Below, one piece after another: positions 1 through 64,000 of a stretch of 64,000 bases of DNA. How positions within the stretch are numbered: the first letter of the stretch is position 1; the number at the start of each line of letters is the position of its first letter. The position numbers were made by a program, and so were the translations under genes. Origin of the DNA: Ardenticatena maritima (GTDB lineage: Bacteria > Chloroflexota > Anaerolineae > Ardenticatenales > Ardenticatenaceae); assembly GCF_001306175.1 (NCBI RefSeq), contig NZ_LGKN01000009.1:1-64000 (forward strand), written 5' to 3'. The notes under the pieces were generated by a model. The model saw only the letters and a list, made by a program, of their open reading frames with translations, was not told the DNA's origin and did not search any database.

Positions 1-87
<87 letters not shown>

Positions 88-275
88 ATATTATCGCCGT
101 AGCGATTGAGAGTCTGTATCCGGAATTGACGGCTCGTTTTACTCTTTCCAGGCACGATTCAGTTGTAAAGGTGCAAACCGGCATAAGAAAACCCACCGGA
201 TGATACGGCTCCCGATGGGCGTTTTCTCTTGTTTGTGCCAGTTTTGAAAATCTGCTTTTCGCAAGCGCGGCGGAG

Positions 276-303
276 ATCGTATTCAAAACCGCTTGCTTGT
301 CAA
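276..303 (-). promoter_or_regulatory. rrn promoter P2 (TTGACA-N16-TACGAT)
   Basis: On the minus strand TTGACA (303-298) is separated by 16 bases from TACGAT (281-276). It would start transcripts about 180 bases before the 16S 5' end, giving a tandem promoter arrangement with the pair at 477-504. Confidence 0.55.
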
Positions 304-346
304 GTGAGCGCCTTCACTTGTTTCCGGCGCTTCTTTTATCGGAGAG

Positions 347-367
347 GTACTGTCTGGCTGACAGTAC
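347..367. repeat. 8-bp perfect inverted repeat in rrn leader
   Basis: GTACTGTC (347-354) and GACAGTAC (360-367) are perfect inverted copies around a 5-base loop. It lies between the two minus-strand rrn promoters, so a transcript from the upstream promoter could fold it. It could also be a protein-binding palindrome. Confidence 0.5.
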
Positions 368-476
368 GTCGCGGAACCACTTTTTGCAGACTTCTAAGGT
401 GCTTGCTGTCTCACTTTCCCGCCCCTCCGAGGGCTTCGCCACCCGGCGAGCAGTGCTCCGTGCGACAGCGTCGGGT

Positions 477-504
477 ACTATATCCGAAATGCGTGTTTTG
501 TCAA
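477..504 (-). promoter_or_regulatory. rrn promoter P1 (TTGACA-N16-TATAGT)
   Basis: On the minus strand TTGACA (504-499) is separated by 16 bases from TATAGT (482-477). This is a near-consensus housekeeping sigma promoter pointing to the 16S gene about 390 bases downstream. Confidence 0.65.
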
Positions 505-549
505 ATCGCCCTTTTCACTTGTCAGCATGCCGCAAAGATAGTCCACCAC

Positions 550-578
550 TTCAATCCAAAGGGCAATGCAACTATACT
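550..578 (+). promoter_or_regulatory. Candidate promoter for SNARE-associated gene
   Basis: TTCAAT (550-555), a 17-base spacer and TATACT (573-578) stand 56 bases before the ATG at 634. The -10 is good and the -35 is weak. Confidence 0.35.
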
Positions 579-633
579 TTTCCGGGAAGGGAATGAACCT
601 GCCAAGAAATTTCGATCGGATGGAGCCCTGTCT

Positions 634-1341
634 ATGTCCTTTCATCCAAAACGCTTTGCCCTCCTTGCGTGGGGGCTTTTGCTGACATGCTACCTGGCAT
701 ACACCGCCTACTATCACGTAAGCCCATTGACTGTTGCCCAACAACTCGCCGAGTTCTTGCGTGACAACCCTTTGGGCCCCTTGCTTTACATTGCTGTATA
801 CGCCGTCCGCCCGCTTTTCTTCTTTTCAGCGACGGCACTGACCGTCATCGGCGGCACGCTGTATGGTCCCTGGCTTGGCGTTCTGCTCGTCATCATCGGC
901 GCGAACGTGTCCGCGTTGGTGGCGTACACGCTCGCTCAAACACTTGGCGCCACCCTGCTGGATGAACACGTCAGCGCGCGCATACAACCCTATATCGAAC
1001 GTATGCGCCGCAATGCGTTCGAGACCATTCTGATTCTGCGATTCATGTTCATCCCCTACGACGCAGTGAATTACACCGCCGGTCTCTTGCGGATTCCTCG
1101 CCGCGCTTTCCTCGCCGCGACCATCATCGGCTCTATTCCCGGCACGCTTTCTTTCGTGCTGTTTGGCGCCTCGGTTGAAGAAAGCCTGCAAACCCAACGC
1201 CCAACCGTCAACCCGCAACTACTCGCGCTCTCGGCTGTGCTCTTTCTCGTCAGTCTGGCTTTCTCGTGGTACGTCCGCACCCGTGAGCGCACAGGCACGC
1301 TTGTTGAAAAAGAAGCGGATTCCCAGGAAAAAGCACAATAG
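634..1341 (+). CDS. SNARE-associated (TVP38/TMEM64, DedA-like) membrane protein
   Basis: A 235-residue inner-membrane protein of the SNARE-associated/VTT family, which includes DedA-type proteins implicated in lipid transport and membrane homeostasis. An N-terminal membrane segment (residues ~8-28) is followed by the family core: a hydrophobic stretch with FFFSATALTVIGGTLYGPW and a re-entrant-like Gly-rich segment, then LRFMFIPYDAVNYTAGLLRI near residues 130-150, and a final membrane helix with a charged tail. The reading frame is open far upstream, but ATG 634 has GGAG eight bases before it and matches the usual family start. The exact substrate is unknown. A candidate promoter lies at 550-578. 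Confidence 0.85.
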   Translation: MSFHPKRFALLAWGLLLTCYLAYTAYYHVSPLTVAQQLAEFLRDNPLGPLLYIAVYAVRPLFFFSATALTVIGGTLYGPWLGVLLVIIGANVSALVAYTLAQTLGATLLDEHVSARIQPYIERMRRNAFETILILRFMFIPYDAVNYTAGLLRIPRRAFLAATIIGSIPGTLSFVLFGASVEESLQTQRPTVNPQLLALSAVLFLVSLAFSWYVRTRERTGTLVEKEADSQEKAQ

Positions 1342-1415
1342 GCAATACCCAAACAACGTGTTCGGCGCTATACTCTTCCTTAAGAGTGCAGGTCGAAAAG
1401 CGAGCAAGCAACAGT

Positions 1416-1832
1416 ATGAACAGACGGCATCAGGCCACCCTCATTTACGACGGTGATTGCGGTATCTGCCAATGGACGGCGGAATGGGTTCGGAAGCGCG
1501 ACCGCCAACACCGCCTGCATATCGTCCCGTTCCAAGCCATCGAACCCGGAGAGGTAGCCCCAGGCTTGACGCGCGCTGATTGTGCGCGCGCCGTCCACCT
1601 CATCACGCCCGAGGGTCGCCGATTTCGCGCCGCCCGTGCCATGTTTGAAACACTCCGCCTACTCTCGCCGCCCTGGCGGTGGATTGGCACACTCTGCGCC
1701 CCATTCAGCCCGCTTTTCGAGCCAGCGTATCACCTCATCGCACGCTCGCGTCATCGTCTTTCGCGCTGGCTGGGGCTCGACGCCTGCCGCCTGCCTGAAC
1801 CAACCGACCCTCACCGCCCAAGCAAGCCATGA
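1416..1832 (+). CDS. DCC-family (DUF393) thiol-disulfide oxidoreductase-like protein
   Basis: A 138-residue protein whose N-terminus carries the hallmark YDGDCGICQW, the DxxCxxC motif of the DCC/DUF393 family, a thioredoxin-fold group predicted to do thiol-disulfide chemistry. The middle contains the family RAARAMFETLRLL region and the C-terminus is basic. An alternative GTG start at 1386 exists; ATG 1416 is preferred because the conserved motif then begins about 12 residues in, as is usual. The stop codon overlaps the glnE start (ATGA at 1829-1832), so translation is probably coupled, although no functional link to glutamine metabolism is known. Confidence 0.8.
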   Translation: MNRRHQATLIYDGDCGICQWTAEWVRKRDRQHRLHIVPFQAIEPGEVAPGLTRADCARAVHLITPEGRRFRAARAMFETLRLLSPPWRWIGTLCAPFSPLFEPAYHLIARSRHRLSRWLGLDACRLPEPTDPHRPSKP

Positions 1833-4800
1833 CACACAAGCCTTCTGTCCATTTACCCACCCCGCTGGAAACGCTTGCTCCCCTGATTGAAGCCACATTG
1901 CAGGAAAGCGCCGACCCGGAGCAAGCGCGTACGTTCCTTGCGCACTATCTCCAACACGCTTCCCCCCACCTGTTGGAAACATTGCGACAAACGCCGCGCC
2001 TTGTCCAAATGCTCATTCTGCTCTCTGGGGGGAGCCGCTTTATCGCCACACTCTTGCAACGCACGCCCGATTTGCTCGAAGGCTTGCGCGATATTCGCAC
2101 GCTCACAACACCCAAAAGCTCAGCACAATTTCATCTGGATAGCCAAACAGCGCTGGAAGGCACGCACGGGCACGACGCCTTGCTGACCCTGCGGCGCTAC
2201 CAGCGTTGGGAACTGCTGCGCATCGGGGCTGCCGACTTCTTTGGGCTACTGGACACCGCCACCATCACCGAGCAACTTTCTCTGCTGGCGGAAACATGTG
2301 TGCGCATGGCGTTGCAACTCGCCGCCAACGACACCAACACAGACCCCAAAGGATTGTGCATTCTCGCCTTCGGCAAACTCGGCGGCTACGAATTGAATTA
2401 CAGCTCCGACATTGACCTGGTTTTTCTGGCGGAAGAAAACGGCTTTGCGTATGAACGCCTGGCACGCCGCACGGTGGACATTCTCACACGCAACAGCGAA
2501 GAAGGGTTTCTCTACCGCGTGGATTTGCGCTTGCGTCCCTGGGGGCGCGTGGGGGTGCTGGTTCCATCACAAGCCGCCTACGAGCGCTATCTGCGCGAAA
2601 ACGCGCGCGCGTGGGAACGCCAGGCGCTGTTGAAAGCACGCCCCATCGCAGGCGACCTGCAACTGGGATACACCTTTTTGCACACCGCCCAGCCGCACAT
2701 CTTCACCGACGAATCCCATGAAGATGTGCGCCTCAACGTGCACGCGATGAAAGCGCGCATCGAAGCCTTTTTGAAAGCCACCGGGCGCTCGTGGGGTGAA
2801 GTCAAACTGGGGGCGGGTTCTATCCGCGATATCGAATTTGTCGCGCAATACCTGCAACTGGCGCACGGCGCACGCCTGCCCGCTATTCTTACCCCCAACA
2901 CGCTCGACGCCCTGCAACGTCTGCTGGCGCATCACCTGCTTTCCGATGAAGACGAGCGCATCCTGCGCGAAGGCTATCTCTTTTTGCGCACGGTTGAGCA
3001 CGCCCTGCAACTGCGCGATTTTCGCCAAACCCACACCCTGCCCGACGACCCCAACACATTGCGCCAACTGGCACGCCGCCTGGGATTTGAAGGCGACCAC
3101 GCCGCCGACGACTTCCTGGCGCAGTACGAAGCGCATACGAGCGCAGTGCGCCGCGTGTATGAGCGCCACCTTCTGCCGAACGCCCAACAGACCATCAGCG
3201 CCCCCACCAACGACACCGTCGCCGACCATGTGGCACGCCTGGCGCCATCCTACCGCGAAATTTTCACGCCGCAGGAAATTCAAATGCACGCCGCTTTTGC
3301 CGCCAGCCTGGATGAACAAACCCCCGTCCATGTGCATGCGGAGCCTGACGGCGAGAACTGGCGGCTCACGATTGTGGGCTACGACGCGCGTGGGGCGCTT
3401 TCCATCATCTGCGGTTTGCTCTTTGCCTATGGCGCCAACATTTTGGACGGGCAAATCTTCACCTATGAACCCGACACCCAAACACACCACCGCCGCAAAC
3501 TGGTGGACGTTTTCACCATCGCCGGCAACGAAACGCTCTCATTCGCCACATGGTCGGCGTATGAAGACGAATTGCGCGCCCTCTTCCGCCATCTCTTGCG
3601 CGATGACCGCGACACCGCCCGCCATGCCATCATCGAACGGTTGAGCAGCCGCCTGGCCGCCGAACACCCCATCCCCGATACGCTCTATCCGGTTGAGATT
3701 GAGATTGATAACGACGCCGACCCGCACTACACCGTGCTTCACATTCAATCGCGCGACACAGTGGGGTTTCTTTTTGAGTTGAGCAACGCGCTCACCATCA
3801 ACGGCATTGACATTGCTCGCGTGGTGGTACGCTCCGAGGGGGAACAGGTTCACGACACGCTTTGGGTCACCGACCGCGAAGGGCGCAAAATCACCGACGA
3901 ACACCGCTTGCGCCAACTGCGCGCCGCCATCGTGCTCGTCAAACACTTCACCCACTTGCTCCCGCATTCCCCCAATCCGGTGCAAGCCCTGCGCAGTTTC
4001 CGCGATTTCCTCGCCAATCTCTTTGCCAATCCGAACTGGCCCGACGAATTCGCCACACTGGAACGCCCCAAGGTGCTTGACGCCCTCGCCCGCTTGTTGG
4101 GCGTGAGCGAGTTTCTGTGGGAAGACTTCTTGCGCATGCAACACGACAACCTTTTTCCCGTGGTGCAGCATGTGGAGACGCTGGATTGGGGAAAAAGCGC
4201 CCCGCAAATGACGCTGGAACTGGAAACGCTGCTTGCCGAGGCGCAGACACTGGAAGAACGCAAGCGCGTGCTGAATGCGTACAAAGACCGTGAAATGTTC
4301 CGCATTGATATGCGCTACATTTTGGGGCGCACCCCCGCCTTTGAGCATTTTGCCGCCGAATTGAGCGACCTTGCCGAAGTGGTGGTGAACGCCGCGCATC
4401 ACATCGCCGAGGCGCATTTGCACACGCAATACGGCACGCCGCGCACCGCCGCAAACACGCCCGCCCGCCTCGCTATTTTCGCATTGGGCAAGTTTGGCGG
4501 GCGAGAATTGGGCTTTGCTTCGGACATTGAGTTGCTGTTCGTGTATGAGGGCAACGGAACGACGACCGGTCCCACGGTGATTACCACCGCCGAATACTAC
4601 GAGCGCCTGGTGGCGCTCTTCCTGCAACTTCTGGAATCGCGCCGCAAGGGCATCTTCGAGATTGATTTGCGCTTGCGCCCCTACGGACGCGCGGGCAGCC
4701 TGGCGGTACCCATTGCCGCGTTCGAGCGCTACTTTGCCCCCGATGGTCCCGCCTGGCCGTATGAGCGCCAGGCGCTGGTGCGCCTGCGCCCTGTGGGGGG

Positions 4801-5347
4801 CGACGTTGCGTTGGGGGCGCGCATCATGGCACTGCGCGACACGTTCGTGTACACAGGGCGCCTCTTCGACGTCGCCGCCATGCGTGCCATGCGCGAACGC
4901 CAAATCCGCCAACTGGTGCGCCCCGGCACGTTCAACGCCAAATTCAGCCCCGGCGGGCTGGTGGACGTGGAGTACACAGTGCAGGCGCTGCAAATCACCT
5001 ATGGGCATCGCTCGCCAGCCCTGCGCGTGCCCAATATCCGCCAGGCGCTCCACGCGCTTTACGACGCCCATCTGCTCGACCGTGAGGAATACGCCACGCT
5101 CCGCAGCGCCCACATCTTTTTACGCCAACTGATTGAAGCCTTGCGCATTGTGCGCGGCAACGCCGAGGATTTGACTGTCCCCCAGGCTGACACCGAAGCC
5201 TTCCGCTACCTTGCACGGCGGCTTGGCTATGGGCAACACGCCCACCAACTTGATGACGATATCCGCCGTGTGGCGCAAGAGGTGCGCGACACGAGCACGC
5301 GGGTTCTGCAAAAAATTGAGGAAGACGGCAAGCGCGAGCCAGGCTAG
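1829..5347 (+). CDS. glnE: Glutamine synthetase adenylyltransferase/deadenylase with two ACT-like domains
   Basis: GlnE controls glutamine synthetase by adding and removing AMP. At 1172 residues it is some 225 longer than the E. coli enzyme. The N-terminal nucleotidyltransferase half has GKLGGYELN (~182-190), SSDIDL (D194, D196) and VDLRLRPWGR (~231-240). The C-terminal half repeats this with GKFGGRELG (~887-895), SDIELLF (D899, E901) and IDLRLRPYGR. Between them lie two ACT-like beta-alpha-beta segments at ~499-545 (RLTIVGYDARGALSIICGLL) and ~634-690 (TVLHIQSRDTVGFLFELSNA), resembling those at the C-terminus of GlnD. ACT domains bind amino acids, so direct glutamine sensing is a reasonable inference. 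In the second catalytic half the usual DxD reads DxE. The start overlaps the previous stop and the stop is shared base-for-base with the convergent gene. Confidence 0.93.
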   Translation: MTHKPSVHLPTPLETLAPLIEATLQESADPEQARTFLAHYLQHASPHLLETLRQTPRLVQMLILLSGGSRFIATLLQRTPDLLEGLRDIRTLTTPKSSAQFHLDSQTALEGTHGHDALLTLRRYQRWELLRIGAADFFGLLDTATITEQLSLLAETCVRMALQLAANDTNTDPKGLCILAFGKLGGYELNYSSDIDLVFLAEENGFAYERLARRTVDILTRNSEEGFLYRVDLRLRPWGRVGVLVPSQAAYERYLRENARAWERQALLKARPIAGDLQLGYTFLHTAQPHIFTDESHEDVRLNVHAMKARIEAFLKATGRSWGEVKLGAGSIRDIEFVAQYLQLAHGARLPAILTPNTLDALQRLLAHHLLSDEDERILREGYLFLRTVEHALQLRDFRQTHTLPDDPNTLRQLARRLGFEGDHAADDFLAQYEAHTSAVRRVYERHLLPNAQQTISAPTNDTVADHVARLAPSYREIFTPQEIQMHAAFAASLDEQTPVHVHAEPDGENWRLTIVGYDARGALSIICGLLFAYGANILDGQIFTYEPDTQTHHRRKLVDVFTIAGNETLSFATWSAYEDELRALFRHLLRDDRDTARHAIIERLSSRLAAEHPIPDTLYPVEIEIDNDADPHYTVLHIQSRDTVGFLFELSNALTINGIDIARVVVRSEGEQVHDTLWVTDREGRKITDEHRLRQLRAAIVLVKHFTHLLPHSPNPVQALRSFRDFLANLFANPNWPDEFATLERPKVLDALARLLGVSEFLWEDFLRMQHDNLFPVVQHVETLDWGKSAPQMTLELETLLAEAQTLEERKRVLNAYKDREMFRIDMRYILGRTPAFEHFAAELSDLAEVVVNAAHHIAEAHLHTQYGTPRTAANTPARLAIFALGKFGGRELGFASDIELLFVYEGNGTTTGPTVITTAEYYERLVALFLQLLESRRKGIFEIDLRLRPYGRAGSLAVPIAAFERYFAPDGPAWPYERQALVRLRPVGGDVALGARIMALRDTFVYTGRLFDVAAMRAMRERQIRQLVRPGTFNAKFSPGGLVDVEYTVQALQITYGHRSPALRVPNIRQALHALYDAHLLDREEYATLRSAHIFLRQLIEALRIVRGNAEDLTVPQADTEAFRYLARRLGYGQHAHQLDDDIRRVAQEVRDTSTRVLQKIEEDGKREPG

Positions 5348-6453
5348 GCGTCCAGCGCCATCTGATAGACTTGCACCATCTGTTGCGCACTGCGCCGCCA
5401 GTCGAATGTGGCGGCATGGGTCAGCCCGGCAGCACGAAGCGCTTGCGCTGTGGCTTCATCTTCTAACACAGCGGCAAGCGCGCCCGCCAACGCTTCTTCA
5501 TCCGTAGGGTCAACCAGCAGCGCCGCATCCCCCGCCACCTCTTCCAGCGCCCCCCCGCGCGACGTGACGACCGGCGCCCCGCATGCCATGGCTTCCAACA
5601 CGGGCAAGCCAAACCCTTCATACAAAGAAGGGAAGGCAAACACCGTCGCCAGGTTGTACAGCGCGCGCACATCTTCCATTGGAATGTACCCCAGCACGCG
5701 CACATCGGTCGTGCGCCGCGCTTCCAGTACAGCCTCGAAAATGCCCTCGTCTTTCCACCCACGCGGTCCAACCAACACGAGCCCACACGTATGCCCTTCT
5801 TGATTGAGCCGCGCCACCGCCCGTACCAATCGCGCCAGGTTTTTGCGCGGTTCAAGCGTTCCCACATAGAGCACGAACCGCTCAGGCAAACGGTAGCGTG
5901 CACGCACGTGCGCCACCGCCTCACGAGGCAACGGGCGAAAGAAAGGCAAAGGGGCTTCGTACACGACCAGCACTTTTTCAGGTGGAAGCCCTAGCACACG
6001 TATCAGGTCGCGGCGCGCCTGGTGCGAGACCGTCACCACCACGCGCGCACGCCGTGCGACCGCCGGAATGAGTGGACGCATGGCGAAAAGGCGACGTGGA
6101 TAGTGGTATTCGGGGAAAAGCCAGAGGCTGGCATCGTGCACGGTCACAATCATGGGAACGGGGCACGCCAGAGGCGCAACGTTGTTGGTGAAATGGCAAA
6201 CACGCACCCCTGCACGAGCAAGTTGCCAGGGCAAGCAGAACTGCATCCACGCGGTTTTGTTCATGGCGAATGGCGCACGCAAAACCTGCACCGGCGGACG
6301 CGCCACACCCGCCGGCCATTGCACATCACGGTGCGCCAGCGCGACCACAGGCTCATCCAGCAACGTCGCCACATGCGCCAGAACGTGCGCTGTGTACACC
6401 CCTACGCCCGTGGGGCGATCACACAATGACGTTATGTCAAATCCTATGCGCAT
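5344..6453 (-). CDS. GT4-type glycosyltransferase (GT-B fold)
   Basis: A 369-residue cytoplasmic glycosyltransferase of the GT-B retaining type, using a nucleotide-sugar donor. The N-terminal domain begins MRIGFDITSL with a PTGVGVYT loop typical of the acceptor side. The C-terminal Rossmann half has FVLYVGTLEPRKNLARLVRA, then the E-x7-E donor-binding signature in SLYEGFGLPVLEAMACGAPV. I chose the ATG at 6453 rather than the in-frame one seven codons upstream because the conserved fold begins there. It is last in a minus-strand glycan cassette and overlaps the O-antigen ligase-like gene by 17 bases. Its stop shares the CTAG at 5344-5347 with glnE. The sugar transferred cannot be told. Confidence 0.88.
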   Translation of the reverse strand: MRIGFDITSLCDRPTGVGVYTAHVLAHVATLLDEPVVALAHRDVQWPAGVARPPVQVLRAPFAMNKTAWMQFCLPWQLARAGVRVCHFTNNVAPLACPVPMIVTVHDASLWLFPEYHYPRRLFAMRPLIPAVARRARVVVTVSHQARRDLIRVLGLPPEKVLVVYEAPLPFFRPLPREAVAHVRARYRLPERFVLYVGTLEPRKNLARLVRAVARLNQEGHTCGLVLVGPRGWKDEGIFEAVLEARRTTDVRVLGYIPMEDVRALYNLATVFAFPSLYEGFGLPVLEAMACGAPVVTSRGGALEEVAGDAALLVDPTDEEALAGALAAVLEDEATAQALRAAGLTHAATFDWRRSAQQMVQVYQMALDA

Positions 6454-8176
6454 CCTGCACCGCCTGAGCACCACACGTATCCGCCAACCGCACTGTTGCC
6501 CCCACGATTAGCCAGACAGGAATCAGCGTCGGCCAAAATTCATGGAATGAATCCAACACGCCATGCCCACACCAGGCGACCAGCGCGGCGCTTCCCGCCA
6601 GAAGCAAGCCGCGCTCATCCGTGGTTGCAGCGACCAAGCCCCGCCACACATGCCTTCCCAGCGCCGTCAGCATCAGCACCAACACCACAAACCCGACCAC
6701 GCCTGTATCCGCCAGCCACTCAATGTAAAAGTTGTTGGCGTGAATGCCCACATCCCACCACGCCACGCCGGCATACGCGCCGTACACCAGGCGGAAATTA
6801 TCGGGACCAACGCCCAACACGGGGTGCGCCCGCACCATACGCCACGCAACACGCCAGAGCGTCAAGCGACCAGGGGCGGGCACTACCAGGCGAACATCAT
6901 CCGGTGCAGACGAAGGGGGTGGCTGGGGCGGCAACGCATCCGGCGATACGGGGGTGGGCTTCACAGTGAGCCATGTTGTGGCTGTGGGCGCCCCTTTCCA
7001 ACTGAACCACGTCACGGCTTCCTGCACCATATCCCACTCGATACGGTAGCGCCCTGCTTCAGGCGGTGCGAGCACCTGCGCCTGTACCACAACCTGCTCC
7101 CCCGGCGCAACCAGACGCGGCAGGGGCGAACGTATGCCGTCGTATGTCAGCATTGCCCCATCTTCATCTTCCAGGTGGTACGAAAGCGCGAACGCAAATT
7201 CCCCCTGCGGGTGCCACGCCCGCACGCCTTTGTTCCAGACACGCACGGGGATATGCACCAGCGTGCCAGCCTCGGCTGTTGCCTGCGGCGGTGCTGCGTA
7301 GTGCGCCTGATACCACACACGGTCAGATTCACCTTTCAAGCGCAACCCCAAAATGGGATTGAGCCAGACCAGCAACAGAAACACGCCACCCAACCACGCC
7401 ACACCCCCCACTGCGGCAAGCCGCGCCCTAGCCCAGCGCCAGCGCCAGCCCCACCACCAGCACCACGCCAACGCCGCCACCATCGACAAAGTGCCTGCGC
7501 GTGTCAGCGTGAGCAGTTGCACAACCAGCATGAGCAGAAACGCCACGCCCCACCCCATCCGCCACCAACGCCGAGACCCCACGAACACCATGCCCAGCGC
7601 CGCGCAAGCGGTCAATTCCAGCACCATAGAGGCGACCGTGGCATACACTAGGGTGGAACTGACGCGCACAACCTCGCCAATGCGTGTGGGCGCATGCTTG
7701 AAATTGAGCAACCACGCTTGCACCGCCCCCCACTGAGCGGCTTCGGCAAACCCCAAAAGCGCCACCACGCCCCCCGCTGTTGCCAGCGCCCCGAACAGCC
7801 AATACCGACGCTTGGGCGTGTGCAACAAGTCATACGCCGCCGCTCCCACCATCGCCGCCTGCATTGTGCGCAGGGCAAACTTCAACGCCGAGACGCGCTC
7901 AGCCGGAGCGAGCAATGCCGCCAACACCACCACACACAACCACCCCACCACATGCCACCCAAGGGGGTGCGGAAACGCCACACGACGGCGCACCAACACC
8001 GCCGCGCCCCACCCCGCCAGCGCCAACGCGACCAGAATTTCGACATTGGTTATCGCCACCCAGGGGAATGGTCGCCAGGGCGCTTTGACAAACTCGAAAG
8101 GGAACAACAGCGCCAGCACCAGCAACAGGCCAAAAGCGAGCGTATCAAGCCGCGTTGCCCACCGTTTCACGTTCAT
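6437..8176 (-). CDS. O-antigen ligase/polymerase-like (Wzy_C) membrane protein with inserted Ig-like domain
   Basis: A 579-residue polytopic membrane protein. About ten hydrophobic segments fill residues ~10-275. The C-terminal part has the O-antigen ligase/polymerase signature: HPVLGVGPDNFRLVYG followed by IHANNFYIEWLADTGVVGF, normally in the large extracytoplasmic loop. Between them sits an insertion of roughly 130 residues, rich in beta-strand patterns (VHIPVRVWNKGVRAWHP, VVVQAQVLAPPEAGRYRIEW), resembling Ig-like domains. A Pro-rich tether follows. The family ligates or polymerises lipid-linked glycans outside the membrane. The ATG at 8176 overlaps the stop of the upstream gene (ATGA); an in-frame extension of 48 codons is rejected as low-complexity read-through. 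Confidence 0.85.
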   Translation of the reverse strand: MNVKRWATRLDTLAFGLLLVLALLFPFEFVKAPWRPFPWVAITNVEILVALALAGWGAAVLVRRRVAFPHPLGWHVVGWLCVVVLAALLAPAERVSALKFALRTMQAAMVGAAAYDLLHTPKRRYWLFGALATAGGVVALLGFAEAAQWGAVQAWLLNFKHAPTRIGEVVRVSSTLVYATVASMVLELTACAALGMVFVGSRRWWRMGWGVAFLLMLVVQLLTLTRAGTLSMVAALAWCWWWGWRWRWARARLAAVGGVAWLGGVFLLLVWLNPILGLRLKGESDRVWYQAHYAAPPQATAEAGTLVHIPVRVWNKGVRAWHPQGEFAFALSYHLEDEDGAMLTYDGIRSPLPRLVAPGEQVVVQAQVLAPPEAGRYRIEWDMVQEAVTWFSWKGAPTATTWLTVKPTPVSPDALPPQPPPSSAPDDVRLVVPAPGRLTLWRVAWRMVRAHPVLGVGPDNFRLVYGAYAGVAWWDVGIHANNFYIEWLADTGVVGFVVLVLMLTALGRHVWRGLVAATTDERGLLLAGSAALVAWCGHGVLDSFHEFWPTLIPVWLIVGATVRLADTCGAQAVQDAHRI

Positions 8177-9711
8177 CGCCCCATCCATTTGATGAAACGC
8201 CGCCACAGGCGTCGGCTTCGTCGGCGCACACGAGCACGCCAGACGGGGCGGGTGCGATACGTCCAGACCTGCGGCGCGGGCGGAAAACGCTTCCCCACCG
8301 CCGGCGGCTCGCCATTCCACAAGCGCCCCGGTATCGGTGGGGTGTCGCCCTCATCAGGCCAGAGTTGCGCGAACAGGCGCACAGAGCGCCCCGCAGGAAA
8401 CGGTTGCACCAGCCCCATCAAGGCATCGCCATGCTTGACCAGCGGTACAGGGTGCCACACATCCTCATGGTCAGCGTGATACCACAACACGGCACGGCGC
8501 GCCCTCGGTATCGCCAAATGCACAAACAGAGGGGTGTTTTCAGGCACGTCGGGCAGGTTCAGCATCGTGGGGGAAAGCGTGCGCACCACCCAGGGCACTG
8601 CGCCTGTTGGCGGGGCACTGTCGCCCTGAAGCGTGCCGTCCCCCAGCCAGACATCGCCCGCCCACGTCGCCGCCACGATTTGGGTCTCTCGCACAAACGC
8701 CAAGGGCGCAAACAGCGGCGCGCCGAGTTGCGCCAACAGACGTAAACGGGGGCGCGCCACATCCAGCGCATACACCGCGCCATTCCAAGCCCCCATGACC
8801 AGGCGCACACTCCCCGGCGTGGGCAACAGCACAGGACGCCCCCAGACAAAAGCGGGCAACGGCACCGGAAACCCTGAAAGCATGCGCCCATCGGCATGCC
8901 AGGCGTACACGGCATCGCCCACCTGCACAATCTCAAGCCGACCGTCGCCGTCCACATCGGCTACCAGCGGTTGCGCCACAGCATAGCCCTGCAAGGGGCA
9001 CGGCCACCCGTCCAGCAACGTGCCATCGCCACGCCAGACGTAAAGCGCATCGGAAGCGGCGATGATTTCAGGTAGCCCATCGCCATTGACATCAGCCACC
9101 ACCGGGGACGCCCAAACAAAATGCGCCGTGAAACGGGGCCAACCGGGCAACATGCGTCCATCGCCGCACCAGACGTACACACCGCCATCCCACGAAGCCG
9201 CCACAATTTCAGGGCGGCCGTCACCATCCACATCAGCCGCCACAGGCGAAGCCGCGACGAAGCCCTGCGTGTGTTGCGGCCACCCCGCGATTGGGCGTCC
9301 ATCACGCCCCACGACGTAGACCGCCCCATCATCCGACCCCACGATGATTTCAGGCGCGCCGTCGCCATTCACATCCGCCACCAGGGGCGAACTGTACACA
9401 TCGCCTTGCGTCCAGAAGGGCCAACCGGGCACACTTTCCCCCGTGGCGCGAACAGCATAGAGCGCATTGTCGTCGCATCCCACCACAATCTCCGGCAGGC
9501 CGTCGCCATCCACATCGGCGACCGCCGGGCATGAGGCGAACGCATTGCGTCCCCAAACGGGGAAACCGGGCAGCAGCGCCCCATCCCAACGCCAGGCATA
9601 GAGCGCATCCGCGGCGACCACCAGTTCGGGCAAACCATCGCCATTGACATCGGCGACAACAGGAGCGGCGCTCACAAACCCATCCACACGCCAGCGTATA
9701 CGCCACCCCAT
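8173..9711 (-). CDS. FG-GAP/VCBS repeat seven-bladed beta-propeller protein
   Basis: A 512-residue protein whose first ~340 residues are seven FG-GAP/VCBS-like repeats. Six carry the calcium-binding loop D-[VI]-[ND]-G-D-G followed by PE[IL][VI], as in VADVNGDGLPELVVAADALY; the seventh is degenerate. This predicts an integrin-alpha-like seven-bladed propeller. The C-terminal ~170 residues are a beta-rich region of unknown function ending in a very basic tail (RRRSRRLWRRFIKW). With the coupled ATG at 9711 there is no signal peptide, which is odd for a fold usually found outside the cell. It sits between a methyltransferase and the O-antigen ligase-like gene with ATGA overlaps on both sides. Confidence 0.82.
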   Translation of the reverse strand: MGWRIRWRVDGFVSAAPVVADVNGDGLPELVVAADALYAWRWDGALLPGFPVWGRNAFASCPAVADVDGDGLPEIVVGCDDNALYAVRATGESVPGWPFWTQGDVYSSPLVADVNGDGAPEIIVGSDDGAVYVVGRDGRPIAGWPQHTQGFVAASPVAADVDGDGRPEIVAASWDGGVYVWCGDGRMLPGWPRFTAHFVWASPVVADVNGDGLPEIIAASDALYVWRGDGTLLDGWPCPLQGYAVAQPLVADVDGDGRLEIVQVGDAVYAWHADGRMLSGFPVPLPAFVWGRPVLLPTPGSVRLVMGAWNGAVYALDVARPRLRLLAQLGAPLFAPLAFVRETQIVAATWAGDVWLGDGTLQGDSAPPTGAVPWVVRTLSPTMLNLPDVPENTPLFVHLAIPRARRAVLWYHADHEDVWHPVPLVKHGDALMGLVQPFPAGRSVRLFAQLWPDEGDTPPIPGRLWNGEPPAVGKRFPPAPQVWTYRTRPVWRARVRRRSRRLWRRFIKWMGR

Positions 9712-10541
9712 CAGGCACGTCTCCGCGCAATCACCAGTACATGGTCGCCAAGCGCACGGCAGAATGGCAGGGAACGCACACGCCGTTCCAGCCATTCCAG
9801 ACGCGCAAACAAAGCACGCCATCGCCGAAAGAGCGCATCGAGATAGGGGGGCGGCAGAAGCAACGGCCACGCCGCCACTGTTTCAACGGTGAAGGCGGGC
9901 GCAAGCACGCGGCGCATTTCACGCTCGGAGAAGTAGCGCACCGATACCAGGGCGTGCCCCTCGGCGGTAGGCATTCTCGCCTGACGCCACCCACCACCCA
10001 AGCGGCGCACCGCCTGACGCGGCTCTCCATGCAGCGCGTACCAGGCCATTTCCCACACCGCCCAGCGGTTCATCACAGAGCACATGAGCGGTGCATGAGG
10101 GCGCAAAAGCGTGAACATCGCCTGCACCCACGCCTGCACATCGGGCTCGCAATTGAGCGCCCCAAAACTGGTGAACGCGCCATCAAAAAACGAAGAAACG
10201 CCCAGCGTACCGACATCGCGCGCGGGCACAACCAGGGTGTGCACGCGGTCGCGAACGCCCATGGCAGCCGCCCGTTTCGCCGCCTGTTCCACCATGCCCG
10301 GCGCGACATCGGTCGCCCAAACCGTGTACCCCAGCCGCGCCAACGCGACGGCTTCTTCCCCCGTGCCGCACCCAATTTCGAGCAAGCGCCCCCCTGGGGG
10401 GAACAGCCTCTGCATCAGCGCCAGATTTTCACGACGCAACCATGCCATCAACGCATTGTGCGCCGATGAAAAGAGCGCATCGTAGCAAGGCGCAAGCGCA
10501 TCAAACGCTGATTGTGGCGAAAGGTGGTTGTGCGCCTGCAT
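9711..10541 (-). CDS. Class I SAM-dependent methyltransferase
   Basis: A 276-residue methyltransferase. Motif I is LLEIGCGTGEEAVALARLG, followed by the acidic motif II (VWATDVAPGMVEQA) and FTSFGALNCE, the motif IV-like region. The C-terminal part (residues ~170-276) is variable, Arg- and Trp-rich, and probably shapes the acceptor site. ATG 10541 was chosen because it lies two bases after the radical SAM stop; a 40-codon upstream extension is low-complexity. Its stop overlaps the propeller gene start. By context the acceptor may be a sugar or lipid-linked glycan, which is inference. Confidence 0.85.
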   Translation of the reverse strand: MQAHNHLSPQSAFDALAPCYDALFSSAHNALMAWLRRENLALMQRLFPPGGRLLEIGCGTGEEAVALARLGYTVWATDVAPGMVEQAAKRAAAMGVRDRVHTLVVPARDVGTLGVSSFFDGAFTSFGALNCEPDVQAWVQAMFTLLRPHAPLMCSVMNRWAVWEMAWYALHGEPRQAVRRLGGGWRQARMPTAEGHALVSVRYFSEREMRRVLAPAFTVETVAAWPLLLPPPYLDALFRRWRALFARLEWLERRVRSLPFCRALGDHVLVIARRRA

Positions 10542-10543
10542 GT

Positions 10544-12040
10544 TCACCGCCCCGGTGCAGGCTGAAAACGAATGGTAGTCGCGCCCGGCAGGTGTGCCAA
10601 CAGGCGCACCATCAGACGCATAGCCCACACCCCCACCTTGATTTTGAGCCGTTCGCGCCAATCCACGCGCTTACCGGCTGACAGCCACGCATCTTCCCAT
10701 TCCTTGTGAAACCAGCGCACCACCCAGCGGTAAAAGCGCGTGTTGTATCGGTCGCGCTGAAAGAGCAAGCGGTTTTGGGCGGTGTATTCCCAATCAAGGT
10801 GCCACTCGTCGGTCTGGAAAAGCAGACGGTCGCGCACCTGTTCGTAAAATTTGGTGCCCGGCAAGGGGTAAGCAATGGTTGTGCTGAATTCATCGGGCAA
10901 TGTTTTGCGCAACAAACGCACCGAGGCGAGCAAATCTTCCCATTCTTCGCCGGGATAGCCTACCATCATGAAAAAGTACGTGCGAATGCCAATGCGTTTG
11001 CAGAGCGCCGCCGCCCGCTCAATTTGTTCGACACGCGCCCCTTTCTGCATCGCGTCAAGCACCTTTTGCGAACCGGATTCCGCGCCGAAGTAGATTTTCA
11101 CGCATCCCGCCTCTTTGAGCGCTGTGAGCATCTCTTCGGTCGCCAGGTTGACGCGCGTCAAGCACTCGAAGGGAATACGGGCGTCGCGCGCCAGAATGGC
11201 ATCGCGCCACTGTGGCACCCACGTCCGCCTGACGCCGGTAATGTCATCCACGATACGGAGCATATCGGGGGCATACGTCTCTTTGATGAGCCGCATCTCC
11301 TCAGCCGAATTTTCGGGCGAACGCGAACGGTAGGTGCGCCCAAAGACGGCTTTCTGACACCAGGCGCACGCATATGGGCAACCGCGCGTGTTGATAAGGC
11401 TCAGCGACCAGTAGCCATGCGCTGCTTTCCATGCGCGACGGTAGGCGTCCATGTCCACGAGATCACGGGCGGGGAAGGGGAGCGTATCCAAATCGGCGAT
11501 AAGTGGGCGCGGGGCGGTCGCGACCACACGCCCTTCATCATCACGCAAACGCAACCCCGGTATGTCGCGCCAATCCTCAGCGGGATTGCCGCGCCGATAG
11601 AGCGTGTTCATCACATCAAGCAGCGTCAATTCCCCCTCGTCGAATACGACCAAGTCGGCGACAAACTCGCCGCCACTGCGATAGGTCAGGTAACGTTCGG
11701 GCACGCCCGTGGGGTCGGGACCACCGTAGATGACGGTTGCGCCGTGCCGCTTGGCAATCTCGCCCAGGATGAGCGCATGGCGGCGCACGGTGATAAGCGA
11801 CGTAATGCCGACAACACGGGGTTTGACGCGCTGCATGTAGGCGTCAAATTCGGTGTAATCCTCACGGAATGTGCAATCGAACATCTCCACGGTATAGCCG
11901 TGCTGACGCAAGACCGCCGCCAGATACATCAACCCCAAGGGGAAATAAGGCGTCATCAAACGCTGTTCCATGGGGTCTTTGCTGATGAAGAGTGGATGAA
12001 CCAATGTAATGTCTGGTCGCATAAGCCCCTTGCCTTTCAT
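10544..12040 (-). CDS. B12-binding-domain radical SAM protein
   Basis: A 498-residue radical SAM enzyme. Residues ~10-170 resemble a cobalamin-binding domain (PYFPLGLMYLAAVLRQHG, VVGITSLITVRRHAL). The radical SAM core starts with NTRGCPYACAWC, a CxxxCxxC cluster motif near residue 220, then IYFGAESGSQKVLDAM and YFFMMVGYPGEEWED. Proteins of this layout (BchE/HpnJ-like) do methyl transfer or oxidative chemistry on lipids and other substrates. The start at 12040 overlaps the upstream stop (ATGA). An alternative ATG at 12022 has a better AGGGG ribosome site. The neighbourhood suggests glycan or lipid tailoring. Confidence 0.85.
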   Translation of the reverse strand: MKGKGLMRPDITLVHPLFISKDPMEQRLMTPYFPLGLMYLAAVLRQHGYTVEMFDCTFREDYTEFDAYMQRVKPRVVGITSLITVRRHALILGEIAKRHGATVIYGGPDPTGVPERYLTYRSGGEFVADLVVFDEGELTLLDVMNTLYRRGNPAEDWRDIPGLRLRDDEGRVVATAPRPLIADLDTLPFPARDLVDMDAYRRAWKAAHGYWSLSLINTRGCPYACAWCQKAVFGRTYRSRSPENSAEEMRLIKETYAPDMLRIVDDITGVRRTWVPQWRDAILARDARIPFECLTRVNLATEEMLTALKEAGCVKIYFGAESGSQKVLDAMQKGARVEQIERAAALCKRIGIRTYFFMMVGYPGEEWEDLLASVRLLRKTLPDEFSTTIAYPLPGTKFYEQVRDRLLFQTDEWHLDWEYTAQNRLLFQRDRYNTRFYRWVVRWFHKEWEDAWLSAGKRVDWRERLKIKVGVWAMRLMVRLLAHLPGATTIRFQPAPGR

Positions 12041-13005
12041 TCAAGGTGTAATGATGGCAAATTGAACGCCGCTACTACGTCCGCCCATCGTTGGGCAAAC
12101 GTCTGCATCGCACGCTGCCCATGCTGGCTGAAATGCCCTTTGCACTGGTGTTCCGAAAAATGGACTTCGGGAATACCACGCCCTTGCGCCGTAAAGAGGC
12201 GAACTTTGCGTTCGCGTTCCCATTGCTCCACACGTTGCCCAAGTGGTGAACGCAGAAGGGCTTCCCCCCAACGGGTGAAACGCCATGCAGTGAAAGGGGG
12301 AATGTGCTGTGGGGGACCATCGGCATTGGGCAAAAACTGGTTCGTCCAGGTGTTGAGGCGGCGCATTTGCTCATACACATCCAAGCCCGCCAGCGGCACC
12401 ATGTGCGCAAGTTCATGCGCTGTAAAAAGCGAATGGTCATCCAGCGTCAGAGCCGCTGTTGAGAGAAAATAGTTCGGACAGATACGATCGCCGCGCAAGG
12501 CGGCAAGGCGCACAACGGCAATCACCATGGCGCGGCACAGCCACAGGTAGCCGGGTTCTGTCACGATGAGGTAATCAATATCATCGTTTTCGGTGGCATT
12601 CTCCATTGCCAAAGCCCCCGTCAAAGCCACCATGCGCACAAAGGGAACGGCGGCAAGCAAGCGGGCGTACATCAAGGCGCGTTGCCAGAGAGCGCGTGAA
12701 GCGCGGGCACGTTCACGACGTCGCCGGGCAAGGTGTCGGCGGTCGGCAAGCATGAAAAACGCATCCTCGCGGTAGAGCAACGCCGCCAAGGGTGATGAAG
12801 GCCCAAGCACCGACGCCACTTCATCTGGTGTGGCGGCAACACCGACCGTGTAGCGGTGAATTTCGGGCAGGGTCAGAGGAAAATCAAATACATCGGCATA
12901 GACAATTGCTTGCAACACGCCAAGGTGGAGCGCTCTCAACACCGGCTCCTTTTCATCAAACGCTATTGCGTCCAGAGCATCTTTGCGCGAATGTTCCTTC
13001 CACAA
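12037..13005 (-). CDS. Nucleotidyltransferase-fold protein of unknown role
   Basis: A 322-residue protein. Residues ~128-150 (LTGALAMENATENDDIDYLI) resemble the active-site region of pol-beta-type nucleotidyltransferases, where a Gly-[Ser/Ala] helix is followed by spaced acidic residues on a strand (DDIDYLIV). The N-terminal ~100 residues look like a winged-helix or helical segment. The start used is a TTG at 13005 without a clear ribosome site; a TTG at 12939 after AAGGAG is an alternative. It is first in the overlapped cassette, coupled to the radical SAM gene. Whether it transfers nucleotides is not established. Confidence 0.65.
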   Translation of the reverse strand: MWKEHSRKDALDAIAFDEKEPVLRALHLGVLQAIVYADVFDFPLTLPEIHRYTVGVAATPDEVASVLGPSSPLAALLYREDAFFMLADRRHLARRRRERARASRALWQRALMYARLLAAVPFVRMVALTGALAMENATENDDIDYLIVTEPGYLWLCRAMVIAVVRLAALRGDRICPNYFLSTAALTLDDHSLFTAHELAHMVPLAGLDVYEQMRRLNTWTNQFLPNADGPPQHIPPFTAWRFTRWGEALLRSPLGQRVEQWERERKVRLFTAQGRGIPEVHFSEHQCKGHFSQHGQRAMQTFAQRWADVVAAFNLPSLHLE

Positions 13006-13102
13006 GCCAATTGATGTGGATGTGGCTCTTCAAAAGTACGTTGGTAGAGGGGAAATCAGATGACGCAAACAGCCAATTTGTGCTATTTATGGGGGTTCGG
13101 TT

Positions 13103-15277
13103 TCACGCCAGACGCCGCTTTTGACGCTTTTCGGCAGTGTACCACTCGCGCACCACACGCTCGAATACATCCACAACTTGCGGGTCGAAATGCGTGCCCA
13201 CGCATCGTCGCAATTCGGCGAGGGCTTCATCAAGCGGGCGCGATTTTCGGTACACGCGGTCTTCAACCATTGCTGAAAAAGCATCTGCGACGGCGATGAT
13301 ACGCGCCGCCAGGGGGATTTGCTCATCGCGCAAGCCCAAGGGATACCCTCGGCCGTCAAAGCGTTCGTGGTGCGCGCGAATAATCGCCGCGATTGGCTGC
13401 AAATGTGGAATATGCTCAACGATACGGGCGCCCCATTCGGGGTGTTTTTGCATAATGCGCCATTCCTCATCAGTCAGCGCCGTGGGCTTGCGCAAAATGT
13501 GGTCGGGAACGGCGATTTTGCCCACATCGTGCAACAGCGCCGCCCAATACACCTGGCGCACTTCTTCTTCACGCAAGCCCATCTGGCGGGCGGTGGCTTC
13601 CGCCAAATGGGCAATGAATTCGCTATGGCTGGCGGTGTAGTGGTCGCGCGATTCAATGGCTTTGACCAGCGCCAGAACCGTCTCGAAGTAGGCTTGCTCC
13701 AAATCGCCAAACATACGCGCACGTTCCAGGGCGGCGCCCGCCATCTCCGCCAGTGCGGTAAGCATGTGATAGTGGATCTCAGAAAACTGAGGATACCGGT
13801 TATCCAGGCGACGCAGTTGGCCGGCGACAAGCACCCCTACCAGTTCACCTTGTGTATCACGTAATGGAACAACCACGAGATACCCAACACGAGGCGGCAC
13901 AAAATCTTTGAGAAGCGGGTGTTTGTGCGGATTGCGAAAGACGTTTGGCTCCTGCAACTGCGCCACCATTTCACTTAAATGTGCGGCTTGAAGCGGCAAC
14001 GTGATATCACGCAGCCAACTTGGAAGCGCACCGGCGACGTGCCGAATATGGAGCACATGATTGTCCTGCGGCGGATCAACAAAGAAGACAAAATCCATAT
14101 CGGTCAACGCATGTACCTGGTAGCAAACCACCTGTGCAATCGCATCAACCTCGGTCGAGACGCGCAACAACTCGCTGGCTGTGGCAATGTTCGTCAACTC
14201 ACGGACACGTTGCCGCAATTCATGCACATGGCGCGCATTTTCAAGAGCGATTGCCGCCTGGCGCGCATACGCCATCAACGCATCCTGCTCTTCCGGCGTC
14301 CAGACATGCGGCTCGCGAAAGTAAGTTCCTAACGCCGCAATCGTCGCCCCTTCGTACACAAGCGGCCACAATCCGACAGCCCCAATCCCATTTTCCAGCG
14401 CAACATGCCGCAACGGCGACGTCTCCGGCAACGCCTGCACGTCGGGAATGAGAATAGGCGCAGTCCCTTTCACCAACTGGTTGCCGGGCATCTGGTTGAG
14501 TTGCCGCAACACCTGTTGGATGTACCGGGGAGAGACGTTATACGCCCAAGCGCAATACGCGCGATTGTTAGGCAAGCGCACATAGACTGCTACCCCATCG
14601 GCTGCAATCAGATTGAGAGCACCGCCGCCAATCATGCGCACAACCTGTTCTTCGGAAAGCGTGCGGTTGAGTTGATTGCTGAGCACGCGCAGGCGCTTAT
14701 CATAATCCAAACGGGTGTGCAGTGTTTCCAGCAAGCGGATATGTTTCAAGCCCGAAACAATTTCATCGCGTACTGACTCGAAAAACAAGCGCGTCTGGCT
14801 ATCGAACGTCATGGGGGCGCTGCATAACAAAGCCAGCACGCCGCCTTCGGCTTCCAGCCGAAGAAAGGCAACAAATGAAAGCGACATCTTGGTAAAAATC
14901 TGCTGCCATTCGGCGTCAAGAAGGGTGGTATCAACACGGAAGTTGTTGACGTGAACATGAGGAGACGCCATCAGGCGGGTGGCGCTTGCGTAGGAAAGGT
15001 TATTGGCAACAAGCACACCGTCGGCGGTTTGAATGATGACAGCCCGAACACCCGGAACGCTTGTCAACGTCTCGGCGACGGCGCGCAAATAGGGCATACG
15101 CTGTTTGTATTGCAAAGCGAGGGGGGCAATCACCCGCAACGCTTGCAAATATGCCACTTGCTGTTGCTGGCGTATACGGCGAGGTCGCCACCAACGCCAG
15201 AACAGCCACAGCAGCACAACAGCTGCTGTGATGCCCCCCAGAAGCTCAACACTCTTCAACAAAAGCAGTTCCCCCAA
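13103..15277 (-). CDS. HD-GYP cyclic-di-GMP phosphodiesterase with GAF-like sensor domains
   Basis: A 724-residue signalling protein. One N-terminal membrane helix (residues ~12-30) is followed by an extended sensor region with two or three GAF-like domains (GGALNLIAADGVAVYVRLP; VGYLVVVPLRDTQGELVGVL). The C-terminal ~190 residues are an HD-GYP domain with metal ligands in LLHDVGKIAVPDHIL and the intact HHERFDGRGYPLGL signature, then VADAFSAM. Such domains hydrolyse cyclic-di-GMP, often controlling surface polysaccharide and adhesion. The TTG start at 15277 has GAGGGG nine bases upstream. It lies upstream of the glycan cassette on the same strand, 97 bases from it. Confidence 0.9.
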   Translation of the reverse strand: MGELLLLKSVELLGGITAAVVLLWLFWRWWRPRRIRQQQQVAYLQALRVIAPLALQYKQRMPYLRAVAETLTSVPGVRAVIIQTADGVLVANNLSYASATRLMASPHVHVNNFRVDTTLLDAEWQQIFTKMSLSFVAFLRLEAEGGVLALLCSAPMTFDSQTRLFFESVRDEIVSGLKHIRLLETLHTRLDYDKRLRVLSNQLNRTLSEEQVVRMIGGGALNLIAADGVAVYVRLPNNRAYCAWAYNVSPRYIQQVLRQLNQMPGNQLVKGTAPILIPDVQALPETSPLRHVALENGIGAVGLWPLVYEGATIAALGTYFREPHVWTPEEQDALMAYARQAAIALENARHVHELRQRVRELTNIATASELLRVSTEVDAIAQVVCYQVHALTDMDFVFFVDPPQDNHVLHIRHVAGALPSWLRDITLPLQAAHLSEMVAQLQEPNVFRNPHKHPLLKDFVPPRVGYLVVVPLRDTQGELVGVLVAGQLRRLDNRYPQFSEIHYHMLTALAEMAGAALERARMFGDLEQAYFETVLALVKAIESRDHYTASHSEFIAHLAEATARQMGLREEEVRQVYWAALLHDVGKIAVPDHILRKPTALTDEEWRIMQKHPEWGARIVEHIPHLQPIAAIIRAHHERFDGRGYPLGLRDEQIPLAARIIAVADAFSAMVEDRVYRKSRPLDEALAELRRCVGTHFDPQVVDVFERVVREWYTAEKRQKRRLA

Positions 15278-15409
15278 TCAGCAAGTCCCCTCAATACGTT
15301 ATATCACACGCACACCAGAAAAGAAAGTTATGTTTTCTTGAAAAATTCCCCAAACATTGCATGAGCACAATCAAAGCGTATCCAAACAACAACACAACCA
15401 CTCACACGC

Positions 15410-18400
15410 TTACTCACCCACATTGAAAAGCAACACACGGTGGTTGTCGCTATCAACAACCGCCAATACCCCGTCTTGATACGCCAGTCCAAGCGGCAAG
15501 GCAAAGGCATCGGTACTCGTACCAAACGTGCCCCACACGCGCTGAACCGCCCCCGCGGTATCAAATTCAATCACGCGATACCCCTCAGGGTCGCTAATCC
15601 AGACTCGCGCGCCATCCGTCTCGATGAATGGCTTGTTGACAATCGATTGGCTCTCCCAGCCGCGCACACGCCATTCGCGCAAGAAGGCGTATGTAGGCGA
15701 GAAGGCTTGTACACGTTGATTCCAGGTATCCGCTACGTAAATCGTGCCATCGGAAGCAACCGCCACATCGGTCGGCTCATTCAACTGCCCGGGGCCATTC
15801 CCCGCCCCGCCAAACATACCGGCAAACGCGCCGTCCAACTCGAACACCTGAATGCGCTTGTTGCCGGTATCCGCCACATAGAGGCGATGATCCGGCCCAA
15901 TGGCTATGCCGCGCGGTCCCCAAAAGACGCCCGGTTGGGTCAATTGCCCTTGCGTATCAGCGAACGTTCCCCATGCGGTGATGAAATTCCCCTCGGCATC
16001 GAATTTCTGAATGCGATGATTCCAGGTATCGGCCACGTAGATATTGCCCTCAGCGTCCACGGCGACACCCCACGGCTCGTTGAACTGACCGGGAGCGCTG
16101 CCCATCGTCCCGAACGAGAAGGCGAAACTTCCGTCCGCGTTGAAGACCTGAATGCGGTGGTTACCGCTATCAGCAACCACCAGACGCCCATCCGGCGCAA
16201 ACGCGACCGCGCGCGGCGTATTCAACTGCCCCTCGGCAACGCCAAACGCGCCAACAACGCGCGTCGCGCTCAACGTGACCATCTTTTCATCGTACTCATC
16301 TTGAATCAGCGTGGGGTCTTTGGCGGCGGCGATATTGCCGTAGCGCCAAATCTCCTTCACCAAATCGGGGCGCACATACATGGCGAAATTCGTGGAACCA
16401 AGCGGCTGCTTCAACTTGCGCCAAATCAAGAAGTCCAGGAAGTCGCGGCGATAATCGGCGCGGCGGGCGTAGCGAAAAGCATTTGCCACCACATGGAAGA
16501 TATTGGCATCACGCTCACCCAGCGCCTGCATCACCGTCCGCGAGGGGTCATTCGGGTCGGGCACTTCTTGCACCGTCAGCATCAAATCTTTGTACTCTTC
16601 GGGGAACCACCAGCGCAATTTGTATTCATGGCGAATGTAGTTGGGAATGAACGGACGCGCTCGCTGTTCACGCTCGCTGTAGAGCGAGGTTTCGCCAATG
16701 AGCACCACATCGGCGTTCGCCAAATCGGGCCCCGGCGATTCCCCAAAGAAGCGTTTGTTGGGGAAGTTGCGCAAATACCATTCAAACGGCCAGGACGCGC
16801 CGCTATCGTAGGCGACCACCATGTCCAGCCCGCCGGTCAGGCGCTGGGAGAGGGCTTTCAAATCCTCGGTGACCATGGTCACGTCGGGCGCGGTTTGCGT
16901 GTAAATGAGCATCTCGCGCGGAATATCGCCATGCACGAACGAAGCCAGCCACGCATAGCGCCAGGTGGAAGCCGCCAACACCACCAGCAACACCAACATG
17001 ACCGCGTCGCCGGCGGTTTTGTCGCCAATTTGCCGCCAGAGCCGCCACGCCAGCCACCCTGTTATGCCCAGAATGAGCAGCGCCGCCAGCCAGCCCATCG
17101 TCACGGTCAGCGCTTCGCGGGTGGTGCCTTGCAAGGGCCACTCACTCCGCAGCCCCCAGTAGAGCAGGGTCATGGCCGCGAGCGTTGCGACGAGAAACGC
17201 CAGCGCAAACCAAACACCCTCGGCGCGTATCGCCGACCACTCCACCTCGTCCAGAAAGTGCCCAATCGTCCACGCCGCCAGCCAAATCGCGGGCAAACTC
17301 ATGTGCACGCTCAGCCAGGGCATCTTTTCACCCGCAATGCTGTAGGCAATGAACGACGTCACCAGCCACCAGAGCAGAAAAATGGGGAAGACGCCCTGCA
17401 CACGTATCTGGGCATGTTCGTCCAACGGCTTGCCTTGGGGGCGCTTCCAGAACATCAACCAAGTGCCGGCAAAAAGCCCAATCGCCAACGCCATGTACTC
17501 ATACAGCCAGAGCAGGAGCAGGTAGTAGTACCACGGCTGCCCGCCACGCTGGACATCGTGCTGGTCGAGCCAGTAGCCCAGCGCCCCGACAAAACCTGTC
17601 ACCACGCCAAAGGGGTTGGTCAAAAAGGTGGTGTGCAGCAGTAAGAAAATCGCGTAGAAGAGAGCGGCAAAGGTGAGAAAACGGCGAATATCGAACAACA
17701 CCGCCGCCACCCCTGCACCAATCAGCCACAACACGCCAAAGAAGAGCAGGCTGCGTGTAATCCCCGCCGGCGAATAGTCGAGCGCATCCCATCCCAAACC
17801 GAACCAATTGCCAAACACCACTTCAACCACAAGCGCCGTGGTAAAGGGCAAAAGCAACGCCGCCATCGTGACGACAATATGCCACGCGCGCGATTCTCGC
17901 AGAGCACGGGCGCGCGACCACTGGAACGCCACGATGAGCAACAAAAACGGCCAAAGCAACGCACTAAAAATGTAGGCGTTTTCCTTCGTGGAATAGAAGA
18001 ACGCCATGCCAACCGCAATCAGTAAAAAGTATCGCTCGCGCCCCGTTTCCAGATATTTGAACACGGCATATACAATGAGCACCGTCCACCCCAGCGCGAA
18101 AATGTCATGGCGAATGAAGCGCGAGTAGTACAAAATCGTGGGCGAAATCAGCGTGAGCGCGACCGCCGCCAGCGCCCCACGCCGCCCCAGCCAATCGCGC
18201 ATGAAGAGCCAGGGCGCTGCGGCAATCGCCACGCCAAACAGCGCCGGCCCCACCCGCACGGTGAAGTCGCTATCACCAAACAGCCAGAAGATGAGCGCCG
18301 TGAAGTGGAAGAGAAAGGGACCATGCATCAAGGGGTCGTGCTGGTAGCCGTTTCCAATGTAGAGATACCACGAGAAAACAGCGTGCAAACTTTCGTCGTG

Positions 18401-18574
18401 GTGCAACGCGCGCGTGCCCAGGTCCCAAAAACGGGTAAGCACAACAGCCACCATCAGCACGCCAAAAATCACCCATGCCCAATCAAGCGTCTGAATGGTG
18501 AACCAAGAACGATCAAGCCACGAGGAAGGCGTTGCCTGTTCGTGTTCGAGGTGCATTTCAGGTGTTGTCTGCAT
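15410..18574 (-). CDS. Agl23/TIGR03663-like GT39 membrane protein fused to six-repeat NHL propeller
   Basis: A 1054-residue protein. The first ~530 residues are polytopic with the GT39-like first loop HHDESLHAVFSWYLYIGNGY and a DPLMHGP motif, matching the Chloroflexota/archaeal family TIGR03663 (flippase activity-associated Agl23). A soluble region (~540-760) contains glycosyltransferase-like Trp/Tyr-rich loops. Residues ~770-1054 are six NHL repeats, each with a version of GxIYVADTWNHRIQxF, predicting a six-bladed propeller outside the cell. ATG 18574 is preferred over the GTG seven codons upstream because of its purine-rich ribosome site. It is the last gene of a minus-strand block of giant membrane proteins. 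The role in lipid-linked sugar transfer is inferred from family. Confidence 0.85.
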   Translation of the reverse strand: MQTTPEMHLEHEQATPSSWLDRSWFTIQTLDWAWVIFGVLMVAVVLTRFWDLGTRALHHDESLHAVFSWYLYIGNGYQHDPLMHGPFLFHFTALIFWLFGDSDFTVRVGPALFGVAIAAAPWLFMRDWLGRRGALAAVALTLISPTILYYSRFIRHDIFALGWTVLIVYAVFKYLETGRERYFLLIAVGMAFFYSTKENAYIFSALLWPFLLLIVAFQWSRARALRESRAWHIVVTMAALLLPFTTALVVEVVFGNWFGLGWDALDYSPAGITRSLLFFGVLWLIGAGVAAVLFDIRRFLTFAALFYAIFLLLHTTFLTNPFGVVTGFVGALGYWLDQHDVQRGGQPWYYYLLLLWLYEYMALAIGLFAGTWLMFWKRPQGKPLDEHAQIRVQGVFPIFLLWWLVTSFIAYSIAGEKMPWLSVHMSLPAIWLAAWTIGHFLDEVEWSAIRAEGVWFALAFLVATLAAMTLLYWGLRSEWPLQGTTREALTVTMGWLAALLILGITGWLAWRLWRQIGDKTAGDAVMLVLLVVLAASTWRYAWLASFVHGDIPREMLIYTQTAPDVTMVTEDLKALSQRLTGGLDMVVAYDSGASWPFEWYLRNFPNKRFFGESPGPDLANADVVLIGETSLYSEREQRARPFIPNYIRHEYKLRWWFPEEYKDLMLTVQEVPDPNDPSRTVMQALGERDANIFHVVANAFRYARRADYRRDFLDFLIWRKLKQPLGSTNFAMYVRPDLVKEIWRYGNIAAAKDPTLIQDEYDEKMVTLSATRVVGAFGVAEGQLNTPRAVAFAPDGRLVVADSGNHRIQVFNADGSFAFSFGTMGSAPGQFNEPWGVAVDAEGNIYVADTWNHRIQKFDAEGNFITAWGTFADTQGQLTQPGVFWGPRGIAIGPDHRLYVADTGNKRIQVFELDGAFAGMFGGAGNGPGQLNEPTDVAVASDGTIYVADTWNQRVQAFSPTYAFLREWRVRGWESQSIVNKPFIETDGARVWISDPEGYRVIEFDTAGAVQRVWGTFGTSTDAFALPLGLAYQDGVLAVVDSDNHRVLLFNVGE

Positions 18575-18627
18575 GGCTCTCTTCTCTTCCCTCACCTTTC
18601 ACAACAAGGTTGTTTGTTTTCGCACAC

Positions 18628-20337
18628 TCAGGGCGTTGTCACGTACAAAACGCCCCCCCACGAAACCACGCCCGGCGCTTCGCGGAAGAGCACCCATTTC
18701 ACAAGCATCGTGCCACGCAAGCCGGGCCACGCCCACACACGCCCCAGATAGACCCGTTGCCCCAGCACGCCCGGCGGTGGCGGCGCTGCTTCATCCAGCA
18801 GCAGAATCTGCCATTCATCCGCCGTCGGCGGGGCGGTTGTCAGCGCGTCCACCGTTTCAAACTCACGGGCGTACCAGAAAGGCAACACGCCCAACGAACG
18901 TTGAATGCCCAGAGGCGCGCGGTCAGCGTGCAGGGTGCGTTCAAGACTGATACGCGGCAAGAACTCAGAAAGATACAAAAGATCGGGGTGTGGGGCTTGT
19001 TGCACCAACGGCTCGCGCGGGTCTGGCGCGTCGGCATAGACGAGTTGCCACGCCGTATGCCATTGCCAGAAAAGCGCCGCCACCAGCACCAAAACGCCCG
19101 TCGCCCGCCACGCGAGCCCCCACGAGAGCAACGCACCCGCCACCACCAACAACGCGCCAATGAGCACAGGCATGCTCACCAGCAAAAACAGCAGGGCGTC
19201 ATGCACGCGCCCATGCCCATACGCCAGCAACAGGAGCCAGAAAAAGGCAGCCAAGATAAAGACGCCGCCCGTCAGCGCCGCCATCTCTTGGCGGGCGTGG
19301 AAGGTCATCACCGCATCCAGCAGGCGCGCCACCGCAACACCGCCCAACAACGCCAGCGGAAGCGCCGCCAGCGCCAAACTGCCCGTCCAGCCGCTGTTGA
19401 ACAGCGCCGGCAGCACCAGCGCCGCCCCGCACCATGCCAGCAAAAACGCCGCCAGGCGTGGGCGCTCTGTGTTCAACAGCGCGCCGCCCAGCAATCCCCA
19501 CAACACCAGCGGCCACTCATACAGCATGAACGCCACCATGTACGGCACAACCAGCCCAACACCATCCAGACCAAGCCACAAGCGCACAAAACGCGCCGGT
19601 TGCGCCAGCAACACCCCCACGCCATCCAGGTTTGTGAAGAAAGCGGTCGAGAGCAGGAGCGCCGTCCCCAGCGCGACCCCACTCGCTCGCACCCAGTGCG
19701 CCGCCAACACGTCGCGCACGGCTTGCGGCACCTGCGGGCGTACCCATGCCCACCAGAGCAAGCCCGCCACCGGCACAACCCACACCCCCGCGCCTGCCGT
19801 CAGCGCCACGCCAACGGCGAGCGCCGCATGGTCGAGGGTACGGCGCGACGGGTCGCGCCAGAGCCGCCAGAGCGCCAGCACCACCCAGAGCGAGACGGTG
19901 TACGCGAGGACGGTGTCATCCGCCTGGCGTGCAAAGAAGACCAACGAAGGCGACGCCATCACCAGCAACGCCGCCCCAAGCGCCGCCGAACGCCCCAACA
20001 CGGCCCGCATGTGCCAGAGCAGCAGAAGCAGCGCCATGCCCGCAAGGGCGGCGACACTGCGCACGGCGGCTTCCCCCGTGCCAAAGAGCCACATGCTCGC
20101 GCCCACCAGGTTGAGCAACAGGGGTGAGGTGTCGGGGGCAAAAGCGGGCGGGCGGTGCGCGAAAGGTCCCACCACATCAAGCGCCACAGCCGCTTCGGAA
20201 GCAAAGAGCGGCCAGCGCCCCAAGCCGCCCATGCGCAACAGCGCCGCCCCCAGCAGCACAACAGACCATGCCACCTGTTCGGCTGACAGCGCCAGCCGGT
20301 GCGAGCCCGATTTTGCCGAAAGTGGTTGTGTCGTCAT
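18628..20337 (-). CDS. Polytopic GT39-like membrane protein
   Basis: A 569-residue protein with about twelve hydrophobic segments. The first periplasmic loop has GRWPLFASEAAVALDVVGPF, where the usual Asp-Glu of GT39 enzymes is reduced to a single Glu, and LVFFARQADDTVLAYT recalls the second conserved loop. The C-terminal ~110 residues are soluble. It probably belongs to the PMT/GT39 superfamily using polyprenyl-phosphate sugar donors, but the acidic pair is weak, so activity is uncertain. ATG 20337 is preferred to one 14 codons upstream that would overlap the DUF2298 gene. It lies between two other large glycosylation-type proteins. Confidence 0.7.
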   Translation of the reverse strand: MTTQPLSAKSGSHRLALSAEQVAWSVVLLGAALLRMGGLGRWPLFASEAAVALDVVGPFAHRPPAFAPDTSPLLLNLVGASMWLFGTGEAAVRSVAALAGMALLLLLWHMRAVLGRSAALGAALLVMASPSLVFFARQADDTVLAYTVSLWVVLALWRLWRDPSRRTLDHAALAVGVALTAGAGVWVVPVAGLLWWAWVRPQVPQAVRDVLAAHWVRASGVALGTALLLSTAFFTNLDGVGVLLAQPARFVRLWLGLDGVGLVVPYMVAFMLYEWPLVLWGLLGGALLNTERPRLAAFLLAWCGAALVLPALFNSGWTGSLALAALPLALLGGVAVARLLDAVMTFHARQEMAALTGGVFILAAFFWLLLLAYGHGRVHDALLFLLVSMPVLIGALLVVAGALLSWGLAWRATGVLVLVAALFWQWHTAWQLVYADAPDPREPLVQQAPHPDLLYLSEFLPRISLERTLHADRAPLGIQRSLGVLPFWYAREFETVDALTTAPPTADEWQILLLDEAAPPPPGVLGQRVYLGRVWAWPGLRGTMLVKWVLFREAPGVVSWGGVLYVTTP

Positions 20338-20356
20338 ACGCAATGCGGTTTCCCTT

Positions 20357-22675
20357 TCAGCGAGCAAAAAGAATGACATGCTCGGTTTGGAGCACAGGCG
20401 TCATAAATGTCGCGAATTTTTCAATCTGCGGTGGCGCGAGATTGTATGTGTTTCGCTCGAACGAGCCAACCACGACATAGCGCACATTGAACTCGTCGAG
20501 GAGCGCCCGCGCTTCGTTGGGGTCGGTGGTGGTGTAGATGCGTTCAATCAAGGGCGTGCGCCGCGCCGGTTCATCGTAATTGCCTCGCCACTGCAACTCG
20601 TGGTTGCCCCAGCCCAGCACCGTCGAAAGCCCGGTCAGGGTAGCCACACGCGCCACATCGAAATCGTAAGCGGCGTTTGGTTTCGTCCCTTCCAGAATGA
20701 CCACTTGCGCCGGCTCGTTCGCCAAGAGCCACGCCGCCGCCGGATAGTCGGGGTGCGATTGATACCAGCGTGTGCCGTCCAGTGTGGCGTTACCGCGGAA
20801 CATGCCCGTCTTCGTCCAGGTCGCGGCTATGGGGTAGAGCAGCGAAAGCCCCACGCCTGCCAGCAGGCACACGCTCCACACCCACGCCCCGAACGGCGGC
20901 AAGCGCCGCGCCAGCCAGACCGCACCAAACGCGCCAGCCACCGCCATCAGGGTCCACGCCTGGAAATAGAATTTGAAGACGGTGTTCATGCGCGTGCCGA
21001 ACACATCGCGGATAAAGACGAACTCCGGCAACACCATGAGCAACGCCGCCACCGCTACCAGCCCCAGCGCAAACCAGCGGGCTTCGTCCACTTCACCATT
21101 CGACCGCGCACGCGCCAGAAGCGTATCCAGCGCGAAGAGCGCCACCAACGCCACCACGATCCCCAACACCGCCACAGGCGCTCTTTTGAACAGCCCCAGC
21201 ACACCCACGCCCCCGGCCAACACCGCCAGCCCCAGCGCCAGGCGTGTGGGGCGCGCGCCACGCAACAGGCGCACATGCGCCAGCACAAACCCCCATGCCG
21301 CCAGCCCGACCACGCCAACGTAGATGAGATACTGGTGTAAGCGGGTGTGAATAGCCCAGGGGACCAGCCCCAGCCCCTGCGCCTGTGATCGAAAGCCGAC
21401 GTAGAAGGGCGCAAAAAGCGCAATGCTCCAAAAAGGAATGCCCAGCAACGCCACCCAAAGGTCGCGCGGCAAGCGTATCTGTGCCGACCAAATGGCAACC
21501 ACCCACGCCGCCATGACAATGAAGCCGTAGGTGGGAAAATCCCACGAGTTGAGAAAGCCGAGCGCCCCCACAACCAGCAATGTCAAAACATAGCCCAACA
21601 CGCCCTCATCCACCCGCTCCGCAGGCACCAGCAAGCCATGCCAGGCGCGTGCAGGCAACGCCCGCCGCGCCGCCCGCAAGAGGTTGAACGCCGCCGCGAG
21701 CGCCAGCAAGCCAAAGGGCAACGCCAGCACGTGCGGATGCATGTCGCCCAACAGGAAACTGAAAAAGGGGAATTCATCAATGATTTCGATATGCCCGCCC
21801 GTTTGCGGGTCCACATCGCGAATGGTGCGCGAGGCGCGCCACCACCACCAATTATCAGATGGATACCAGGTTTCGCTGGGGTTCAACGTGAGGTTGCGAA
21901 TATCAAGCCAGGCATAGAAGGCGGGCGAGCCTACGCCGTTCGCCGAAGCGATTTCGAGCACGCCCTCAAAGTTGCTCACGCCCACCAGCAAAAGCGCCGC
22001 CAACACCCCCACCGCGACGCTTGTGCGCGCGTTCCAGACGGTGCGCGCGAGGTTGTAGCCAACGCCAAACGCCCCCAACGCGCTCAGCGCAAACAGCAAG
22101 GCAACGCCCAGATTGAACGCCACGCCCGTCGGCACGCCCCCCATCAGGCTGAGCAAGCCCATCAGCACATAGCCGAAGTAGTAGTAACTTATCGCGTAGC
22201 CGGCTAACCAGGGGTCGTTGGGGGGCATTTCCCCACCGCGCACAACCGCGTTCAAAAACGCGAATTCCATGGGCTTTTCGGTGCCCAGAATCGCGTTATC
22301 GTGCGCGCGCACCACCACCCACAAGGCAAAAGCGCACAAAAAGAGCACCTCTTCGCCCAGCAACAGCCGGCGGTGGCGCACCAGCCACGCCCGCCACGCC
22401 GACCAGCCGCCGCCCCAACGGGCAAGCACGCCCCACGACGCCAGGGCAACCAGCAACAATGCGCCCCAGCCCACGCGCCCATCCAGCCGCGCCATGCCCA
22501 GGACGCTCGTCAGCCAAACGAGGTAGCCCACGAGGAGCCACCCCAGCGGGCGCGCCACGCTCCACCCTCGATCGGGGAGATGCCGCAACCAAACAAAAGC
22601 CAGCGGCGCCGCCGCCAGCCCCAAAAGCGTGATGAGAATGTACCAGGTCAAGACTGCGAAGAGTTCTGCCATCAT
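20357..22675 (-). CDS. DUF2298 (Chlor_Arch_YYY) membrane protein
   Basis: A 772-residue polytopic protein of the DUF2298/TIGR03662 family, known from Chloroflexota and archaea. Conserved features visible are RHRRLLLGEEVLF, AHDNAILGTEKPMEFAFLN, the YYYFGYVLMG segment, DEFPFFSFLLGDMHPHVLALP, NSWDFPTYGF, RMNTVFKFYFQAWTL and the C-terminal GWGNHELQWRG. These His/Asp/Glu-rich extracytoplasmic loops suggest a glycosyltransferase-like role, but no reaction is proven. It shares the whole family layout with the C-terminal half of the gene immediately upstream, indicating tandem duplication. The start ATG at 22675 follows a 56-base gap. Confidence 0.88.
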   Translation of the reverse strand: MMAELFAVLTWYILITLLGLAAAPLAFVWLRHLPDRGWSVARPLGWLLVGYLVWLTSVLGMARLDGRVGWGALLLVALASWGVLARWGGGWSAWRAWLVRHRRLLLGEEVLFLCAFALWVVVRAHDNAILGTEKPMEFAFLNAVVRGGEMPPNDPWLAGYAISYYYFGYVLMGLLSLMGGVPTGVAFNLGVALLFALSALGAFGVGYNLARTVWNARTSVAVGVLAALLLVGVSNFEGVLEIASANGVGSPAFYAWLDIRNLTLNPSETWYPSDNWWWWRASRTIRDVDPQTGGHIEIIDEFPFFSFLLGDMHPHVLALPFGLLALAAAFNLLRAARRALPARAWHGLLVPAERVDEGVLGYVLTLLVVGALGFLNSWDFPTYGFIVMAAWVVAIWSAQIRLPRDLWVALLGIPFWSIALFAPFYVGFRSQAQGLGLVPWAIHTRLHQYLIYVGVVGLAAWGFVLAHVRLLRGARPTRLALGLAVLAGGVGVLGLFKRAPVAVLGIVVALVALFALDTLLARARSNGEVDEARWFALGLVAVAALLMVLPEFVFIRDVFGTRMNTVFKFYFQAWTLMAVAGAFGAVWLARRLPPFGAWVWSVCLLAGVGLSLLYPIAATWTKTGMFRGNATLDGTRWYQSHPDYPAAAWLLANEPAQVVILEGTKPNAAYDFDVARVATLTGLSTVLGWGNHELQWRGNYDEPARRTPLIERIYTTTDPNEARALLDEFNVRYVVVGSFERNTYNLAPPQIEKFATFMTPVLQTEHVILFAR

Positions 22676-22731
22676 CGGATATGCGCGCCATTTGTTTTTA
22701 TGTCAACATTGTACGAATCAGCGCAACACGC

Positions 22732-25700
22732 CTATTCACCCAACACGCGATAAATCACGGTCTGCTCATTGGCGTAGACCTGCTCCCACAAAATGCCGTC
22801 CATTTGGGCGAACTTCGCAATGCCTTCCGGCGTGGCATAGGCTCGTTCAAGCGCCCCCACCACCACATACTCCGCGCCATACTTGCGGAGCAAGCGGTAC
22901 GCCTCGTTGGGGTCGGGGGTGTTGTAGAGCCACTGCACATCCTGAATGCGCCGCGACACCAATTCGCCGGGGAAGAGCGCCCGTTGCTGGCGTTCGTGCC
23001 AATCCCACCCCACAATCGCCGGGTTGCCCGTGAACATGGCAAACCGGTTGCCCCACCCGTAGAGCACGGGGTAGGTGTTCATTTCGGCAAAAACGGGAGA
23101 GCCTTCCACATTGCGCAACACCCATTCGATGGCGGCTTTGTCCCACTTCAATTCAATCGCCTGGTCATGGTCGTAATGAACGGCTTTCTCCATGAACGCC
23201 ATCCCGTTCAAGGTTGGACCAACCGACTTGTCGAAGCGGTCTTCAATTTTCGCGCGGGTAGCCAGCACGGGATAGAGCAGCGTTGCCGTAAAGAGCAGGA
23301 CAAACCCCCAGCGCCAGAACCACGCCCAGCCGCTGCGCCACTGCGGCAACATGCGCCACACATGCGCCGCCGCCACCGCCGACGCCACGCCAAAGAGCAC
23401 CCACACCTGCATGTAAAACTTGAAAACGGTGTTCATGCGCCCAATGTCGCCTTTGAGCACGATGAACTCCACCACAAACGTCAGCGCCAACCCCAAGCCA
23501 ATCATCGCCAGCGCCATCTGCCAGGTGGGGTTGGGGCGGCGTCGGAACGCCAGCAATGCCGTCATGGTGAGCAGAGCGAGAATCAACGACGGCACGCGCA
23601 TGCCCGCCAACGCGGTAATAAGCGCGACGACGACCACAATCGCCAGCGCGTAGAAGCCCAACGCATAGCCCAGCCCAGGCCGCACCAGGCGCGTGAAGCG
23701 GCGCGTCAGCCGCCCCCAGCGCCCGAACGAGCGCCAGTAGAGCCGCAGGGTGCGCACAATGCCGTTGTGCCCACGCCCGTAGAAGAAATCGCCGATCAAC
23801 GCGGCGAGGATGATAAAGAGGAAGAACCCATGAATGATGAGATAATCCCGCAACGGGGTGCGCGAACCATGCCAGCGGGTAATGCTGGTGTAGGCTGAAC
23901 CATACCAGCGATGAAACGGCACAAACGCCACGTAGCCCACCACCAGCACCACGCCCCAGCGCCAGAGCGCCTGCCAAATCCCGTCCAGAGTGAGCCGCCC
24001 CGCGTGATACCATTCACGCAACACCAGCGCCACACCAACCAGCACGGCGTAGGTGGGAAAATCCCACGTGTTGGTCGGCCAGAGCGCCCCCACCACCAGC
24101 GCCGCCGCGCCCAGACGCACCCACTCGCCCAGCCCGCGCGTGCGCCCGCCGTAGAGCAGGGTCAGCGCCAGCCCCAGCGCCAGCAGCGTCAGCGGGAGCG
24201 CCATCATGTGCGCGTGCAGGTCGGCGTACAAGAAGGTGAACCAGGGGAACTCGGTAATCGGTCCCGGCTCTTCGACGGGGTGCTGAATGACACGGGTCGC
24301 ATTCCAATACCACCATTCGATACGGAACGGCAACGGTTGCCCCGCCAGAAAGCCCGTCACAAAGCCGTGCAACGCCCGAATGAGGTAGGCAACGCCCGGC
24401 AATGAACTTTCAACCTGCAACGTGCTCAGCGATGCAAAGCCATCGAGAATGAGTTTCAATTCACCCAGGTTGCCAATCACGGCGACAAAGAGCGCCCCCA
24501 AAAACGCAAAGCCCACATCGCGCGTGCGCACCAGGCGGCGCGTGCCCGCCAAAAGCGCCAGCGCGACACCAAACGCGCCCATCGCCGTCATGGCGAACAG
24601 GGTTGGAATGGCAAGATTGTATGCCACATAGGGGACAACGCCCGTCAATTTGATGAGGGCGGCTATCAGCACAAAGCCAAAGTAGTAGTAGTTGATATAG
24701 CCGCCGGCATACCAGGGGTCATACGGTGGGAAATAGGCGGATTTGATTGTGGCATTCAGGAAGGCGAAATCCATGGGCTTTTCGCCCCCCAAAATGGGAT
24801 GCCAGAGGTCGGGGTTTGCCCAACGCACCAGCAAAAAGAGCCCAAAGAAGCCCCAGAAGAAGAGTTCTTCCACCAACAAAAGCCGCCGATGCGTGCGCAC
24901 AAATTCCGCCATCTCGTCGCGCCGGCGCACAACCAGCGCCACCGCGCCAAGCGCCCACACGCCAATCGCCAGCCAGATGCTGGCGCGGGTGAAGGTGAAG
25001 AGCCGCCAACTCCCCATCTGCCAGACCAACCAGCCCACCATGAGCAAACCCAGCGTGCGCGCAAAGGCATATCCCCTGTCGGGGAGTGGGCGCGCCAGCA
25101 CGAACAGGTAGGGTGTGGCTATCGCCCCCAACAGCACCAACGCCAGCGCCCACGCAAGCACCGGGAAGCGGTTTGCGAGCCCGTCGGGGTTGAACATCGC
25201 CGACCACGTGCCGTGTGCGCGATAGGTGGGGAGCAGGTCTTCGGGCAACATGAGCGCAGTGGGGGCTTCGGTGGCTTGCTTGGGCCAATAGCGCACAATC
25301 GCGTCCCAATCCACGCCCTCGGTCAAAATGCGTTCGGCTTTGATGCGGTCGTAGGCGTCGGTTTTCTTGAAAATCTGCACACGCGGATGGTCGTACACGC
25401 TAAAGGCTTCTTCGGCGCTCTGGTCGGGAATTTGGATGCCGAAGAGTTGCGGATACGAGGTAAACTCCGCCACTTTTTCAAAGCCCAGGCGTCCATCGAA
25501 CAGGGCGCGATAGTAGTTGATGGTCATCGGGTAGCGCTTGGGCAAGCGCGGAATAGAGTCGTAGAGGCGATTGCTGCTCAGCACAATGTAGTCGGCTTCA
25601 TCGAGCCAGTTGAGCGCCTGTTGCAGTTTTTCGGGCGTATCTTCGGCGTACCACTGCATTTCGATGCCGCGGTACAACCCGCCAAAGGGGTCTTTGCCGT

Positions 25701-27183
25701 CAATGCGCAGCGGCAAAGGGTCGTCCCAATGTTCATTGGCAATCGTACTGCCGGGCGGAATGTGCTCATACATCCAGCGGCTGGCTTGGACGCGGCTATG
25801 CGGGCGTGTGTAGATGCTGGTGAACGCCAGCGCCCACAAAAGCGTCCCCACCGAAACCACGCTGAGCATAGAGCCCGCCAGCGCAGGCGTCCAGCGGAGC
25901 GACCAGCGCCCCACGCGCACCGTTTCACCGGCGCGGGCGCGGTCCCACAGCCAGATGAGCAACCACGCCGCCAACAACACCAACGTCGGGTAGATGGGAA
26001 GCATGTAGCGCAACGATTTCACCCACTGTGTTCCTTGATGCAAAAAGAGAATGCCCACCCACGAAACAGGTATCAGGTGCGCCCATTCTCGCCGCCGCAC
26101 GAGGCGCACCAACGCCACGCCCCAGCCCAGCCAGGCGGTCAGCCCCAGCGGGAGCCCCATGCCCCATAGCACCATGTTCTTCCACGGGAACCAGAGCGGC
26201 GTGCGCGCCGTCCACTGATGACCGGGCGGATAGTCCACTTCGCCACTGACCAGCAGCCGCACTTGCTGAACGTTCTGCAACCAGCGTTCACTCGGCAAAA
26301 CGCCCAGCAACCCCGGTCCACGGAAGGCGTCGGGTTGCCCGATGCGGAAGACGAAAAACGCCACCAGCGCCGTCAGCACCAGCCGCAAGAAGATGCGCTC
26401 GGCGGCAATCATGGCGGCTTCAAGGGCGCGGTCGGGGTCGGCGGTTTCATACGCCCGCCAGACGTGGTACGCCCCTACCAGCGTCACCACCAGCGCGAAG
26501 GTGAAAATGGAAACTTTGCTCGCCATTGCCGCGCCAAAGAAAACCCCCGTCAACGCCCAGTTGTACCAGCGCGGGCTGGCTTGCGCCCGCGCCAGGAAGT
26601 AGAGCGCCCCCACGATGAAGAAATTGGCGAAGGTGTCCACCACGAAAAAGTGGGCGTGTTGAATCGCCAACACGGTTGTTGAGAGCAAAAACGCCGCCAA
26701 CAAGGCGATACGGTCATCGCGGTAGAGGCGGCGCGCCAGCAAAAAGAGAAAGACGATCGAAAAGAGGTCAAACGTGGCGCTCAGCGCCCGCCCCACCAGG
26801 TGTACCTGGTTGTAGTCGGTGCGGTCGAGCCACAAGGCAACGCCTTTCACAATGGTCAGCGGGAGTGTGCCATAAACGAAGAAATCATAGCCCACGTTGC
26901 GGGGATTGAGCGGCGAACGGGCTTCATCCAGGTACTCGGCGAAACTGGACGGCCACCCCAGCGCGGTCTCAACCATCGTCAAAAAGCGTTCGTCGGGGTG
27001 CAGGTGCTGGTACTCGTCCCAATTCAAGCCGACATAGCGCAAGCCCGCCGCCAGCAGCAAAATCAATGCCAGCAGGAAAGGTGTCGCAGCTTCACTGGCG
27101 ACAAAACGCTGTACCCGTATGCGAAATGAAACGGGCGGTATGCGTGTTTCCGGTTCTGAATGCGAAGTCGTAATGTTGTTCAT
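22732..27183 (-). CDS. Fusion of GT39-like glycosyltransferase and DUF2298 membrane domain
   Basis: A 1483-residue protein made of two full polytopic halves. Residues ~30-650 are GT39-like: after the first helix comes NWDEYQHLHPDERFLTMVE with the expected acidic residues, followed by RDDRIALLAAFLLSTTV and HFFVVDTFANFF. Residues ~690-1483 repeat the DUF2298 pattern of the downstream gene (RRLLLVEELFFWGFF, LGGEKPMDFAFLNATI, EFPWFTFLYADLHAHMMALP, NTWDFPTYAV, RMNTVFKFYMQVWVL, YGWGNRFAMFTG). Fusion of the two implies that separate GT39 and DUF2298 proteins also act together. Family knowledge points to lipid-linked sugar metabolism at the outer face of the membrane; the product is unknown. Confidence 0.88.
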   Translation of the reverse strand: MNNITTSHSEPETRIPPVSFRIRVQRFVASEAATPFLLALILLLAAGLRYVGLNWDEYQHLHPDERFLTMVETALGWPSSFAEYLDEARSPLNPRNVGYDFFVYGTLPLTIVKGVALWLDRTDYNQVHLVGRALSATFDLFSIVFLFLLARRLYRDDRIALLAAFLLSTTVLAIQHAHFFVVDTFANFFIVGALYFLARAQASPRWYNWALTGVFFGAAMASKVSIFTFALVVTLVGAYHVWRAYETADPDRALEAAMIAAERIFLRLVLTALVAFFVFRIGQPDAFRGPGLLGVLPSERWLQNVQQVRLLVSGEVDYPPGHQWTARTPLWFPWKNMVLWGMGLPLGLTAWLGWGVALVRLVRRREWAHLIPVSWVGILFLHQGTQWVKSLRYMLPIYPTLVLLAAWLLIWLWDRARAGETVRVGRWSLRWTPALAGSMLSVVSVGTLLWALAFTSIYTRPHSRVQASRWMYEHIPPGSTIANEHWDDPLPLRIDGKDPFGGLYRGIEMQWYAEDTPEKLQQALNWLDEADYIVLSSNRLYDSIPRLPKRYPMTINYYRALFDGRLGFEKVAEFTSYPQLFGIQIPDQSAEEAFSVYDHPRVQIFKKTDAYDRIKAERILTEGVDWDAIVRYWPKQATEAPTALMLPEDLLPTYRAHGTWSAMFNPDGLANRFPVLAWALALVLLGAIATPYLFVLARPLPDRGYAFARTLGLLMVGWLVWQMGSWRLFTFTRASIWLAIGVWALGAVALVVRRRDEMAEFVRTHRRLLLVEELFFWGFFGLFLLVRWANPDLWHPILGGEKPMDFAFLNATIKSAYFPPYDPWYAGGYINYYYFGFVLIAALIKLTGVVPYVAYNLAIPTLFAMTAMGAFGVALALLAGTRRLVRTRDVGFAFLGALFVAVIGNLGELKLILDGFASLSTLQVESSLPGVAYLIRALHGFVTGFLAGQPLPFRIEWWYWNATRVIQHPVEEPGPITEFPWFTFLYADLHAHMMALPLTLLALGLALTLLYGGRTRGLGEWVRLGAAALVVGALWPTNTWDFPTYAVLVGVALVLREWYHAGRLTLDGIWQALWRWGVVLVVGYVAFVPFHRWYGSAYTSITRWHGSRTPLRDYLIIHGFFLFIILAALIGDFFYGRGHNGIVRTLRLYWRSFGRWGRLTRRFTRLVRPGLGYALGFYALAIVVVVALITALAGMRVPSLILALLTMTALLAFRRRPNPTWQMALAMIGLGLALTFVVEFIVLKGDIGRMNTVFKFYMQVWVLFGVASAVAAAHVWRMLPQWRSGWAWFWRWGFVLLFTATLLYPVLATRAKIEDRFDKSVGPTLNGMAFMEKAVHYDHDQAIELKWDKAAIEWVLRNVEGSPVFAEMNTYPVLYGWGNRFAMFTGNPAIVGWDWHERQQRALFPGELVSRRIQDVQWLYNTPDPNEAYRLLRKYGAEYVVVGALERAYATPEGIAKFAQMDGILWEQVYANEQTVIYRVLGE

Positions 27184-27195
27184 ACCCGATTTGAA

Positions 27196-27211
27196 AAAAC
27201 CCTCAGGTTTT
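27196..27211 (-). terminator. Weak hairpin with T-run after cupin gene
   Basis: On the minus strand AAAACC, a TGAG loop and GGTTTT are followed by further T residues. The stem is only 6 bp and AT-rich, so it is at best a partial terminator between the cupin gene and the GT39-DUF2298 gene. Confidence 0.3.
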
Positions 27212-27276
27212 CATCCCAGCCGACAAGCAACCAACATGGTAGCGTAAAGCCCCTGTCTCGCCAAAGCCTTTTGCAT

Positions 27277-27630
27277 TCACGAACGCCCACCGGGCGGCGG
27301 CGACATCACCATCAGGAAGGTGAGTGGGCTGCTGCCGCTGTTTTTGACACCATGCGGCACGCCCGCCGGCGCAATAATCAGCGTCCCCGGTCCACATGTG
27401 CGCACTTCTTCTCCCACAGTGAACTCCCCCCACCCGGCTAATACAAAGTAGATTTTATCGTTTTCCTCATGCACATGCACCGCCTGAATCTGCCCCGGTT
27501 TGAGCGTGTTCAGCCCCACAAACAGCGCTTCTCCACTGAAAAAGGTATGCTTGAACGGTTTATCGGCACGCTCGCGAGCATAACTCAGCGCATGGCGAAA
27601 AAATTCATTGTCGGGCACAGTGGTTGTCAT
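27277..27630 (-). CDS. Small cupin-domain protein
   Basis: A 117-residue single-domain cupin. Motif 1 is HVHEENDKIYFVLAG and motif 2 is PAGVPHGVKN, supplying the His/Glu/His metal ligands of the beta-barrel. Cupins of this size bind a metal or small ligand and can be isomerases, dioxygenases or sensors; the sequence does not decide. The ATG overlaps the stop of the upstream GT39 gene (ATGA at 27627-27630) and has a strong AGGAGG six bases before it, embedded in the upstream coding region. This coupling places it in the membrane glycosyltransferase operon; a sugar-nucleotide role is possible but unproven. Confidence 0.85.
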   Translation of the reverse strand: MTTTVPDNEFFRHALSYARERADKPFKHTFFSGEALFVGLNTLKPGQIQAVHVHEENDKIYFVLAGWGEFTVGEEVRTCGPGTLIIAPAGVPHGVKNSGSSPLTFLMVMSPPPGGRS

Positions 27631-29579
27631 GGTCGGCCTCCTGTCTCTGCGTCAAGCCAAATCCACCAGTAGAGCACTCGCCCGTCAGGAGCGTACACCG
27701 CCTGCGGGACGGCGTCGGGCTGGTGCGCCAGAAACGTATCAAGCGCGTTGCGCCGCTCCGCCAGAAAGACCAGCACGGCGGGACGCTCGCGCACAAATGA
27801 AAAATCGCCCGTTTCCGTCGTCGTCATTCCCTGCGGGCGATGACCAAGATACTGTATAACAGGATTTTCAAAAGCAAGAAACGGCGCGCCCCAAAAATAG
27901 ACGAAGGGGCGTTCGGGCTGAGCCGCCAGCCATTGCCCCAACGTGGTGGCGGTTTGCATGGTGGGAATGTCGAACCGCCCTTGGTCGGCATAGCGTTGCC
28001 CGTAGGTGTACAGCGACCACCCCGCCATAAGCGCCATGAAGAGCACCCCCCACGCCAGGCGTTCCCACATCGTCAGCGGCAAGAGCCGCAACGACGCCCA
28101 GAGCCCCCACGCCACGCAGAGCACCATCAGCGGCGCAAGCGGAAGCAGTTTTGCGCTTGCGGGTGGGTCGGGGAAGAGGGCGGCATACGCCCCGCCAAGC
28201 GCCAACCAGCCAACCAGCCAGAGCGTGCGACGCCGCACGCCGTCCGCCCACCATGCGCCCACGCCCAGCAACAACGCCACGCGCGAAGGCGCGTCCAGCA
28301 GCGGCGCCCCCCAGCCAAACAGGCGGTCGCGGTCGGCGCGCGCGAGAAAGCCCAAAAGCGCCTCGCGCACCTGGCGCGCTAGCAACAGCGTCGGCGAAAC
28401 GCCTTCACCAGCCGCCACAATCGCCAGCCAACCGGTGGCGAACACATCCACACGCGCCGCAGGACGCCAGAGCGCCGCCGCCCACCCATGCTCCACCGCC
28501 AGAGGCGACGCCGTGAGCCAGCCCATCCACACCGCGATCCCCAATCCGCGCCACTGCCCACCCCACTCGTGAGGGTTCAGCCACCAGGTGAGCACCAACC
28601 ACCAGAGCGCCAACAGGACAAACAGCCGCGCCGCCATGGTGAACGCGAGGCTCAGCCCCAAGAGCATGCCCGCCAGCGCCCACCAGGCGACAGAGCGAGA
28701 GCGCAGCGCCCGCATGAGCGCCCAGACGCCCCCCAGCCCAAACACCACATCCAGCAGTTCGGGGGTGGCAATGCGCCCATAGTGCACCGCCACCGGCAAA
28801 ACCGCCCAGAGCGCCGCCGCCGTCCACGCGACGATATCATCATCGAGCAGTTCACGCACCAGCGCGAACATCAGCGGCACCGCCCAGACGCCCAGCACTA
28901 CAACGGGCAAGCGCGCCGCAACCAGTGTCGGACCGAGCGCGCCCACAAACAGCGATTGCCACCACGCCAGCAGGTGCGGCATGCCCAGCCAGCCGGCGGC
29001 AAATGGGGAACCCACCTCGCCCATGCGGAGCGCCAGCGCACGCAACGCCAATTCGCCCTCGGCTTCCGCCATTGGCCAGGGGAACGCCCCCACGCGCCAG
29101 ACGCGCACGCCCAGCGCCCAGAGTGTCAGCGCCGCCAGCCAGCGCCAGGACGCCGCCCGCCGGAGCCGTTGCCCGCGCCACGCTTCTGGTACGGGGAGTG
29201 TGGAGACGAACGCCGCCAGGACGCCGGCGACAAAAAGCGCCATCTCCGTATCGGCGGAAAGCGCCGCGCGCACGCCGGGACGGTTCAACACGCCGACAAG
29301 CGCCGTCGCCAGCAAGGCGATTCCCAGCCGCAGGCGGTGCTGCCACGCCAGCCTTGCCCACGCCCGCAGACGTTCGGGCACACCTCTCAACCAGCCGAGG
29401 CGCTCCAACCAGAGCACCCACGCCGCCAGAAACGCCGCCCCAATGGCGAGCCGTGTGCTGTGGAGCGTGGAACGCCACAACAAAACCGCCGCCGCCCCAA
29501 CCAACACCAGCACCACCGCAAGCACGGTAGCCGCACGACGGTCAATTGTGGTTCGCTCAGGTTTCATACGGTTGCGCAT
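27627..29579 (-). CDS. GT39-family-like polytopic glycosyltransferase
   Basis: A 650-residue membrane protein. Four N-terminal hydrophobic segments precede the GT39-like part, whose first loop reads RVGAFPWPMAEAEGELALRA with Glu residues in place of the classical Asp-Glu pair. Motifs ARLPVVVLGVWAVPLMFALV and VHYGRIATPELLDVVFG follow family spacing. The C-terminal ~110 residues are soluble. These enzymes use polyprenyl-phosphate sugars at the outer membrane face. A second ATG lies four codons in. It is the first gene of the minus-strand block and is coupled to the cupin gene. Confidence 0.75.
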   Translation of the reverse strand: MRNRMKPERTTIDRRAATVLAVVLVLVGAAAVLLWRSTLHSTRLAIGAAFLAAWVLWLERLGWLRGVPERLRAWARLAWQHRLRLGIALLATALVGVLNRPGVRAALSADTEMALFVAGVLAAFVSTLPVPEAWRGQRLRRAASWRWLAALTLWALGVRVWRVGAFPWPMAEAEGELALRALALRMGEVGSPFAAGWLGMPHLLAWWQSLFVGALGPTLVAARLPVVVLGVWAVPLMFALVRELLDDDIVAWTAAALWAVLPVAVHYGRIATPELLDVVFGLGGVWALMRALRSRSVAWWALAGMLLGLSLAFTMAARLFVLLALWWLVLTWWLNPHEWGGQWRGLGIAVWMGWLTASPLAVEHGWAAALWRPAARVDVFATGWLAIVAAGEGVSPTLLLARQVREALLGFLARADRDRLFGWGAPLLDAPSRVALLLGVGAWWADGVRRRTLWLVGWLALGGAYAALFPDPPASAKLLPLAPLMVLCVAWGLWASLRLLPLTMWERLAWGVLFMALMAGWSLYTYGQRYADQGRFDIPTMQTATTLGQWLAAQPERPFVYFWGAPFLAFENPVIQYLGHRPQGMTTTETGDFSFVRERPAVLVFLAERRNALDTFLAHQPDAVPQAVYAPDGRVLYWWIWLDAETGGRP

Positions 29580-29698
29580 TCGCCTGTTGGTCTCGTTGCG
29601 GCAAGATACTCATCAAAGCCAACGTTTGGTCAAATGATGCAGGCGCTGAGGCGTTTCAGGCGCGCTCAGCCCCAACATGCCGGGCGTCCTTCATGGCA

Positions 29699-29726
29699 TT
29701 GACACGCTCCGAAGGGACGCTAGAAT
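29699..29726 (+). promoter_or_regulatory. Promoter of YgiT-type gene (TTGACA-N16-TAGAAT)
   Basis: TTGACA (29699-29704), a 16-base spacer and TAGAAT (29721-29726) lie 26 bases before the ATG at 29753. Confidence 0.6.
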
Positions 29727-29752
29727 CGGCACAGGGAGGGGCAACGTGCACA

Positions 29753-29977
29753 ATGAAATGCGTCATCTGCAAACACGGGGAAACCCAAAAAGGAACAACG
29801 GTGCTTGTCTTTCAGCGAGAAGGCGCGACCGTCGTCATCCTGGACGTGCCCGCCCAAGTGTGCCAGAACTGTGGTGAGGCATACGTAAACGAACAGACTT
29901 CAGAGTAGGTGATGAGGCAAGCCGAGCAGGCTTTCAGAGAAGACATTCTCGTAGACGTGCGCCGTTTTGCCGCCTGA
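29753..29977 (+). pseudogene. YgiT/MqsA-type zinc-finger antitoxin, interrupted by in-frame TAG
   Basis: The first 51 codons encode a YgiT-type zinc finger: KCVICKHGETQKG near the start and QVCQNCGEAYVNEQ near the end give the two CxxC zinc pairs. TAG at 29906-29908 stops it. The same frame continues with VMRQAEQAFREDILVDVRRF and ends at TGA 29975-29977, which looks like the C-terminal segment usual in this family of ~75-residue antitoxins. Hence a single-base nonsense change (CAG or GAG to TAG) is likely. An AGGGAGGGG ribosome site precedes the ATG, and the promoter is intact. No MqsR- or DUF4258-like toxin gene is visible next to it. It could still yield a 51-residue finger. Confidence 0.7.
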
Positions 29978-29988
29978 CGCTCCGCCGA

Positions 29989-30030
29989 AGCCCCCGTGCC
30001 GCCTGAAATAGCACGAGGGCTTTCCTTTTT
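29989..30030 (+). terminator. Rho-independent terminator after YgiT-type gene
   Basis: AGCCCCCGTGC (29989-29999) pairs with GCACGAGGGCT (30011-30021) with one mismatch, followed by TTCCTTTTT. It separates the antitoxin remnant from the hrcA promoter. Confidence 0.75.
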
Positions 30031-30116
30031 GCCCAGATTTGCCCCCCAGATATGGGGACAAAACCCCGTTTGGCATGCCCAAGCAGATTTTTGGATACTC
30101 ACCCCTTCCTTATGTA

Positions 30117-30145
30117 TTGACACCAAAACGGCTCTTTGCTATCAT
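30117..30145 (+). promoter_or_regulatory. hrcA operon promoter (TTGACA-N17-TATCAT)
   Basis: A consensus -35 at 30117-30122 and TATCAT at 30140-30145 with 17-base spacing. Transcription would begin near 30152, just before the CIRCE operator. Confidence 0.85.
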
Positions 30146-30157
30146 ACATGCCGAATT

Positions 30158-30184
30158 CTGGCACTCACAGCAAATGAGTGCTAA
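30158..30184 (+). promoter_or_regulatory. CIRCE operator (HrcA binding site)
   Basis: CTGGCACTC (30158-30166), nine bases, GAGTGCTAA (30176-30184). The consensus is TTAGCACTC-N9-GAGTGCTAA, so the right arm is perfect and the left has two changes. It lies just after the predicted transcription start, the standard place for HrcA repression of heat-shock operons. Confidence 0.93.
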
Positions 30185-30227
30185 ATACTTGGACGCAGTG
30201 AAATGTTGTTGGGGGTGAGGGGGCACC

Positions 30228-31325
30228 ATGTACGACGAATTGACGGAACGCCAGCGAGCCATTCTCGGCTTGATTGTGCGTGAATATGTCGCGACGGCGC
30301 AACCCGTTGCTTCCAAAACGCTGGTGGAAAAATACAACCTCGGCGTGAGTTCGGCGACGGTGCGCAACGAGATGGCCGCCCTCGAACAAATGGGCTACCT
30401 GACACACCCCCACACATCGGCGGGGCGCATTCCAACAGAACGCGGCTACCGCTATTTCGTCCAATGCCTGATGGAGCAAAGCGAATTGCCCGAAGAAGAA
30501 CAGCGGCTGATTCGCCACCAATTCCATCAGGCGCAAATGGACCTGGACCAGTGGATGCGGCTTGCGGCGGCGGTGCTGGCGCACACGGCGCATACCGCTT
30601 CGCTCGTGACGGTTCCCCAAGCCCCACAAGCCCGTTTGAAGCATATCGAACTCATCAACATCAGTGAAGCGCTGGTGCTGGTGATTCTGGTGACGTCGGC
30701 GGGGCTGGTGCGCCAACAAATGGTGCCCCAACCGCAACCGCCTCTGCCGCAAGAGACGCTCAACGCCATCGCCAACAAACTCAACGCCTTGTTTGAGGGG
30801 ATGACCTACCAGGACGTGCGGCGTCGTATCGGCAACGACCTGACGCCCTTTGAGCGCAGTGTTGCCGAAGTCGCCGCCTTGCTCATGGAGCGCATTGACA
30901 GCCGCAGCGTGGGGCAAATCTACCGCGATGGGTTGCTGCATGTCCTGCGGCAACCGGAGTTTGCCGAAGCCGAAGCCGTGCGCCAATTGGTGGAGATTAT
31001 CGAAGGGCGCACGTTGCTGGAAAACATCATCGCCGAAGTGAACACCACCAGCGGCGTGCAAGTCATCATCGGCGGTGAACAGCCGTGGGAAGCCATCGGC
31101 GACGTCAGCCTAGTGGTCTCCCCGTATGGCGTTGACGGCTACGCTGCGGGTATCATGGGCGTGTTAGGTCCCCAACGCATGCCGTACAGCCGCGCCGTGA
31201 GTGTAGTGCGCTTTGTGTCCGACCTGATGAGCCACCTGTTGGCGTCCATGTACGGCGGACAACCATTGACACAAGCACGGCGGGAGGCAAACCATGCGCA
31301 AGAAGAAACCAACGCAACAGAGTGA
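30228..31325 (+). CDS. hrcA: Heat-inducible transcription repressor HrcA
   Basis: A 365-residue repressor that binds CIRCE and is kept active by GroEL in other bacteria. The N-terminal winged helix is clear: LTERQRAILGLIVREYVATA, then SSATVRNEMAALEQMGYL with the GYL-HPHTSAGRIPT wing. A GAF-like core follows and the dimerising region ends ... YGVDGYAAGIMGVLGPQRMPY. It is the first gene after the CIRCE site and therefore autoregulated. Its 3' end overlaps one of the two possible grpE starts. Confidence 0.97.
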   Translation: MYDELTERQRAILGLIVREYVATAQPVASKTLVEKYNLGVSSATVRNEMAALEQMGYLTHPHTSAGRIPTERGYRYFVQCLMEQSELPEEEQRLIRHQFHQAQMDLDQWMRLAAAVLAHTAHTASLVTVPQAPQARLKHIELINISEALVLVILVTSAGLVRQQMVPQPQPPLPQETLNAIANKLNALFEGMTYQDVRRRIGNDLTPFERSVAEVAALLMERIDSRSVGQIYRDGLLHVLRQPEFAEAEAVRQLVEIIEGRTLLENIIAEVNTTSGVQVIIGGEQPWEAIGDVSLVVSPYGVDGYAAGIMGVLGPQRMPYSRAVSVVRFVSDLMSHLLASMYGGQPLTQARREANHAQEETNATE

Positions 31326-31917
31326 GGCAACCATGACCAAGGAAAAAGAACAGCAACACGTGGAACAGGAACAGGCACAAGAAGAACAACCCGAAACGAC
31401 GGCGCAAGCCGAAGCGAATTCCGAAGCCGCGGAGGCGACGGAAACCCCTTCGACGGAGGAACTGATGAGCCAGTTAGATGAAGCCCGCCGCCAGGCGGAA
31501 GAATACCTGGACAACTGGCGGCGCACAGCAGCGGAATTCCAAAACTTCCGCAAACGCAAAGAACGGGAAATGCAAGAATTTGAACAGCGGGCAAACGAAC
31601 GCCTGATTCTCAAACTGTTGCCCGTGCTCGATGATTTTCACCGTGCTCTGGCGAACGTGCCCGAAGACCTGAAAGACCATGACTTTGTGAAAGGCATTGA
31701 ACTCATCGAACGCAAATTCTGGGGCGTGCTGGAACAAGAAGGCGTGACGCCCATCGAAAGCAGCCCGGGCACACCGTTCGACCCCGCCGAGCACGAAGCC
31801 TTGCTCAGCGAGGAGCACGACGAGTTTGAATCCGGGCAAATTATCGAAGAATACCAGCGCGGCTACAAACATCGCGGGCGCGTCATTCGCCCCGCACGTG
31901 TCCGTGTGGCGCAATAA
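31294..31917 (+). CDS. grpE: Nucleotide exchange factor GrpE
   Basis: A 207-residue co-chaperone that exchanges ADP for ATP on DnaK. An acidic, Gln/Glu-rich N-terminal tail (~residues 15-65) leads to the long coiled-coil helix (RRQAEEYLDNWRRTAAEFQN, FRKRKEREMQEF) and the C-terminal beta-wing with IIEEYQRGYKHRGRVIRPA. Two starts are possible: ATG 31294, with GGGAGG six bases upstream and overlapping hrcA by 32 bases, and ATG 31333 with a weaker GAGG. I give the longer. Confidence 0.93.
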   Translation: MRKKKPTQQSEATMTKEKEQQHVEQEQAQEEQPETTAQAEANSEAAEATETPSTEELMSQLDEARRQAEEYLDNWRRTAAEFQNFRKRKEREMQEFEQRANERLILKLLPVLDDFHRALANVPEDLKDHDFVKGIELIERKFWGVLEQEGVTPIESSPGTPFDPAEHEALLSEEHDEFESGQIIEEYQRGYKHRGRVIRPARVRVAQ

Positions 31918-31932
31918 CCCAAACGACAACAA

Positions 31933-31953
31933 ACGCCCCCACCATGGGGGCGT
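31933..31953 (+). promoter_or_regulatory. Intercistronic hairpin between grpE and dnaK
   Basis: ACGCCCCC (31933-31940) pairs perfectly with GGGGGCGT (31946-31953) around ACCAT. There is no T-run, so it is unlikely to be a full terminator; it may stabilise or process the mRNA so that dnaK differs in level from hrcA-grpE. Confidence 0.5.
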
Positions 31954-31980
31954 AACATCTTGAAGCGATAGGTGGTGGCT

Positions 31981-33819
31981 ATGCCAATACTGGGAATTGA
32001 CCTTGGAACGACGAACTCGGTCATGGCCATCCTCGAAGGGGGCGAGCCGGTTGTCATCCCAAATGCGGAAGGGCAACGGCTCACCCCCTCGATTGTGGCA
32101 ATCAACCCCAAAACAGGCGAGCGCCTCATCGGCGAAGTCGCCAAACGCCAGGCGGTCACCAACCCCACCAACACAGTGACCGCCATCAAGCGTTTCATGG
32201 GGCGCCGTTTCCGCGACGAACAGACCCAACGCGAAATTGAGCGTGTGCCCTACCAGGTGGTAGAAGCCGTCAACGGCGGCGTGCGCGTCCTGCTCAATGG
32301 GCGCGAATACGCCCCGCCTGAAATCAGCGCCATGATTCTCGCCAAACTCAAACGGGACGCCGAAGCCTTTTTGGGCACGGAAATTACACAAGCCATTATC
32401 ACCGTGCCCGCATACTTCGACGATGCCCAACGCCAGGCAACCAAAGACGCCGGACGTATCGCCGGACTGGAAGTCCTGCGCATTATCAACGAACCGACGG
32501 CTTCGGCGCTCGCCTATGGGCAATCGCTCAGCGGCGCGGAACGTGTCGCAGTGTACGACCTGGGGGGCGGCACGTTTGACATCTCCATCCTCGAAATTGC
32601 CGACGGGGTGTACGAAGTGCTGGCGACCGCCGGCGATACGCACCTGGGCGGCGAAGACTTCGACCAGCGCATCATCAACTGGGCGGCGGAGCAGTTTTTA
32701 GAAGCCGAAGGCATAGACCTGCGCCAGGACCCCATGGCGCTCCAACGGCTCAAAGAAGCCGCCGAACGCGCCAAAATCGAACTCTCATCGGTCTATCAAA
32801 CCGAAATCAACCTGCCCTTCATCACCGCCGACGCCAGCGGTCCGAAGCACTTGCAACTGGAATTGACCCGCGCGCAACTCGAAAGCATGACCGAAGACCT
32901 GATTGCGCGCACGCTTGAACCTGTGCGGCAAGCCCTGCAAGACGCCGGGCTGACGGTGGACGACATTGACGCGGTGCTGCTGGTGGGTGGGCAAACACGC
33001 ATGCCCGCTGTGCAAGCCGCGGTGGCTGAGTTCTTCGGCAAAGAACCGCACAAGGGGCTGAACCCCGATGAGGTGGTGGCGTTGGGCGCCGCCATCCAGG
33101 GGGGCGTGCTGTCGGGCGAAGTCAAAGACGTGCTCTTGCTCGACGTGACGCCGCTGACGCTCAGCCTGGAAACGGTGGGGGGCGTGGCGACGCCCATCAT
33201 CCCGCGCGGCACGACGATCCCCACCCGCAAATCGCAAATTGTGAGCACGGTGGAAGATAACCAGCGCACGGTGCGCATTCACATTGTGCAAGGCGAGCGC
33301 CCGCTTGCCGCTGAAAACCGCTCGTTGGGCTATTTTGAACTGACGGGCATTCGCCCGGCACGGCGTGGCGAACCCAAAATTGAAGTCACGTTCGATATTG
33401 ACGCCGACGGCATTTTGCACGTCACCGCCCGCGACCAGGATACCGGACAAGAACAGAGCATCACCATCACGGGCGTGTCGGGTTTGCGCGAAGAAGAGGT
33501 GCAGGAGATGATTGCGCAGGCGCGCGCCGCCGAAGAAGAAGACCGCAAACGGCTCGACCTGGTGCTCGCCCGCAACAAAGCCGAAGCGGTGCTCCACCGT
33601 GTGGCGCGGGCACGCCAGCAATTCAAAGAGCGCATTACCGATGACTTTTCGCAGCGCCTGCACGAGCACGAAGTGGCGTTGCGCGAAGCGCTAGCCGACC
33701 CTGACGCCACGCCGGAGCGCATTCGCGGGCTGACCAACGACCTGGCGCTGGTGCTGAGTGAATTGGACCAAACCCCACAGTCGCAGGCAACATCAACAGA
33801 GCCTGAGGGTGAAGAATGA
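31981..33819 (+). CDS. dnaK: Molecular chaperone DnaK (Hsp70)
   Basis: A 612-residue Hsp70. The ATPase domain has [14 protein letters not shown] at the start, [14 protein letters not shown] (phosphate 2) and [14 protein letters not shown] (adenosine motif); the linker [15 protein letters not shown] leads to the substrate-binding domain and a helical lid. ATG 31981 has AGGTGG upstream and gives the canonical N-terminus; an in-frame GTG three codons earlier is less likely. ATGA overlap couples it to dnaJ. Confidence 0.98.
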
Positions 33820-34934
33820 AACGAGATTATTACGAAATTCTGGGCGTTTCACGAACCGCAACCAAAGAGGAAATCAAACGCGCCTATCGCAAATTGGCGC
33901 GACAATACCACCCCGACATCAACAAAAGCCCGGACGCCGAAGAAAAATTCAAGGAAATCAACGAAGCCTACGAGGTGTTGAGCGACGACCAGAAACGCGC
34001 CGCCTACGACCGGTTTGGGCACGCGGGCGCGCAAGGCATGGGCGGCTTTGGTCCCGATATCGGCATTGACATCGGCGATATTTTCGCCGAGTTCTTCGGC
34101 TTTGGTTCAGCAAGCCGCCGCGCACGCCGCCAAAGCCCCATGAAGGGCGCCGACCTGCGAGCGCGCATCACCATTGATTTTGAAGAAGCCATCCGCGGCA
34201 CGCGCAAGAAGGTGGTGATTGAGCGCATGGAATTGTGCCCCGAATGTGGCGGCACAGGCGCTGCGCCCGGCTCGCAACCGGTGCGGTGCTCGCAATGCGG
34301 CGGTTCGGGCGAAGTGCGGAGCGTGCGCCAAAGCATTTTCGGGCAAGTGGTGATGAGCAACACATGCCCGGCATGCGGCGGCGAAGGGGAAGTGGTGGCG
34401 TCGCCCTGCTCGCGCTGCCACGGGCAAAAACGTGTGCGCGTGCAACGCACGCTGGAAGTCAACATCCCCGCCGGCATTGAAGACGGCATGCGCATTCGCC
34501 TGAGCGGCGAAGGTGAACATGGCTTGCGCGGTGGTCCACCGGGCAACCTCTACGTGGACGTCCACGTGCGCCCGCATGAATACTTCCGCCGCGACGGCGA
34601 CGATATTTTGCTGGACGTGGAAATCAACGTGGCGCAAGCCGCCCTGGGCGACGAAATCGAAGTGCCCACGGTGGACGGTCCCGCTACGCTCCGTATCCCT
34701 GCGGGCACACAAACCGGCGCGACGTTCCGCCTGCGGGGGTATGGCGCGCCCAACGTGCACAACCCCGCCCTGCGGGGCGACCAGGTGGTGCGTGTGTTCG
34801 TGGTGGTGCCAACCGACCTGACCCCCGAACAGCGCCGCCTGTTTGAAGAACTGGCGAAAACGTTGGGCAAAGAAGTGATTCCACAAGGGCGCAAAGGCTT
34901 TTTCGACAAACTCCGCGACGCATTGGGAATGTGA
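33816..34934 (+). CDS. dnaJ: Chaperone DnaJ (Hsp40)
   Basis: A 372-residue type I Hsp40. The J-domain (residues ~1-70) has the HPD motif in [12 protein letters not shown]. After a Gly/Phe region come four zinc-binding repeats: [24 protein letters not shown] and CSRCHGQK, the last ending in K instead of G. The C-terminal peptide-binding domains follow. It stimulates the DnaK ATPase and delivers clients. The start overlaps the dnaK stop by ATGA, and prmA follows after three bases. Confidence 0.97.
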
Positions 34935-34937
34935 CCT

Positions 34938-35849
34938 ATGCAGTGGCTCGAAGTTTCGCTTGAAGGTGTGGACGGCGAAGGCGTTGAAGCCGTGTGGGAA
35001 CACTTCCAGCACTACACACACGGAAGCCCCGTCATCGAAGAAATCCGCGAAACCGCGCACGGTCCTCTGCCGGAACCCCGGCTCGCCGTGCGCGGATATA
35101 TCCCCGATACGCCCAACGGGCTGGAAGCCGTGCAAAAACTTCGTGAAGCCATCTGGCATCTGAGCATGATTTACCCCCTGCCCGAAGTGCAGGTGCGCCC
35201 CCTGCACGAAAAAGATTGGACCGAAGCATGGAAACAGCACTACCACCGCCAGCGCGTCGGCGAGCGCCTGGTGATTGCCCCCGCATGGGACACCACGCCC
35301 CCCGCCGAGGATGAGATAGTGATTTTTATTGACCCCGGTATGGCGTTTGGCACGGGGCAACATCCCAGCACGCAACTGGTGTTGCGCCTGCTCGAAGCCG
35401 AATGCCAGCCCGGCATGCGTGTGTACGACGTGGGGTGTGGGAGCGGTATCCTCTCCATCGCCGCCGCCAAACTCGGCGCTTCCCAGATTGACGCCGTGGA
35501 TATTGACGCGGTAGCGGTGGAAGCAACGTGCGAAAATGCAGAGCGCAACAACGTGCCCTGCGGTCCCGATACACGCGAGGGCATTCGCGTGGCGACCGGC
35601 TCCATTGAAACGTTTGCCGGTCCGTATGACCTGATTCTCATCAACATTCTGGCGGAAATCATCGTGGGCTTGTTGCCGCACGTCCCCGCCCGACTGGCGC
35701 CCGGCGGTCGCGCGATTCTGGCGGGTATCATCGCCGAACGCGAGCCGCTTGTGCTGGATGCGCTCCGCCTGCATGGTCTGCACGTCGTACGGCGTGAGAC
35801 CATGGGCGATTGGGTGGGGCTGGTCATTGCCGCGAACGAAGACAAGTGA
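34938..35849 (+). CDS. prmA: Ribosomal protein L11 methyltransferase
   Basis: A 303-residue SAM enzyme that trimethylates ribosomal protein L11. The N-terminal ~100 residues form the L11-recognition domain (YIPDTPNGLEAVQKLREAI, LHEKDWTEAWKQHY). The catalytic domain has the PrmA signature DPGMAFGTGQHPSTQLVL, motif I VYDVGCGSGILSIAAAKLGA, and LILINILAEIIVGLLP. It is commonly next to dnaJ and rsmE, as here. Confidence 0.96.
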   Translation: MQWLEVSLEGVDGEGVEAVWEHFQHYTHGSPVIEEIRETAHGPLPEPRLAVRGYIPDTPNGLEAVQKLREAIWHLSMIYPLPEVQVRPLHEKDWTEAWKQHYHRQRVGERLVIAPAWDTTPPAEDEIVIFIDPGMAFGTGQHPSTQLVLRLLEAECQPGMRVYDVGCGSGILSIAAAKLGASQIDAVDIDAVAVEATCENAERNNVPCGPDTREGIRVATGSIETFAGPYDLILINILAEIIVGLLPHVPARLAPGGRAILAGIIAEREPLVLDALRLHGLHVVRRETMGDWVGLVIAANEDK

Positions 35850-35856
35850 GGGGAAT

Positions 35857-36609
35857 ATGCATCGTTTCTTCGTCCCAGCCGACGCTATTCGCGAAACCGA
35901 AGTGCTCTTTCCCGAAGAAACCGCGCACCAGCTGGCGCGCGTGTTGCGCATGCGCCCCGGCGACCATGTGATTGTGTTGGACAACAGCGGTTGGGAGCGC
36001 GAGGTTGTGTTGGAGCAGGTTGCCCGGCGTTCCGCCACGGGGCGTGTGGTGGGCAAGCGGCTGGCGGAAGGGGAGCCCCGCGTCAAAATCACGCTGTATC
36101 AAGCCATGCTCAAAGGAGCAAAATTTGAGCTGGTGTTGCAAAAAGGCACCGAGCTGGGCGTGGTCTCGTTTGTGCCGGTGATTACATCGCGCACGGTGGT
36201 GGGGAGTTTGGGGAACGTGGGGCAAAACCGCCTGAACCGCTGGCGGCGCATCATCACCGAAGCCGCCGAGCAATCACGGCGCGGACGTTTGCCGGCTTTG
36301 GAAGACGCGCTCATGTTCGAGCATGCGGTCTCGCAGGCGTATCGGCGCGGCGGGCGCATCATCATGCCTTACGAGGGGGAATCGTCGCTGACGCTTCGTG
36401 AGGCGCTTGCACCGAATGAAGAAGGAGAACGCCCCTTCAGCATCAGCCTTTTCATCGGTCCAGAAGGTGGGTTTGAAGAAGAGGAAGTTCAGTTGGCGCG
36501 ACAAGCGGGGGCGGCGGTTGTCACGTTGGGCAAGCGTATTTTGCGCGCTGAAACGGCTGCCATTGCCGCGACAACGGCGATTTTGTATGAGTTGGGTGAG
36601 TGGGAGTAG
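35857..36609 (+). CDS. rsmE: 16S rRNA m3U1498 methyltransferase RsmE
   Basis: A 250-residue SPOUT-class enzyme methylating N3 of U1498 in 16S rRNA. The N-terminal PUA-like region has HRFFVPADAIRETEVLFP and HQLARVLRMRPGDHVIV. The knot region reads FIGPEGGFEEEEVQLARQ and LGKRILRAETAAIAATT. ATG 35857 follows GAGGGGA and gives the normal N-terminus, although the frame is open upstream inside prmA. Confidence 0.95.
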   Translation: MHRFFVPADAIRETEVLFPEETAHQLARVLRMRPGDHVIVLDNSGWEREVVLEQVARRSATGRVVGKRLAEGEPRVKITLYQAMLKGAKFELVLQKGTELGVVSFVPVITSRTVVGSLGNVGQNRLNRWRRIITEAAEQSRRGRLPALEDALMFEHAVSQAYRRGGRIIMPYEGESSLTLREALAPNEEGERPFSISLFIGPEGGFEEEEVQLARQAGAAVVTLGKRILRAETAAIAATTAILYELGEWE

Positions 36610-36634
36610 CGCGCCCTTTCCTGGAAAACGCGCT
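36608..36634. terminator. Candidate bidirectional hairpin between convergent genes
   Basis: AGCGCG (36608-36613) and CGCGCT (36629-36634) pair, with an inner TTTCC/GGAAA match. It overlaps the rsmE stop and precedes the stop of the minus-strand hydrolase. No clear T-run, so its strength is doubtful. Confidence 0.4.
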
Positions 36635-36639
36635 CCCCT

Positions 36640-37731
36640 TCACCGCACATGCTCGTCAAAAAACGCCAGGACGCGCGTCATGAACAAATCCCACGTCTCA
36701 CCCTGAAAGTTGTGCGGTGCGCCCGGATACGCATAAAACTCCACCTCTTTCCCCGCCGCCACCAACGCATCACGCAGCCGCTCGCTCCACGCAAACGGCA
36801 CCTGCTCGTCAAAAGTGCCGTGATGAATTTGCACAGGCGCTTGCACCCATTCCAGATACTCGATAGCGGACATCTTGCGGTAGGCGTCGGGGCGTTCGTC
36901 GGGGCTACCGTACTGCGCCGCCAGGCGTTCCATCTCCGGGCGGTTCCACATGCGGTGAATGTGCCGCCAGTTGTCCGCCATGTCGCCGCTCATCGCGCCG
37001 TACAGCACCACCGCATCAACCCACTCCGGCCGAATCACCATGACGTTGATCGTGATACCGCCCCCCATGCTGTGCCCCCACACACCAACCCGCGAGGCGT
37101 CTGCCTGGGGGAGACTGGGGACACTCGCCAGCAAGTTCAGCACATCCACCACGTAGCCCATGCGGAAATCGTTTGGTCCTTCGTCACTGCCTGCGTAATT
37201 GCGATAATCGGGCGCAATGGTGAGAAAACCCGCACGTGCAAGCGCATCCGCCGCACGGAGCGTACCGTAGCCTGTCTGGTAAATCGCCGGGTCGAAGTAG
37301 CCATGATTGAGCACAATCACCGGAAAGGGTCCTTCGCCGTGGGGGATATTGGCATACCCCGTAATCGTCAGCCCATCGCTCGGATAGCGGATGAGATAGC
37401 GGTCAAACGCATCTGTTTGCGCCAACAATGCCGTGAGTTCAATCGTGCCCCCTTCGTAGGTGCGCGCGCGCAACGTTTCGATGAAGAAGGGCGCCAACGG
37501 GTCAGGGGTGGGTGAGGGGGACGGTGTGGGAGAGGGGGTTGGCGAAGGCGGCGGCGTAAGGGTCGCTGTGGGAAGGGGCGAAGGCGTGGCTGTGGGTGTC
37601 GCCGGCAACGTGGGCGCAATCGTCGGGCGCACCGCCAGCGCTGTGGGAGACGGTTCAGGCGGCGGCGTTGCACGGCACCCGACGCCAAGCACCACCCAGA
37701 CGACGGCCACGGCGCACAATGTTTTCCACAT
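36640..37731 (-). CDS. Secreted lipoprotein alpha/beta hydrolase (dienelactone/prolyl-oligopeptidase-like)
   Basis: A 363-residue exported hydrolase. A signal peptide (WKTLCAVAVVWVVLGVGC) ends in a Cys that probably is lipidated, though the lipobox is imperfect (Gly at -3). A ~55-residue Pro/Thr/Ser linker tethers the catalytic domain. The fold shows the oxyanion region VIVLNHGY, nucleophile Ser in GVWGHSMGGG, the Asp in GTFDEQVPFAW and the His in PGAPHNFQG, a full catalytic triad. Peptide and ester substrates are both possible. ATG 37731 is favoured over 37737 by GGAGGA spacing. The gene starts 16 bases after the stop of the upstream membrane protein, suggesting co-transcription. Confidence 0.83.
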   Translation of the reverse strand: MWKTLCAVAVVWVVLGVGCRATPPPEPSPTALAVRPTIAPTLPATPTATPSPLPTATLTPPPSPTPSPTPSPSPTPDPLAPFFIETLRARTYEGGTIELTALLAQTDAFDRYLIRYPSDGLTITGYANIPHGEGPFPVIVLNHGYFDPAIYQTGYGTLRAADALARAGFLTIAPDYRNYAGSDEGPNDFRMGYVVDVLNLLASVPSLPQADASRVGVWGHSMGGGITINVMVIRPEWVDAVVLYGAMSGDMADNWRHIHRMWNRPEMERLAAQYGSPDERPDAYRKMSAIEYLEWVQAPVQIHHGTFDEQVPFAWSERLRDALVAAGKEVEFYAYPGAPHNFQGETWDLFMTRVLAFFDEHVR

Positions 37732-37747
37732 GCGCATTCCTCCGCTC

Positions 37748-40024
37748 TTATCGGTCAACCACAACCTCCCCGATGACAAACAAATCTTCCCCCGATGGCG
37801 TGCTGAGCCGCGTCAAATCGTCGAGGCGATACATCCCCACCCGCAACGCATAGCGTCCGGGGGGCAAGTTCGGCGCAAGGCGCACAGCGTGCACATCCAC
37901 ATACGTCTCTCCCGCTCGCCAACCCGACGTCGGCGCTATCCCGTTTTGCGGCGGTCCATCGCTTTGCCCCACAATCTGGCCATTGGCGTCGAGCACATGC
38001 AAGAACACCTGGTAATCTTCGGGAACATCGGCGAGTGCCTGCCAGACAAGCCGCACCGCCGCAATCCCGCCGCTCTGCGCTGTGGGCGTGAAATCGGCGC
38101 GTTCCAGTCGAATGAGAGGCGTCCCATCCACTCCAAGGGCGACGCCGACCGGGTTCATTTGCCACTCATCCGTGTCGAAATAGTAGGCAACGCGCAGCGA
38201 ATCGAAAAACGCCTCTTCTACCCAGCCGCGCGTGTCATCCTTCACCAACCCGCGCGTGCGGCTTGCCAGCCGGTCAAGCGCGTTGGTCTCGCGGGCTTTG
38301 GGTCCCGTCCCCACAATCCAGACGCCAAGCGGTTCTTGCGCCAACGCCAGCAACCGCTCGACGCCAAAGCGCAATTCAGCGTCAAACACAAACGTGCCGT
38401 GAATGCGGGCGCGCCCTTTGTACGCATTCAAAAAGTACTCCACATGGTCGGGGTCGTTATGCCAAATCATCGTCTCGCCGGCGGGCGTGGTTTGCAAGCG
38501 TTCAGCCGCCGCCACATACGCCGGCGACACCAAACGGCGCGCTTGCACAAGGAAACCACCGGTTCCCAACACCACCAACGCCGTTATCCCCGCCAGCATG
38601 CGTTTGTTGAACCCGCGCCCCCCGCGCCGGAGAAGCCACACACCCGACACCACGCACACACCCACCAGCCCCAGCAAGGGCGCCAAAAGCCCCCACAGCA
38701 GACGCCCATCCTGCATCCAGACCACAAAAAGCGTTTCAAAAGTCCCTATGCGCAGGAGATTGGGAATCTGCGCGTACTGCGGATCAAAAAAGACGGGCGT
38801 ATCGAACCAGGCATCCAAGCCCTTTTCACGTTCCAAATAGGCGTCATACATGCCCGGATTCCACGCCACCCCAATCGTATTGACTCCCACAGCCAACGCG
38901 AGCAACGCCCCGCTCACACGTGGGCGCAGGCGCACCACAGGCGCCCACAACCAGGCCAGCAACGGCAACATGGGCACCAGAAAACGGGGTCCCCACGCCG
39001 AACCACCGTGCCACATGTACCATTTGCCATAGAGCAAGACATAGACCACAAACGCGCCCAGCGCGAACAGCGTGCTCACCGGCAAGCGCCGCCATGCGTC
39101 GCGTATGCCCCACGGCACCACCACCACCCACGGAATGTACCACACCAGCCCACGCCCCGGCGCAACCAGTTGCCCCACAATGCCCCGCCACCAAACCGCC
39201 GAAAATGTTTCATAGTCGAGGTAGCCGGTGGTGAAGGGGCTGCCATAGCGCGCCCAGTTGTACCAGAGCACGGCGCACCCCGCCGCCGCCAGCGGCACGC
39301 CCAACCAGGTGAGCAAGCGTAGCCAGGTACGCCACACATCTGCACGCGCCACACGCCGCGCACTCAACCAGAGCACCGCCGCCACCGCCAGCGGCACCAC
39401 CACGGCGTGCGCTGTGCGTGCCAACATGCCAACGCCCAACCATGCGCCCAGCCCAAAAGCGGCGCGTCGCCGCACGGCGTCATCCGTCGCCTGTTCAAAC
39501 GTGATGAGCCGCTCCAACAACCCTACCACACTCAACGCTACCAGCGGCTCGCTGAAAAACGTCTTGGTGTACGCCCACATTGGACTGCCTAGCCCCCACG
39601 CCAGCACCACCAGGGCGCGTTGGCGCGTTGTCAACGCGGGAAACGCTTTTGCCAGCGCCACAAACAGCAAAAAACCCGCCAATGCAAACAGCAGCGGATT
39701 GAGCAAAAGCGCCATGTGCACGGGTCCCACCCCTGGCACTACAAGCCCAAGCGCGGCAAGCGGCAACGCCGCCCCCGTCACGCCAAAGCCTTTGCGCGCG
39801 TAGAGCAACCCATCAGGTCCCGGCGTATTTTGGTGCAACCCCATCCAATGAATCTGGTCAACATCCAAGCGCCCATACCGCACAAGGCTGTCCGTCACCG
39901 CGTATGACGCCAACCCATCATGAAACGGAAAAGTGCCTTGCCAGACCAACAGCGCCATGCCGTACAGCAAGAGCGCCATGCCGGTCGCTTGCCATGTCAT
40001 CCGAGCACGTTTCAGGGATACCAC
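37748..40024 (-). CDS. Polytopic membrane glycosyltransferase-like protein
   Basis: A ~758-residue protein with about twelve membrane segments followed by a soluble C-terminus of ~240 residues. The first loop has FPFHDGLASYAVTDSLVRYG, and later loops include YTKTFFSEPLVALSVVG and GSAWGPRFLVPMLPLLAWLW, a layout seen in ArnT/GT39-like and related uncharacterised families. The C-terminal end (FTPTAQSGGIAAVRLVWQAL ... YQVFLHVLDANGQIVGQSD) is beta-rich, probably carbohydrate-binding-like. The GTG at 40024 has GGAGG just upstream; ATGs at 40045 and 40000 are alternatives, and 40045 lies in the preceding terminator. Substrate unknown. Confidence 0.7.
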   Translation of the reverse strand: MVSLKRARMTWQATGMALLLYGMALLVWQGTFPFHDGLASYAVTDSLVRYGRLDVDQIHWMGLHQNTPGPDGLLYARKGFGVTGAALPLAALGLVVPGVGPVHMALLLNPLLFALAGFLLFVALAKAFPALTTRQRALVVLAWGLGSPMWAYTKTFFSEPLVALSVVGLLERLITFEQATDDAVRRRAAFGLGAWLGVGMLARTAHAVVVPLAVAAVLWLSARRVARADVWRTWLRLLTWLGVPLAAAGCAVLWYNWARYGSPFTTGYLDYETFSAVWWRGIVGQLVAPGRGLVWYIPWVVVVPWGIRDAWRRLPVSTLFALGAFVVYVLLYGKWYMWHGGSAWGPRFLVPMLPLLAWLWAPVVRLRPRVSGALLALAVGVNTIGVAWNPGMYDAYLEREKGLDAWFDTPVFFDPQYAQIPNLLRIGTFETLFVVWMQDGRLLWGLLAPLLGLVGVCVVSGVWLLRRGGRGFNKRMLAGITALVVLGTGGFLVQARRLVSPAYVAAAERLQTTPAGETMIWHNDPDHVEYFLNAYKGRARIHGTFVFDAELRFGVERLLALAQEPLGVWIVGTGPKARETNALDRLASRTRGLVKDDTRGWVEEAFFDSLRVAYYFDTDEWQMNPVGVALGVDGTPLIRLERADFTPTAQSGGIAAVRLVWQALADVPEDYQVFLHVLDANGQIVGQSDGPPQNGIAPTSGWRAGETYVDVHAVRLAPNLPPGRYALRVGMYRLDDLTRLSTPSGEDLFVIGEVVVDR

Positions 40025-40045
40025 ACCTTTCCTCCACGTTTGCAT

Positions 40046-40076
40046 AACAAAAAGGGGGAAACCTTGTCCCCCCCTT
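40046..40076 (-). terminator. Rho-independent terminator of zinc-ribbon/TPR gene
   Basis: On the minus strand AAGGGGG and CCCCCTT form a 7-bp stem (40076-40070 and 40058-40052) followed by TTTTTGTT. It closes the gene ending at 40107. Confidence 0.75.
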
Positions 40077-40106
40077 GGTTTTCAGATGTTCACACTGGAG
40101 CGCCGC

Positions 40107-41591
40107 TTATGGTTGCTCCCACTCCTGCCAATCAATCGCGTAACAGGCCACCCCCGTACCGAGCATGGTGCTATCGAACGTGACCGAGACCATTGGGCTG
40201 ATCGGAATGCCGGCATCGTTGACCACATACACCTGGTACGTCGCCTCTACATCCGGCACGGGAATATCGTACATGCCGGGCGGGTTGGCTTTGCTCGTTC
40301 CCAGGTACACATTGCCCCACGGGTCAAGCGCCAGCACACTCACGCCGGGCAACGGCGCTTCATCCAGCGCCCGCACCACGCCGCGAATGTAATGCCCCAC
40401 GCATGGCTGGTCGTACTGCGTGGTGACCGACGTTGCCACAAACGTGAAGTCGCCGGGCGGGAGCGGCGTAGGCGTCGGGAGCGTATCGGTAGGCGTTGGC
40501 GTCGGCGGCAAATCCCACACCGGAATCTCGTTGACGCGCTCCGAGCAGTTGGATTCAGCCTGTTGCGCGCGGTCGAGCACATTGACATCCGGCAGAACCG
40601 TGTAGGATTGGCGGTACTGCTCGGCGGCGTCACACCATTCCTGGTTTTTGAAGAAAACATCGCCGGCGCGGCGGTGCGCTTCGGCCAATTTTTGCGTCAC
40701 CAGCCGATACGAATCATCCAGCAGATACACCCGCCGGAAGGCGTCCGCCGCTTTGAGAAAATCCTCTTTCGCCAGGGCATCCAACCCCGTCCCATACGTG
40801 TTCGCCAATTCACGCTGACGCAACAACTCCGGATTGTCGGGGTCAAGCGCCAACGCCTGGTCAAAATGGCGCAAGGCTTCAACAAACAAATCCTGCTCCA
40901 CAAGCGCCAGCCCGGCTTTCAAGTGCGCATCCACCGCCAACGCGGTAATCTGTTCAGAGCGAAAATCGGGACGCGCCGCCAGAATGCGCTCTAACAGGGT
41001 GGCGGCTTTTTCATAATCGCCTTGCTCATACGCCACAACCGCCTCGGCAAGCAGCGCATCCACTTCCTGCACTTCGGGCAACGGCGCAGCTGGCTCGCCT
41101 TGTTGGGCGCTTTGGGCTTCCGCCAATTTGAGCGCCTGGCGCGCCGTTTCAAAATCGGGCCAAATGCGCAGCGCTTCGCGGAAATGCGCCGCCGCCAAAT
41201 CATAGCGCCCTTCTTCGTACAGCGTGCGCCCCTTTTCGTACAAGTCCAACGCCTCGCCCACCAACTGGCGGTTGCGGTCCTGCAAGCCCTGATAGACAGC
41301 CAGGGACGTTGAAAGCACAAACAGAAGCGCGAGGCAGAGCCCCACCACCACAAAAAGCCGCCGCCAAAAACGGGGCGCATCGTGGTGCGAGAAAAAGCCC
41401 GTGTGGTGCGTCTGTTCGGGGGCGTTTTGGTCAGCCGCCGACGGTGAGGGAGAAGGCGGCATCGCCATCATGCGGTCGGTGAGCGCTGTACGGCACCAGG
41501 GGCAGACCGCCTGATCACCCTGCAAGCGCCCCCCGCAATTGGGGCAAACCCGGAATCGTGCTGTTGAAAAGGCATTGTGTGCCGTCGTCAC
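40107..41591 (-). CDS. Membrane protein: zinc ribbon, TPR repeats and carboxypeptidase-regulatory-like domain
   Basis: A 494-residue protein. CPNCGGRL and CPWC (Cys 16, 19, 30, 33) form a cytoplasmic zinc ribbon. A single membrane helix lies at ~77-100. Residues ~105-340 are TPR-like helical repeats, for example YEEGRYDLAAAHFREALRIW and LALVEQDLFVEALRHFDQAL. After a Pro/Thr linker the last ~95 residues resemble a beta-sandwich carboxypeptidase regulatory-like domain (HYIRGVVRALDEAPLPGVSV). It has its own promoter and terminator. Likely a scaffold or envelope-stress protein; no enzymatic role can be assigned. Confidence 0.75.
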   Translation of the reverse strand: MTTAHNAFSTARFRVCPNCGGRLQGDQAVCPWCRTALTDRMMAMPPSPSPSAADQNAPEQTHHTGFFSHHDAPRFWRRLFVVVGLCLALLFVLSTSLAVYQGLQDRNRQLVGEALDLYEKGRTLYEEGRYDLAAAHFREALRIWPDFETARQALKLAEAQSAQQGEPAAPLPEVQEVDALLAEAVVAYEQGDYEKAATLLERILAARPDFRSEQITALAVDAHLKAGLALVEQDLFVEALRHFDQALALDPDNPELLRQRELANTYGTGLDALAKEDFLKAADAFRRVYLLDDSYRLVTQKLAEAHRRAGDVFFKNQEWCDAAEQYRQSYTVLPDVNVLDRAQQAESNCSERVNEIPVWDLPPTPTPTDTLPTPTPLPPGDFTFVATSVTTQYDQPCVGHYIRGVVRALDEAPLPGVSVLALDPWGNVYLGTSKANPPGMYDIPVPDVEATYQVYVVNDAGIPISPMVSVTFDSTMLGTGVACYAIDWQEWEQP

Positions 41592-41652
41592 CGCGTCCTA
41601 CTCCTCTGCATGCAACGAGCCGGCGCGTGCCGGCCCGTGTTGGTCGCGGCAG

Positions 41653-41680
41653 ATTATAGCGCCCCTACCCGTTCTGTCTA
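41653..41680 (-). promoter_or_regulatory. Promoter of zinc-ribbon/TPR gene (TAGACA-N16-TATAAT)
   Basis: On the minus strand TAGACA (41680-41675) and a perfect TATAAT (41658-41653) are 16 bases apart, about 60 bases before the ATG at 41591. Confidence 0.65.
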
Positions 41681-41766
41681 ATTACGCCAAAACGCGCCGC
41701 ACCCAAAAGGGCGCCCCGCCCGCAGGCGAGACGCCCCATGAAAGGAGGAGTGTATGTCCCGACGTG

Positions 41767-42798
41767 TCAAAATGTTTCGGTAACTTTGCTCAAAAAGCGT
41801 GGTTGTTCAGTATCCAAATGGCGTGTGCGCGTGAGGGCGTAGGTAAAGAGTTGCGCCAGAACAATCGCGGGGAAGGGCGCCAGGTGCTCAGGAACATCCG
41901 GCAGGTTGATAGCACGGTGCGCCAACGCCGCCGTTTCCGAGACGTTTGAGACGACCAGCACATCGGCATCGGTTTCTTGCACAAGGTAGCGCACGAACGC
42001 ATGCGCCGATTCCCACGCTTTGCCGCGTGGCGCCAGCACAAACACCGGCACGTCGCGCTCCAACATCGCTTTGGGTCCATGCTGAAAATCGGCAATGGAG
42101 AAGGCTTGCGCCTGCACGTAGGTCAATTCTTGCAGTTTGAGCGCCCATTCCGCCGCCGTGCCAAACACCAACCCGCGCCCCAACACAAAGCAGCGCGCCA
42201 TAAAGCGGTAGCGCTCTGCCAAAGCGGTCATCTCATCTTCACGCTGCAACACATCCGCCACCAGCGACGGCACTTGCGCCAGGTCGCGCCAAAGGGCTTC
42301 ATTTTCAGCCAGCGCCGCCCCAAGCATGGCGATGAGGAGTAATTGCGCGGTGTAGGTTTTGGTGGCGGCAACGGCGCGCTCTTCGCCGGCCTGCAAGTCA
42401 AGCAGATGGTCGGCAACGACGGCGAGCGGCGACGTGGCGTCATTGGTTATGGCAAGGGTGAGCGCGTTTTGCGCCCGCGCCACTTCAAGCGCGCGCACCA
42501 CATCGGGCGAACGCCCCGACTGCGAGACCCCCAGCACCAAGGCGTCATCCAATGGCACAAGCGCTTCATACAGCGTAAACAGTGAAAGCGGCACCGTCTC
42601 GACGGATACGCCGGCGAGCAGCGGCCACCACCACGCCCCCAAAAGCGCAGCATGGCGCGACGAGCCACGCGCCGCCACCACCACGCGCCGAACACCGTGC
42701 CGACGGATGGCTTCCGCCACCTGTTCAACATCGGGGCGCGCCAAGAGCACGCGCTCCAAAACATCCGCCTGTTCACGAATTTCATGAATCAAACTCAT
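41767..42798 (-). CDS. SIS-domain sugar isomerase, probable glucosamine-6-phosphate deaminase (NagB-II type)
   Basis: A 343-residue protein with two SIS domains like the isomerase half of GlmS but without its glutaminase domain. Visible are VVVAARGSSRHAALLGA, the phosphosugar-binding VSQSGRSPDVVRALE, TKTYTAQLLLIAMLG, IADFQHGPKAML and a C-terminal LSKVTET signature found in NagB-II/AgaS-type deaminases. It is coupled by ATGA to nagA, and no classical NagB is in the locus, so the likely reaction is GlcN-6-P to fructose-6-P plus ammonia, the last step of GlcNAc catabolism. A different aminosugar isomerase role cannot be excluded. Confidence 0.82.
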   Translation of the reverse strand: MSLIHEIREQADVLERVLLARPDVEQVAEAIRRHGVRRVVVAARGSSRHAALLGAWWWPLLAGVSVETVPLSLFTLYEALVPLDDALVLGVSQSGRSPDVVRALEVARAQNALTLAITNDATSPLAVVADHLLDLQAGEERAVAATKTYTAQLLLIAMLGAALAENEALWRDLAQVPSLVADVLQREDEMTALAERYRFMARCFVLGRGLVFGTAAEWALKLQELTYVQAQAFSIADFQHGPKAMLERDVPVFVLAPRGKAWESAHAFVRYLVQETDADVLVVSNVSETAALAHRAINLPDVPEHLAPFPAIVLAQLFTYALTRTRHLDTEQPRFLSKVTETF

Positions 42799-44006
42799 GC
42801 GACAACTCCTATCAACATCGTTTCATCGTCAAAAGGGGCCGAAGACGACACCTCCACCCGGTCGAGCCGTTCGTACACCACTTCACCACCAACAATGGTG
42901 GCGACGACTTCACAGCGGGGCGTGATGAGCGTCAAGTCGGCGTCATATCCCACGAGGATACGCCCTTTGGGAAGCCCAAAGAGTTCGGCGGGCGTGCGCG
43001 TCACGGTGGTAACGGCTTCGGTCAGCGAGCACCCCACAAAACGCTGGACGTTGCGCAACGCCTGGTCGAGTGTGGCGATACTCCCCGCCAGCGTGCCATT
43101 GGGCAAACGGGCATCGGTTTCGCCGACGATGACTTCCAAATCGCCCAGATGGTAGCGTCCCGGCGGCATGCCCAGCGCCGCCATGCCGTCGGTCACGGTG
43201 ATAATGCGGTGCGGACCTTTACAGCGCCAGGCAATCTCCACCATCGCCGGGTGGGTGTGAATGCCGTCCGCAATCAACCCGACAACGGCTTCGGGATTGG
43301 TGAGGAGCGCCCCAGCCATGCCCGGCTCACGGTGCGCCAGGGGCGCCATGGCATTGAAAAGGTGGGTCCCGCACATGACGCCGGCTTTGAAGGCGGCTTC
43401 GGCTTCTTCAAAGGTCGCCATGGTATGCCCGGCAGAGACAATCACGCCGCGCTGGCGCAGAAAACGCGCCAAATCGAGCGCGCCGGGCAGTTCGGGTGCG
43501 AGCGTCACCCACCAGACGCCATGCTCCGGCGACCAGTCGGCAACTGCGGCGGGGTCGGGCAAACGCAAGTGGATGGGGTTGTGCGCACCCCGTTTTTGCG
43601 GGTTCAGGAATGGGCCTTCAATGTGCAAGCCCAGCGGTCGCGCGCCGCGCCATCCCGCGGGGGGGCCCGCCTGCCAGACCGCCATGGCTTCGGCAATGCG
43701 CGCCAATGGCGAGGTGATGACGGTGGGCAAAAAAGCCGTCACGCCAAAGCGCGGCAATTGGGCGGCCACGTCCCACATGGTTGTGGGGTCTTCTGTGAAG
43801 TCGTGCCCAAATCCACCGTTCAGCTGGCAATCAATCCACCCCGGTGTGAGCAACAACCCATTGCCTTGAATACGTCGCGCCCCGGCGGCTTCATGCACTT
43901 CACCACTATTTTGAATCGCCGCGATACGCCCATTGTCAATGAATACGTCCTGGCGCGGCAACAGCCGCTCAGGAGTGACGAGGGTGACATTTTCAATCCA
44001 CAGCAT
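42795..44006 (-). CDS. nagA: N-acetylglucosamine-6-phosphate deacetylase
   Basis: A 403-residue amidohydrolase converting GlcNAc-6-P to GlcN-6-P and acetate. Diagnostic motifs are LTPGWIDCQLNGGFGHDF, LHIEGPFLNPQKRGAHN (metal Glu), SAGHTMATFEEAEAAFKAG (metal His), THLFNAMAPLAHREPG, VGLIADGIHTHPAMVEIA, and the catalytic Asp in ITVTDGMAALGM. It lies between the LPMO-chitinase and the SIS enzyme, overlapping the latter by ATGA. The 69-base gap upstream has a GC-rich hairpin near 44031-44061 but no T-run. Confidence 0.96.
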   Translation of the reverse strand: MLWIENVTLVTPERLLPRQDVFIDNGRIAAIQNSGEVHEAAGARRIQGNGLLLTPGWIDCQLNGGFGHDFTEDPTTMWDVAAQLPRFGVTAFLPTVITSPLARIAEAMAVWQAGPPAGWRGARPLGLHIEGPFLNPQKRGAHNPIHLRLPDPAAVADWSPEHGVWWVTLAPELPGALDLARFLRQRGVIVSAGHTMATFEEAEAAFKAGVMCGTHLFNAMAPLAHREPGMAGALLTNPEAVVGLIADGIHTHPAMVEIAWRCKGPHRIITVTDGMAALGMPPGRYHLGDLEVIVGETDARLPNGTLAGSIATLDQALRNVQRFVGCSLTEAVTTVTRTPAELFGLPKGRILVGYDADLTLITPRCEVVATIVGGEVVYERLDRVEVSSSAPFDDETMLIGVVA

Positions 44007-44075
44007 CGGTTATTTCCTCCTGCACGTCATTTGGTGGGGGCGGACATGCGCAACCGCCCGCCCCCGTTCGCCTGG

Positions 44076-46727
44076 TTAGGGGGATTGCAACGCTTCATGC
44101 AAGGTGTAGAGCAACGATGTCGGCGGCGCCGGTACGCCCCGCACGTCTTCGCTCAACTCCCAGAACATGGCGCCCCGCAAGCCTTCGGCTTTCAGATACT
44201 GCACTTTGCGCACAATCGTGTCGGGGTCGTCATAGGTGATGAAAGTTGTCCCGTTGAAGAGCCAGGGCACTTGCGCCTGTGGGTGGAAGAACTTTTGATA
44301 CGTCGGCTCGTAGTTCGCCACGATGTCGGCGTAATCGAGCATACCGTTTTCCCACGTCCCCGGCCCGACGCGCCCAGCCGGCTGATACAACCCATCACCA
44401 TTGGGCCCCGGCGACACTTCCGTCCAACTGCGCCCATAGAACGGCAAGCCCAGCACCAATTTCTCGCGCGGCACGCCGGCATTGATGTAGTTCTGCACGG
44501 CGGCGTGCACGTTGAAGTTGATGGGGTCTTCCGATGGGTCGTTGGGCGAGTAGTAGAGCGGCGCGTTGAAATTCGTGACGTTCTCCCAGTCGCCGTGGAA
44601 ATCGTAGGTCATGATGTTGATGAAATCGAGATACTGCTGCATCTGTGCCAGTTCCATGTTGTTGATGATCGTGGGTCCCGCACCGCCGGCAATTGTGAGC
44701 AAGTAGGGCTGGCCGGTTTGCGCACTGAGCGCATCCAACTGATTGCGAAATTCAGCCAGCAGGAGCGTGTAGTTCTGTTTGTCTTCCGGTCGGCCGGGAG
44801 TGAGACCGCCTTCAACCGGATACTCCCAGTCAATGTCAATGCCGTCGAAAATGCCGGGGTGAGTGCCATACGAACCGCCAAACTCACCCTTGATGAACAG
44901 GTCAATGCACGATTGCACGAACGCCTGGCGCGACGCATCGGTCAGCGCCACGTCCGAGAATTTACCCGACCACGTCCAGCCGCCGATGGAGATGAGCACT
45001 TTCAGGTGTGGGTACTGCTCTTTGAGCAGGCGCAACTGGTTGAAACTGCCGCGCAGTGCGCCCGCGTCCCATGAATCGCCGGGGTAGAATTTGTCCACGT
45101 CGGCGTAGGGGTCTCCCAACACACAACGCCCATCGTTGGAAATGTTGGCGAAGGCGTAGTTGATGTGCGTCAGTTTGGACGCATCAATGTCCATGACGTG
45201 ATAGTCGCTGTCATAGACCCCCCATGAGGGGTAATAGCCCACAACAATGTAGTCGCTCGACGGCGGCACTGTGGGCGTCGCCGTCGGCGTCGGCGTAGGT
45301 GTTGGCGTCGCTGTCGGCGACGCGGGCGTGCTAGTGGCCGTTGGTGTTGGCGTTGGCGTCGCTGTCGGCGACACAGGCGTGCCGGTGGCCGTCGGTGTCG
45401 GTGTCTGCGGTTTCGACTGCAAAATCAGCGGCAAGAAAGCCTGTGGCGCCATGTTGGTTGGTGTAGGAGACGGGGTTTGTATTGGCGTCGCCGTGGGCGT
45501 TGCTGTAGGTGAGACGGGTGTCGGCGTACTGCCGACACTGCACGGGCCCAAATCTTCCCAGACGCCCCACTGCCCCGTGGTGCCCGGTTCCTCGCCCTGC
45601 GTCCACCACTTCGCGCGCCATTCATGCCCGTTGTGCGACACGACGTCGCCGCTTGTGTAGACCGCGTTCGCATCCCACGCCGGCGCACTGCACACGCCGC
45701 CCGGCGTGGGCGTTGGCGGCACGGGCGTGCTGGTGGGTTGCGGTGTCGCTGTCGGCGGCACGGGCGTGCTGGTCGGCTGTGGCGTCGCCGTTGGTGGCAC
45801 GGGCGTGTTGGTTGGCTGTGGCGTCGCCGTTGGCGGCACGGGCGTGCTGGTGGCGGATGGCGTCGCTGTGGGCGGGATGGGTGTCGGCGCAGTGCCACCG
45901 CTGCACGCGCCCAAATCTTCCCAGACGCCCCACTGCCCCGTGGTGCCCGGTTCTTCGCCCCGCGTCCACCACTTCGCGCGCCATTCATGCCCGTTGTGCG
46001 ATACCACGTCGCCGCCCACATACGCCACGGCGGCATTCCACGCCGGCGCACTACACACGCCTGCATCGGGGGTGGGCGTTACCGTAGGCGCTGGTTCGCC
46101 GCCACCGCTCGCCTGAAAAACGACGTCAGAACAGGCGTAAAACGCTTCGGGGCTATCAGTGCGCTGCCAAATGGCGTAGATGACGTGTCGCCCAGTGCGC
46201 GCGGGAATGGTGGCTTGAAATTCATACGCCCCATTGACCAGCGGCGGATCGGACACCACAGCAAACTGCTCCAAGTCAGACCATTTGAGCGGCTGTGTGG
46301 GATCATAGCCATCTTTCGTGATGTAAAGTTCAAAGTATCCTGGATGTGGTGCCGTCGCTGCAAATTTGAAAGTGTAATCACCACTCTGGACGACCGTTGC
46401 CGGCCAATCGGCGCGCGGGGTATCAAACGCCGCATACTTGGCGCGATTGGCGCTGCACAATTTTCCGTCCGGTATCAGTTCCCGATGGCGACCATTCGCA
46501 TCACCAATGTTGACCTCATTCCAATCGTAAAGCGGTTGTGTGCCCCCCACTGAAACGGCATACTGGCACGCCGCTGATGTGGGGCTCTCAGGACCTTCCA
46601 GAAAGCAGGAATAGACTCGGCTCGCCGGTGAGGAGAGCGTACCATGCGCCCATGTAGGTTCGATATTCACAAACAACGCGACGCCCACTAACACAAGACA
46701 CCCAACAAGTAATCGCAGGAATTTCAT
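44076..46727 (-). CDS. Secreted AA10 LPMO-CBM5-CBM5-GH18 chitinase fusion
   Basis: An 883-residue secreted, multi-module chitin-degrading enzyme. A signal peptide ends at ...EPTWA, leaving His28 as the mature N-terminus. Residues 28-205 are an AA10 lytic polysaccharide monooxygenase: [27 protein letters not shown], the second copper-brace His128 in [20 protein letters not shown], and [18 protein letters not shown]. Two CBM5/12-like chitin-binding modules lie at ~225-275 and ~346-396, joined by Pro/Thr linkers with 13-residue repeats. The C-terminal GH18 chitinase (~492-880) has SIGGW and the DxxDxDxE site in [11 protein letters not shown] with acid/base Glu635, plus MTYDFHG. It would oxidise crystalline chitin and hydrolyse the freed chains. 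The linker includes [11 protein letters not shown], of unknown role. Confidence 0.95.
45540..45692 (-). repeat. CBM5-like module copy 1 (in LPMO-chitinase)
   Basis: One of four nearly identical ~150-bp segments encoding CSAPAW...[10 protein letters not shown] in two adjacent chitinase genes. Shared DNA includes long runs without any difference, so homology is recent or kept by gene conversion. Confidence 0.85.
45705..45884 (-). repeat. 39-bp tandem repeat coding Pro/Thr linker
   Basis: Four to five tandem 39-bp units coding [13 protein letters not shown] join the two CBM5-like modules. Units are nearly identical in DNA, so copy number probably varies between strains by slippage. Confidence 0.8.
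45903..46055 (-). repeat. CBM5-like module copy 2 (in LPMO-chitinase)
   Basis: Second copy in this gene. It has [15 protein letters not shown], where copy 1 has [15 protein letters not shown]; otherwise the core is the same. Confidence 0.85.
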
Positions 46728-46745
46728 GCGTTCCCCCTCTCCTTC

Positions 46746-49421
46746 TTAGTTGCACGCGCCCAAATCTTCCCAGACGCCCCACTGCCCCGTGGTGCCCGGT
46801 TCCTCGCCCTGCGTCCACCACTTCGCGCGCCATTCATGCCCGTTGTGCGATACCACGTCGCCGCCTATGTAGACCGCGCTCGCATCCCACGCCGGTGCAC
46901 TGCACACGCCGCCCGGCGTGGGCGTTGGCGGCACGGGTGTGCTGGTCGGCTGTGGCGTCGCCGTTGGCGGCACGGGCGTGCGGGTAGCAGGTGGCGTCGC
47001 TGTGGGCGGGATGGGTGTCGGCGTGCTGCCGCCGCTGCACGCGCCCAAATCTTCCCAGACGCCCCACTGCCCCGTGGTGCCCGGTTCTTCGCCCCGCGTC
47101 CACCACTTCGCGCGCCATTCATGCCCGTTGTGCGACACGACGTCGCCGCCCACATACGCCACGACAGCACTCCACGCCGGCGCACTGCATACGCCTGCAT
47201 CGGGGGTGGGCGTTGGCGGCACAGGGGTGCCACTCGTAGGTGGTGTGGCGGTTGGCGGCACGGGCGTGCTCGTCGTGGGTGGCGTTGTCGGTGTTTGCGT
47301 GGGCGTTGGCGTCTGACCGCCCAAATCCGCTAGCGGCAAGGTGGGGTATTCGCTGTGGAAGGCGTAGCGCACACCGTTGACTTCAATGGTGTAATGCGAT
47401 GGTCCCGAAATGGGGAGTTTGTAGCGGATGTTGAATTCAACCGCCGCCCCATCAGGCCACGATTGCCAGGCGGGCAACGTCACCGCGACACGGTGAAAAT
47501 CGCCGCGCAATCCCCCAACATTGGGACCTTGATGCCCAACGTTGATGACCTGCAAGCCCCACCCGCTCATATCGCCAATGTCGGACGGGGTGGATGTGGG
47601 CACGTCAAACTCGATGCGTGTGCCGCCGGGCAATGTTGTTCCCGTGCGGTTGATGAACTTGATTTTGGGCGTAATGGGGTAGTTGTTGTCGCCCACAGGG
47701 AAGTCGTACACGTCCACTTCGATATCCAGCGCTTGCGCAGGCAATGGGTCGAGCCAGCGCCGCGCCTCATAGGGTGAAGCGGTTTTGAGCGCGTCGTACA
47801 GCGTGCTTACCAGCGTATCGCCAAAAAAGTATTCGCCCCGGTCGGCGTGGAAGGCGTAATCGCCCGCCAATTCCCAAATCATCACGCCGCCAATGCCCTT
47901 TTCGGCCACGTAGGCGGCTTTGTCGCGCAGGGATTGTTCGTCTTCAATAGAGAGGAAGACGCGCTTCTGCTCATTCCAGAGCCAGGGCGCTTTGGCGACG
48001 TCGTCATAGTAGCGTGTGTAGGTGCCCACCAGTTGGTCGGCGGGGTCGTTCTGGGGGTCCAGCCCATACGCCGCCAGATACGAGGGCGCGATGCCCGCTT
48101 CGAGGTTCTTGGCGTGCCACATGGGATTGGAACCGGAGTAGAGTTCATTCCCGTTCGGGTCGAGGTCGTGCCAGAGGTTGTCAATGCCCATGGCGCCGTA
48201 GCCGCATTTGCTGGTGCCCAACCCCGTGCCAGGCGGGCAAGCGTTTTGATCAGGCAAGGCGGCGCGCCCCCACAAGCCGTGTGTGCCACCGCTGACGCCT
48301 TGCCAGCCCCGCGTATAGAAGGGCACGCCGATGTTGATGCGCCCCGGCGGCAATGAGCCGCGGAAGTAGTGATACGCCCAATCCGCGTTGAGATAGCCGA
48401 TGCCGTCATAGGCGCTGTACACGTTGGCGGCTGCCAATTCGGCGTCTTCGCCGGTGTCGAAGAGCGGCGCATTGTGTCCCACAAAGTCGTTCCATGAACC
48501 GTGCAAATCGTACGTCATGATGTTGACGAAATCGAGGTACTGCGTCACGCTGAAATCTTCCATGCCGCGCAACAGCCAGCCAGAAGCGGGAACAGCCGCC
48601 GTGAGCAAGTAATGTTTGCCGTCCTGCGCGCCGGCGGCGTCCAGCCGTTCGCGCAGGGTGCGCATGAGCACTTCATACCGCGCCCACAGCACGTCGCGGT
48701 GTTTGTCGGCAATCCACCAATCATCAGGATTGCCCGCCTTGGACATGGATGTGGGGTATTCGTAGTCAATGTCCACGCCGTCAAAGCCGTAGGTGCGCAA
48801 AAAGTCAACAACCGAATCGGCGAAGGCTTCAATGCCCGCGTCGGTCAGCGTCATCTCGTAGAAACCGCCGCTGGCAACGCGCTGCCCATTGGCGTCAAAG
48901 TAGCCGCCGGTTTCCGCCCACCCCCCTACGGAGATGAGGGTTTTGACGTGCGGATATTGCCGCTTGTAGACCGTCAACAAGTTGAAGTGTCCCTTGTAGG
49001 GCAAGGTTGGGTCGAGTTCAGCGCCGGGGACGCCCGGCCATTCCATGCCCGTTGAAGGGTTGTTGGGGTCAGATGGGTCGCCGATAGAAATGCGATGATC
49101 GGGTCCGACGTGTGCAAACGCATAGTTGATGTGTGTAATTTTCTCCCAAGGAATATCGGAGACGAGATAGGCGGGTTGTCCGTTCTTGCCATGACGCCAG
49201 GCGGTGAAATAGCCGATGATGCGGCGAGTGTGATTGGGACCCAATCGTTCGCGCCCCGTTTCATCGTACACCGTGCAGTAGGGCGATTGAACGCCGGGCG
49301 TTGCGTAAAGTCCTTCGGGACGGCACGCGGCATGGTCTACTGCGGTTTGCGCATTGGCTTGCGTGAAGCCAAACAACAGCGCCACCACCAGACCAAGCCC
49401 CAAGAAGAGCCGATGTGTCAT
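46746..49421 (-). CDS. Secreted GH18 chitinase with two C-terminal CBM5-like modules
   Basis: An 891-residue secreted endochitinase. A signal peptide (RLFLGLGLVVALLFGFTQANA) precedes a long GH18 domain (~65-560) with TLISVGGWAE, the active site YGFDGVDIDYEYP (Glu221) and NIMTYDLHGSW. A beta-rich domain at ~575-705 (EVDVYDFPVGDNNYPITPKI ... LGGLRGDFHRVAV-type strands) resembles accessory chitin-binding domains. Two CBM5/12-like modules at ~743-795 and ~838-891 close the protein, each after a Pro/Thr linker. Tyr replaces the Trp next to the catalytic Glu seen in the neighbouring GH18. It lies between the GH3 gene and the LPMO fusion, 18 bases upstream of the latter. Confidence 0.95.
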   Translation of the reverse strand: MTHRLFLGLGLVVALLFGFTQANAQTAVDHAACRPEGLYATPGVQSPYCTVYDETGRERLGPNHTRRIIGYFTAWRHGKNGQPAYLVSDIPWEKITHINYAFAHVGPDHRISIGDPSDPNNPSTGMEWPGVPGAELDPTLPYKGHFNLLTVYKRQYPHVKTLISVGGWAETGGYFDANGQRVASGGFYEMTLTDAGIEAFADSVVDFLRTYGFDGVDIDYEYPTSMSKAGNPDDWWIADKHRDVLWARYEVLMRTLRERLDAAGAQDGKHYLLTAAVPASGWLLRGMEDFSVTQYLDFVNIMTYDLHGSWNDFVGHNAPLFDTGEDAELAAANVYSAYDGIGYLNADWAYHYFRGSLPPGRINIGVPFYTRGWQGVSGGTHGLWGRAALPDQNACPPGTGLGTSKCGYGAMGIDNLWHDLDPNGNELYSGSNPMWHAKNLEAGIAPSYLAAYGLDPQNDPADQLVGTYTRYYDDVAKAPWLWNEQKRVFLSIEDEQSLRDKAAYVAEKGIGGVMIWELAGDYAFHADRGEYFFGDTLVSTLYDALKTASPYEARRWLDPLPAQALDIEVDVYDFPVGDNNYPITPKIKFINRTGTTLPGGTRIEFDVPTSTPSDIGDMSGWGLQVINVGHQGPNVGGLRGDFHRVAVTLPAWQSWPDGAAVEFNIRYKLPISGPSHYTIEVNGVRYAFHSEYPTLPLADLGGQTPTPTQTPTTPPTTSTPVPPTATPPTSGTPVPPTPTPDAGVCSAPAWSAVVAYVGGDVVSHNGHEWRAKWWTRGEEPGTTGQWGVWEDLGACSGGSTPTPIPPTATPPATRTPVPPTATPQPTSTPVPPTPTPGGVCSAPAWDASAVYIGGDVVSHNGHEWRAKWWTQGEEPGTTGQWGVWEDLGACN
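46752..46904 (-). repeat. CBM5-like module copy 3 (C-terminus of GH18 chitinase)
   Basis: Same sequence type as the copies in the neighbouring gene, with WWTQGEE, closest to copy 1. It ends the protein one residue after the last Cys. Confidence 0.85.
47037..47189 (-). repeat. CBM5-like module copy 4 (in GH18 chitinase)
   Basis: The WWTRGEE version, closest to copy 2. The paired order R-type then Q-type is the same in both genes, suggesting that the tandem pair was copied as a unit. Confidence 0.85.
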
Positions 49422-49496
49422 CCTTTCCTTCCTTCCTGTTTGAGTTGGTTGCCATGCACCGCCGGGCGGCGGCGCGTCTTTCCACCAACGCCTTGC

Positions 49497-51164
49497 TTAC
49501 GACGACATGTCGGCCGACTTGCCTTCGTGGGGCTTCGATGCAGGGATGACGGTCAAATGGCGAGTCGTGTGCAAACCGTGGCCGCGGGGGAACAGCCCCG
49601 GAAGAGAGACGGGTAAACGTCCTGAGAATGGAATTTCACCAAAGAGGGCTTTGGCGAGTGCTTCGATGGAAGGGGGTTGCAGGCTGTACGTGCAAACAAA
49701 GGTGCGCACCTGCGGGAATGCTGTCAGGTCGTAGGGCAAGCGCAACGCCACAACGATGGGTTGCACGCCGGCCGCCACCAAGGCTCGCACCAGGTCGGCT
49801 TGCGCGGGTTGTTGCCAGGCGTTCTGTGTGGCAACGATGACGTAATCAAAAATGCGCGCCTGCTCGACAAGGCTGGCGATTTCGTCCTCGCCGGGGTCGG
49901 GGGGGAAGATGTATTCGCACACCAGGGGATGAAAACGGCGGAGCGCGCGCCCCAATTGGAGCCGCACCGTCGAAGAGGTATCGGCGGGGGTCAAATCAAC
50001 CGGCTGAGGCACGAAGACGCCAATCCGCGCCGAGGCGCTGGGGCGCAAGGGCAACACATGGTTTTCATCGCGCACAAGGGTGATGGAGCGTTCGGCGATT
50101 TCTTGCGCAACGCGGCGGTGGGCTTCACACGCCAACACGTCCAGCGTAGGCTGGGGCGCTTGTTCGGCAACCCAGCGGCGCAACTGGCGCACGGGGTGCG
50201 TGCCGGCGCGCGCCTGAGCAGACGGCCACAAACCGCGTTCCAGCGCCTGTTGCAGCGCACGCACAACCCGCGCCTGGTCGTCAACCTGGGGACCCAGCAA
50301 CAACAGGTTGTTGCCCGCCAGCACCGCCGCCAAACTATCCAGAATCAGCCCTTCGCCCTGGCGAATGGCGTGCATGTCCAGCGCATCGCTCACCACCACC
50401 CCTTCAAACCCCAATTCGCGCCGCAACACCCCTTCAATGACGGCGCTCGACAGCGTTGCGGGCAACGTCTCCTGCCCGGTGATGGACGGCACCGCCACAT
50501 GCGCCGTCATCACCAGCCGCACCCCCGCTTCGATCGCGGCGGCGAAAGGCACCCACTCCATGCGCGCCAACCGATCGCGCCCATGCGGCACCACGGGGGC
50601 TTTGCGGTGCGAATCCTCGGCGGTATCGCCGTGTCCGGGGAAATGCTTGGCGGTAGCGGCAACCCCCTGGCGCTGCATCCCCCGAATCATCGCCGCCGCC
50701 AGCCGCGCCACCTCGTGCGGGTCTTCACCGAACGAACGCACGCCAATCACCGGGTTGTGGGGATTGCTGTTGACGTCGCAGACAGGCGCATAGTTGACAT
50801 TGACCCCCAACGCCGCCAACTCGCGCCCAATCACCTCACCCGCGCGAAACGCCAGGTCGTCGGAGCCGGTCGCGCCGAGCGCCATGTTGCCGGGGAGCGC
50901 CGTTACCCCCTCCCCGATAGCCGCCAACTGTCCCCCCTCCTGGTCGGCGGCAATCAGAAACGGCGCCCCCCCGACTTCACGGGCAACCTGCTGGATGGCG
51001 TCGGTCAGCGCGCGCACTTGCGCCGGCGATTCGATATTCAGATGGCGAAAGAGCGTCACCCCGGCGGGACGCCACGCCAACAGGCGCTCGCGGACGGCCT
51101 GGTCTAGTGCCGTGCCTTCAAACGCCAGCAACACATGGTCTCCGACTACCTGTTCGTACCCCAT
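49497..51164 (-). CDS. GH3 beta-N-acetylhexosaminidase (NagZ-like)
   Basis: A 555-residue glycoside hydrolase family 3 enzyme. The TIM barrel has PFLIAADQEGGQLAAIGEG, the KHFPGHGDTAEDSH loop (K173, H174, catalytic D184-H186 pair) typical of the NagZ branch, and the nucleophile Asp260 in GVVVSDALDMHAI. The extra C-terminal ~200 residues form the second GH3 domain, absent from short NagZ. No signal peptide is visible, so it acts in the cytoplasm, cutting imported chito-oligosaccharides to GlcNAc. It follows the permease genes by 12 bases. Confidence 0.92.
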   Translation of the reverse strand: MGYEQVVGDHVLLAFEGTALDQAVRERLLAWRPAGVTLFRHLNIESPAQVRALTDAIQQVAREVGGAPFLIAADQEGGQLAAIGEGVTALPGNMALGATGSDDLAFRAGEVIGRELAALGVNVNYAPVCDVNSNPHNPVIGVRSFGEDPHEVARLAAAMIRGMQRQGVAATAKHFPGHGDTAEDSHRKAPVVPHGRDRLARMEWVPFAAAIEAGVRLVMTAHVAVPSITGQETLPATLSSAVIEGVLRRELGFEGVVVSDALDMHAIRQGEGLILDSLAAVLAGNNLLLLGPQVDDQARVVRALQQALERGLWPSAQARAGTHPVRQLRRWVAEQAPQPTLDVLACEAHRRVAQEIAERSITLVRDENHVLPLRPSASARIGVFVPQPVDLTPADTSSTVRLQLGRALRRFHPLVCEYIFPPDPGEDEIASLVEQARIFDYVIVATQNAWQQPAQADLVRALVAAGVQPIVVALRLPYDLTAFPQVRTFVCTYSLQPPSIEALAKALFGEIPFSGRLPVSLPGLFPRGHGLHTTRHLTVIPASKPHEGKSADMSS

Positions 51165-51176
51165 TGTTCCCCCTTC

Positions 51177-52088
51177 TCAGCCTTTCGAGCCGCTCAACAC
51201 AATGCCGCTGATGAGATAGCGTTGCGCGACGAAGAACACGAGCAGCAACGGCAACGCCGTCAGCACCGAGGCGGCCATGATGGTTGGCCAGGGTTGCGTG
51301 GTCTGCTGTGGGTTGACCAACGACGCCACATAGACGGGCAACGTGTAGAGTTTGGTGGTTTGCAGGTAGATAATCGGTTGCAACAGAGCGTTCCAATGCC
51401 CGACGAAGAGGAACGTCGAAACGGTTGCCAGCGCCGGGCGGCAAAGCGGCAAGATAATGCTCCACCAAATCCGCAAGTGCGACGCCCCGTCAAGGAAGGC
51501 GGCTTCGTCCAATTCGCGCGGCAATTGCAGCATAAACTGGCGCAACAAGAAGACCATAGCCGCACCGCCGGCAAAATAGCCGGGAATGGTGAGCGGGTTG
51601 TACGTGCCAATCCAGCCCACTTTGTTGAAGAAGACGTACTGCGGCACAATCAGCGCCTGGAACGGAATCATCATCGTTGACAGCATGAGGAAGAAGACCA
51701 CGTTGCGCCCCGGCCACTCAATGCGGCTGAACGCATACGCCACCGCGCTGACCGAAATGAGCGTGCCCAGCACCGCCAGCGCCGTCACGAAAATGGAGTT
51801 GGCGTAGGCGCGCAGAAAGTCCACATCTTGCAGAATTTGGGTGTACGCCGTCAATTGCGGGTCGGATGGGAACCAGACCAATTGCGGGGCGTTGGCTTCC
51901 TCGTATGTTTTGAACGAGGTGAGAACCATCCAGATGAGCGGCAACGCCATCACCAGGCTCCCCGCTGTCAGGAACAGATAGAGCACCCCGCGTTCCACCC
52001 GCGTTTGCCATGTGCGCCACCGCGCCCCGCTCACAGCCAGATGAGCCACCTCGGTTTGCTTGCGTGCTTCATGCGCCTGCATGCGCAT
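51177..52088 (-). CDS. ABC sugar transporter permease, MalG-type
   Basis: A 303-residue inner-membrane permease with six helices and the cytoplasmic EAA loop ELDEAAFLDGASHLRIWWSI that docks the ATPase. It belongs to the CUT1 family of oligosaccharide importers. It lies between the MalF-type permease and the GH3 gene. The cargo is inferred from context to be chito-oligosaccharides. Confidence 0.93.
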   Translation of the reverse strand: MRMQAHEARKQTEVAHLAVSGARWRTWQTRVERGVLYLFLTAGSLVMALPLIWMVLTSFKTYEEANAPQLVWFPSDPQLTAYTQILQDVDFLRAYANSIFVTALAVLGTLISVSAVAYAFSRIEWPGRNVVFFLMLSTMMIPFQALIVPQYVFFNKVGWIGTYNPLTIPGYFAGGAAMVFLLRQFMLQLPRELDEAAFLDGASHLRIWWSIILPLCRPALATVSTFLFVGHWNALLQPIIYLQTTKLYTLPVYVASLVNPQQTTQPWPTIMAASVLTALPLLLVFFVAQRYLISGIVLSGSKG

Positions 52089-52109
52089 CCTCCTTCTTCA
52101 ACACTCTGT

Positions 52110-53252
52110 TTAGCGCAGGTCGTATTGCACCCAGCGGTCTTGGAATCGGAATTGGAAGTAGGTAATCACCAGAATGATGAGCGTCAGAATCCAGGAGATG
52201 GCGGCGCCATAGCCAATTTCATTGAAGCGGAATGTCGCCCGCCACAGGTAGAACACCACGGTATAACTCGACTGCGCCACCGTCGGGCTGTCGCGCAACA
52301 AGACGTAGGGTTGCTCGAACATTTGTATGATGGCAATCATGCCCACGATGAGGTTGTAAAACGTCGCCGGCGAGATGAGCGGCAAGGTGATTTTCCAGAA
52401 GCGCTGCCAGCGTGTCGCACCGTCCACTTCGGCGGCTTCGTAAAATTCGGGGGGAATGCTGTTGAGCGCCGCCAGATAGATGAGCATCATCGAGCCGCAA
52501 CTCCAGACCAGCAACAGCACAATGGACGTTTTGGTCCAAAGCGGGCTTTGCAACCAAAGCGGGACACGGTGCGCCGCCGGGAAGGCGCTGATGGTTTTCT
52601 CAAAGAGCGTAAAGTTGCCGCTTTGCAAACCGAGGAAAAAGGCGTTGAGGCTTTCGTTGGCATAGATGAAGGCGCGCAACAACAGGTTGAACAGCGTTGA
52701 TTTCTTGCTGAGCATGCGCAACAACGTGTTGATGAACCCGTTGTTGGCGTTGAACATGAGCACCCACGAAAGCAGCACCGCTGCGTTCAACCCCAGAATG
52801 ACCGGCAGATAAAACGCTGTGCGGAAGAAGCGCTCGCCGCGCAGTTTTTGGTTCAGCAAAATGGCCAACAGCAACGCCACAACCAGTTGTGCCGGCAAAC
52901 CAAAGAGCACAAAATAAAATGTGTTCACCAAAGCCGCGCGGAAGTTGGGGTCATCCGTCAGCAGGCGCACGTAGTTTTGCACCCCCACCCACTGCGGCGG
53001 ATTGGGCAACCGATAGACTGTGAAACTCCAATACAATGAAGCCGCCACCGGCACAAGCACGAAAATCACAAACCCCACCATCCAGGGGGCGGCAAAGGCG
53101 TAGCCCGCAAACGCATTTTGCTGGTGAATCTGAGACCCGCCGCGCCACCGAACAATCAAGCGCGCCACCCAGCCCAGCGCCACGCTTGACGCCAAGATGA
53201 AAGCCACCGTCGCCGCCGACCAGACCAGGGTATAGCCATAACTTTCCAGCAT
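52110..53252 (-). CDS. ABC sugar transporter permease, MalF-type
   Basis: A 380-residue permease with an extra N-terminal helix. The EAA loop reads EFYEAAEVDGATRWQRFWKI. A long extracytoplasmic loop around residues 165-225 is unusual for the size class. GAGGAGG stands a few bases before ATG 53252, right after the interleaved inverted repeats at 53275-53318. It pairs with the MalG-type subunit. Confidence 0.92.
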   Translation of the reverse strand: MLESYGYTLVWSAATVAFILASSVALGWVARLIVRWRGGSQIHQQNAFAGYAFAAPWMVGFVIFVLVPVAASLYWSFTVYRLPNPPQWVGVQNYVRLLTDDPNFRAALVNTFYFVLFGLPAQLVVALLLAILLNQKLRGERFFRTAFYLPVILGLNAAVLLSWVLMFNANNGFINTLLRMLSKKSTLFNLLLRAFIYANESLNAFFLGLQSGNFTLFEKTISAFPAAHRVPLWLQSPLWTKTSIVLLLVWSCGSMMLIYLAALNSIPPEFYEAAEVDGATRWQRFWKITLPLISPATFYNLIVGMIAIIQMFEQPYVLLRDSPTVAQSSYTVVFYLWRATFRFNEIGYGAAISWILTLIILVITYFQFRFQDRWVQYDLR

Positions 53253-53274
53253 GGTGCCTCCTCACTCGCATCCA

Positions 53275-53318
53275 CCTGTTGGGCATGCGGGGCGCAGCCC
53301 AACAGGCCACGCCCCGCA
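53275..53318 (-). repeat. Two interleaved perfect inverted repeats between binding-protein and permease genes
   Basis: Pair 1: CCTGTTGGGC (53275-53284) and GCCCAACAGG (53297-53306), 10 bp. Pair 2: TGCGGGGCG (53286-53294) and CGCCCCGCA (53310-53318), 9 bp. Each stem encloses one arm of the other, so in mRNA they are alternative hairpins or a tight pseudoknot. They sit just before the ribosome site of the MalF-type gene and may control the ratio of binding protein to permease. Confidence 0.75.
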
Positions 53319-53330
53319 CGCTCAGCCGCC

Positions 53331-54746
53331 TTACTGAATCATGCCGGCGTCTTGGAGTACCTGCGTGTAGGCGCTCTGAATGTTCGCCAAGGTCGTATCA
53401 AGGTCTTGCAAGTCGGTGAAGTAGGCCGACATTTCGCGCTGCAAAATTTCGCGGAGCTTGGCGGTTTCGCGGATGTCGGCAAAGCCGCGGCCGTACTCGT
53501 TCATCAAGTCGCCCATGATTTGCATCGGCTTCGCTTCTTCCACATAGCCGAACCAGGCGTCGGTACGCGGCGGGAAGGAGCCAAAGTCCTTGTTGTAGCG
53601 GTTCAGGTTCTCAGCCGAACCGAGGAACTTCAAGAACTCGGCGGCTTCGGGCACATGCTTCGAGTAGGCGGGAACAGCCAGCCAGTCGTTGAAGACCTGC
53701 ACCACCGGGCGGCTTTCGGGGTAGTTGTCCGGGTCGGTCAAGCCGGGGCTGAACACAATCTGTTCCCACAGCGGGTCGTCCACAGGCGGCGCGCCCCACA
53801 AGTTGCCCCACATGCAGACCGCCGTCCCATCCGCCAGGCGCGAGCCGTTGGCTTCGGGCAGGTCGGCAATGGTTTCATCGGGATAGACGGCGCGGCGGCG
53901 GTCGTACATGAATTTGAGCGCATCACGCGCCTGCGGCGAATCGAAGGCGGGTTCACCGTTTTCCTTGTAGAGTTCGCCACCCAGCGACCAGATGAGCGCG
54001 ATGTACTCTTGCCAGTCATCCAGGCGCCCCGTGGTGACGATACCGGCACGCTTCAGCGCACCGTCTTCGATGATTGTGCCGGCGCGGGCTTCTTCAATCG
54101 CTTCGGGGAAGGTGCGCGGCGGCTGCTCAAAGCCGATTTCCGCCAGCAAGTCGCTGCGGCACATGTAGGCGCGCGGCGCGGTCAGCCAGGGCAAGCCGCG
54201 CAATTCGCCCTTCCACGTCACCGTGTCCAGCGCGGCGGGCACAAACTGCTTGATGTCCGGCCAGGCCTCTTCGCCCAAGTAGGCGTTCAGCGGCGCCAGG
54301 CGGTCGCCATAGGCGGCGATGTATTCCGACCCCAGGTTGATGATGTCAGCGCCGTCGCCGGCCGCAAAGTAGCCTTGCACCGTTTCGTCCAACGTGCCCC
54401 AGTTCACGTAGATGAATTCGACGTCAATGTTGGGGTGCTCTTTCTGGAAGGCGGGCACGACTTCGTTTTCCAGCCAAACGTCGGTCTTGTCCTTGATGTA
54501 GTCCACCACCATGACGCGCAACGTCACTTTTTCGCCACTGCTCTCGGCGGGCGCGCTTTCTTCCTAGGTGGCTTCTTCTTGCGTTGTGGTTTCTTCGGTT
54601 GTCTGTTCGCTCTGCGTTGATTCTTCGGTTTGGGTGGTCTGTTCCTGTTGCGGTTCAGACGGCTCAGATGATTCAGACGAACCACCACAGGCGGCTAACG
54701 CCAACGCCAAAATCACCAAAAGGGTCGCCAGCCAGCGGATACGCAT
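53331..54746 (-). pseudogene. Sugar ABC transporter binding lipoprotein with in-frame TAG in the linker
   Basis: A family 1 extracellular solute-binding protein of CUT1 importers. The signal peptide starts at ATG 54746 (AGGAGGAGG upstream) and ends in the lipobox ALAAC (Cys20), followed by an acidic Ser/Thr/Gln/Glu linker. Codon 61 is TAG (54566-54564). The same frame resumes as EESAPAESSGEKVTLRVMVV and gives a full ~400-residue binding domain (WGTLDETVQGYFAAGDGADI; AGIVTTGRLDDWQEYIALIW; FLKFLGSAENLNRYNKDF). So one base change, probably from GAG or CAG, splits the gene. A restart at GTG 54527 lacks a good ribosome site and a signal peptide. Unless read through or corrected, uptake by this system would be lost, while neighbours look intact. 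Confidence 0.85.
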
Positions 54747-54814
54747 ATGCCTCCTCCTCAAAAATGTTGGTCGTTACGGCTTGAACACAAGAAAAGTGAT
54801 GAACAACACAGGGT

Positions 54815-55828
54815 CTACGCGCTTTTGCTCTCCGTTCCCCCACCTCCTTTCTCTGATTGCGGCTCAGCCTTTTCTCGGGCGGCATGCGCCAACGCCCATG
54901 CGCCGACCATGCCCGCCTCGGTTTCCCCCGACAGGACTGTGAGTTTTTCATCCAACCCGAACAGGTCGAACAAGCGGGAATGCCCATACTGCGCACGCAA
55001 GGCGCGGCGCACAATAGGCAGAAGCACGTCTGCTTCACGGGCAACGCCACCGCCAAGCACCACCTTGTCCACATCCAGCCCAAACACCAACCACGCAATC
55101 GCCTGGGCAAGCATGGCGGCGCTGCGCTCCACCAGGTGTTGCGCCAGGCGGTCGCCCTGTCGCGCGGCGGCGTACACAGCCCGCGCGTCCAGCGGTTCCG
55201 CTTCCGCCAGCAGACTTTCCGGCACATGCACCAGCGCGATTTGGGCTTGCCGCGCCAGCCCCGTTCCCGATACCACCGTTTCCAGGCATCCCCGCGCACC
55301 GCATGCACACGGCGCACCGTCCGGGTCAACCACCACATGCCCAATTTCCCCCGCCAGGCCATTCGACCCGCGGTACACGCGCCCATCCAGCACAATGCCG
55401 GCCGAAAAGCCCGTCCCAATGCCCAAATACACCAGGCTGCGCAATGGTTCGCGCTGTTGGAGCAAGTGGAACGCCCCCAACGCGGCGGCGCTCGTATCGT
55501 TTTCAACCACAACCGGCACGCCAACACGCATGGCAAGCAAGTCCCTCAATGGGCATTCATCAATCCCCAAATTGACCGCCTGCCGCACGACGCCATCGCG
55601 TACTTGCCCCGGTATGCCAACGCCAACAGCGCCAAGGTGCGCCCCCATCGCGCGCAAACGTTCAACAAAGTGCTGCACCGTTGCCGAGAGCAGATCCACC
55701 AACTCCCCGGCGGGCGGTGTCGCCATACGGACCACATCGAGAAAACGGCCATCGCCATTGGCAACCCCTGCGGCGATTTTCGTCCCCCCCACATCAAAGC
55801 CAACGAAGAATGTCCGTGTTGCCACCAT
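54815..55828 (-). CDS. ROK-family sugar kinase (GlcNAc or glucose kinase)
   Basis: A 337-residue kinase. The phosphate loop is FVGFDVGGTKIAAGVA, the catalytic Asp lies in VVENDTSAAALGA, and the ROK zinc site is CACGARGCLE preceded by GLAGEIGHVVVD. It would phosphorylate GlcNAc released by the GH3 enzyme, giving the NagA substrate; glucose kinases share these motifs. ATG 55828 has AGGGG eight bases upstream. A second ATG at 55849, three bases after the regulator stop, is possible. Confidence 0.88.
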   Translation of the reverse strand: MVATRTFFVGFDVGGTKIAAGVANGDGRFLDVVRMATPPAGELVDLLSATVQHFVERLRAMGAHLGAVGVGIPGQVRDGVVRQAVNLGIDECPLRDLLAMRVGVPVVVENDTSAAALGAFHLLQQREPLRSLVYLGIGTGFSAGIVLDGRVYRGSNGLAGEIGHVVVDPDGAPCACGARGCLETVVSGTGLARQAQIALVHVPESLLAEAEPLDARAVYAAARQGDRLAQHLVERSAAMLAQAIAWLVFGLDVDKVVLGGGVAREADVLLPIVRRALRAQYGHSRLFDLFGLDEKLTVLSGETEAGMVGAWALAHAAREKAEPQSEKGGGGTESKSA

Positions 55829-55852
55829 CCAGATTGCCCCTGCGTTCATCGG

Positions 55853-57052
55853 TTAGCGCAATCCCAGTTCGCGCGACAGCACATAGGCTGACGCGCCCAA
55901 CAACGGGGCTTCATCGCCCAATGCCCCAAATGCCACCTCGCATTGGGCTGCCAATTCCGGCAAAACCGAACGGTGCAACGCCGCCTGCACCGCGTCAATG
56001 AACCGGTCGCCGAAAACGCGCACCGGTCCGGTCAAACGCACGTAGCGCACGTTGAGCACACCCACAACAGCCGCCAGGGCGCGCCCCAGCCAGTGCGCCG
56101 TCTCATCCACCACATCGCCCAAGCGGGCGTCAACCGCCAGGGCGTCGGCAATGCGGGCGCAACTCAGCGGCGGCGTCAACAGCGTCGCCGCCGGCGAATC
56201 TGGGTGAACGGTGAGCCAATGGCGCACGTTGGCGAACAAGGCGCGCATGCTGGACACCGTCTCCAAACATCCACGATTGCCGCATGAGCAGAGCACGCCA
56301 TCATCAGCCACCACCAAGTGCCCAATTTCACCGGCGCTGAACCCATCCCCGTAGAAGAGTTGCCCGTTCAACACCAGCCCGGAACCAATACCAGGCCCCA
56401 CCTTGACCACCACAACGTTGGCGTCGGGGGAGCCCATGCCGAAAGTGTATTCGGCCAGCGCCGTCAGATGACTGTCGTTCGCCACATACACAGGCACGCC
56501 GAAGCGTGTCTGGAGCCGCTCTCTGAGCGGGACATCTTGCCATTGCAGGTTCACCGCGCGGCACACAATGCCGTTTTCGGTATCCACCAGACCGGGTGAA
56601 CTGATCCCAATGCCGACCACAGGGGCTTGCCGCTCCGCATACAGCGCGTCGAGCAACGCATCGAGGCGCGCCAGCGCGGCTTCGCCCGTTAGGTCTTCAG
56701 CGTCAGCCACCTGCTCACGCAACACGCGTCCGCGCAAATCCAGCGCCGCCGCCCGAAACTGGTCGCCGCTCACGTCCACAGCGAAGACCTCGCGCGCTCC
56801 ATCAACCACACGCAACAGCAAAGGCGGCTTCCCCCCCGCGGACGAGGCTTCACCAATGCCGGCTTCCTCCACCAGGCCATCGCGCATCAACTCCGCCACC
56901 AAGTCTGAGACGGTGGCTTTGGTGAGGCGCGTCAGGCGGGCAACATCCGCGCGGCTGATACCGTCCTGGGCGTCGAAAATATGCCGCAAGACGAGGCGTC
57001 GGTTGTGTTCACGTGTTTGGCGTCGCGTTGCTTTTTCGGTTCGTGTGCGCAT
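55853..57052 (-). CDS. ROK-family transcriptional repressor (NagC/XylR-like)
   Basis: A 399-residue regulator. An N-terminal winged helix (~15-75: NRRLVLRHIFDAQDGISRAD, VARLTRLTKATVSDLVAELM) is fused to a ROK sugar-sensing domain with the zinc motif CSCGNRGCLE and GEIGHLVVADDG. In NagC relatives GlcNAc-6-P releases the repressor. Its own promoter at 57093-57121 overlaps a GTTTACTAAAC palindrome, suggesting autorepression and control of the chitin operon that follows. Confidence 0.9.
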   Translation of the reverse strand: MRTRTEKATRRQTREHNRRLVLRHIFDAQDGISRADVARLTRLTKATVSDLVAELMRDGLVEEAGIGEASSAGGKPPLLLRVVDGAREVFAVDVSGDQFRAAALDLRGRVLREQVADAEDLTGEAALARLDALLDALYAERQAPVVGIGISSPGLVDTENGIVCRAVNLQWQDVPLRERLQTRFGVPVYVANDSHLTALAEYTFGMGSPDANVVVVKVGPGIGSGLVLNGQLFYGDGFSAGEIGHLVVADDGVLCSCGNRGCLETVSSMRALFANVRHWLTVHPDSPAATLLTPPLSCARIADALAVDARLGDVVDETAHWLGRALAAVVGVLNVRYVRLTGPVRVFGDRFIDAVQAALHRSVLPELAAQCEVAFGALGDEAPLLGASAYVLSRELGLR

Positions 57053-57072
57053 CTGGGTTTATTCCGATGAGG

Positions 57073-57093
57073 TTAGTTTGTTTACTAAACTTA
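57073..57093 (-). promoter_or_regulatory. Probable ROK repressor operator
   Basis: TTAGTTTGTTTACTAAACTT contains the perfect 11-bp palindrome GTTTACTAAAC (57080-57090). It lies at the expected transcription start of the repressor gene and resembles TTAGTTTGTTT-type XylR/NagC-like sites. Confidence 0.6.
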
Positions 57094-57121
57094 CTATACT
57101 CAAAAAGGGAGGCGTTGTCAA
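57093..57121 (-). promoter_or_regulatory. Chitin-locus promoter (TTGACA-N17-TATAGT)
   Basis: On the minus strand TTGACA (57121-57116), 17 bases, TATAGT (57098-57093). It can drive the regulator and the downstream genes to 41767, since no strong terminator was found between them. Confidence 0.8.
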
Positions 57122-57160
57122 GGGGGGAATGAATTTTCACCCATCAAAAACTCTTTGGCT

Positions 57161-57188
57161 TTGACAGAACCCCTTTTTTGACTATACT
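57161..57188 (+). promoter_or_regulatory. tRNA-Ser promoter (TTGACA-N16-TATACT)
   Basis: TTGACA (57161-57166) and TATACT (57183-57188), 16 bases apart, lie 36 bases before the first tRNA, divergent from the chitin-locus promoter. Confidence 0.8.
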
Positions 57189-57224
57189 ACCCCGCGCAGT
57201 CGAGGAGCGGCGCACCCCGGACAC

Positions 57225-57309
57225 GGAGGAGTGCCGGAGTGGACAAACGGCGCCGCCTTGAAAGCGGATGGGCCGAGAGGCCACGGGGGTTCGAATCCCT
57301 CCTCCTCCG
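57225..57309 (+). tRNA. tRNA-Ser (anticodon TGA)
   Basis: Acceptor GGAGGAG (57225-57231) pairs with CTCCTCC (57302-57308), discriminator G57309. The anticodon loop CTTGAAA has TGA at 57259-57261. A long variable arm (GGGCCGAGAGGCC) and TTCGAAT T-loop fit a class II serine tRNA. CCA is not encoded. Confidence 0.95.
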
Positions 57310-57323
57310 CTCGTGATATCTGT

Positions 57324-57416
57324 GGGGAGGTCGCATAGCCTGGTCGAGTGCGGTCGCCTGCTAAGCGACTAGGGGGGCTAAAACCTCCCTCGCGGGTTCA
57401 AATCCCGCCCTCCCCG
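57324..57416 (+). tRNA. tRNA-Ser (anticodon GCT)
   Basis: Acceptor GGGGAGG (57324-57330) pairs with CCTCCCC (57409-57415), discriminator G57416. Anticodon stem GTCGC/GCGAC encloses CTGCTAA with GCT at 57360-57362. A long variable arm and TTCAAAT T-loop follow. CCA is not encoded. Confidence 0.95.
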
Positions 57417-57422
57417 CCTCAC

Positions 57423-57452
57423 AAAAGCACCTGCTTTCGAGCAGGTGCTTTT
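57423..57452 (+). terminator. Rho-independent terminator after tRNA genes
   Basis: AAAAGCACCTGC (57423-57434) and GCAGGTGCTTTT (57441-57452) form a perfect 12-bp stem with a TTTCGA loop and T-rich tail. Confidence 0.9.
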
Positions 57453-57509
57453 GCATTTTCACCAACTTGTAGCACAATCCGCATACTCACGACCCCAAGG
57501 AGGCGCTTG

Positions 57510-57830
57510 ATGATTGTTGTTGCCAACCGCATTTACGTGCACCCGGACTACGCCGACGCCTTTGAAGAACGCTTTCGCCGCCGCGCCGGCTTGGTTGACC
57601 ATATGCCGGGCTTTATCGCCAACAAGGTGCTTCGTCCCCTCAATGAAGGCGACCCATACGTTGTCCTCACATTTTGGGAATCGCTGGACGCTTTCAAAGC
57701 CTGGACCGAATCAGAAGCGTTTCAGAAGGGGCACGCCCGTTCCGGTACGTTGCCCAAAGAGGCGTTCACTGCTCCAAGCAAGTTGGAAATTCACGAAGTC
57801 TTTCTGGACACGGAAAGCGAGGAGGGCTAA
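57510..57830 (+). CDS. Antibiotic-biosynthesis-monooxygenase (ABM/IsdG-like) domain protein
   Basis: A 106-residue ferredoxin-fold protein. VVANRIYVHPDYADAFEERF, PGFIANKVLRPLNEGDPYVV and LTFWESLDAFKAWTESEAF match the ABM/HmoA group, many of which bind or degrade heme. AAGGAGG seven bases before ATG 57510 fixes the start. The next gene, a diheme peroxidase, starts six bases after the stop, so a heme-related role is plausible but not shown. Confidence 0.85.
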   Translation: MIVVANRIYVHPDYADAFEERFRRRAGLVDHMPGFIANKVLRPLNEGDPYVVLTFWESLDAFKAWTESEAFQKGHARSGTLPKEAFTAPSKLEIHEVFLDTESEEG

Positions 57831-57836
57831 GCATTC

Positions 57837-59225
57837 ATGCTGGTGCGCCACAAAGCCTGGTTGGCCGGGAGCCTCTTCCTCCTTGCGCTGGTGGGGCTCA
57901 TCTCCGTCGGGTTTCAACCCGCCCAAGCGAGCGACCCGCTCGACCGCCTCTTGCGGAGCCGCCTGCTCGAACACAATATCACTGTGCCAGAGCCAGGCGC
58001 ACCCGCTTCACCCGCGCAAGTTGAATTGGGGCGTATGCTCTACTTCGACAAACTGTTGAGCGGCAATCGGGATACTTCGTGCGCTACCTGCCACCACCCC
58101 GCGCTGGCCACAAGCGACGCTCGCCCGCTCTCGGTGGGGACAGCCGGCGTGGGGCTGGGACCCGACCGCCAACGTGGACAAGAACGCCCCCACATTCCGC
58201 GCAACGCTCCCGATGTTTTCAACCGTGGCTCAGCACTCTGGACGACGATGTTTTGGGATATGCGCATCGAGCAAATGCCTGACGGGCGTCTTCTCACCCC
58301 AGCCGGCGCTTTTCTCCCCGAAGGTATTGATGATGTGCTCGCCGCACAAGCCCTCTTCCCGCCCACAGCCGAACATGAAATGCGTGGCATGCCCGGCGAT
58401 CGTGACCTGTTCGGACACCCCAACGAACTCGCCGAGATTCCCGCGCAAGACTTCCCGGCTATCTGGAACGCGATTGTGGCACGCTTGCAACGCACACCGC
58501 CCTACCGCCCCTTGTTTGAAGACGCGTATCCCGGCACACGCTTCGAGGAGATAACGATTGCCCATGTCGCCAACGCCATCGCCGCTTTTGAACGCGAGGC
58601 GTTTACCTTGCTGAACAGCCCATGGGACCGCTATCTGCGCGGCGACGATAGCGCCCTTTCACCCGCCGCCAAACGCGGCGCCCTGCTCTTTTACGGCGAA
58701 CTGGGGTGCAGTGCATGCCATAGCGGCCCGCTGATGACCGACCAGCAAGCCCACAATATCGCCGTGCCGCAATTGGGACCCGGCAAAGGGGCAAGCGCGC
58801 CCTTTGATTTTGGGCGCGAACTGGTGAGCGGTTCCCCCACTGACCGCTACGCCTTCCGCACGCCCCCTTTGCGCAACGTCGCCGTCACCGGTCCATACAT
58901 GCACAACGGGGCTTTCCGCACGCTGGAAGCCGCCGTGCGCCACCACCTCAATCCGGCTGAATCACTGCGCACCTACACGCCTTCGGCGCACCTTCCTGCA
59001 GACCTGGTCGCCACGTATCAGGACGACCCCGCTGTACAAGAAGCGCTCCTCGACACACTCGACCGCAACCTGCACCCCACCACCATCAGCGATGACGAAT
59101 TCGCCGACCTGCTCGCGTTCTTGCACGCGCTCACCGACCCCGCTGTGTACACCCTTGCGCAAGAAATACCGACGTGGGTTCCAAGCGGGCTACCGGTTGC
59201 CGAGATAGAAGCCCGCACCCCGTGA
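57837..59225 (+). CDS. Diheme cytochrome c peroxidase / MauG-family protein
   Basis: A 462-residue exported protein. A signal anchor (WLAGSLFLLALVGLISVGF) precedes two heme c sites: CATCH (Cys82, Cys85, His86) and CSACH (Cys291, Cys294, His295). Conserved segments include LYFDKLLSGNRDTSCATCHH, RFEEITIAHVANAIAAFERE and TGPYMHNGAFRTLEAAVRHH, typical of the bacterial cytochrome c peroxidase/MauG group. It would reduce peroxide or oxidise a protein partner outside the membrane. It is co-transcribed with the ABM protein. Confidence 0.93.
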   Translation: MLVRHKAWLAGSLFLLALVGLISVGFQPAQASDPLDRLLRSRLLEHNITVPEPGAPASPAQVELGRMLYFDKLLSGNRDTSCATCHHPALATSDARPLSVGTAGVGLGPDRQRGQERPHIPRNAPDVFNRGSALWTTMFWDMRIEQMPDGRLLTPAGAFLPEGIDDVLAAQALFPPTAEHEMRGMPGDRDLFGHPNELAEIPAQDFPAIWNAIVARLQRTPPYRPLFEDAYPGTRFEEITIAHVANAIAAFEREAFTLLNSPWDRYLRGDDSALSPAAKRGALLFYGELGCSACHSGPLMTDQQAHNIAVPQLGPGKGASAPFDFGRELVSGSPTDRYAFRTPPLRNVAVTGPYMHNGAFRTLEAAVRHHLNPAESLRTYTPSAHLPADLVATYQDDPAVQEALLDTLDRNLHPTTISDDEFADLLAFLHALTDPAVYTLAQEIPTWVPSGLPVAEIEARTP

Positions 59226-59240
59226 AGAAAAAGCCGCCCA

Positions 59241-59279
59241 AAGCAAAAACGCCCCGCATCATGCGAGGCGTTTTTGCTT
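59241..59279. terminator. Bidirectional terminator between peroxidase and rpsT
   Basis: AAGCAAAAACGCC (59241-59253) and GGCGTTTTTGCTT (59267-59279) form a perfect stem with an inner GCAT/ATGC match. A- and T-runs on both sides let it serve both convergent genes. Confidence 0.9.
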
Positions 59280-59297
59280 TCCGGCTGCGGCAATCGC

Positions 59298-59570
59298 TTA
59301 GGAAGCCGAGCGAGCGCGGTTGAGCATGTTCATCAAGCGCGACTTGCGGCGTGCCGCGTTGTTGGGATGAATAACCCCCTTGCTCGCGGCTTTATCCAGC
59401 GCCTTGTAGGCCTTCCGCACCCACATTTCGGCTTCTTCCAAGTTCCCTTCTTGAATCGCCAGGCGCGCACGTTTGATGAACGAACGTGCATTCCCTTTGA
59501 AAAAGCGATTGCGCAAGCGGCGCTTTTCGTTCTGGCGAATGCGCTTCTTCGCCGATTTCGTATTAGCCAC
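59298..59570 (-). CDS. rpsT: 30S ribosomal protein S20
   Basis: A 90-residue S20 with the typical ANTKSAKKRIRQNEKRRLRN start and helical, basic sequence (NRFFKGNARSFIKRARLAI; GVIHPNNAARRKSRLMNMLN). It binds 16S rRNA early in assembly. The start is GTG at 59570 with AGGAGGG upstream; S20 genes often use weak start codons as part of autogenous control. Confidence 0.97.
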   Translation of the reverse strand: MANTKSAKKRIRQNEKRRLRNRFFKGNARSFIKRARLAIQEGNLEEAEMWVRKAYKALDKAASKGVIHPNNAARRKSRLMNMLNRARSAS

Positions 59571-59643
59571 GCGCCTTCCCTCCTTAACTGTCGTCTCTCT
59601 CTTGAACCCTTACAGGGTGAATTGGCATGAATGGCGGCTGCTT

Positions 59644-59672
59644 ATAATACGCATTCTGGTATGTTTGTCCAA
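59644..59672 (-). promoter_or_regulatory. rpsT promoter (TTGGAC-N17-TATTAT)
   Basis: On the minus strand TTGGAC (59672-59667), 17 bases, TATTAT (59649-59644), between the response-regulator stop and rpsT. A small AACCCT/AGGGT hairpin lies in the leader. Confidence 0.65.
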
Positions 59673-59690
59673 TTCGCTTTTGGAAGAACG

Positions 59691-60437
59691 CTACATTGCG
59701 CCGCGGTCTTCAAAAACATACCCCTTGCCACGCACGGTGTGCAGGTAGCGCGGTCGGTTTGGGTTTGCTTCCAGTTTTTTGCGTAACCAGCGAATGTGCA
59801 CATAGAGCGTGCCGTATTTTTTCTTGCGCAATGCGGGGTCTTCATCATCGGGGTCAATGTTCACGTAATCTTCATCCCACTCCCATACACGGTGCGCCAA
59901 CTCCCCTAGCGTAAAGAGGCGCCCCGGATGTCGCATAAGCAATTCAAGCAGCAAGAACTCTTTTGGGCGCAAATGGAAGGCGCCTCGCGGGGTTTCCAGC
60001 ACCGCCAACCGGCGATCCAAGCGCACATCTCCAATTTCAAGCCAGCGGGTCTCATCAAAAGCCTTCTCAATCGCATCCAGAAGGCGCTCATTTTCAAATG
60101 GGCGAATCACTTCGTCAGCCACATGGAACGCTTCGCGAAAAGAGTCCATTTGGGGAATGTCGGATTCGCTGCCAATCAGGACCAGCGGCACACGGATTCT
60201 CCGCTGGATGGCGTGGCATGTTTCGAGCATTTCTGTGTTGGTATGCGCCAAATCCACCAGCAAGACATCGGGCGACATATACCGCGCCTGCCGCACCAGG
60301 CGCCGCCGATTGCGTTCGGCGACCACCTCATAGCCGACATCACGCAACAAGGCCGCCAGTGTGTCTAAAATGGTTTTGCGAGTCGCGAGAATAAACACAC
60401 AACGCGGTTGCGTTTGCTTGCGCTTCGATTTGTCCAT
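59691..60437 (-). CDS. OmpR-type response regulator with atypical receiver
   Basis: A 248-residue two-domain regulator. The receiver-like domain (~12-125) keeps an Asp at the phosphorylation position (Asp62, LLVDLAH) but lacks the acidic pair at the start of strand 1 (CVFILATRKT) and has Arg112 instead of the conserved Lys (IRPF). The C-terminal winged helix (~145-248) has LRPKEFLLLELLMRHPGRLF and HIRWLRKKLEANPNRPRYLH, with an acidic insertion near residues 185-205. Phosphorylation by a kinase is therefore doubtful, and none is adjacent. ATG 60437 has AAGGGG upstream. Confidence 0.85.
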   Translation of the reverse strand: MDKSKRKQTQPRCVFILATRKTILDTLAALLRDVGYEVVAERNRRRLVRQARYMSPDVLLVDLAHTNTEMLETCHAIQRRIRVPLVLIGSESDIPQMDSFREAFHVADEVIRPFENERLLDAIEKAFDETRWLEIGDVRLDRRLAVLETPRGAFHLRPKEFLLLELLMRHPGRLFTLGELAHRVWEWDEDYVNIDPDDEDPALRKKKYGTLYVHIRWLRKKLEANPNRPRYLHTVRGKGYVFEDRGAM

Positions 60438-60560
60438 GTCAACCCCTTTGAGCATAACCCTTCTTTGCACGCGGGACGAGTTGCCCTTCATTTTCCTGCT
60501 GGTGTAAACATCTAAACGTTTTTTAGTGAATGATTTGCTGACATATCCAGATGATGGCAA

Positions 60561-60588
60561 TTGACCAGCCTTGCACACCTGCTATAAT
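60561..60588 (+). promoter_or_regulatory. Extended -10 promoter of GT2-YfhO genes
   Basis: TTGACC (60561-60566), 16 bases, TATAAT (60583-60588) with TG one base upstream of the -10. It lies 41 bases before the TTG start. Confidence 0.75.
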
Positions 60589-60629
60589 CGCGCGCCGGAA
60601 AAATCCCGTGCAATGGGAGGTTTTTTATT

Positions 60630-61406
60630 TTGCGAGTTTGTATCGTTGTACCAACATATAATGAAAGCGACAACATCAAGCAACTCATCGAAGCGTTGTT
60701 CGCGCTTCCGCTAGATGACCTGCACATCGTCATCGTGGACGATAACTCGCCAGACGGGACAGCCGAGATTGCACGTGCCCTTGCGAACCAACACGAAGGG
60801 CGCATCCACGTCATTGTCCGCAATGGCAAGCAAGGCTTGGGCAGCGCCTACAAAATGGGCTTTGCCTACGCCCTTTCGCTCGGCGCTGACGCCGTCGTGC
60901 AGATGGACGCCGATTTTTCCCACTCTCCCGAATACATCCCGCAGATGATTGCGCTGCTCGACACCTACGACGTTGTTGTTGGGTCGCGCTATGTGGAAGG
61001 CGGGCGCGTGGATGAGCGTTGGTCCTGGTGGCGGTATTTTCTTTCGTGGTGGGCGAACCAAATCTACACGCGGGCGATTTTGCGTTTGCGCGTGAAAGAT
61101 ATGACGGCGGGCTTCAAAGCATTCCGACGCCACGTCCTCGAACAGATTGATTTCTCGCGCGTGGTCAGCAACGGCTACATCTTTCAGGTGGAAGTCGCCT
61201 ACTTGTGTGAAAAGATGGGCTTCCGCGTTCACGAGATTCCCATCTACTTTGAAGACCGCCGCATTGGGAAAAGCAAACTGAGCGTACCCGTCAAAATCGA
61301 AGCCGCTTTGCGTGTCTGGCAAATCCGCTGGCGGCATCGCCATGTTCGCCCCATCGCGCACTCACACCCGCCGATTTACTCCACCGCATCACAACAAGAA
61401 CCATGA
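60630..61406 (+). CDS. Polyprenol-phosphate mannose synthase-like GT2 glycosyltransferase
   Basis: A 258-residue family 2 glycosyltransferase resembling DPM1. [33 protein letters not shown], the DxD-type metal site in [25 protein letters not shown] and [17 protein letters not shown] are diagnostic. It would move a sugar from a nucleotide donor to a polyprenyl phosphate on the inner face, making donors for GT39-type enzymes like those encoded at 15410-29579. It lacks C-terminal membrane helices. The start is TTG at 60630 with GGGAGG nine bases upstream. It is coupled to the next gene by ATGA. Confidence 0.92.
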
Positions 61407-64000
61407 GGTGGCAAGCCGTGTTCGATCGCCGTTGGCGTCATCTGGTTCGCCGGTTTGCTCCGGCGTTGTTTTTCTTTTTACTCCCCATGGCGCTCTTCTG
61501 GCAGGTGACACTGGGCGGGAAAAGCCTGGTTCCCTTTGACAATCTGTATCAGTTTGCCCCGTGGCATGCCTACGCCGACCAAATGGGCGTGGGATTGCCG
61601 CACAACGAATTGCTGAGCGACCTTCTGCTGGAAAATTACGCCTGGAAGCGCTATTTCCGCACCTCGTTCGAGACGCGCCAGTTGCCGCTCTGGAACCCAC
61701 ACATTTTCAGCGGCATGCCCTTCCTCGCCGATGGGCAGCATAGCATGCTCTACCCGCTTTCGGTGCTCTTCCTCATCATGCCGGTGTGGGCGGCATATGG
61801 CTGGTTTACGGTCATCACGCTGGCGCTCGCCGGGCTGAACATGTACATCTTCTTGCGTGTGCTTGGGTTGCGTCGAAGCGCCGCACTGCTGGGCGGGCTG
61901 GTCTTTCAAGGAAGCGCTTTTCTCACCATCAGCGTGGTCTTCCAGATGATTATCGCCGCGGCCACGTGGCTCCCGCTGCTGCTGGCGATGATTCACAAAC
62001 TGTTTGAAAAAGCCCGCCAGGGCATTACCGACCCCACAGCCTACATTCCCTGGGTGTTCATTGGCAGCGTCGCGGTGGGGCTTTCGGCGCTCGCCGGGCA
62101 TCCCGAAATGTTCTACTACAACGTGCTGGTGGGCGCCCTCTACGGCGTCTGGCATCTGGTCGGGTTGTGGCGCGACCAACGCAGCGCGCATCCATGGCGC
62201 ATGGTGAACCTTGTGGCGTTCTGGGGCGTCGCGCTGGCATGTGTGGGGGCGCTGTTAGGAGCGGCGCAACTTGTCCCCCTGTATGAATTGGTACGCGCCA
62301 ACTTCCGCGAAGGCAGCGCCACACTTGCCGAAGTGCGCAGTTGGGCATACCCACCCCGCCAATTGATGGCGTTCCTCATCCCCGATTTCTGGGGCAACCC
62401 TGCACGCCACCAGGTGTTCGATATTGTGGCGCGCACATGGCGCCCCATCATCACCCAAAACGTCATGGGGCAAACGCTCAACTACGTCGCCTGGACGCAA
62501 GGCTTGCCCACGTGGAAGAACTACGTCGAAGGGGCGGCGTATCTCGGCGTTTTCCCACTCCTGCTGGCAAGCCTGGGGGCGTGGTGGGGACGCCGTCGGC
62601 GCACGCCGCTTTTCTTTACCGTGCTGATTGTGGTCAGCATGCTCTTCATCTTTGGCACGCCTTTCTACGCCGTGCTCTACTACGGCTTGCCCGGCTGGAA
62701 GCAACTGCACACCCCCTTCCGCTGGGTGTACCCGTACACGGTTGCCGTCAGCGTGCTCGCGGCGTATGGCTGGCACGCTCTCTGCACCGAAAGCCAGCAC
62801 TTGCACACCGCGGCGCGCTGGCTGGGGCGGCTGGCGCTCGCGGGGGCGCTTGGCGGGCTGGCGCTGTTGGGGCTCATGCTCATGGTGCCCACGCCTTTCG
62901 TGCGGCTTGCCGAGCGCGTCATGCAGGCGAGCGAATTGACACGCGTGGCGTTCGGCGGGGACCCGGCGCTGTTGGTGAGTTATCAATGGCGCAATTTTGC
63001 CTGGTTCGGCGTCTTCCTGGCGGGAAGTGGGCTGGCGTTGCTGGCGCTGCTGCGTCGTCATCGTTTTGCTCCCCATCTCGCGCTGGCGGTGGTTTTTGCC
63101 GACCTCTTCATTGCTGCCTGGGGGTTCAATCCCGCCACCTCACCCGATTTGATTCACTTCACCCCACCTGAGATTGCCTGGCTGACCGAGCAATTCGACC
63201 CTACAACGCCCTGGCGTCTCACCTCGCTGGATGGCGAGGGACCACCCGTTTTCATCGCCAACACGCCCTGGTTCTACGGCTTGCACGACGTTCGCGGCTA
63301 CGATTCCATCATCATCAAGCATTATGTCGAGTTCATGGAGCAAGTCGAAGGGCAAGGTCAACTGCTCTACAACCGCATCTCGCCGCTCTTTTGGGAAGGC
63401 TCATTGGATAGCGCCTTGCTCGACCTGCTGAATGTGCGCTATGTGCTCACCCTGCAATCGGTGGAGCGCCCCGGTTGGCGGCTAGCCTACGAAGGCGCGG
63501 TACGCATTTACGAGAACGAAGACGTGTTGCCGCGTGCGTTCATCTTGCCGGCGGCGCAAGCCGAAGTGCGCACACATGAAGAGATCATCGCCAACTTAAA
63601 ATCGCTTGACCCGCGCCGCGAGGTGTGGCTGGAAGCGACCGACGACGCCCGCCCTGCGCTCGCTGAAACGAACGCTACGCGCATGGACGCCGTCCCCGCG
63701 TCCATCCTGCGCTACACCGAAAACGAAATCGAAATGGCAGTTGAAACCGAAGCGCCGGCGGTGCTGGTGCTCGCCGACGTGTGGTTTCCCGGCTGGCGGG
63801 CGTTCGTGCGCCCCGCGGAAGGCGGCGAAGAGCGCGAAATCCCCATCTGGCGCGCCAACGGGGCGCTGCGGGCGGTGGAAGTGCCCGCCGGGGCATGGGT
63901 GGTGCGCTGGAAATACAGCCCCAACTCGGTGAAAGTGGGCTTTTTCGGCAGTTTCCTGGGCACCGTTTTGCTGGTGCTTGCCGCAGCCTACTGGTTGTGG
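61403..64000 (+). CDS. YfhO-family membrane protein (3' end beyond window)
   Basis: The frame is open from ATG 61403 to the right edge, 866 codons. About twelve membrane segments with YfhO-type loops are visible: [78 protein letters not shown], and a late soluble part with [17 protein letters not shown] and [15 protein letters not shown]. YfhO proteins are polytopic, GT-C-like and needed for glycosylation of lipoteichoic acid or similar polymers in firmicutes. The start overlaps the GT2 stop (ATGA), fitting use of the GT2 product as donor. Confidence 0.88.

Follow-up and report, generated by a model that had tools for sequence, protein, structure and literature searches.

Analysis of a 64,000-nucleotide stretch of Ardenticatena maritima DNA (contig NZ_LGKN01000009.1; hereafter the window) identified a single open reading frame of 883 amino acids, starting with ATG, in which an LPMO domain of family AA10, two CBM5 modules and a GH18 chitinase domain are joined. 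Judging from its sequence, the product is very probably a secreted, bicatalytic chitin-degrading enzyme, acting within the pathway encoded by the surrounding gene cluster and assembled separately from its counterpart in Jonesia denitrificans. The fusion appears to be a real and well-defined protein, and the function proposed for it is probable. While the AA10-CBM5-GH18 architecture is already known from J. denitrificans, the AA10 lineage and the thermophilic host are different here; the points of more interest are the separate assembly, the recurrence in Chloroflexota of fusions between LPMOs and hydrolases, and a CBM5 pair that evolves in concert with that of the adjacent gene. The nearest AA10 locus among 84,980 genomes is found in the same genus, in Ardenticatena sp. 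S012_161 (contig WFOS01000008.1), where a syntenic ortholog has the identical domain order.

Layout of the fusion gene

Pfam places LPMO_10 (PF03067) at residues 28-202 (E 2.5e-58; 198 bits against a cut-off of 23; profile positions 1-183) and Glyco_hydro_18 at residues 495-861 (E 1.6e-95; profile positions 2-317 of 317); CBM_5_12 is matched twice (47.9 and 44.6 bits, cut-off 26.2). All four matches lie well over the curated cut-offs. These E-values, together with the presence of an ortholog in another Ardenticatena genome, exclude a chance resemblance. The first-pass annotation, made from the letters alone, had read the order as AA10, two CBM5-like modules and a GH18 domain with an intact DxxDxDxE motif. 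Pfam bears out this order in every structural point, and the motif is present, as DGIDIDWE, in a complete domain (Table 1). The sequence AAGGAGAGG, immediately 5′ of the start codon, is a plausible ribosome-binding site.

The best PDB matches of the GH18 domain are 5gzu and 1itx, which we take to be Paenibacillus ChiW and Bacillus circulans ChiA1, respectively. The whole catalytic motif is kept, and by sequence the domain is ChiA1-like.

The linkers of the fusion protein measure approximately 67 residues (linker 1) and 94 residues (linker 2), the latter containing a 14-residue stretch that is missing from the ortholog. Linker 2 contains the sequence FLPLIL (45420-45437, aa 431-436). Short [FY]LP-type tails of this kind are found at the C-termini of three further Chloroflexota AA10 proteins (L017, L018 and L028) and are possibly a C-terminal signature. 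We did not adopt the idea that FLPLIL is the relic of a former C-terminus left at the point of fusion, since the ortholog is devoid of it.

Table 1. Features of the fusion gene and its neighbours, and other AA10 fusions. Positions are those of the window unless a locus is named.
Feature	Position	Strand	Basis
Whole gene: signal peptide-AA10-CBM5-CBM5-GH18, 883 aa	44076..46727	(-)	ORF + Pfam
Predicted signal peptide, aa 1-27, cleavage between TWA and H	46647..46727	(-)	sequence + ortholog (VAWA, then H)
AA10 LPMO domain, aa 28-205	46113..46646	(-)	Pfam, PDB matches, AlphaFold2 model
Copper-brace His28	46644-46646	(-)	sequence
Copper-brace His128	46344-46346	(-)	sequence
CBM5/12 module 1, aa 224-276	45900..46058	(-)	Pfam
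Pro/Thr-rich linker 1, aa 277-344	45696..45899	(-)	sequence
CBM5/12 module 2, aa 345-397	45537..45695	(-)	Pfam
Pro/Thr-rich linker 2, aa 398-492	45252..45536	(-)	sequence
GH18 chitinase domain, ChiA1 type, aa 493-883	44079..45251	(-)	Pfam + PDB matches
DGIDIDWE, aa 628-635, in GH18	44823-44846	(-)	sequence
SIS-domain glucosamine-6-phosphate deaminase (NagB-II type) or GlmS-like isomerase	41767..42798	(-)	
N-acetylglucosamine-6-phosphate deacetylase (nagA)	42795..44006	(-)	
Neighbouring chitinase, GH18-ChiC domain-CBM5-CBM5, 891 aa	46746..49421	(-)	
CBM5 pair of neighbouring chitinase	46770-46892, 47055-47177	(-)	
GH3, best model beta-N-acetylhexosaminidase (NagZ-type)	49497..51164	(-)	
Carbohydrate ABC transporter permease	51177..52088	(-)	
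Second carbohydrate ABC transporter permease	52110..53252	(-)	
Extracellular solute-binding lipoprotein of transporter, in-frame TAG at 54564-54566	53331..54746	(-)	
ROK-family sugar kinase	54815..55849	(-)	
ROK-family repressor, NagC/Mlc-like	55853..57052	(-)	
AA10-CBM5-GH18, other GH18 type	L027 3145-5436 (G698)		
AA10-CBM5-GH5-CBM2, Chloroflexota	L028 3272-5839 (G542)		
AA10-CBM2-GH10-CBM2, Chloroflexota	L014 3192-6161 (G150)		
AA10-GH18 without CBM5, actinobacterium, 2.0 Mb genome	L125 2483-4429 (G972)		

Assembly of the fusion

At 0.567, the GC3 of the AA10-coding segment is lower than that of any of 188 blocks of equal length taken from 12 neighbouring genes (minimum 0.640); the ortholog gives 0.579 for AA10 versus 0.668 for GH18. 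Such a low GC3 is in line with the AA10 module having an origin of its own, and the module is therefore perhaps a fairly recent acquisition, of putative benefit. In the AA10 tree the domain falls, with limited support, among AA10s from Ktedonobacteria and other Chloroflexota; stand-alone AA10s from Ktedonobacteria and Actinomycetota are up to 71-73% identical to it. In the GH18 tree, a supported group of 11 rows unites the GH18 domain with other chitinases from the same class, the neighbouring chitinase and the actinobacterial protein L125. Probably, an AA10 module from clade II, of an actinobacterial or Chloroflexota lineage, was fused to a GH18 domain of Chloroflexota type, the CBM5 pair being common to the fusion and the adjacent chitinase gene.

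As far as origin is concerned, and with no change in the mechanism, one might instead postulate a single ancestral AA10-GH18 gene, put together outside Chloroflexota, shared with L125 and passed on as a unit, to which the CBM5 modules were added later. L125 combines AA10, a linker and GH18 in one frame, in the same order as the fusion; in 386 Actinomycetota genomes no other GH18 matches nearly as well as that of L125 (54%, E 6.6e-118; 50.5% identity in a local alignment), and a joint clade with L125 is rejected neither for GH18 (AU p 0.35) nor for AA10 (AU p 0.39). However, the two proteins are unjoined in both free trees, the L125 AA10 domain is 47.5% identical to that of the fusion and sits on a very long branch, well short of the identity reached by the stand-alone AA10s, and L125 carries no CBM5, whereas the fusion does. 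We regard inheritance as a unit as rather unlikely and favour the joining of AA10 and GH18 modules of separate origin.

The CBM5-linker-CBM5 blocks of the fusion (45537-46058) and of the neighbouring chitinase (46770-47177) are near-identical in DNA sequence over approximately 540 nt, except for a 78-nt gap in the linker. Within the genome the paired modules show a dS of 0.13-0.155, against 0.87-2.6 for each module and its own ortholog; the same trend, although weaker, is seen in the second Ardenticatena (dS 0.36-0.82). Because the adjoining GH18 domains are only 44% identical while the CBM5 DNA is nearly the same, these data suggest that CBM5 modules were transferred between the two adjacent genes by gene conversion or by copying more than once.

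The first-pass annotation had considered AA10-GH18 fusions to be rare, and the survey agrees: of the 80 loci whose AA10 sequences are closest, the Ardenticatena ortholog is the only one with a GH18 in the same frame. In samples of Chloroflexota, AA10 was found in 12 of 400 genomes of the phylum and 7 of 396 genomes of the class. A second catalytic domain accompanies AA10 in five of the 23 AA10 genes from these two samples, namely the fusion gene, its ortholog and the genes from G698, G542 and G150 (Table 1). G698 is of the same phylum and class as A. maritima, and its fusion gene likewise lies in a chitin cluster, with GH18, GH3 and nagA neighbours. It belongs to another Chloroflexota family, however, and its GH18 domain matches about half of the Pfam profile (E 1.7e-12) and gives no BLAST match to the GH18 of the fusion. 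The AU test rejects a clade uniting the two AA10 domains (p 0.002), which argues that the AA10-GH18 fusions of G698 and Ardenticatena arose separately. As for Actinomycetota, where 396 genomes yielded 52 AA10 matches and five long open frames were read, a second catalytic domain was present in L125 and was not seen in L124, L126, L127 or L128.

The additional Chloroflexota fusions suggest repeated selection for tethering. Even chances can be given to the broader reading that LPMO-hydrolase fusions of this phylum are repeated and independent natural experiments (AA10-GH18 at least twice, GH5 once and GH10 once), in which Ardenticatena would supply the first such enzyme of a cultured thermophile, one that would have reached the Jonesia layout from a different AA10 clade.

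The AA10 domain and its predicted copper site

The PDB sequences matched by the AA10 domain are those of ScLPMO10D (7zjb, 58%), Tma12 (6if7, 61%) and CbpD (8c5n and 7sqx, 55%), all solved AA10s with known or predicted activity on chitin. An AlphaFold2 model of the domain, made from an alignment of 27 relatives, has a pLDDT of 96.8; its superposition on 7zjb and on 6if7 gives Z 31.9 and an rmsd of 0.9 Å. His28 and His128 are invariant across 24-27 aligned relatives, and the copper site is surrounded by N70, T125, A126, R189, E194 and F196. The surroundings of the copper in ScLPMO10D comprise Ala132, Arg198, Glu203 and Phe205, and a polar pair, Asn76 and Thr131, is tied to activity on chitin (PMC10067821); N70 and T125 are the counterparts of this pair. 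The position of ScLPMO10D Arg79 is occupied by Asn in the fusion protein and likewise in Tma12. The HMM match, the structure-based alignment and the catalytic and second-sphere residues all uphold the initial assignment of the N-terminal domain to AA10.

That assignment supposed that His28 becomes the N-terminus upon signal cleavage. The AA10 match begins at His28, which directly follows PTWA, a plausible signal peptidase I site; in the ortholog VAWA precedes HG at the same place. Exposure of His28 is thereby predicted. The sequence LVGC at residues 7-10 resembles a lipobox, and lipid anchoring through Cys10 would bury His28. Such anchoring is unlikely because the N-region is very short and contains an Arg and because the ortholog has no Cys; the context of His28 also speaks against it.

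A genuine LPMO might still have cellulose or some other beta-glucan as its main target, in which case the catalytic halves would work on different chains. Clade II AA10s do include cellulose-active enzymes, one of which, CelS2 (4oy7), is structurally near (Z 29.7, 41% identity), and Chloroflexota relatives are fused to GH5 or GH10 and CBM2. Yet ScLPMO10D, the nearest characterised relative, is active on chitin only, and CbpD oxidises chitin (PMC10067821); the Asn/Thr pair is retained, and every partner in the protein and in the gene cluster serves chitin. A glucan target is improbable on these grounds, and chitin is the substrate that we favour.

Gene cluster, host and proposed mode of action

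The fusion gene is followed downstream by nagA and the gene for the SIS-domain deaminase and preceded upstream by those for the chitinase, the GH3 enzyme, the two ABC permeases and the binding protein, the ROK kinase and the ROK repressor. From the deaminase to the binding protein, gene order is the same in Ardenticatena sp. S012_161. A genome-wide Pfam count covering AA10, GH18 and CBM5 placed the single AA10, both GH18 and all four CBM5 domains of the genome within this cluster, which is the only GH18/AA10 chitin machinery detected there. The in-frame TAG in the binding-protein gene falls between the lipoprotein signal and the domain, at a point where the frame of the sister species is open. 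It may represent a sequencing error or a strain mutation, or translation may restart at GTG 54527; unless the base was misread, the strain's pathway may be less than complete.

In the mechanism we propose, Sec export and cleavage of the signal peptide would allow His28 and His128 to bind copper. The AA10 domain, given a reductant together with O2 or H2O2, would then cut chains within crystalline chitin, most likely with C1 specificity, as the two CBM5 modules anchor the protein to the chitin surface. Borne on long Pro/Thr linkers, the ChiA1-like GH18 domain would hydrolyse the newly freed chains, chiefly to chitobiose. The neighbouring GH18-CBM5-CBM5 chitinase, GH3, the ABC transporter, the ROK kinase, NagA and the deaminase could complete a route to fructose-6-phosphate, and the ROK-type regulator presumably controls, and so co-regulates, the chitin pathway genes.

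The first reading had also placed the protein in Chloroflexota and allowed for thermostability if the host were a thermophile. Both suppositions are consistent with what is known of the host: its nearest relative is of the same genus, and the marine A. maritima 110S, very probably the host strain, respires aerobically and grows optimally at 50-70°C (PMC4653789). Oxygen respiration and heat are compatible with the use of an LPMO and with a heat-stable enzyme. The strain has multiheme cytochromes at its surface (PMC5808234); that these serve as electron donors to the LPMO is speculation.

Should the habitat be low in oxygen, AA10 could serve chiefly to bind the surface, its oxidative turnover being slight or absent, and the protein would in practice be a chitinase with three binding modules. 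LPMOs can bind their substrate without turning it over. As a facultative anaerobe, the host reduces nitrate and iron (PMC4653789). It nevertheless has three oxygen reductases (PMC4653789) and is routinely cultured aerobically at 60°C (PMC5808234), and the copper-brace and second-sphere residues are retained in both Ardenticatena species under purifying selection. We consider a mainly binding role very improbable and retain an oxidising AA10 as the preferred reading.

Conservation of the fusion

Identity between the fusion protein and its ortholog is 86% over the whole length and rises to 89% in AA10 and 92% in GH18. For GH18 the dN/dS ratio is 0.033; for AA10 the synonymous sites are saturated (pS 0.744) and pN is 0.059. 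These figures are indicative of strong purifying selection on both catalytic halves, which disfavours both a decayed domain and an assembly artefact. Although the repetitive linker might mis-assemble, an artefact joining two genes was rejected as having a negligible probability, since the same fusion and gene order occur, with a different linker, in the independently assembled genome of the syntenic ortholog.

Comparison with characterised enzymes

Among characterised AA10s, ScLPMO10D, Tma12 and CbpD come closest to the fusion AA10 (55-61% identity), with the same copper site and polar pair. ScLPMO10D differs in being anchored to the cell wall, in having no GH18 and in the additional Arg79 near the copper, an Arg that the fusion AA10 does not have. 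To our knowledge, Tma12 and CbpD carry no GH18 domain either. On the hydrolase side, ChiA1 of B. circulans (1itx) and ChiW of Paenibacillus (5gzu) share the GH18 catalytic domain and motif with the fusion protein; we know of no LPMO domain in either of them.

The literature, searched for AA10-GH18 fusions and for Ardenticatena LPMOs, yielded nothing beyond a 2023 review, according to which JdLPMO10A (Jd1381) of J. denitrificans was the only bicatalytic LPMO characterised by then (PMC10154629). According to the review, this AA10-CBM5-GH18 enzyme (Mekasha et al. 2020) surpasses any mix of its separate domains in degrading chitin, a case of intramolecular synergy (PMC10154629). The same review gives the order AA10, CBM5, GH18 in one secreted polypeptide, as in Ardenticatena, with one CBM5 where the Ardenticatena fusion has two. 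The hosts differ in phylum and in growth temperature.

The AA10 domain of JdLPMO10A (5aa7, 142 residues) is 26% identical to that of the fusion, with Z 16.9, and is placed among other chitin-active AA10s, apart from those resembling ScLPMO10D (PMC10067821), whereas the Ardenticatena domain is of the clade II, ScLPMO10D/Tma12/CbpD type (subclade A2 type). From the different clade and the low identity we infer that the two fusions were assembled separately. Common descent of the whole fused gene appears unlikely in this comparison of the AA10 domains, and the simplest reading within the same bounds would be that two AA10 lineages converged on a single layout.

By inference from the shared layout, the Ardenticatena fusion would work as JdLPMO10A does and, if it is as thermostable as its host suggests, would be a practical candidate for one-protein conversion of chitin at high temperature. 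As a second enzyme of the same layout, with another LPMO lineage and a host growing at 50-70°C, it would offer a direct test of whether tethering helps generally or in Jonesia only.
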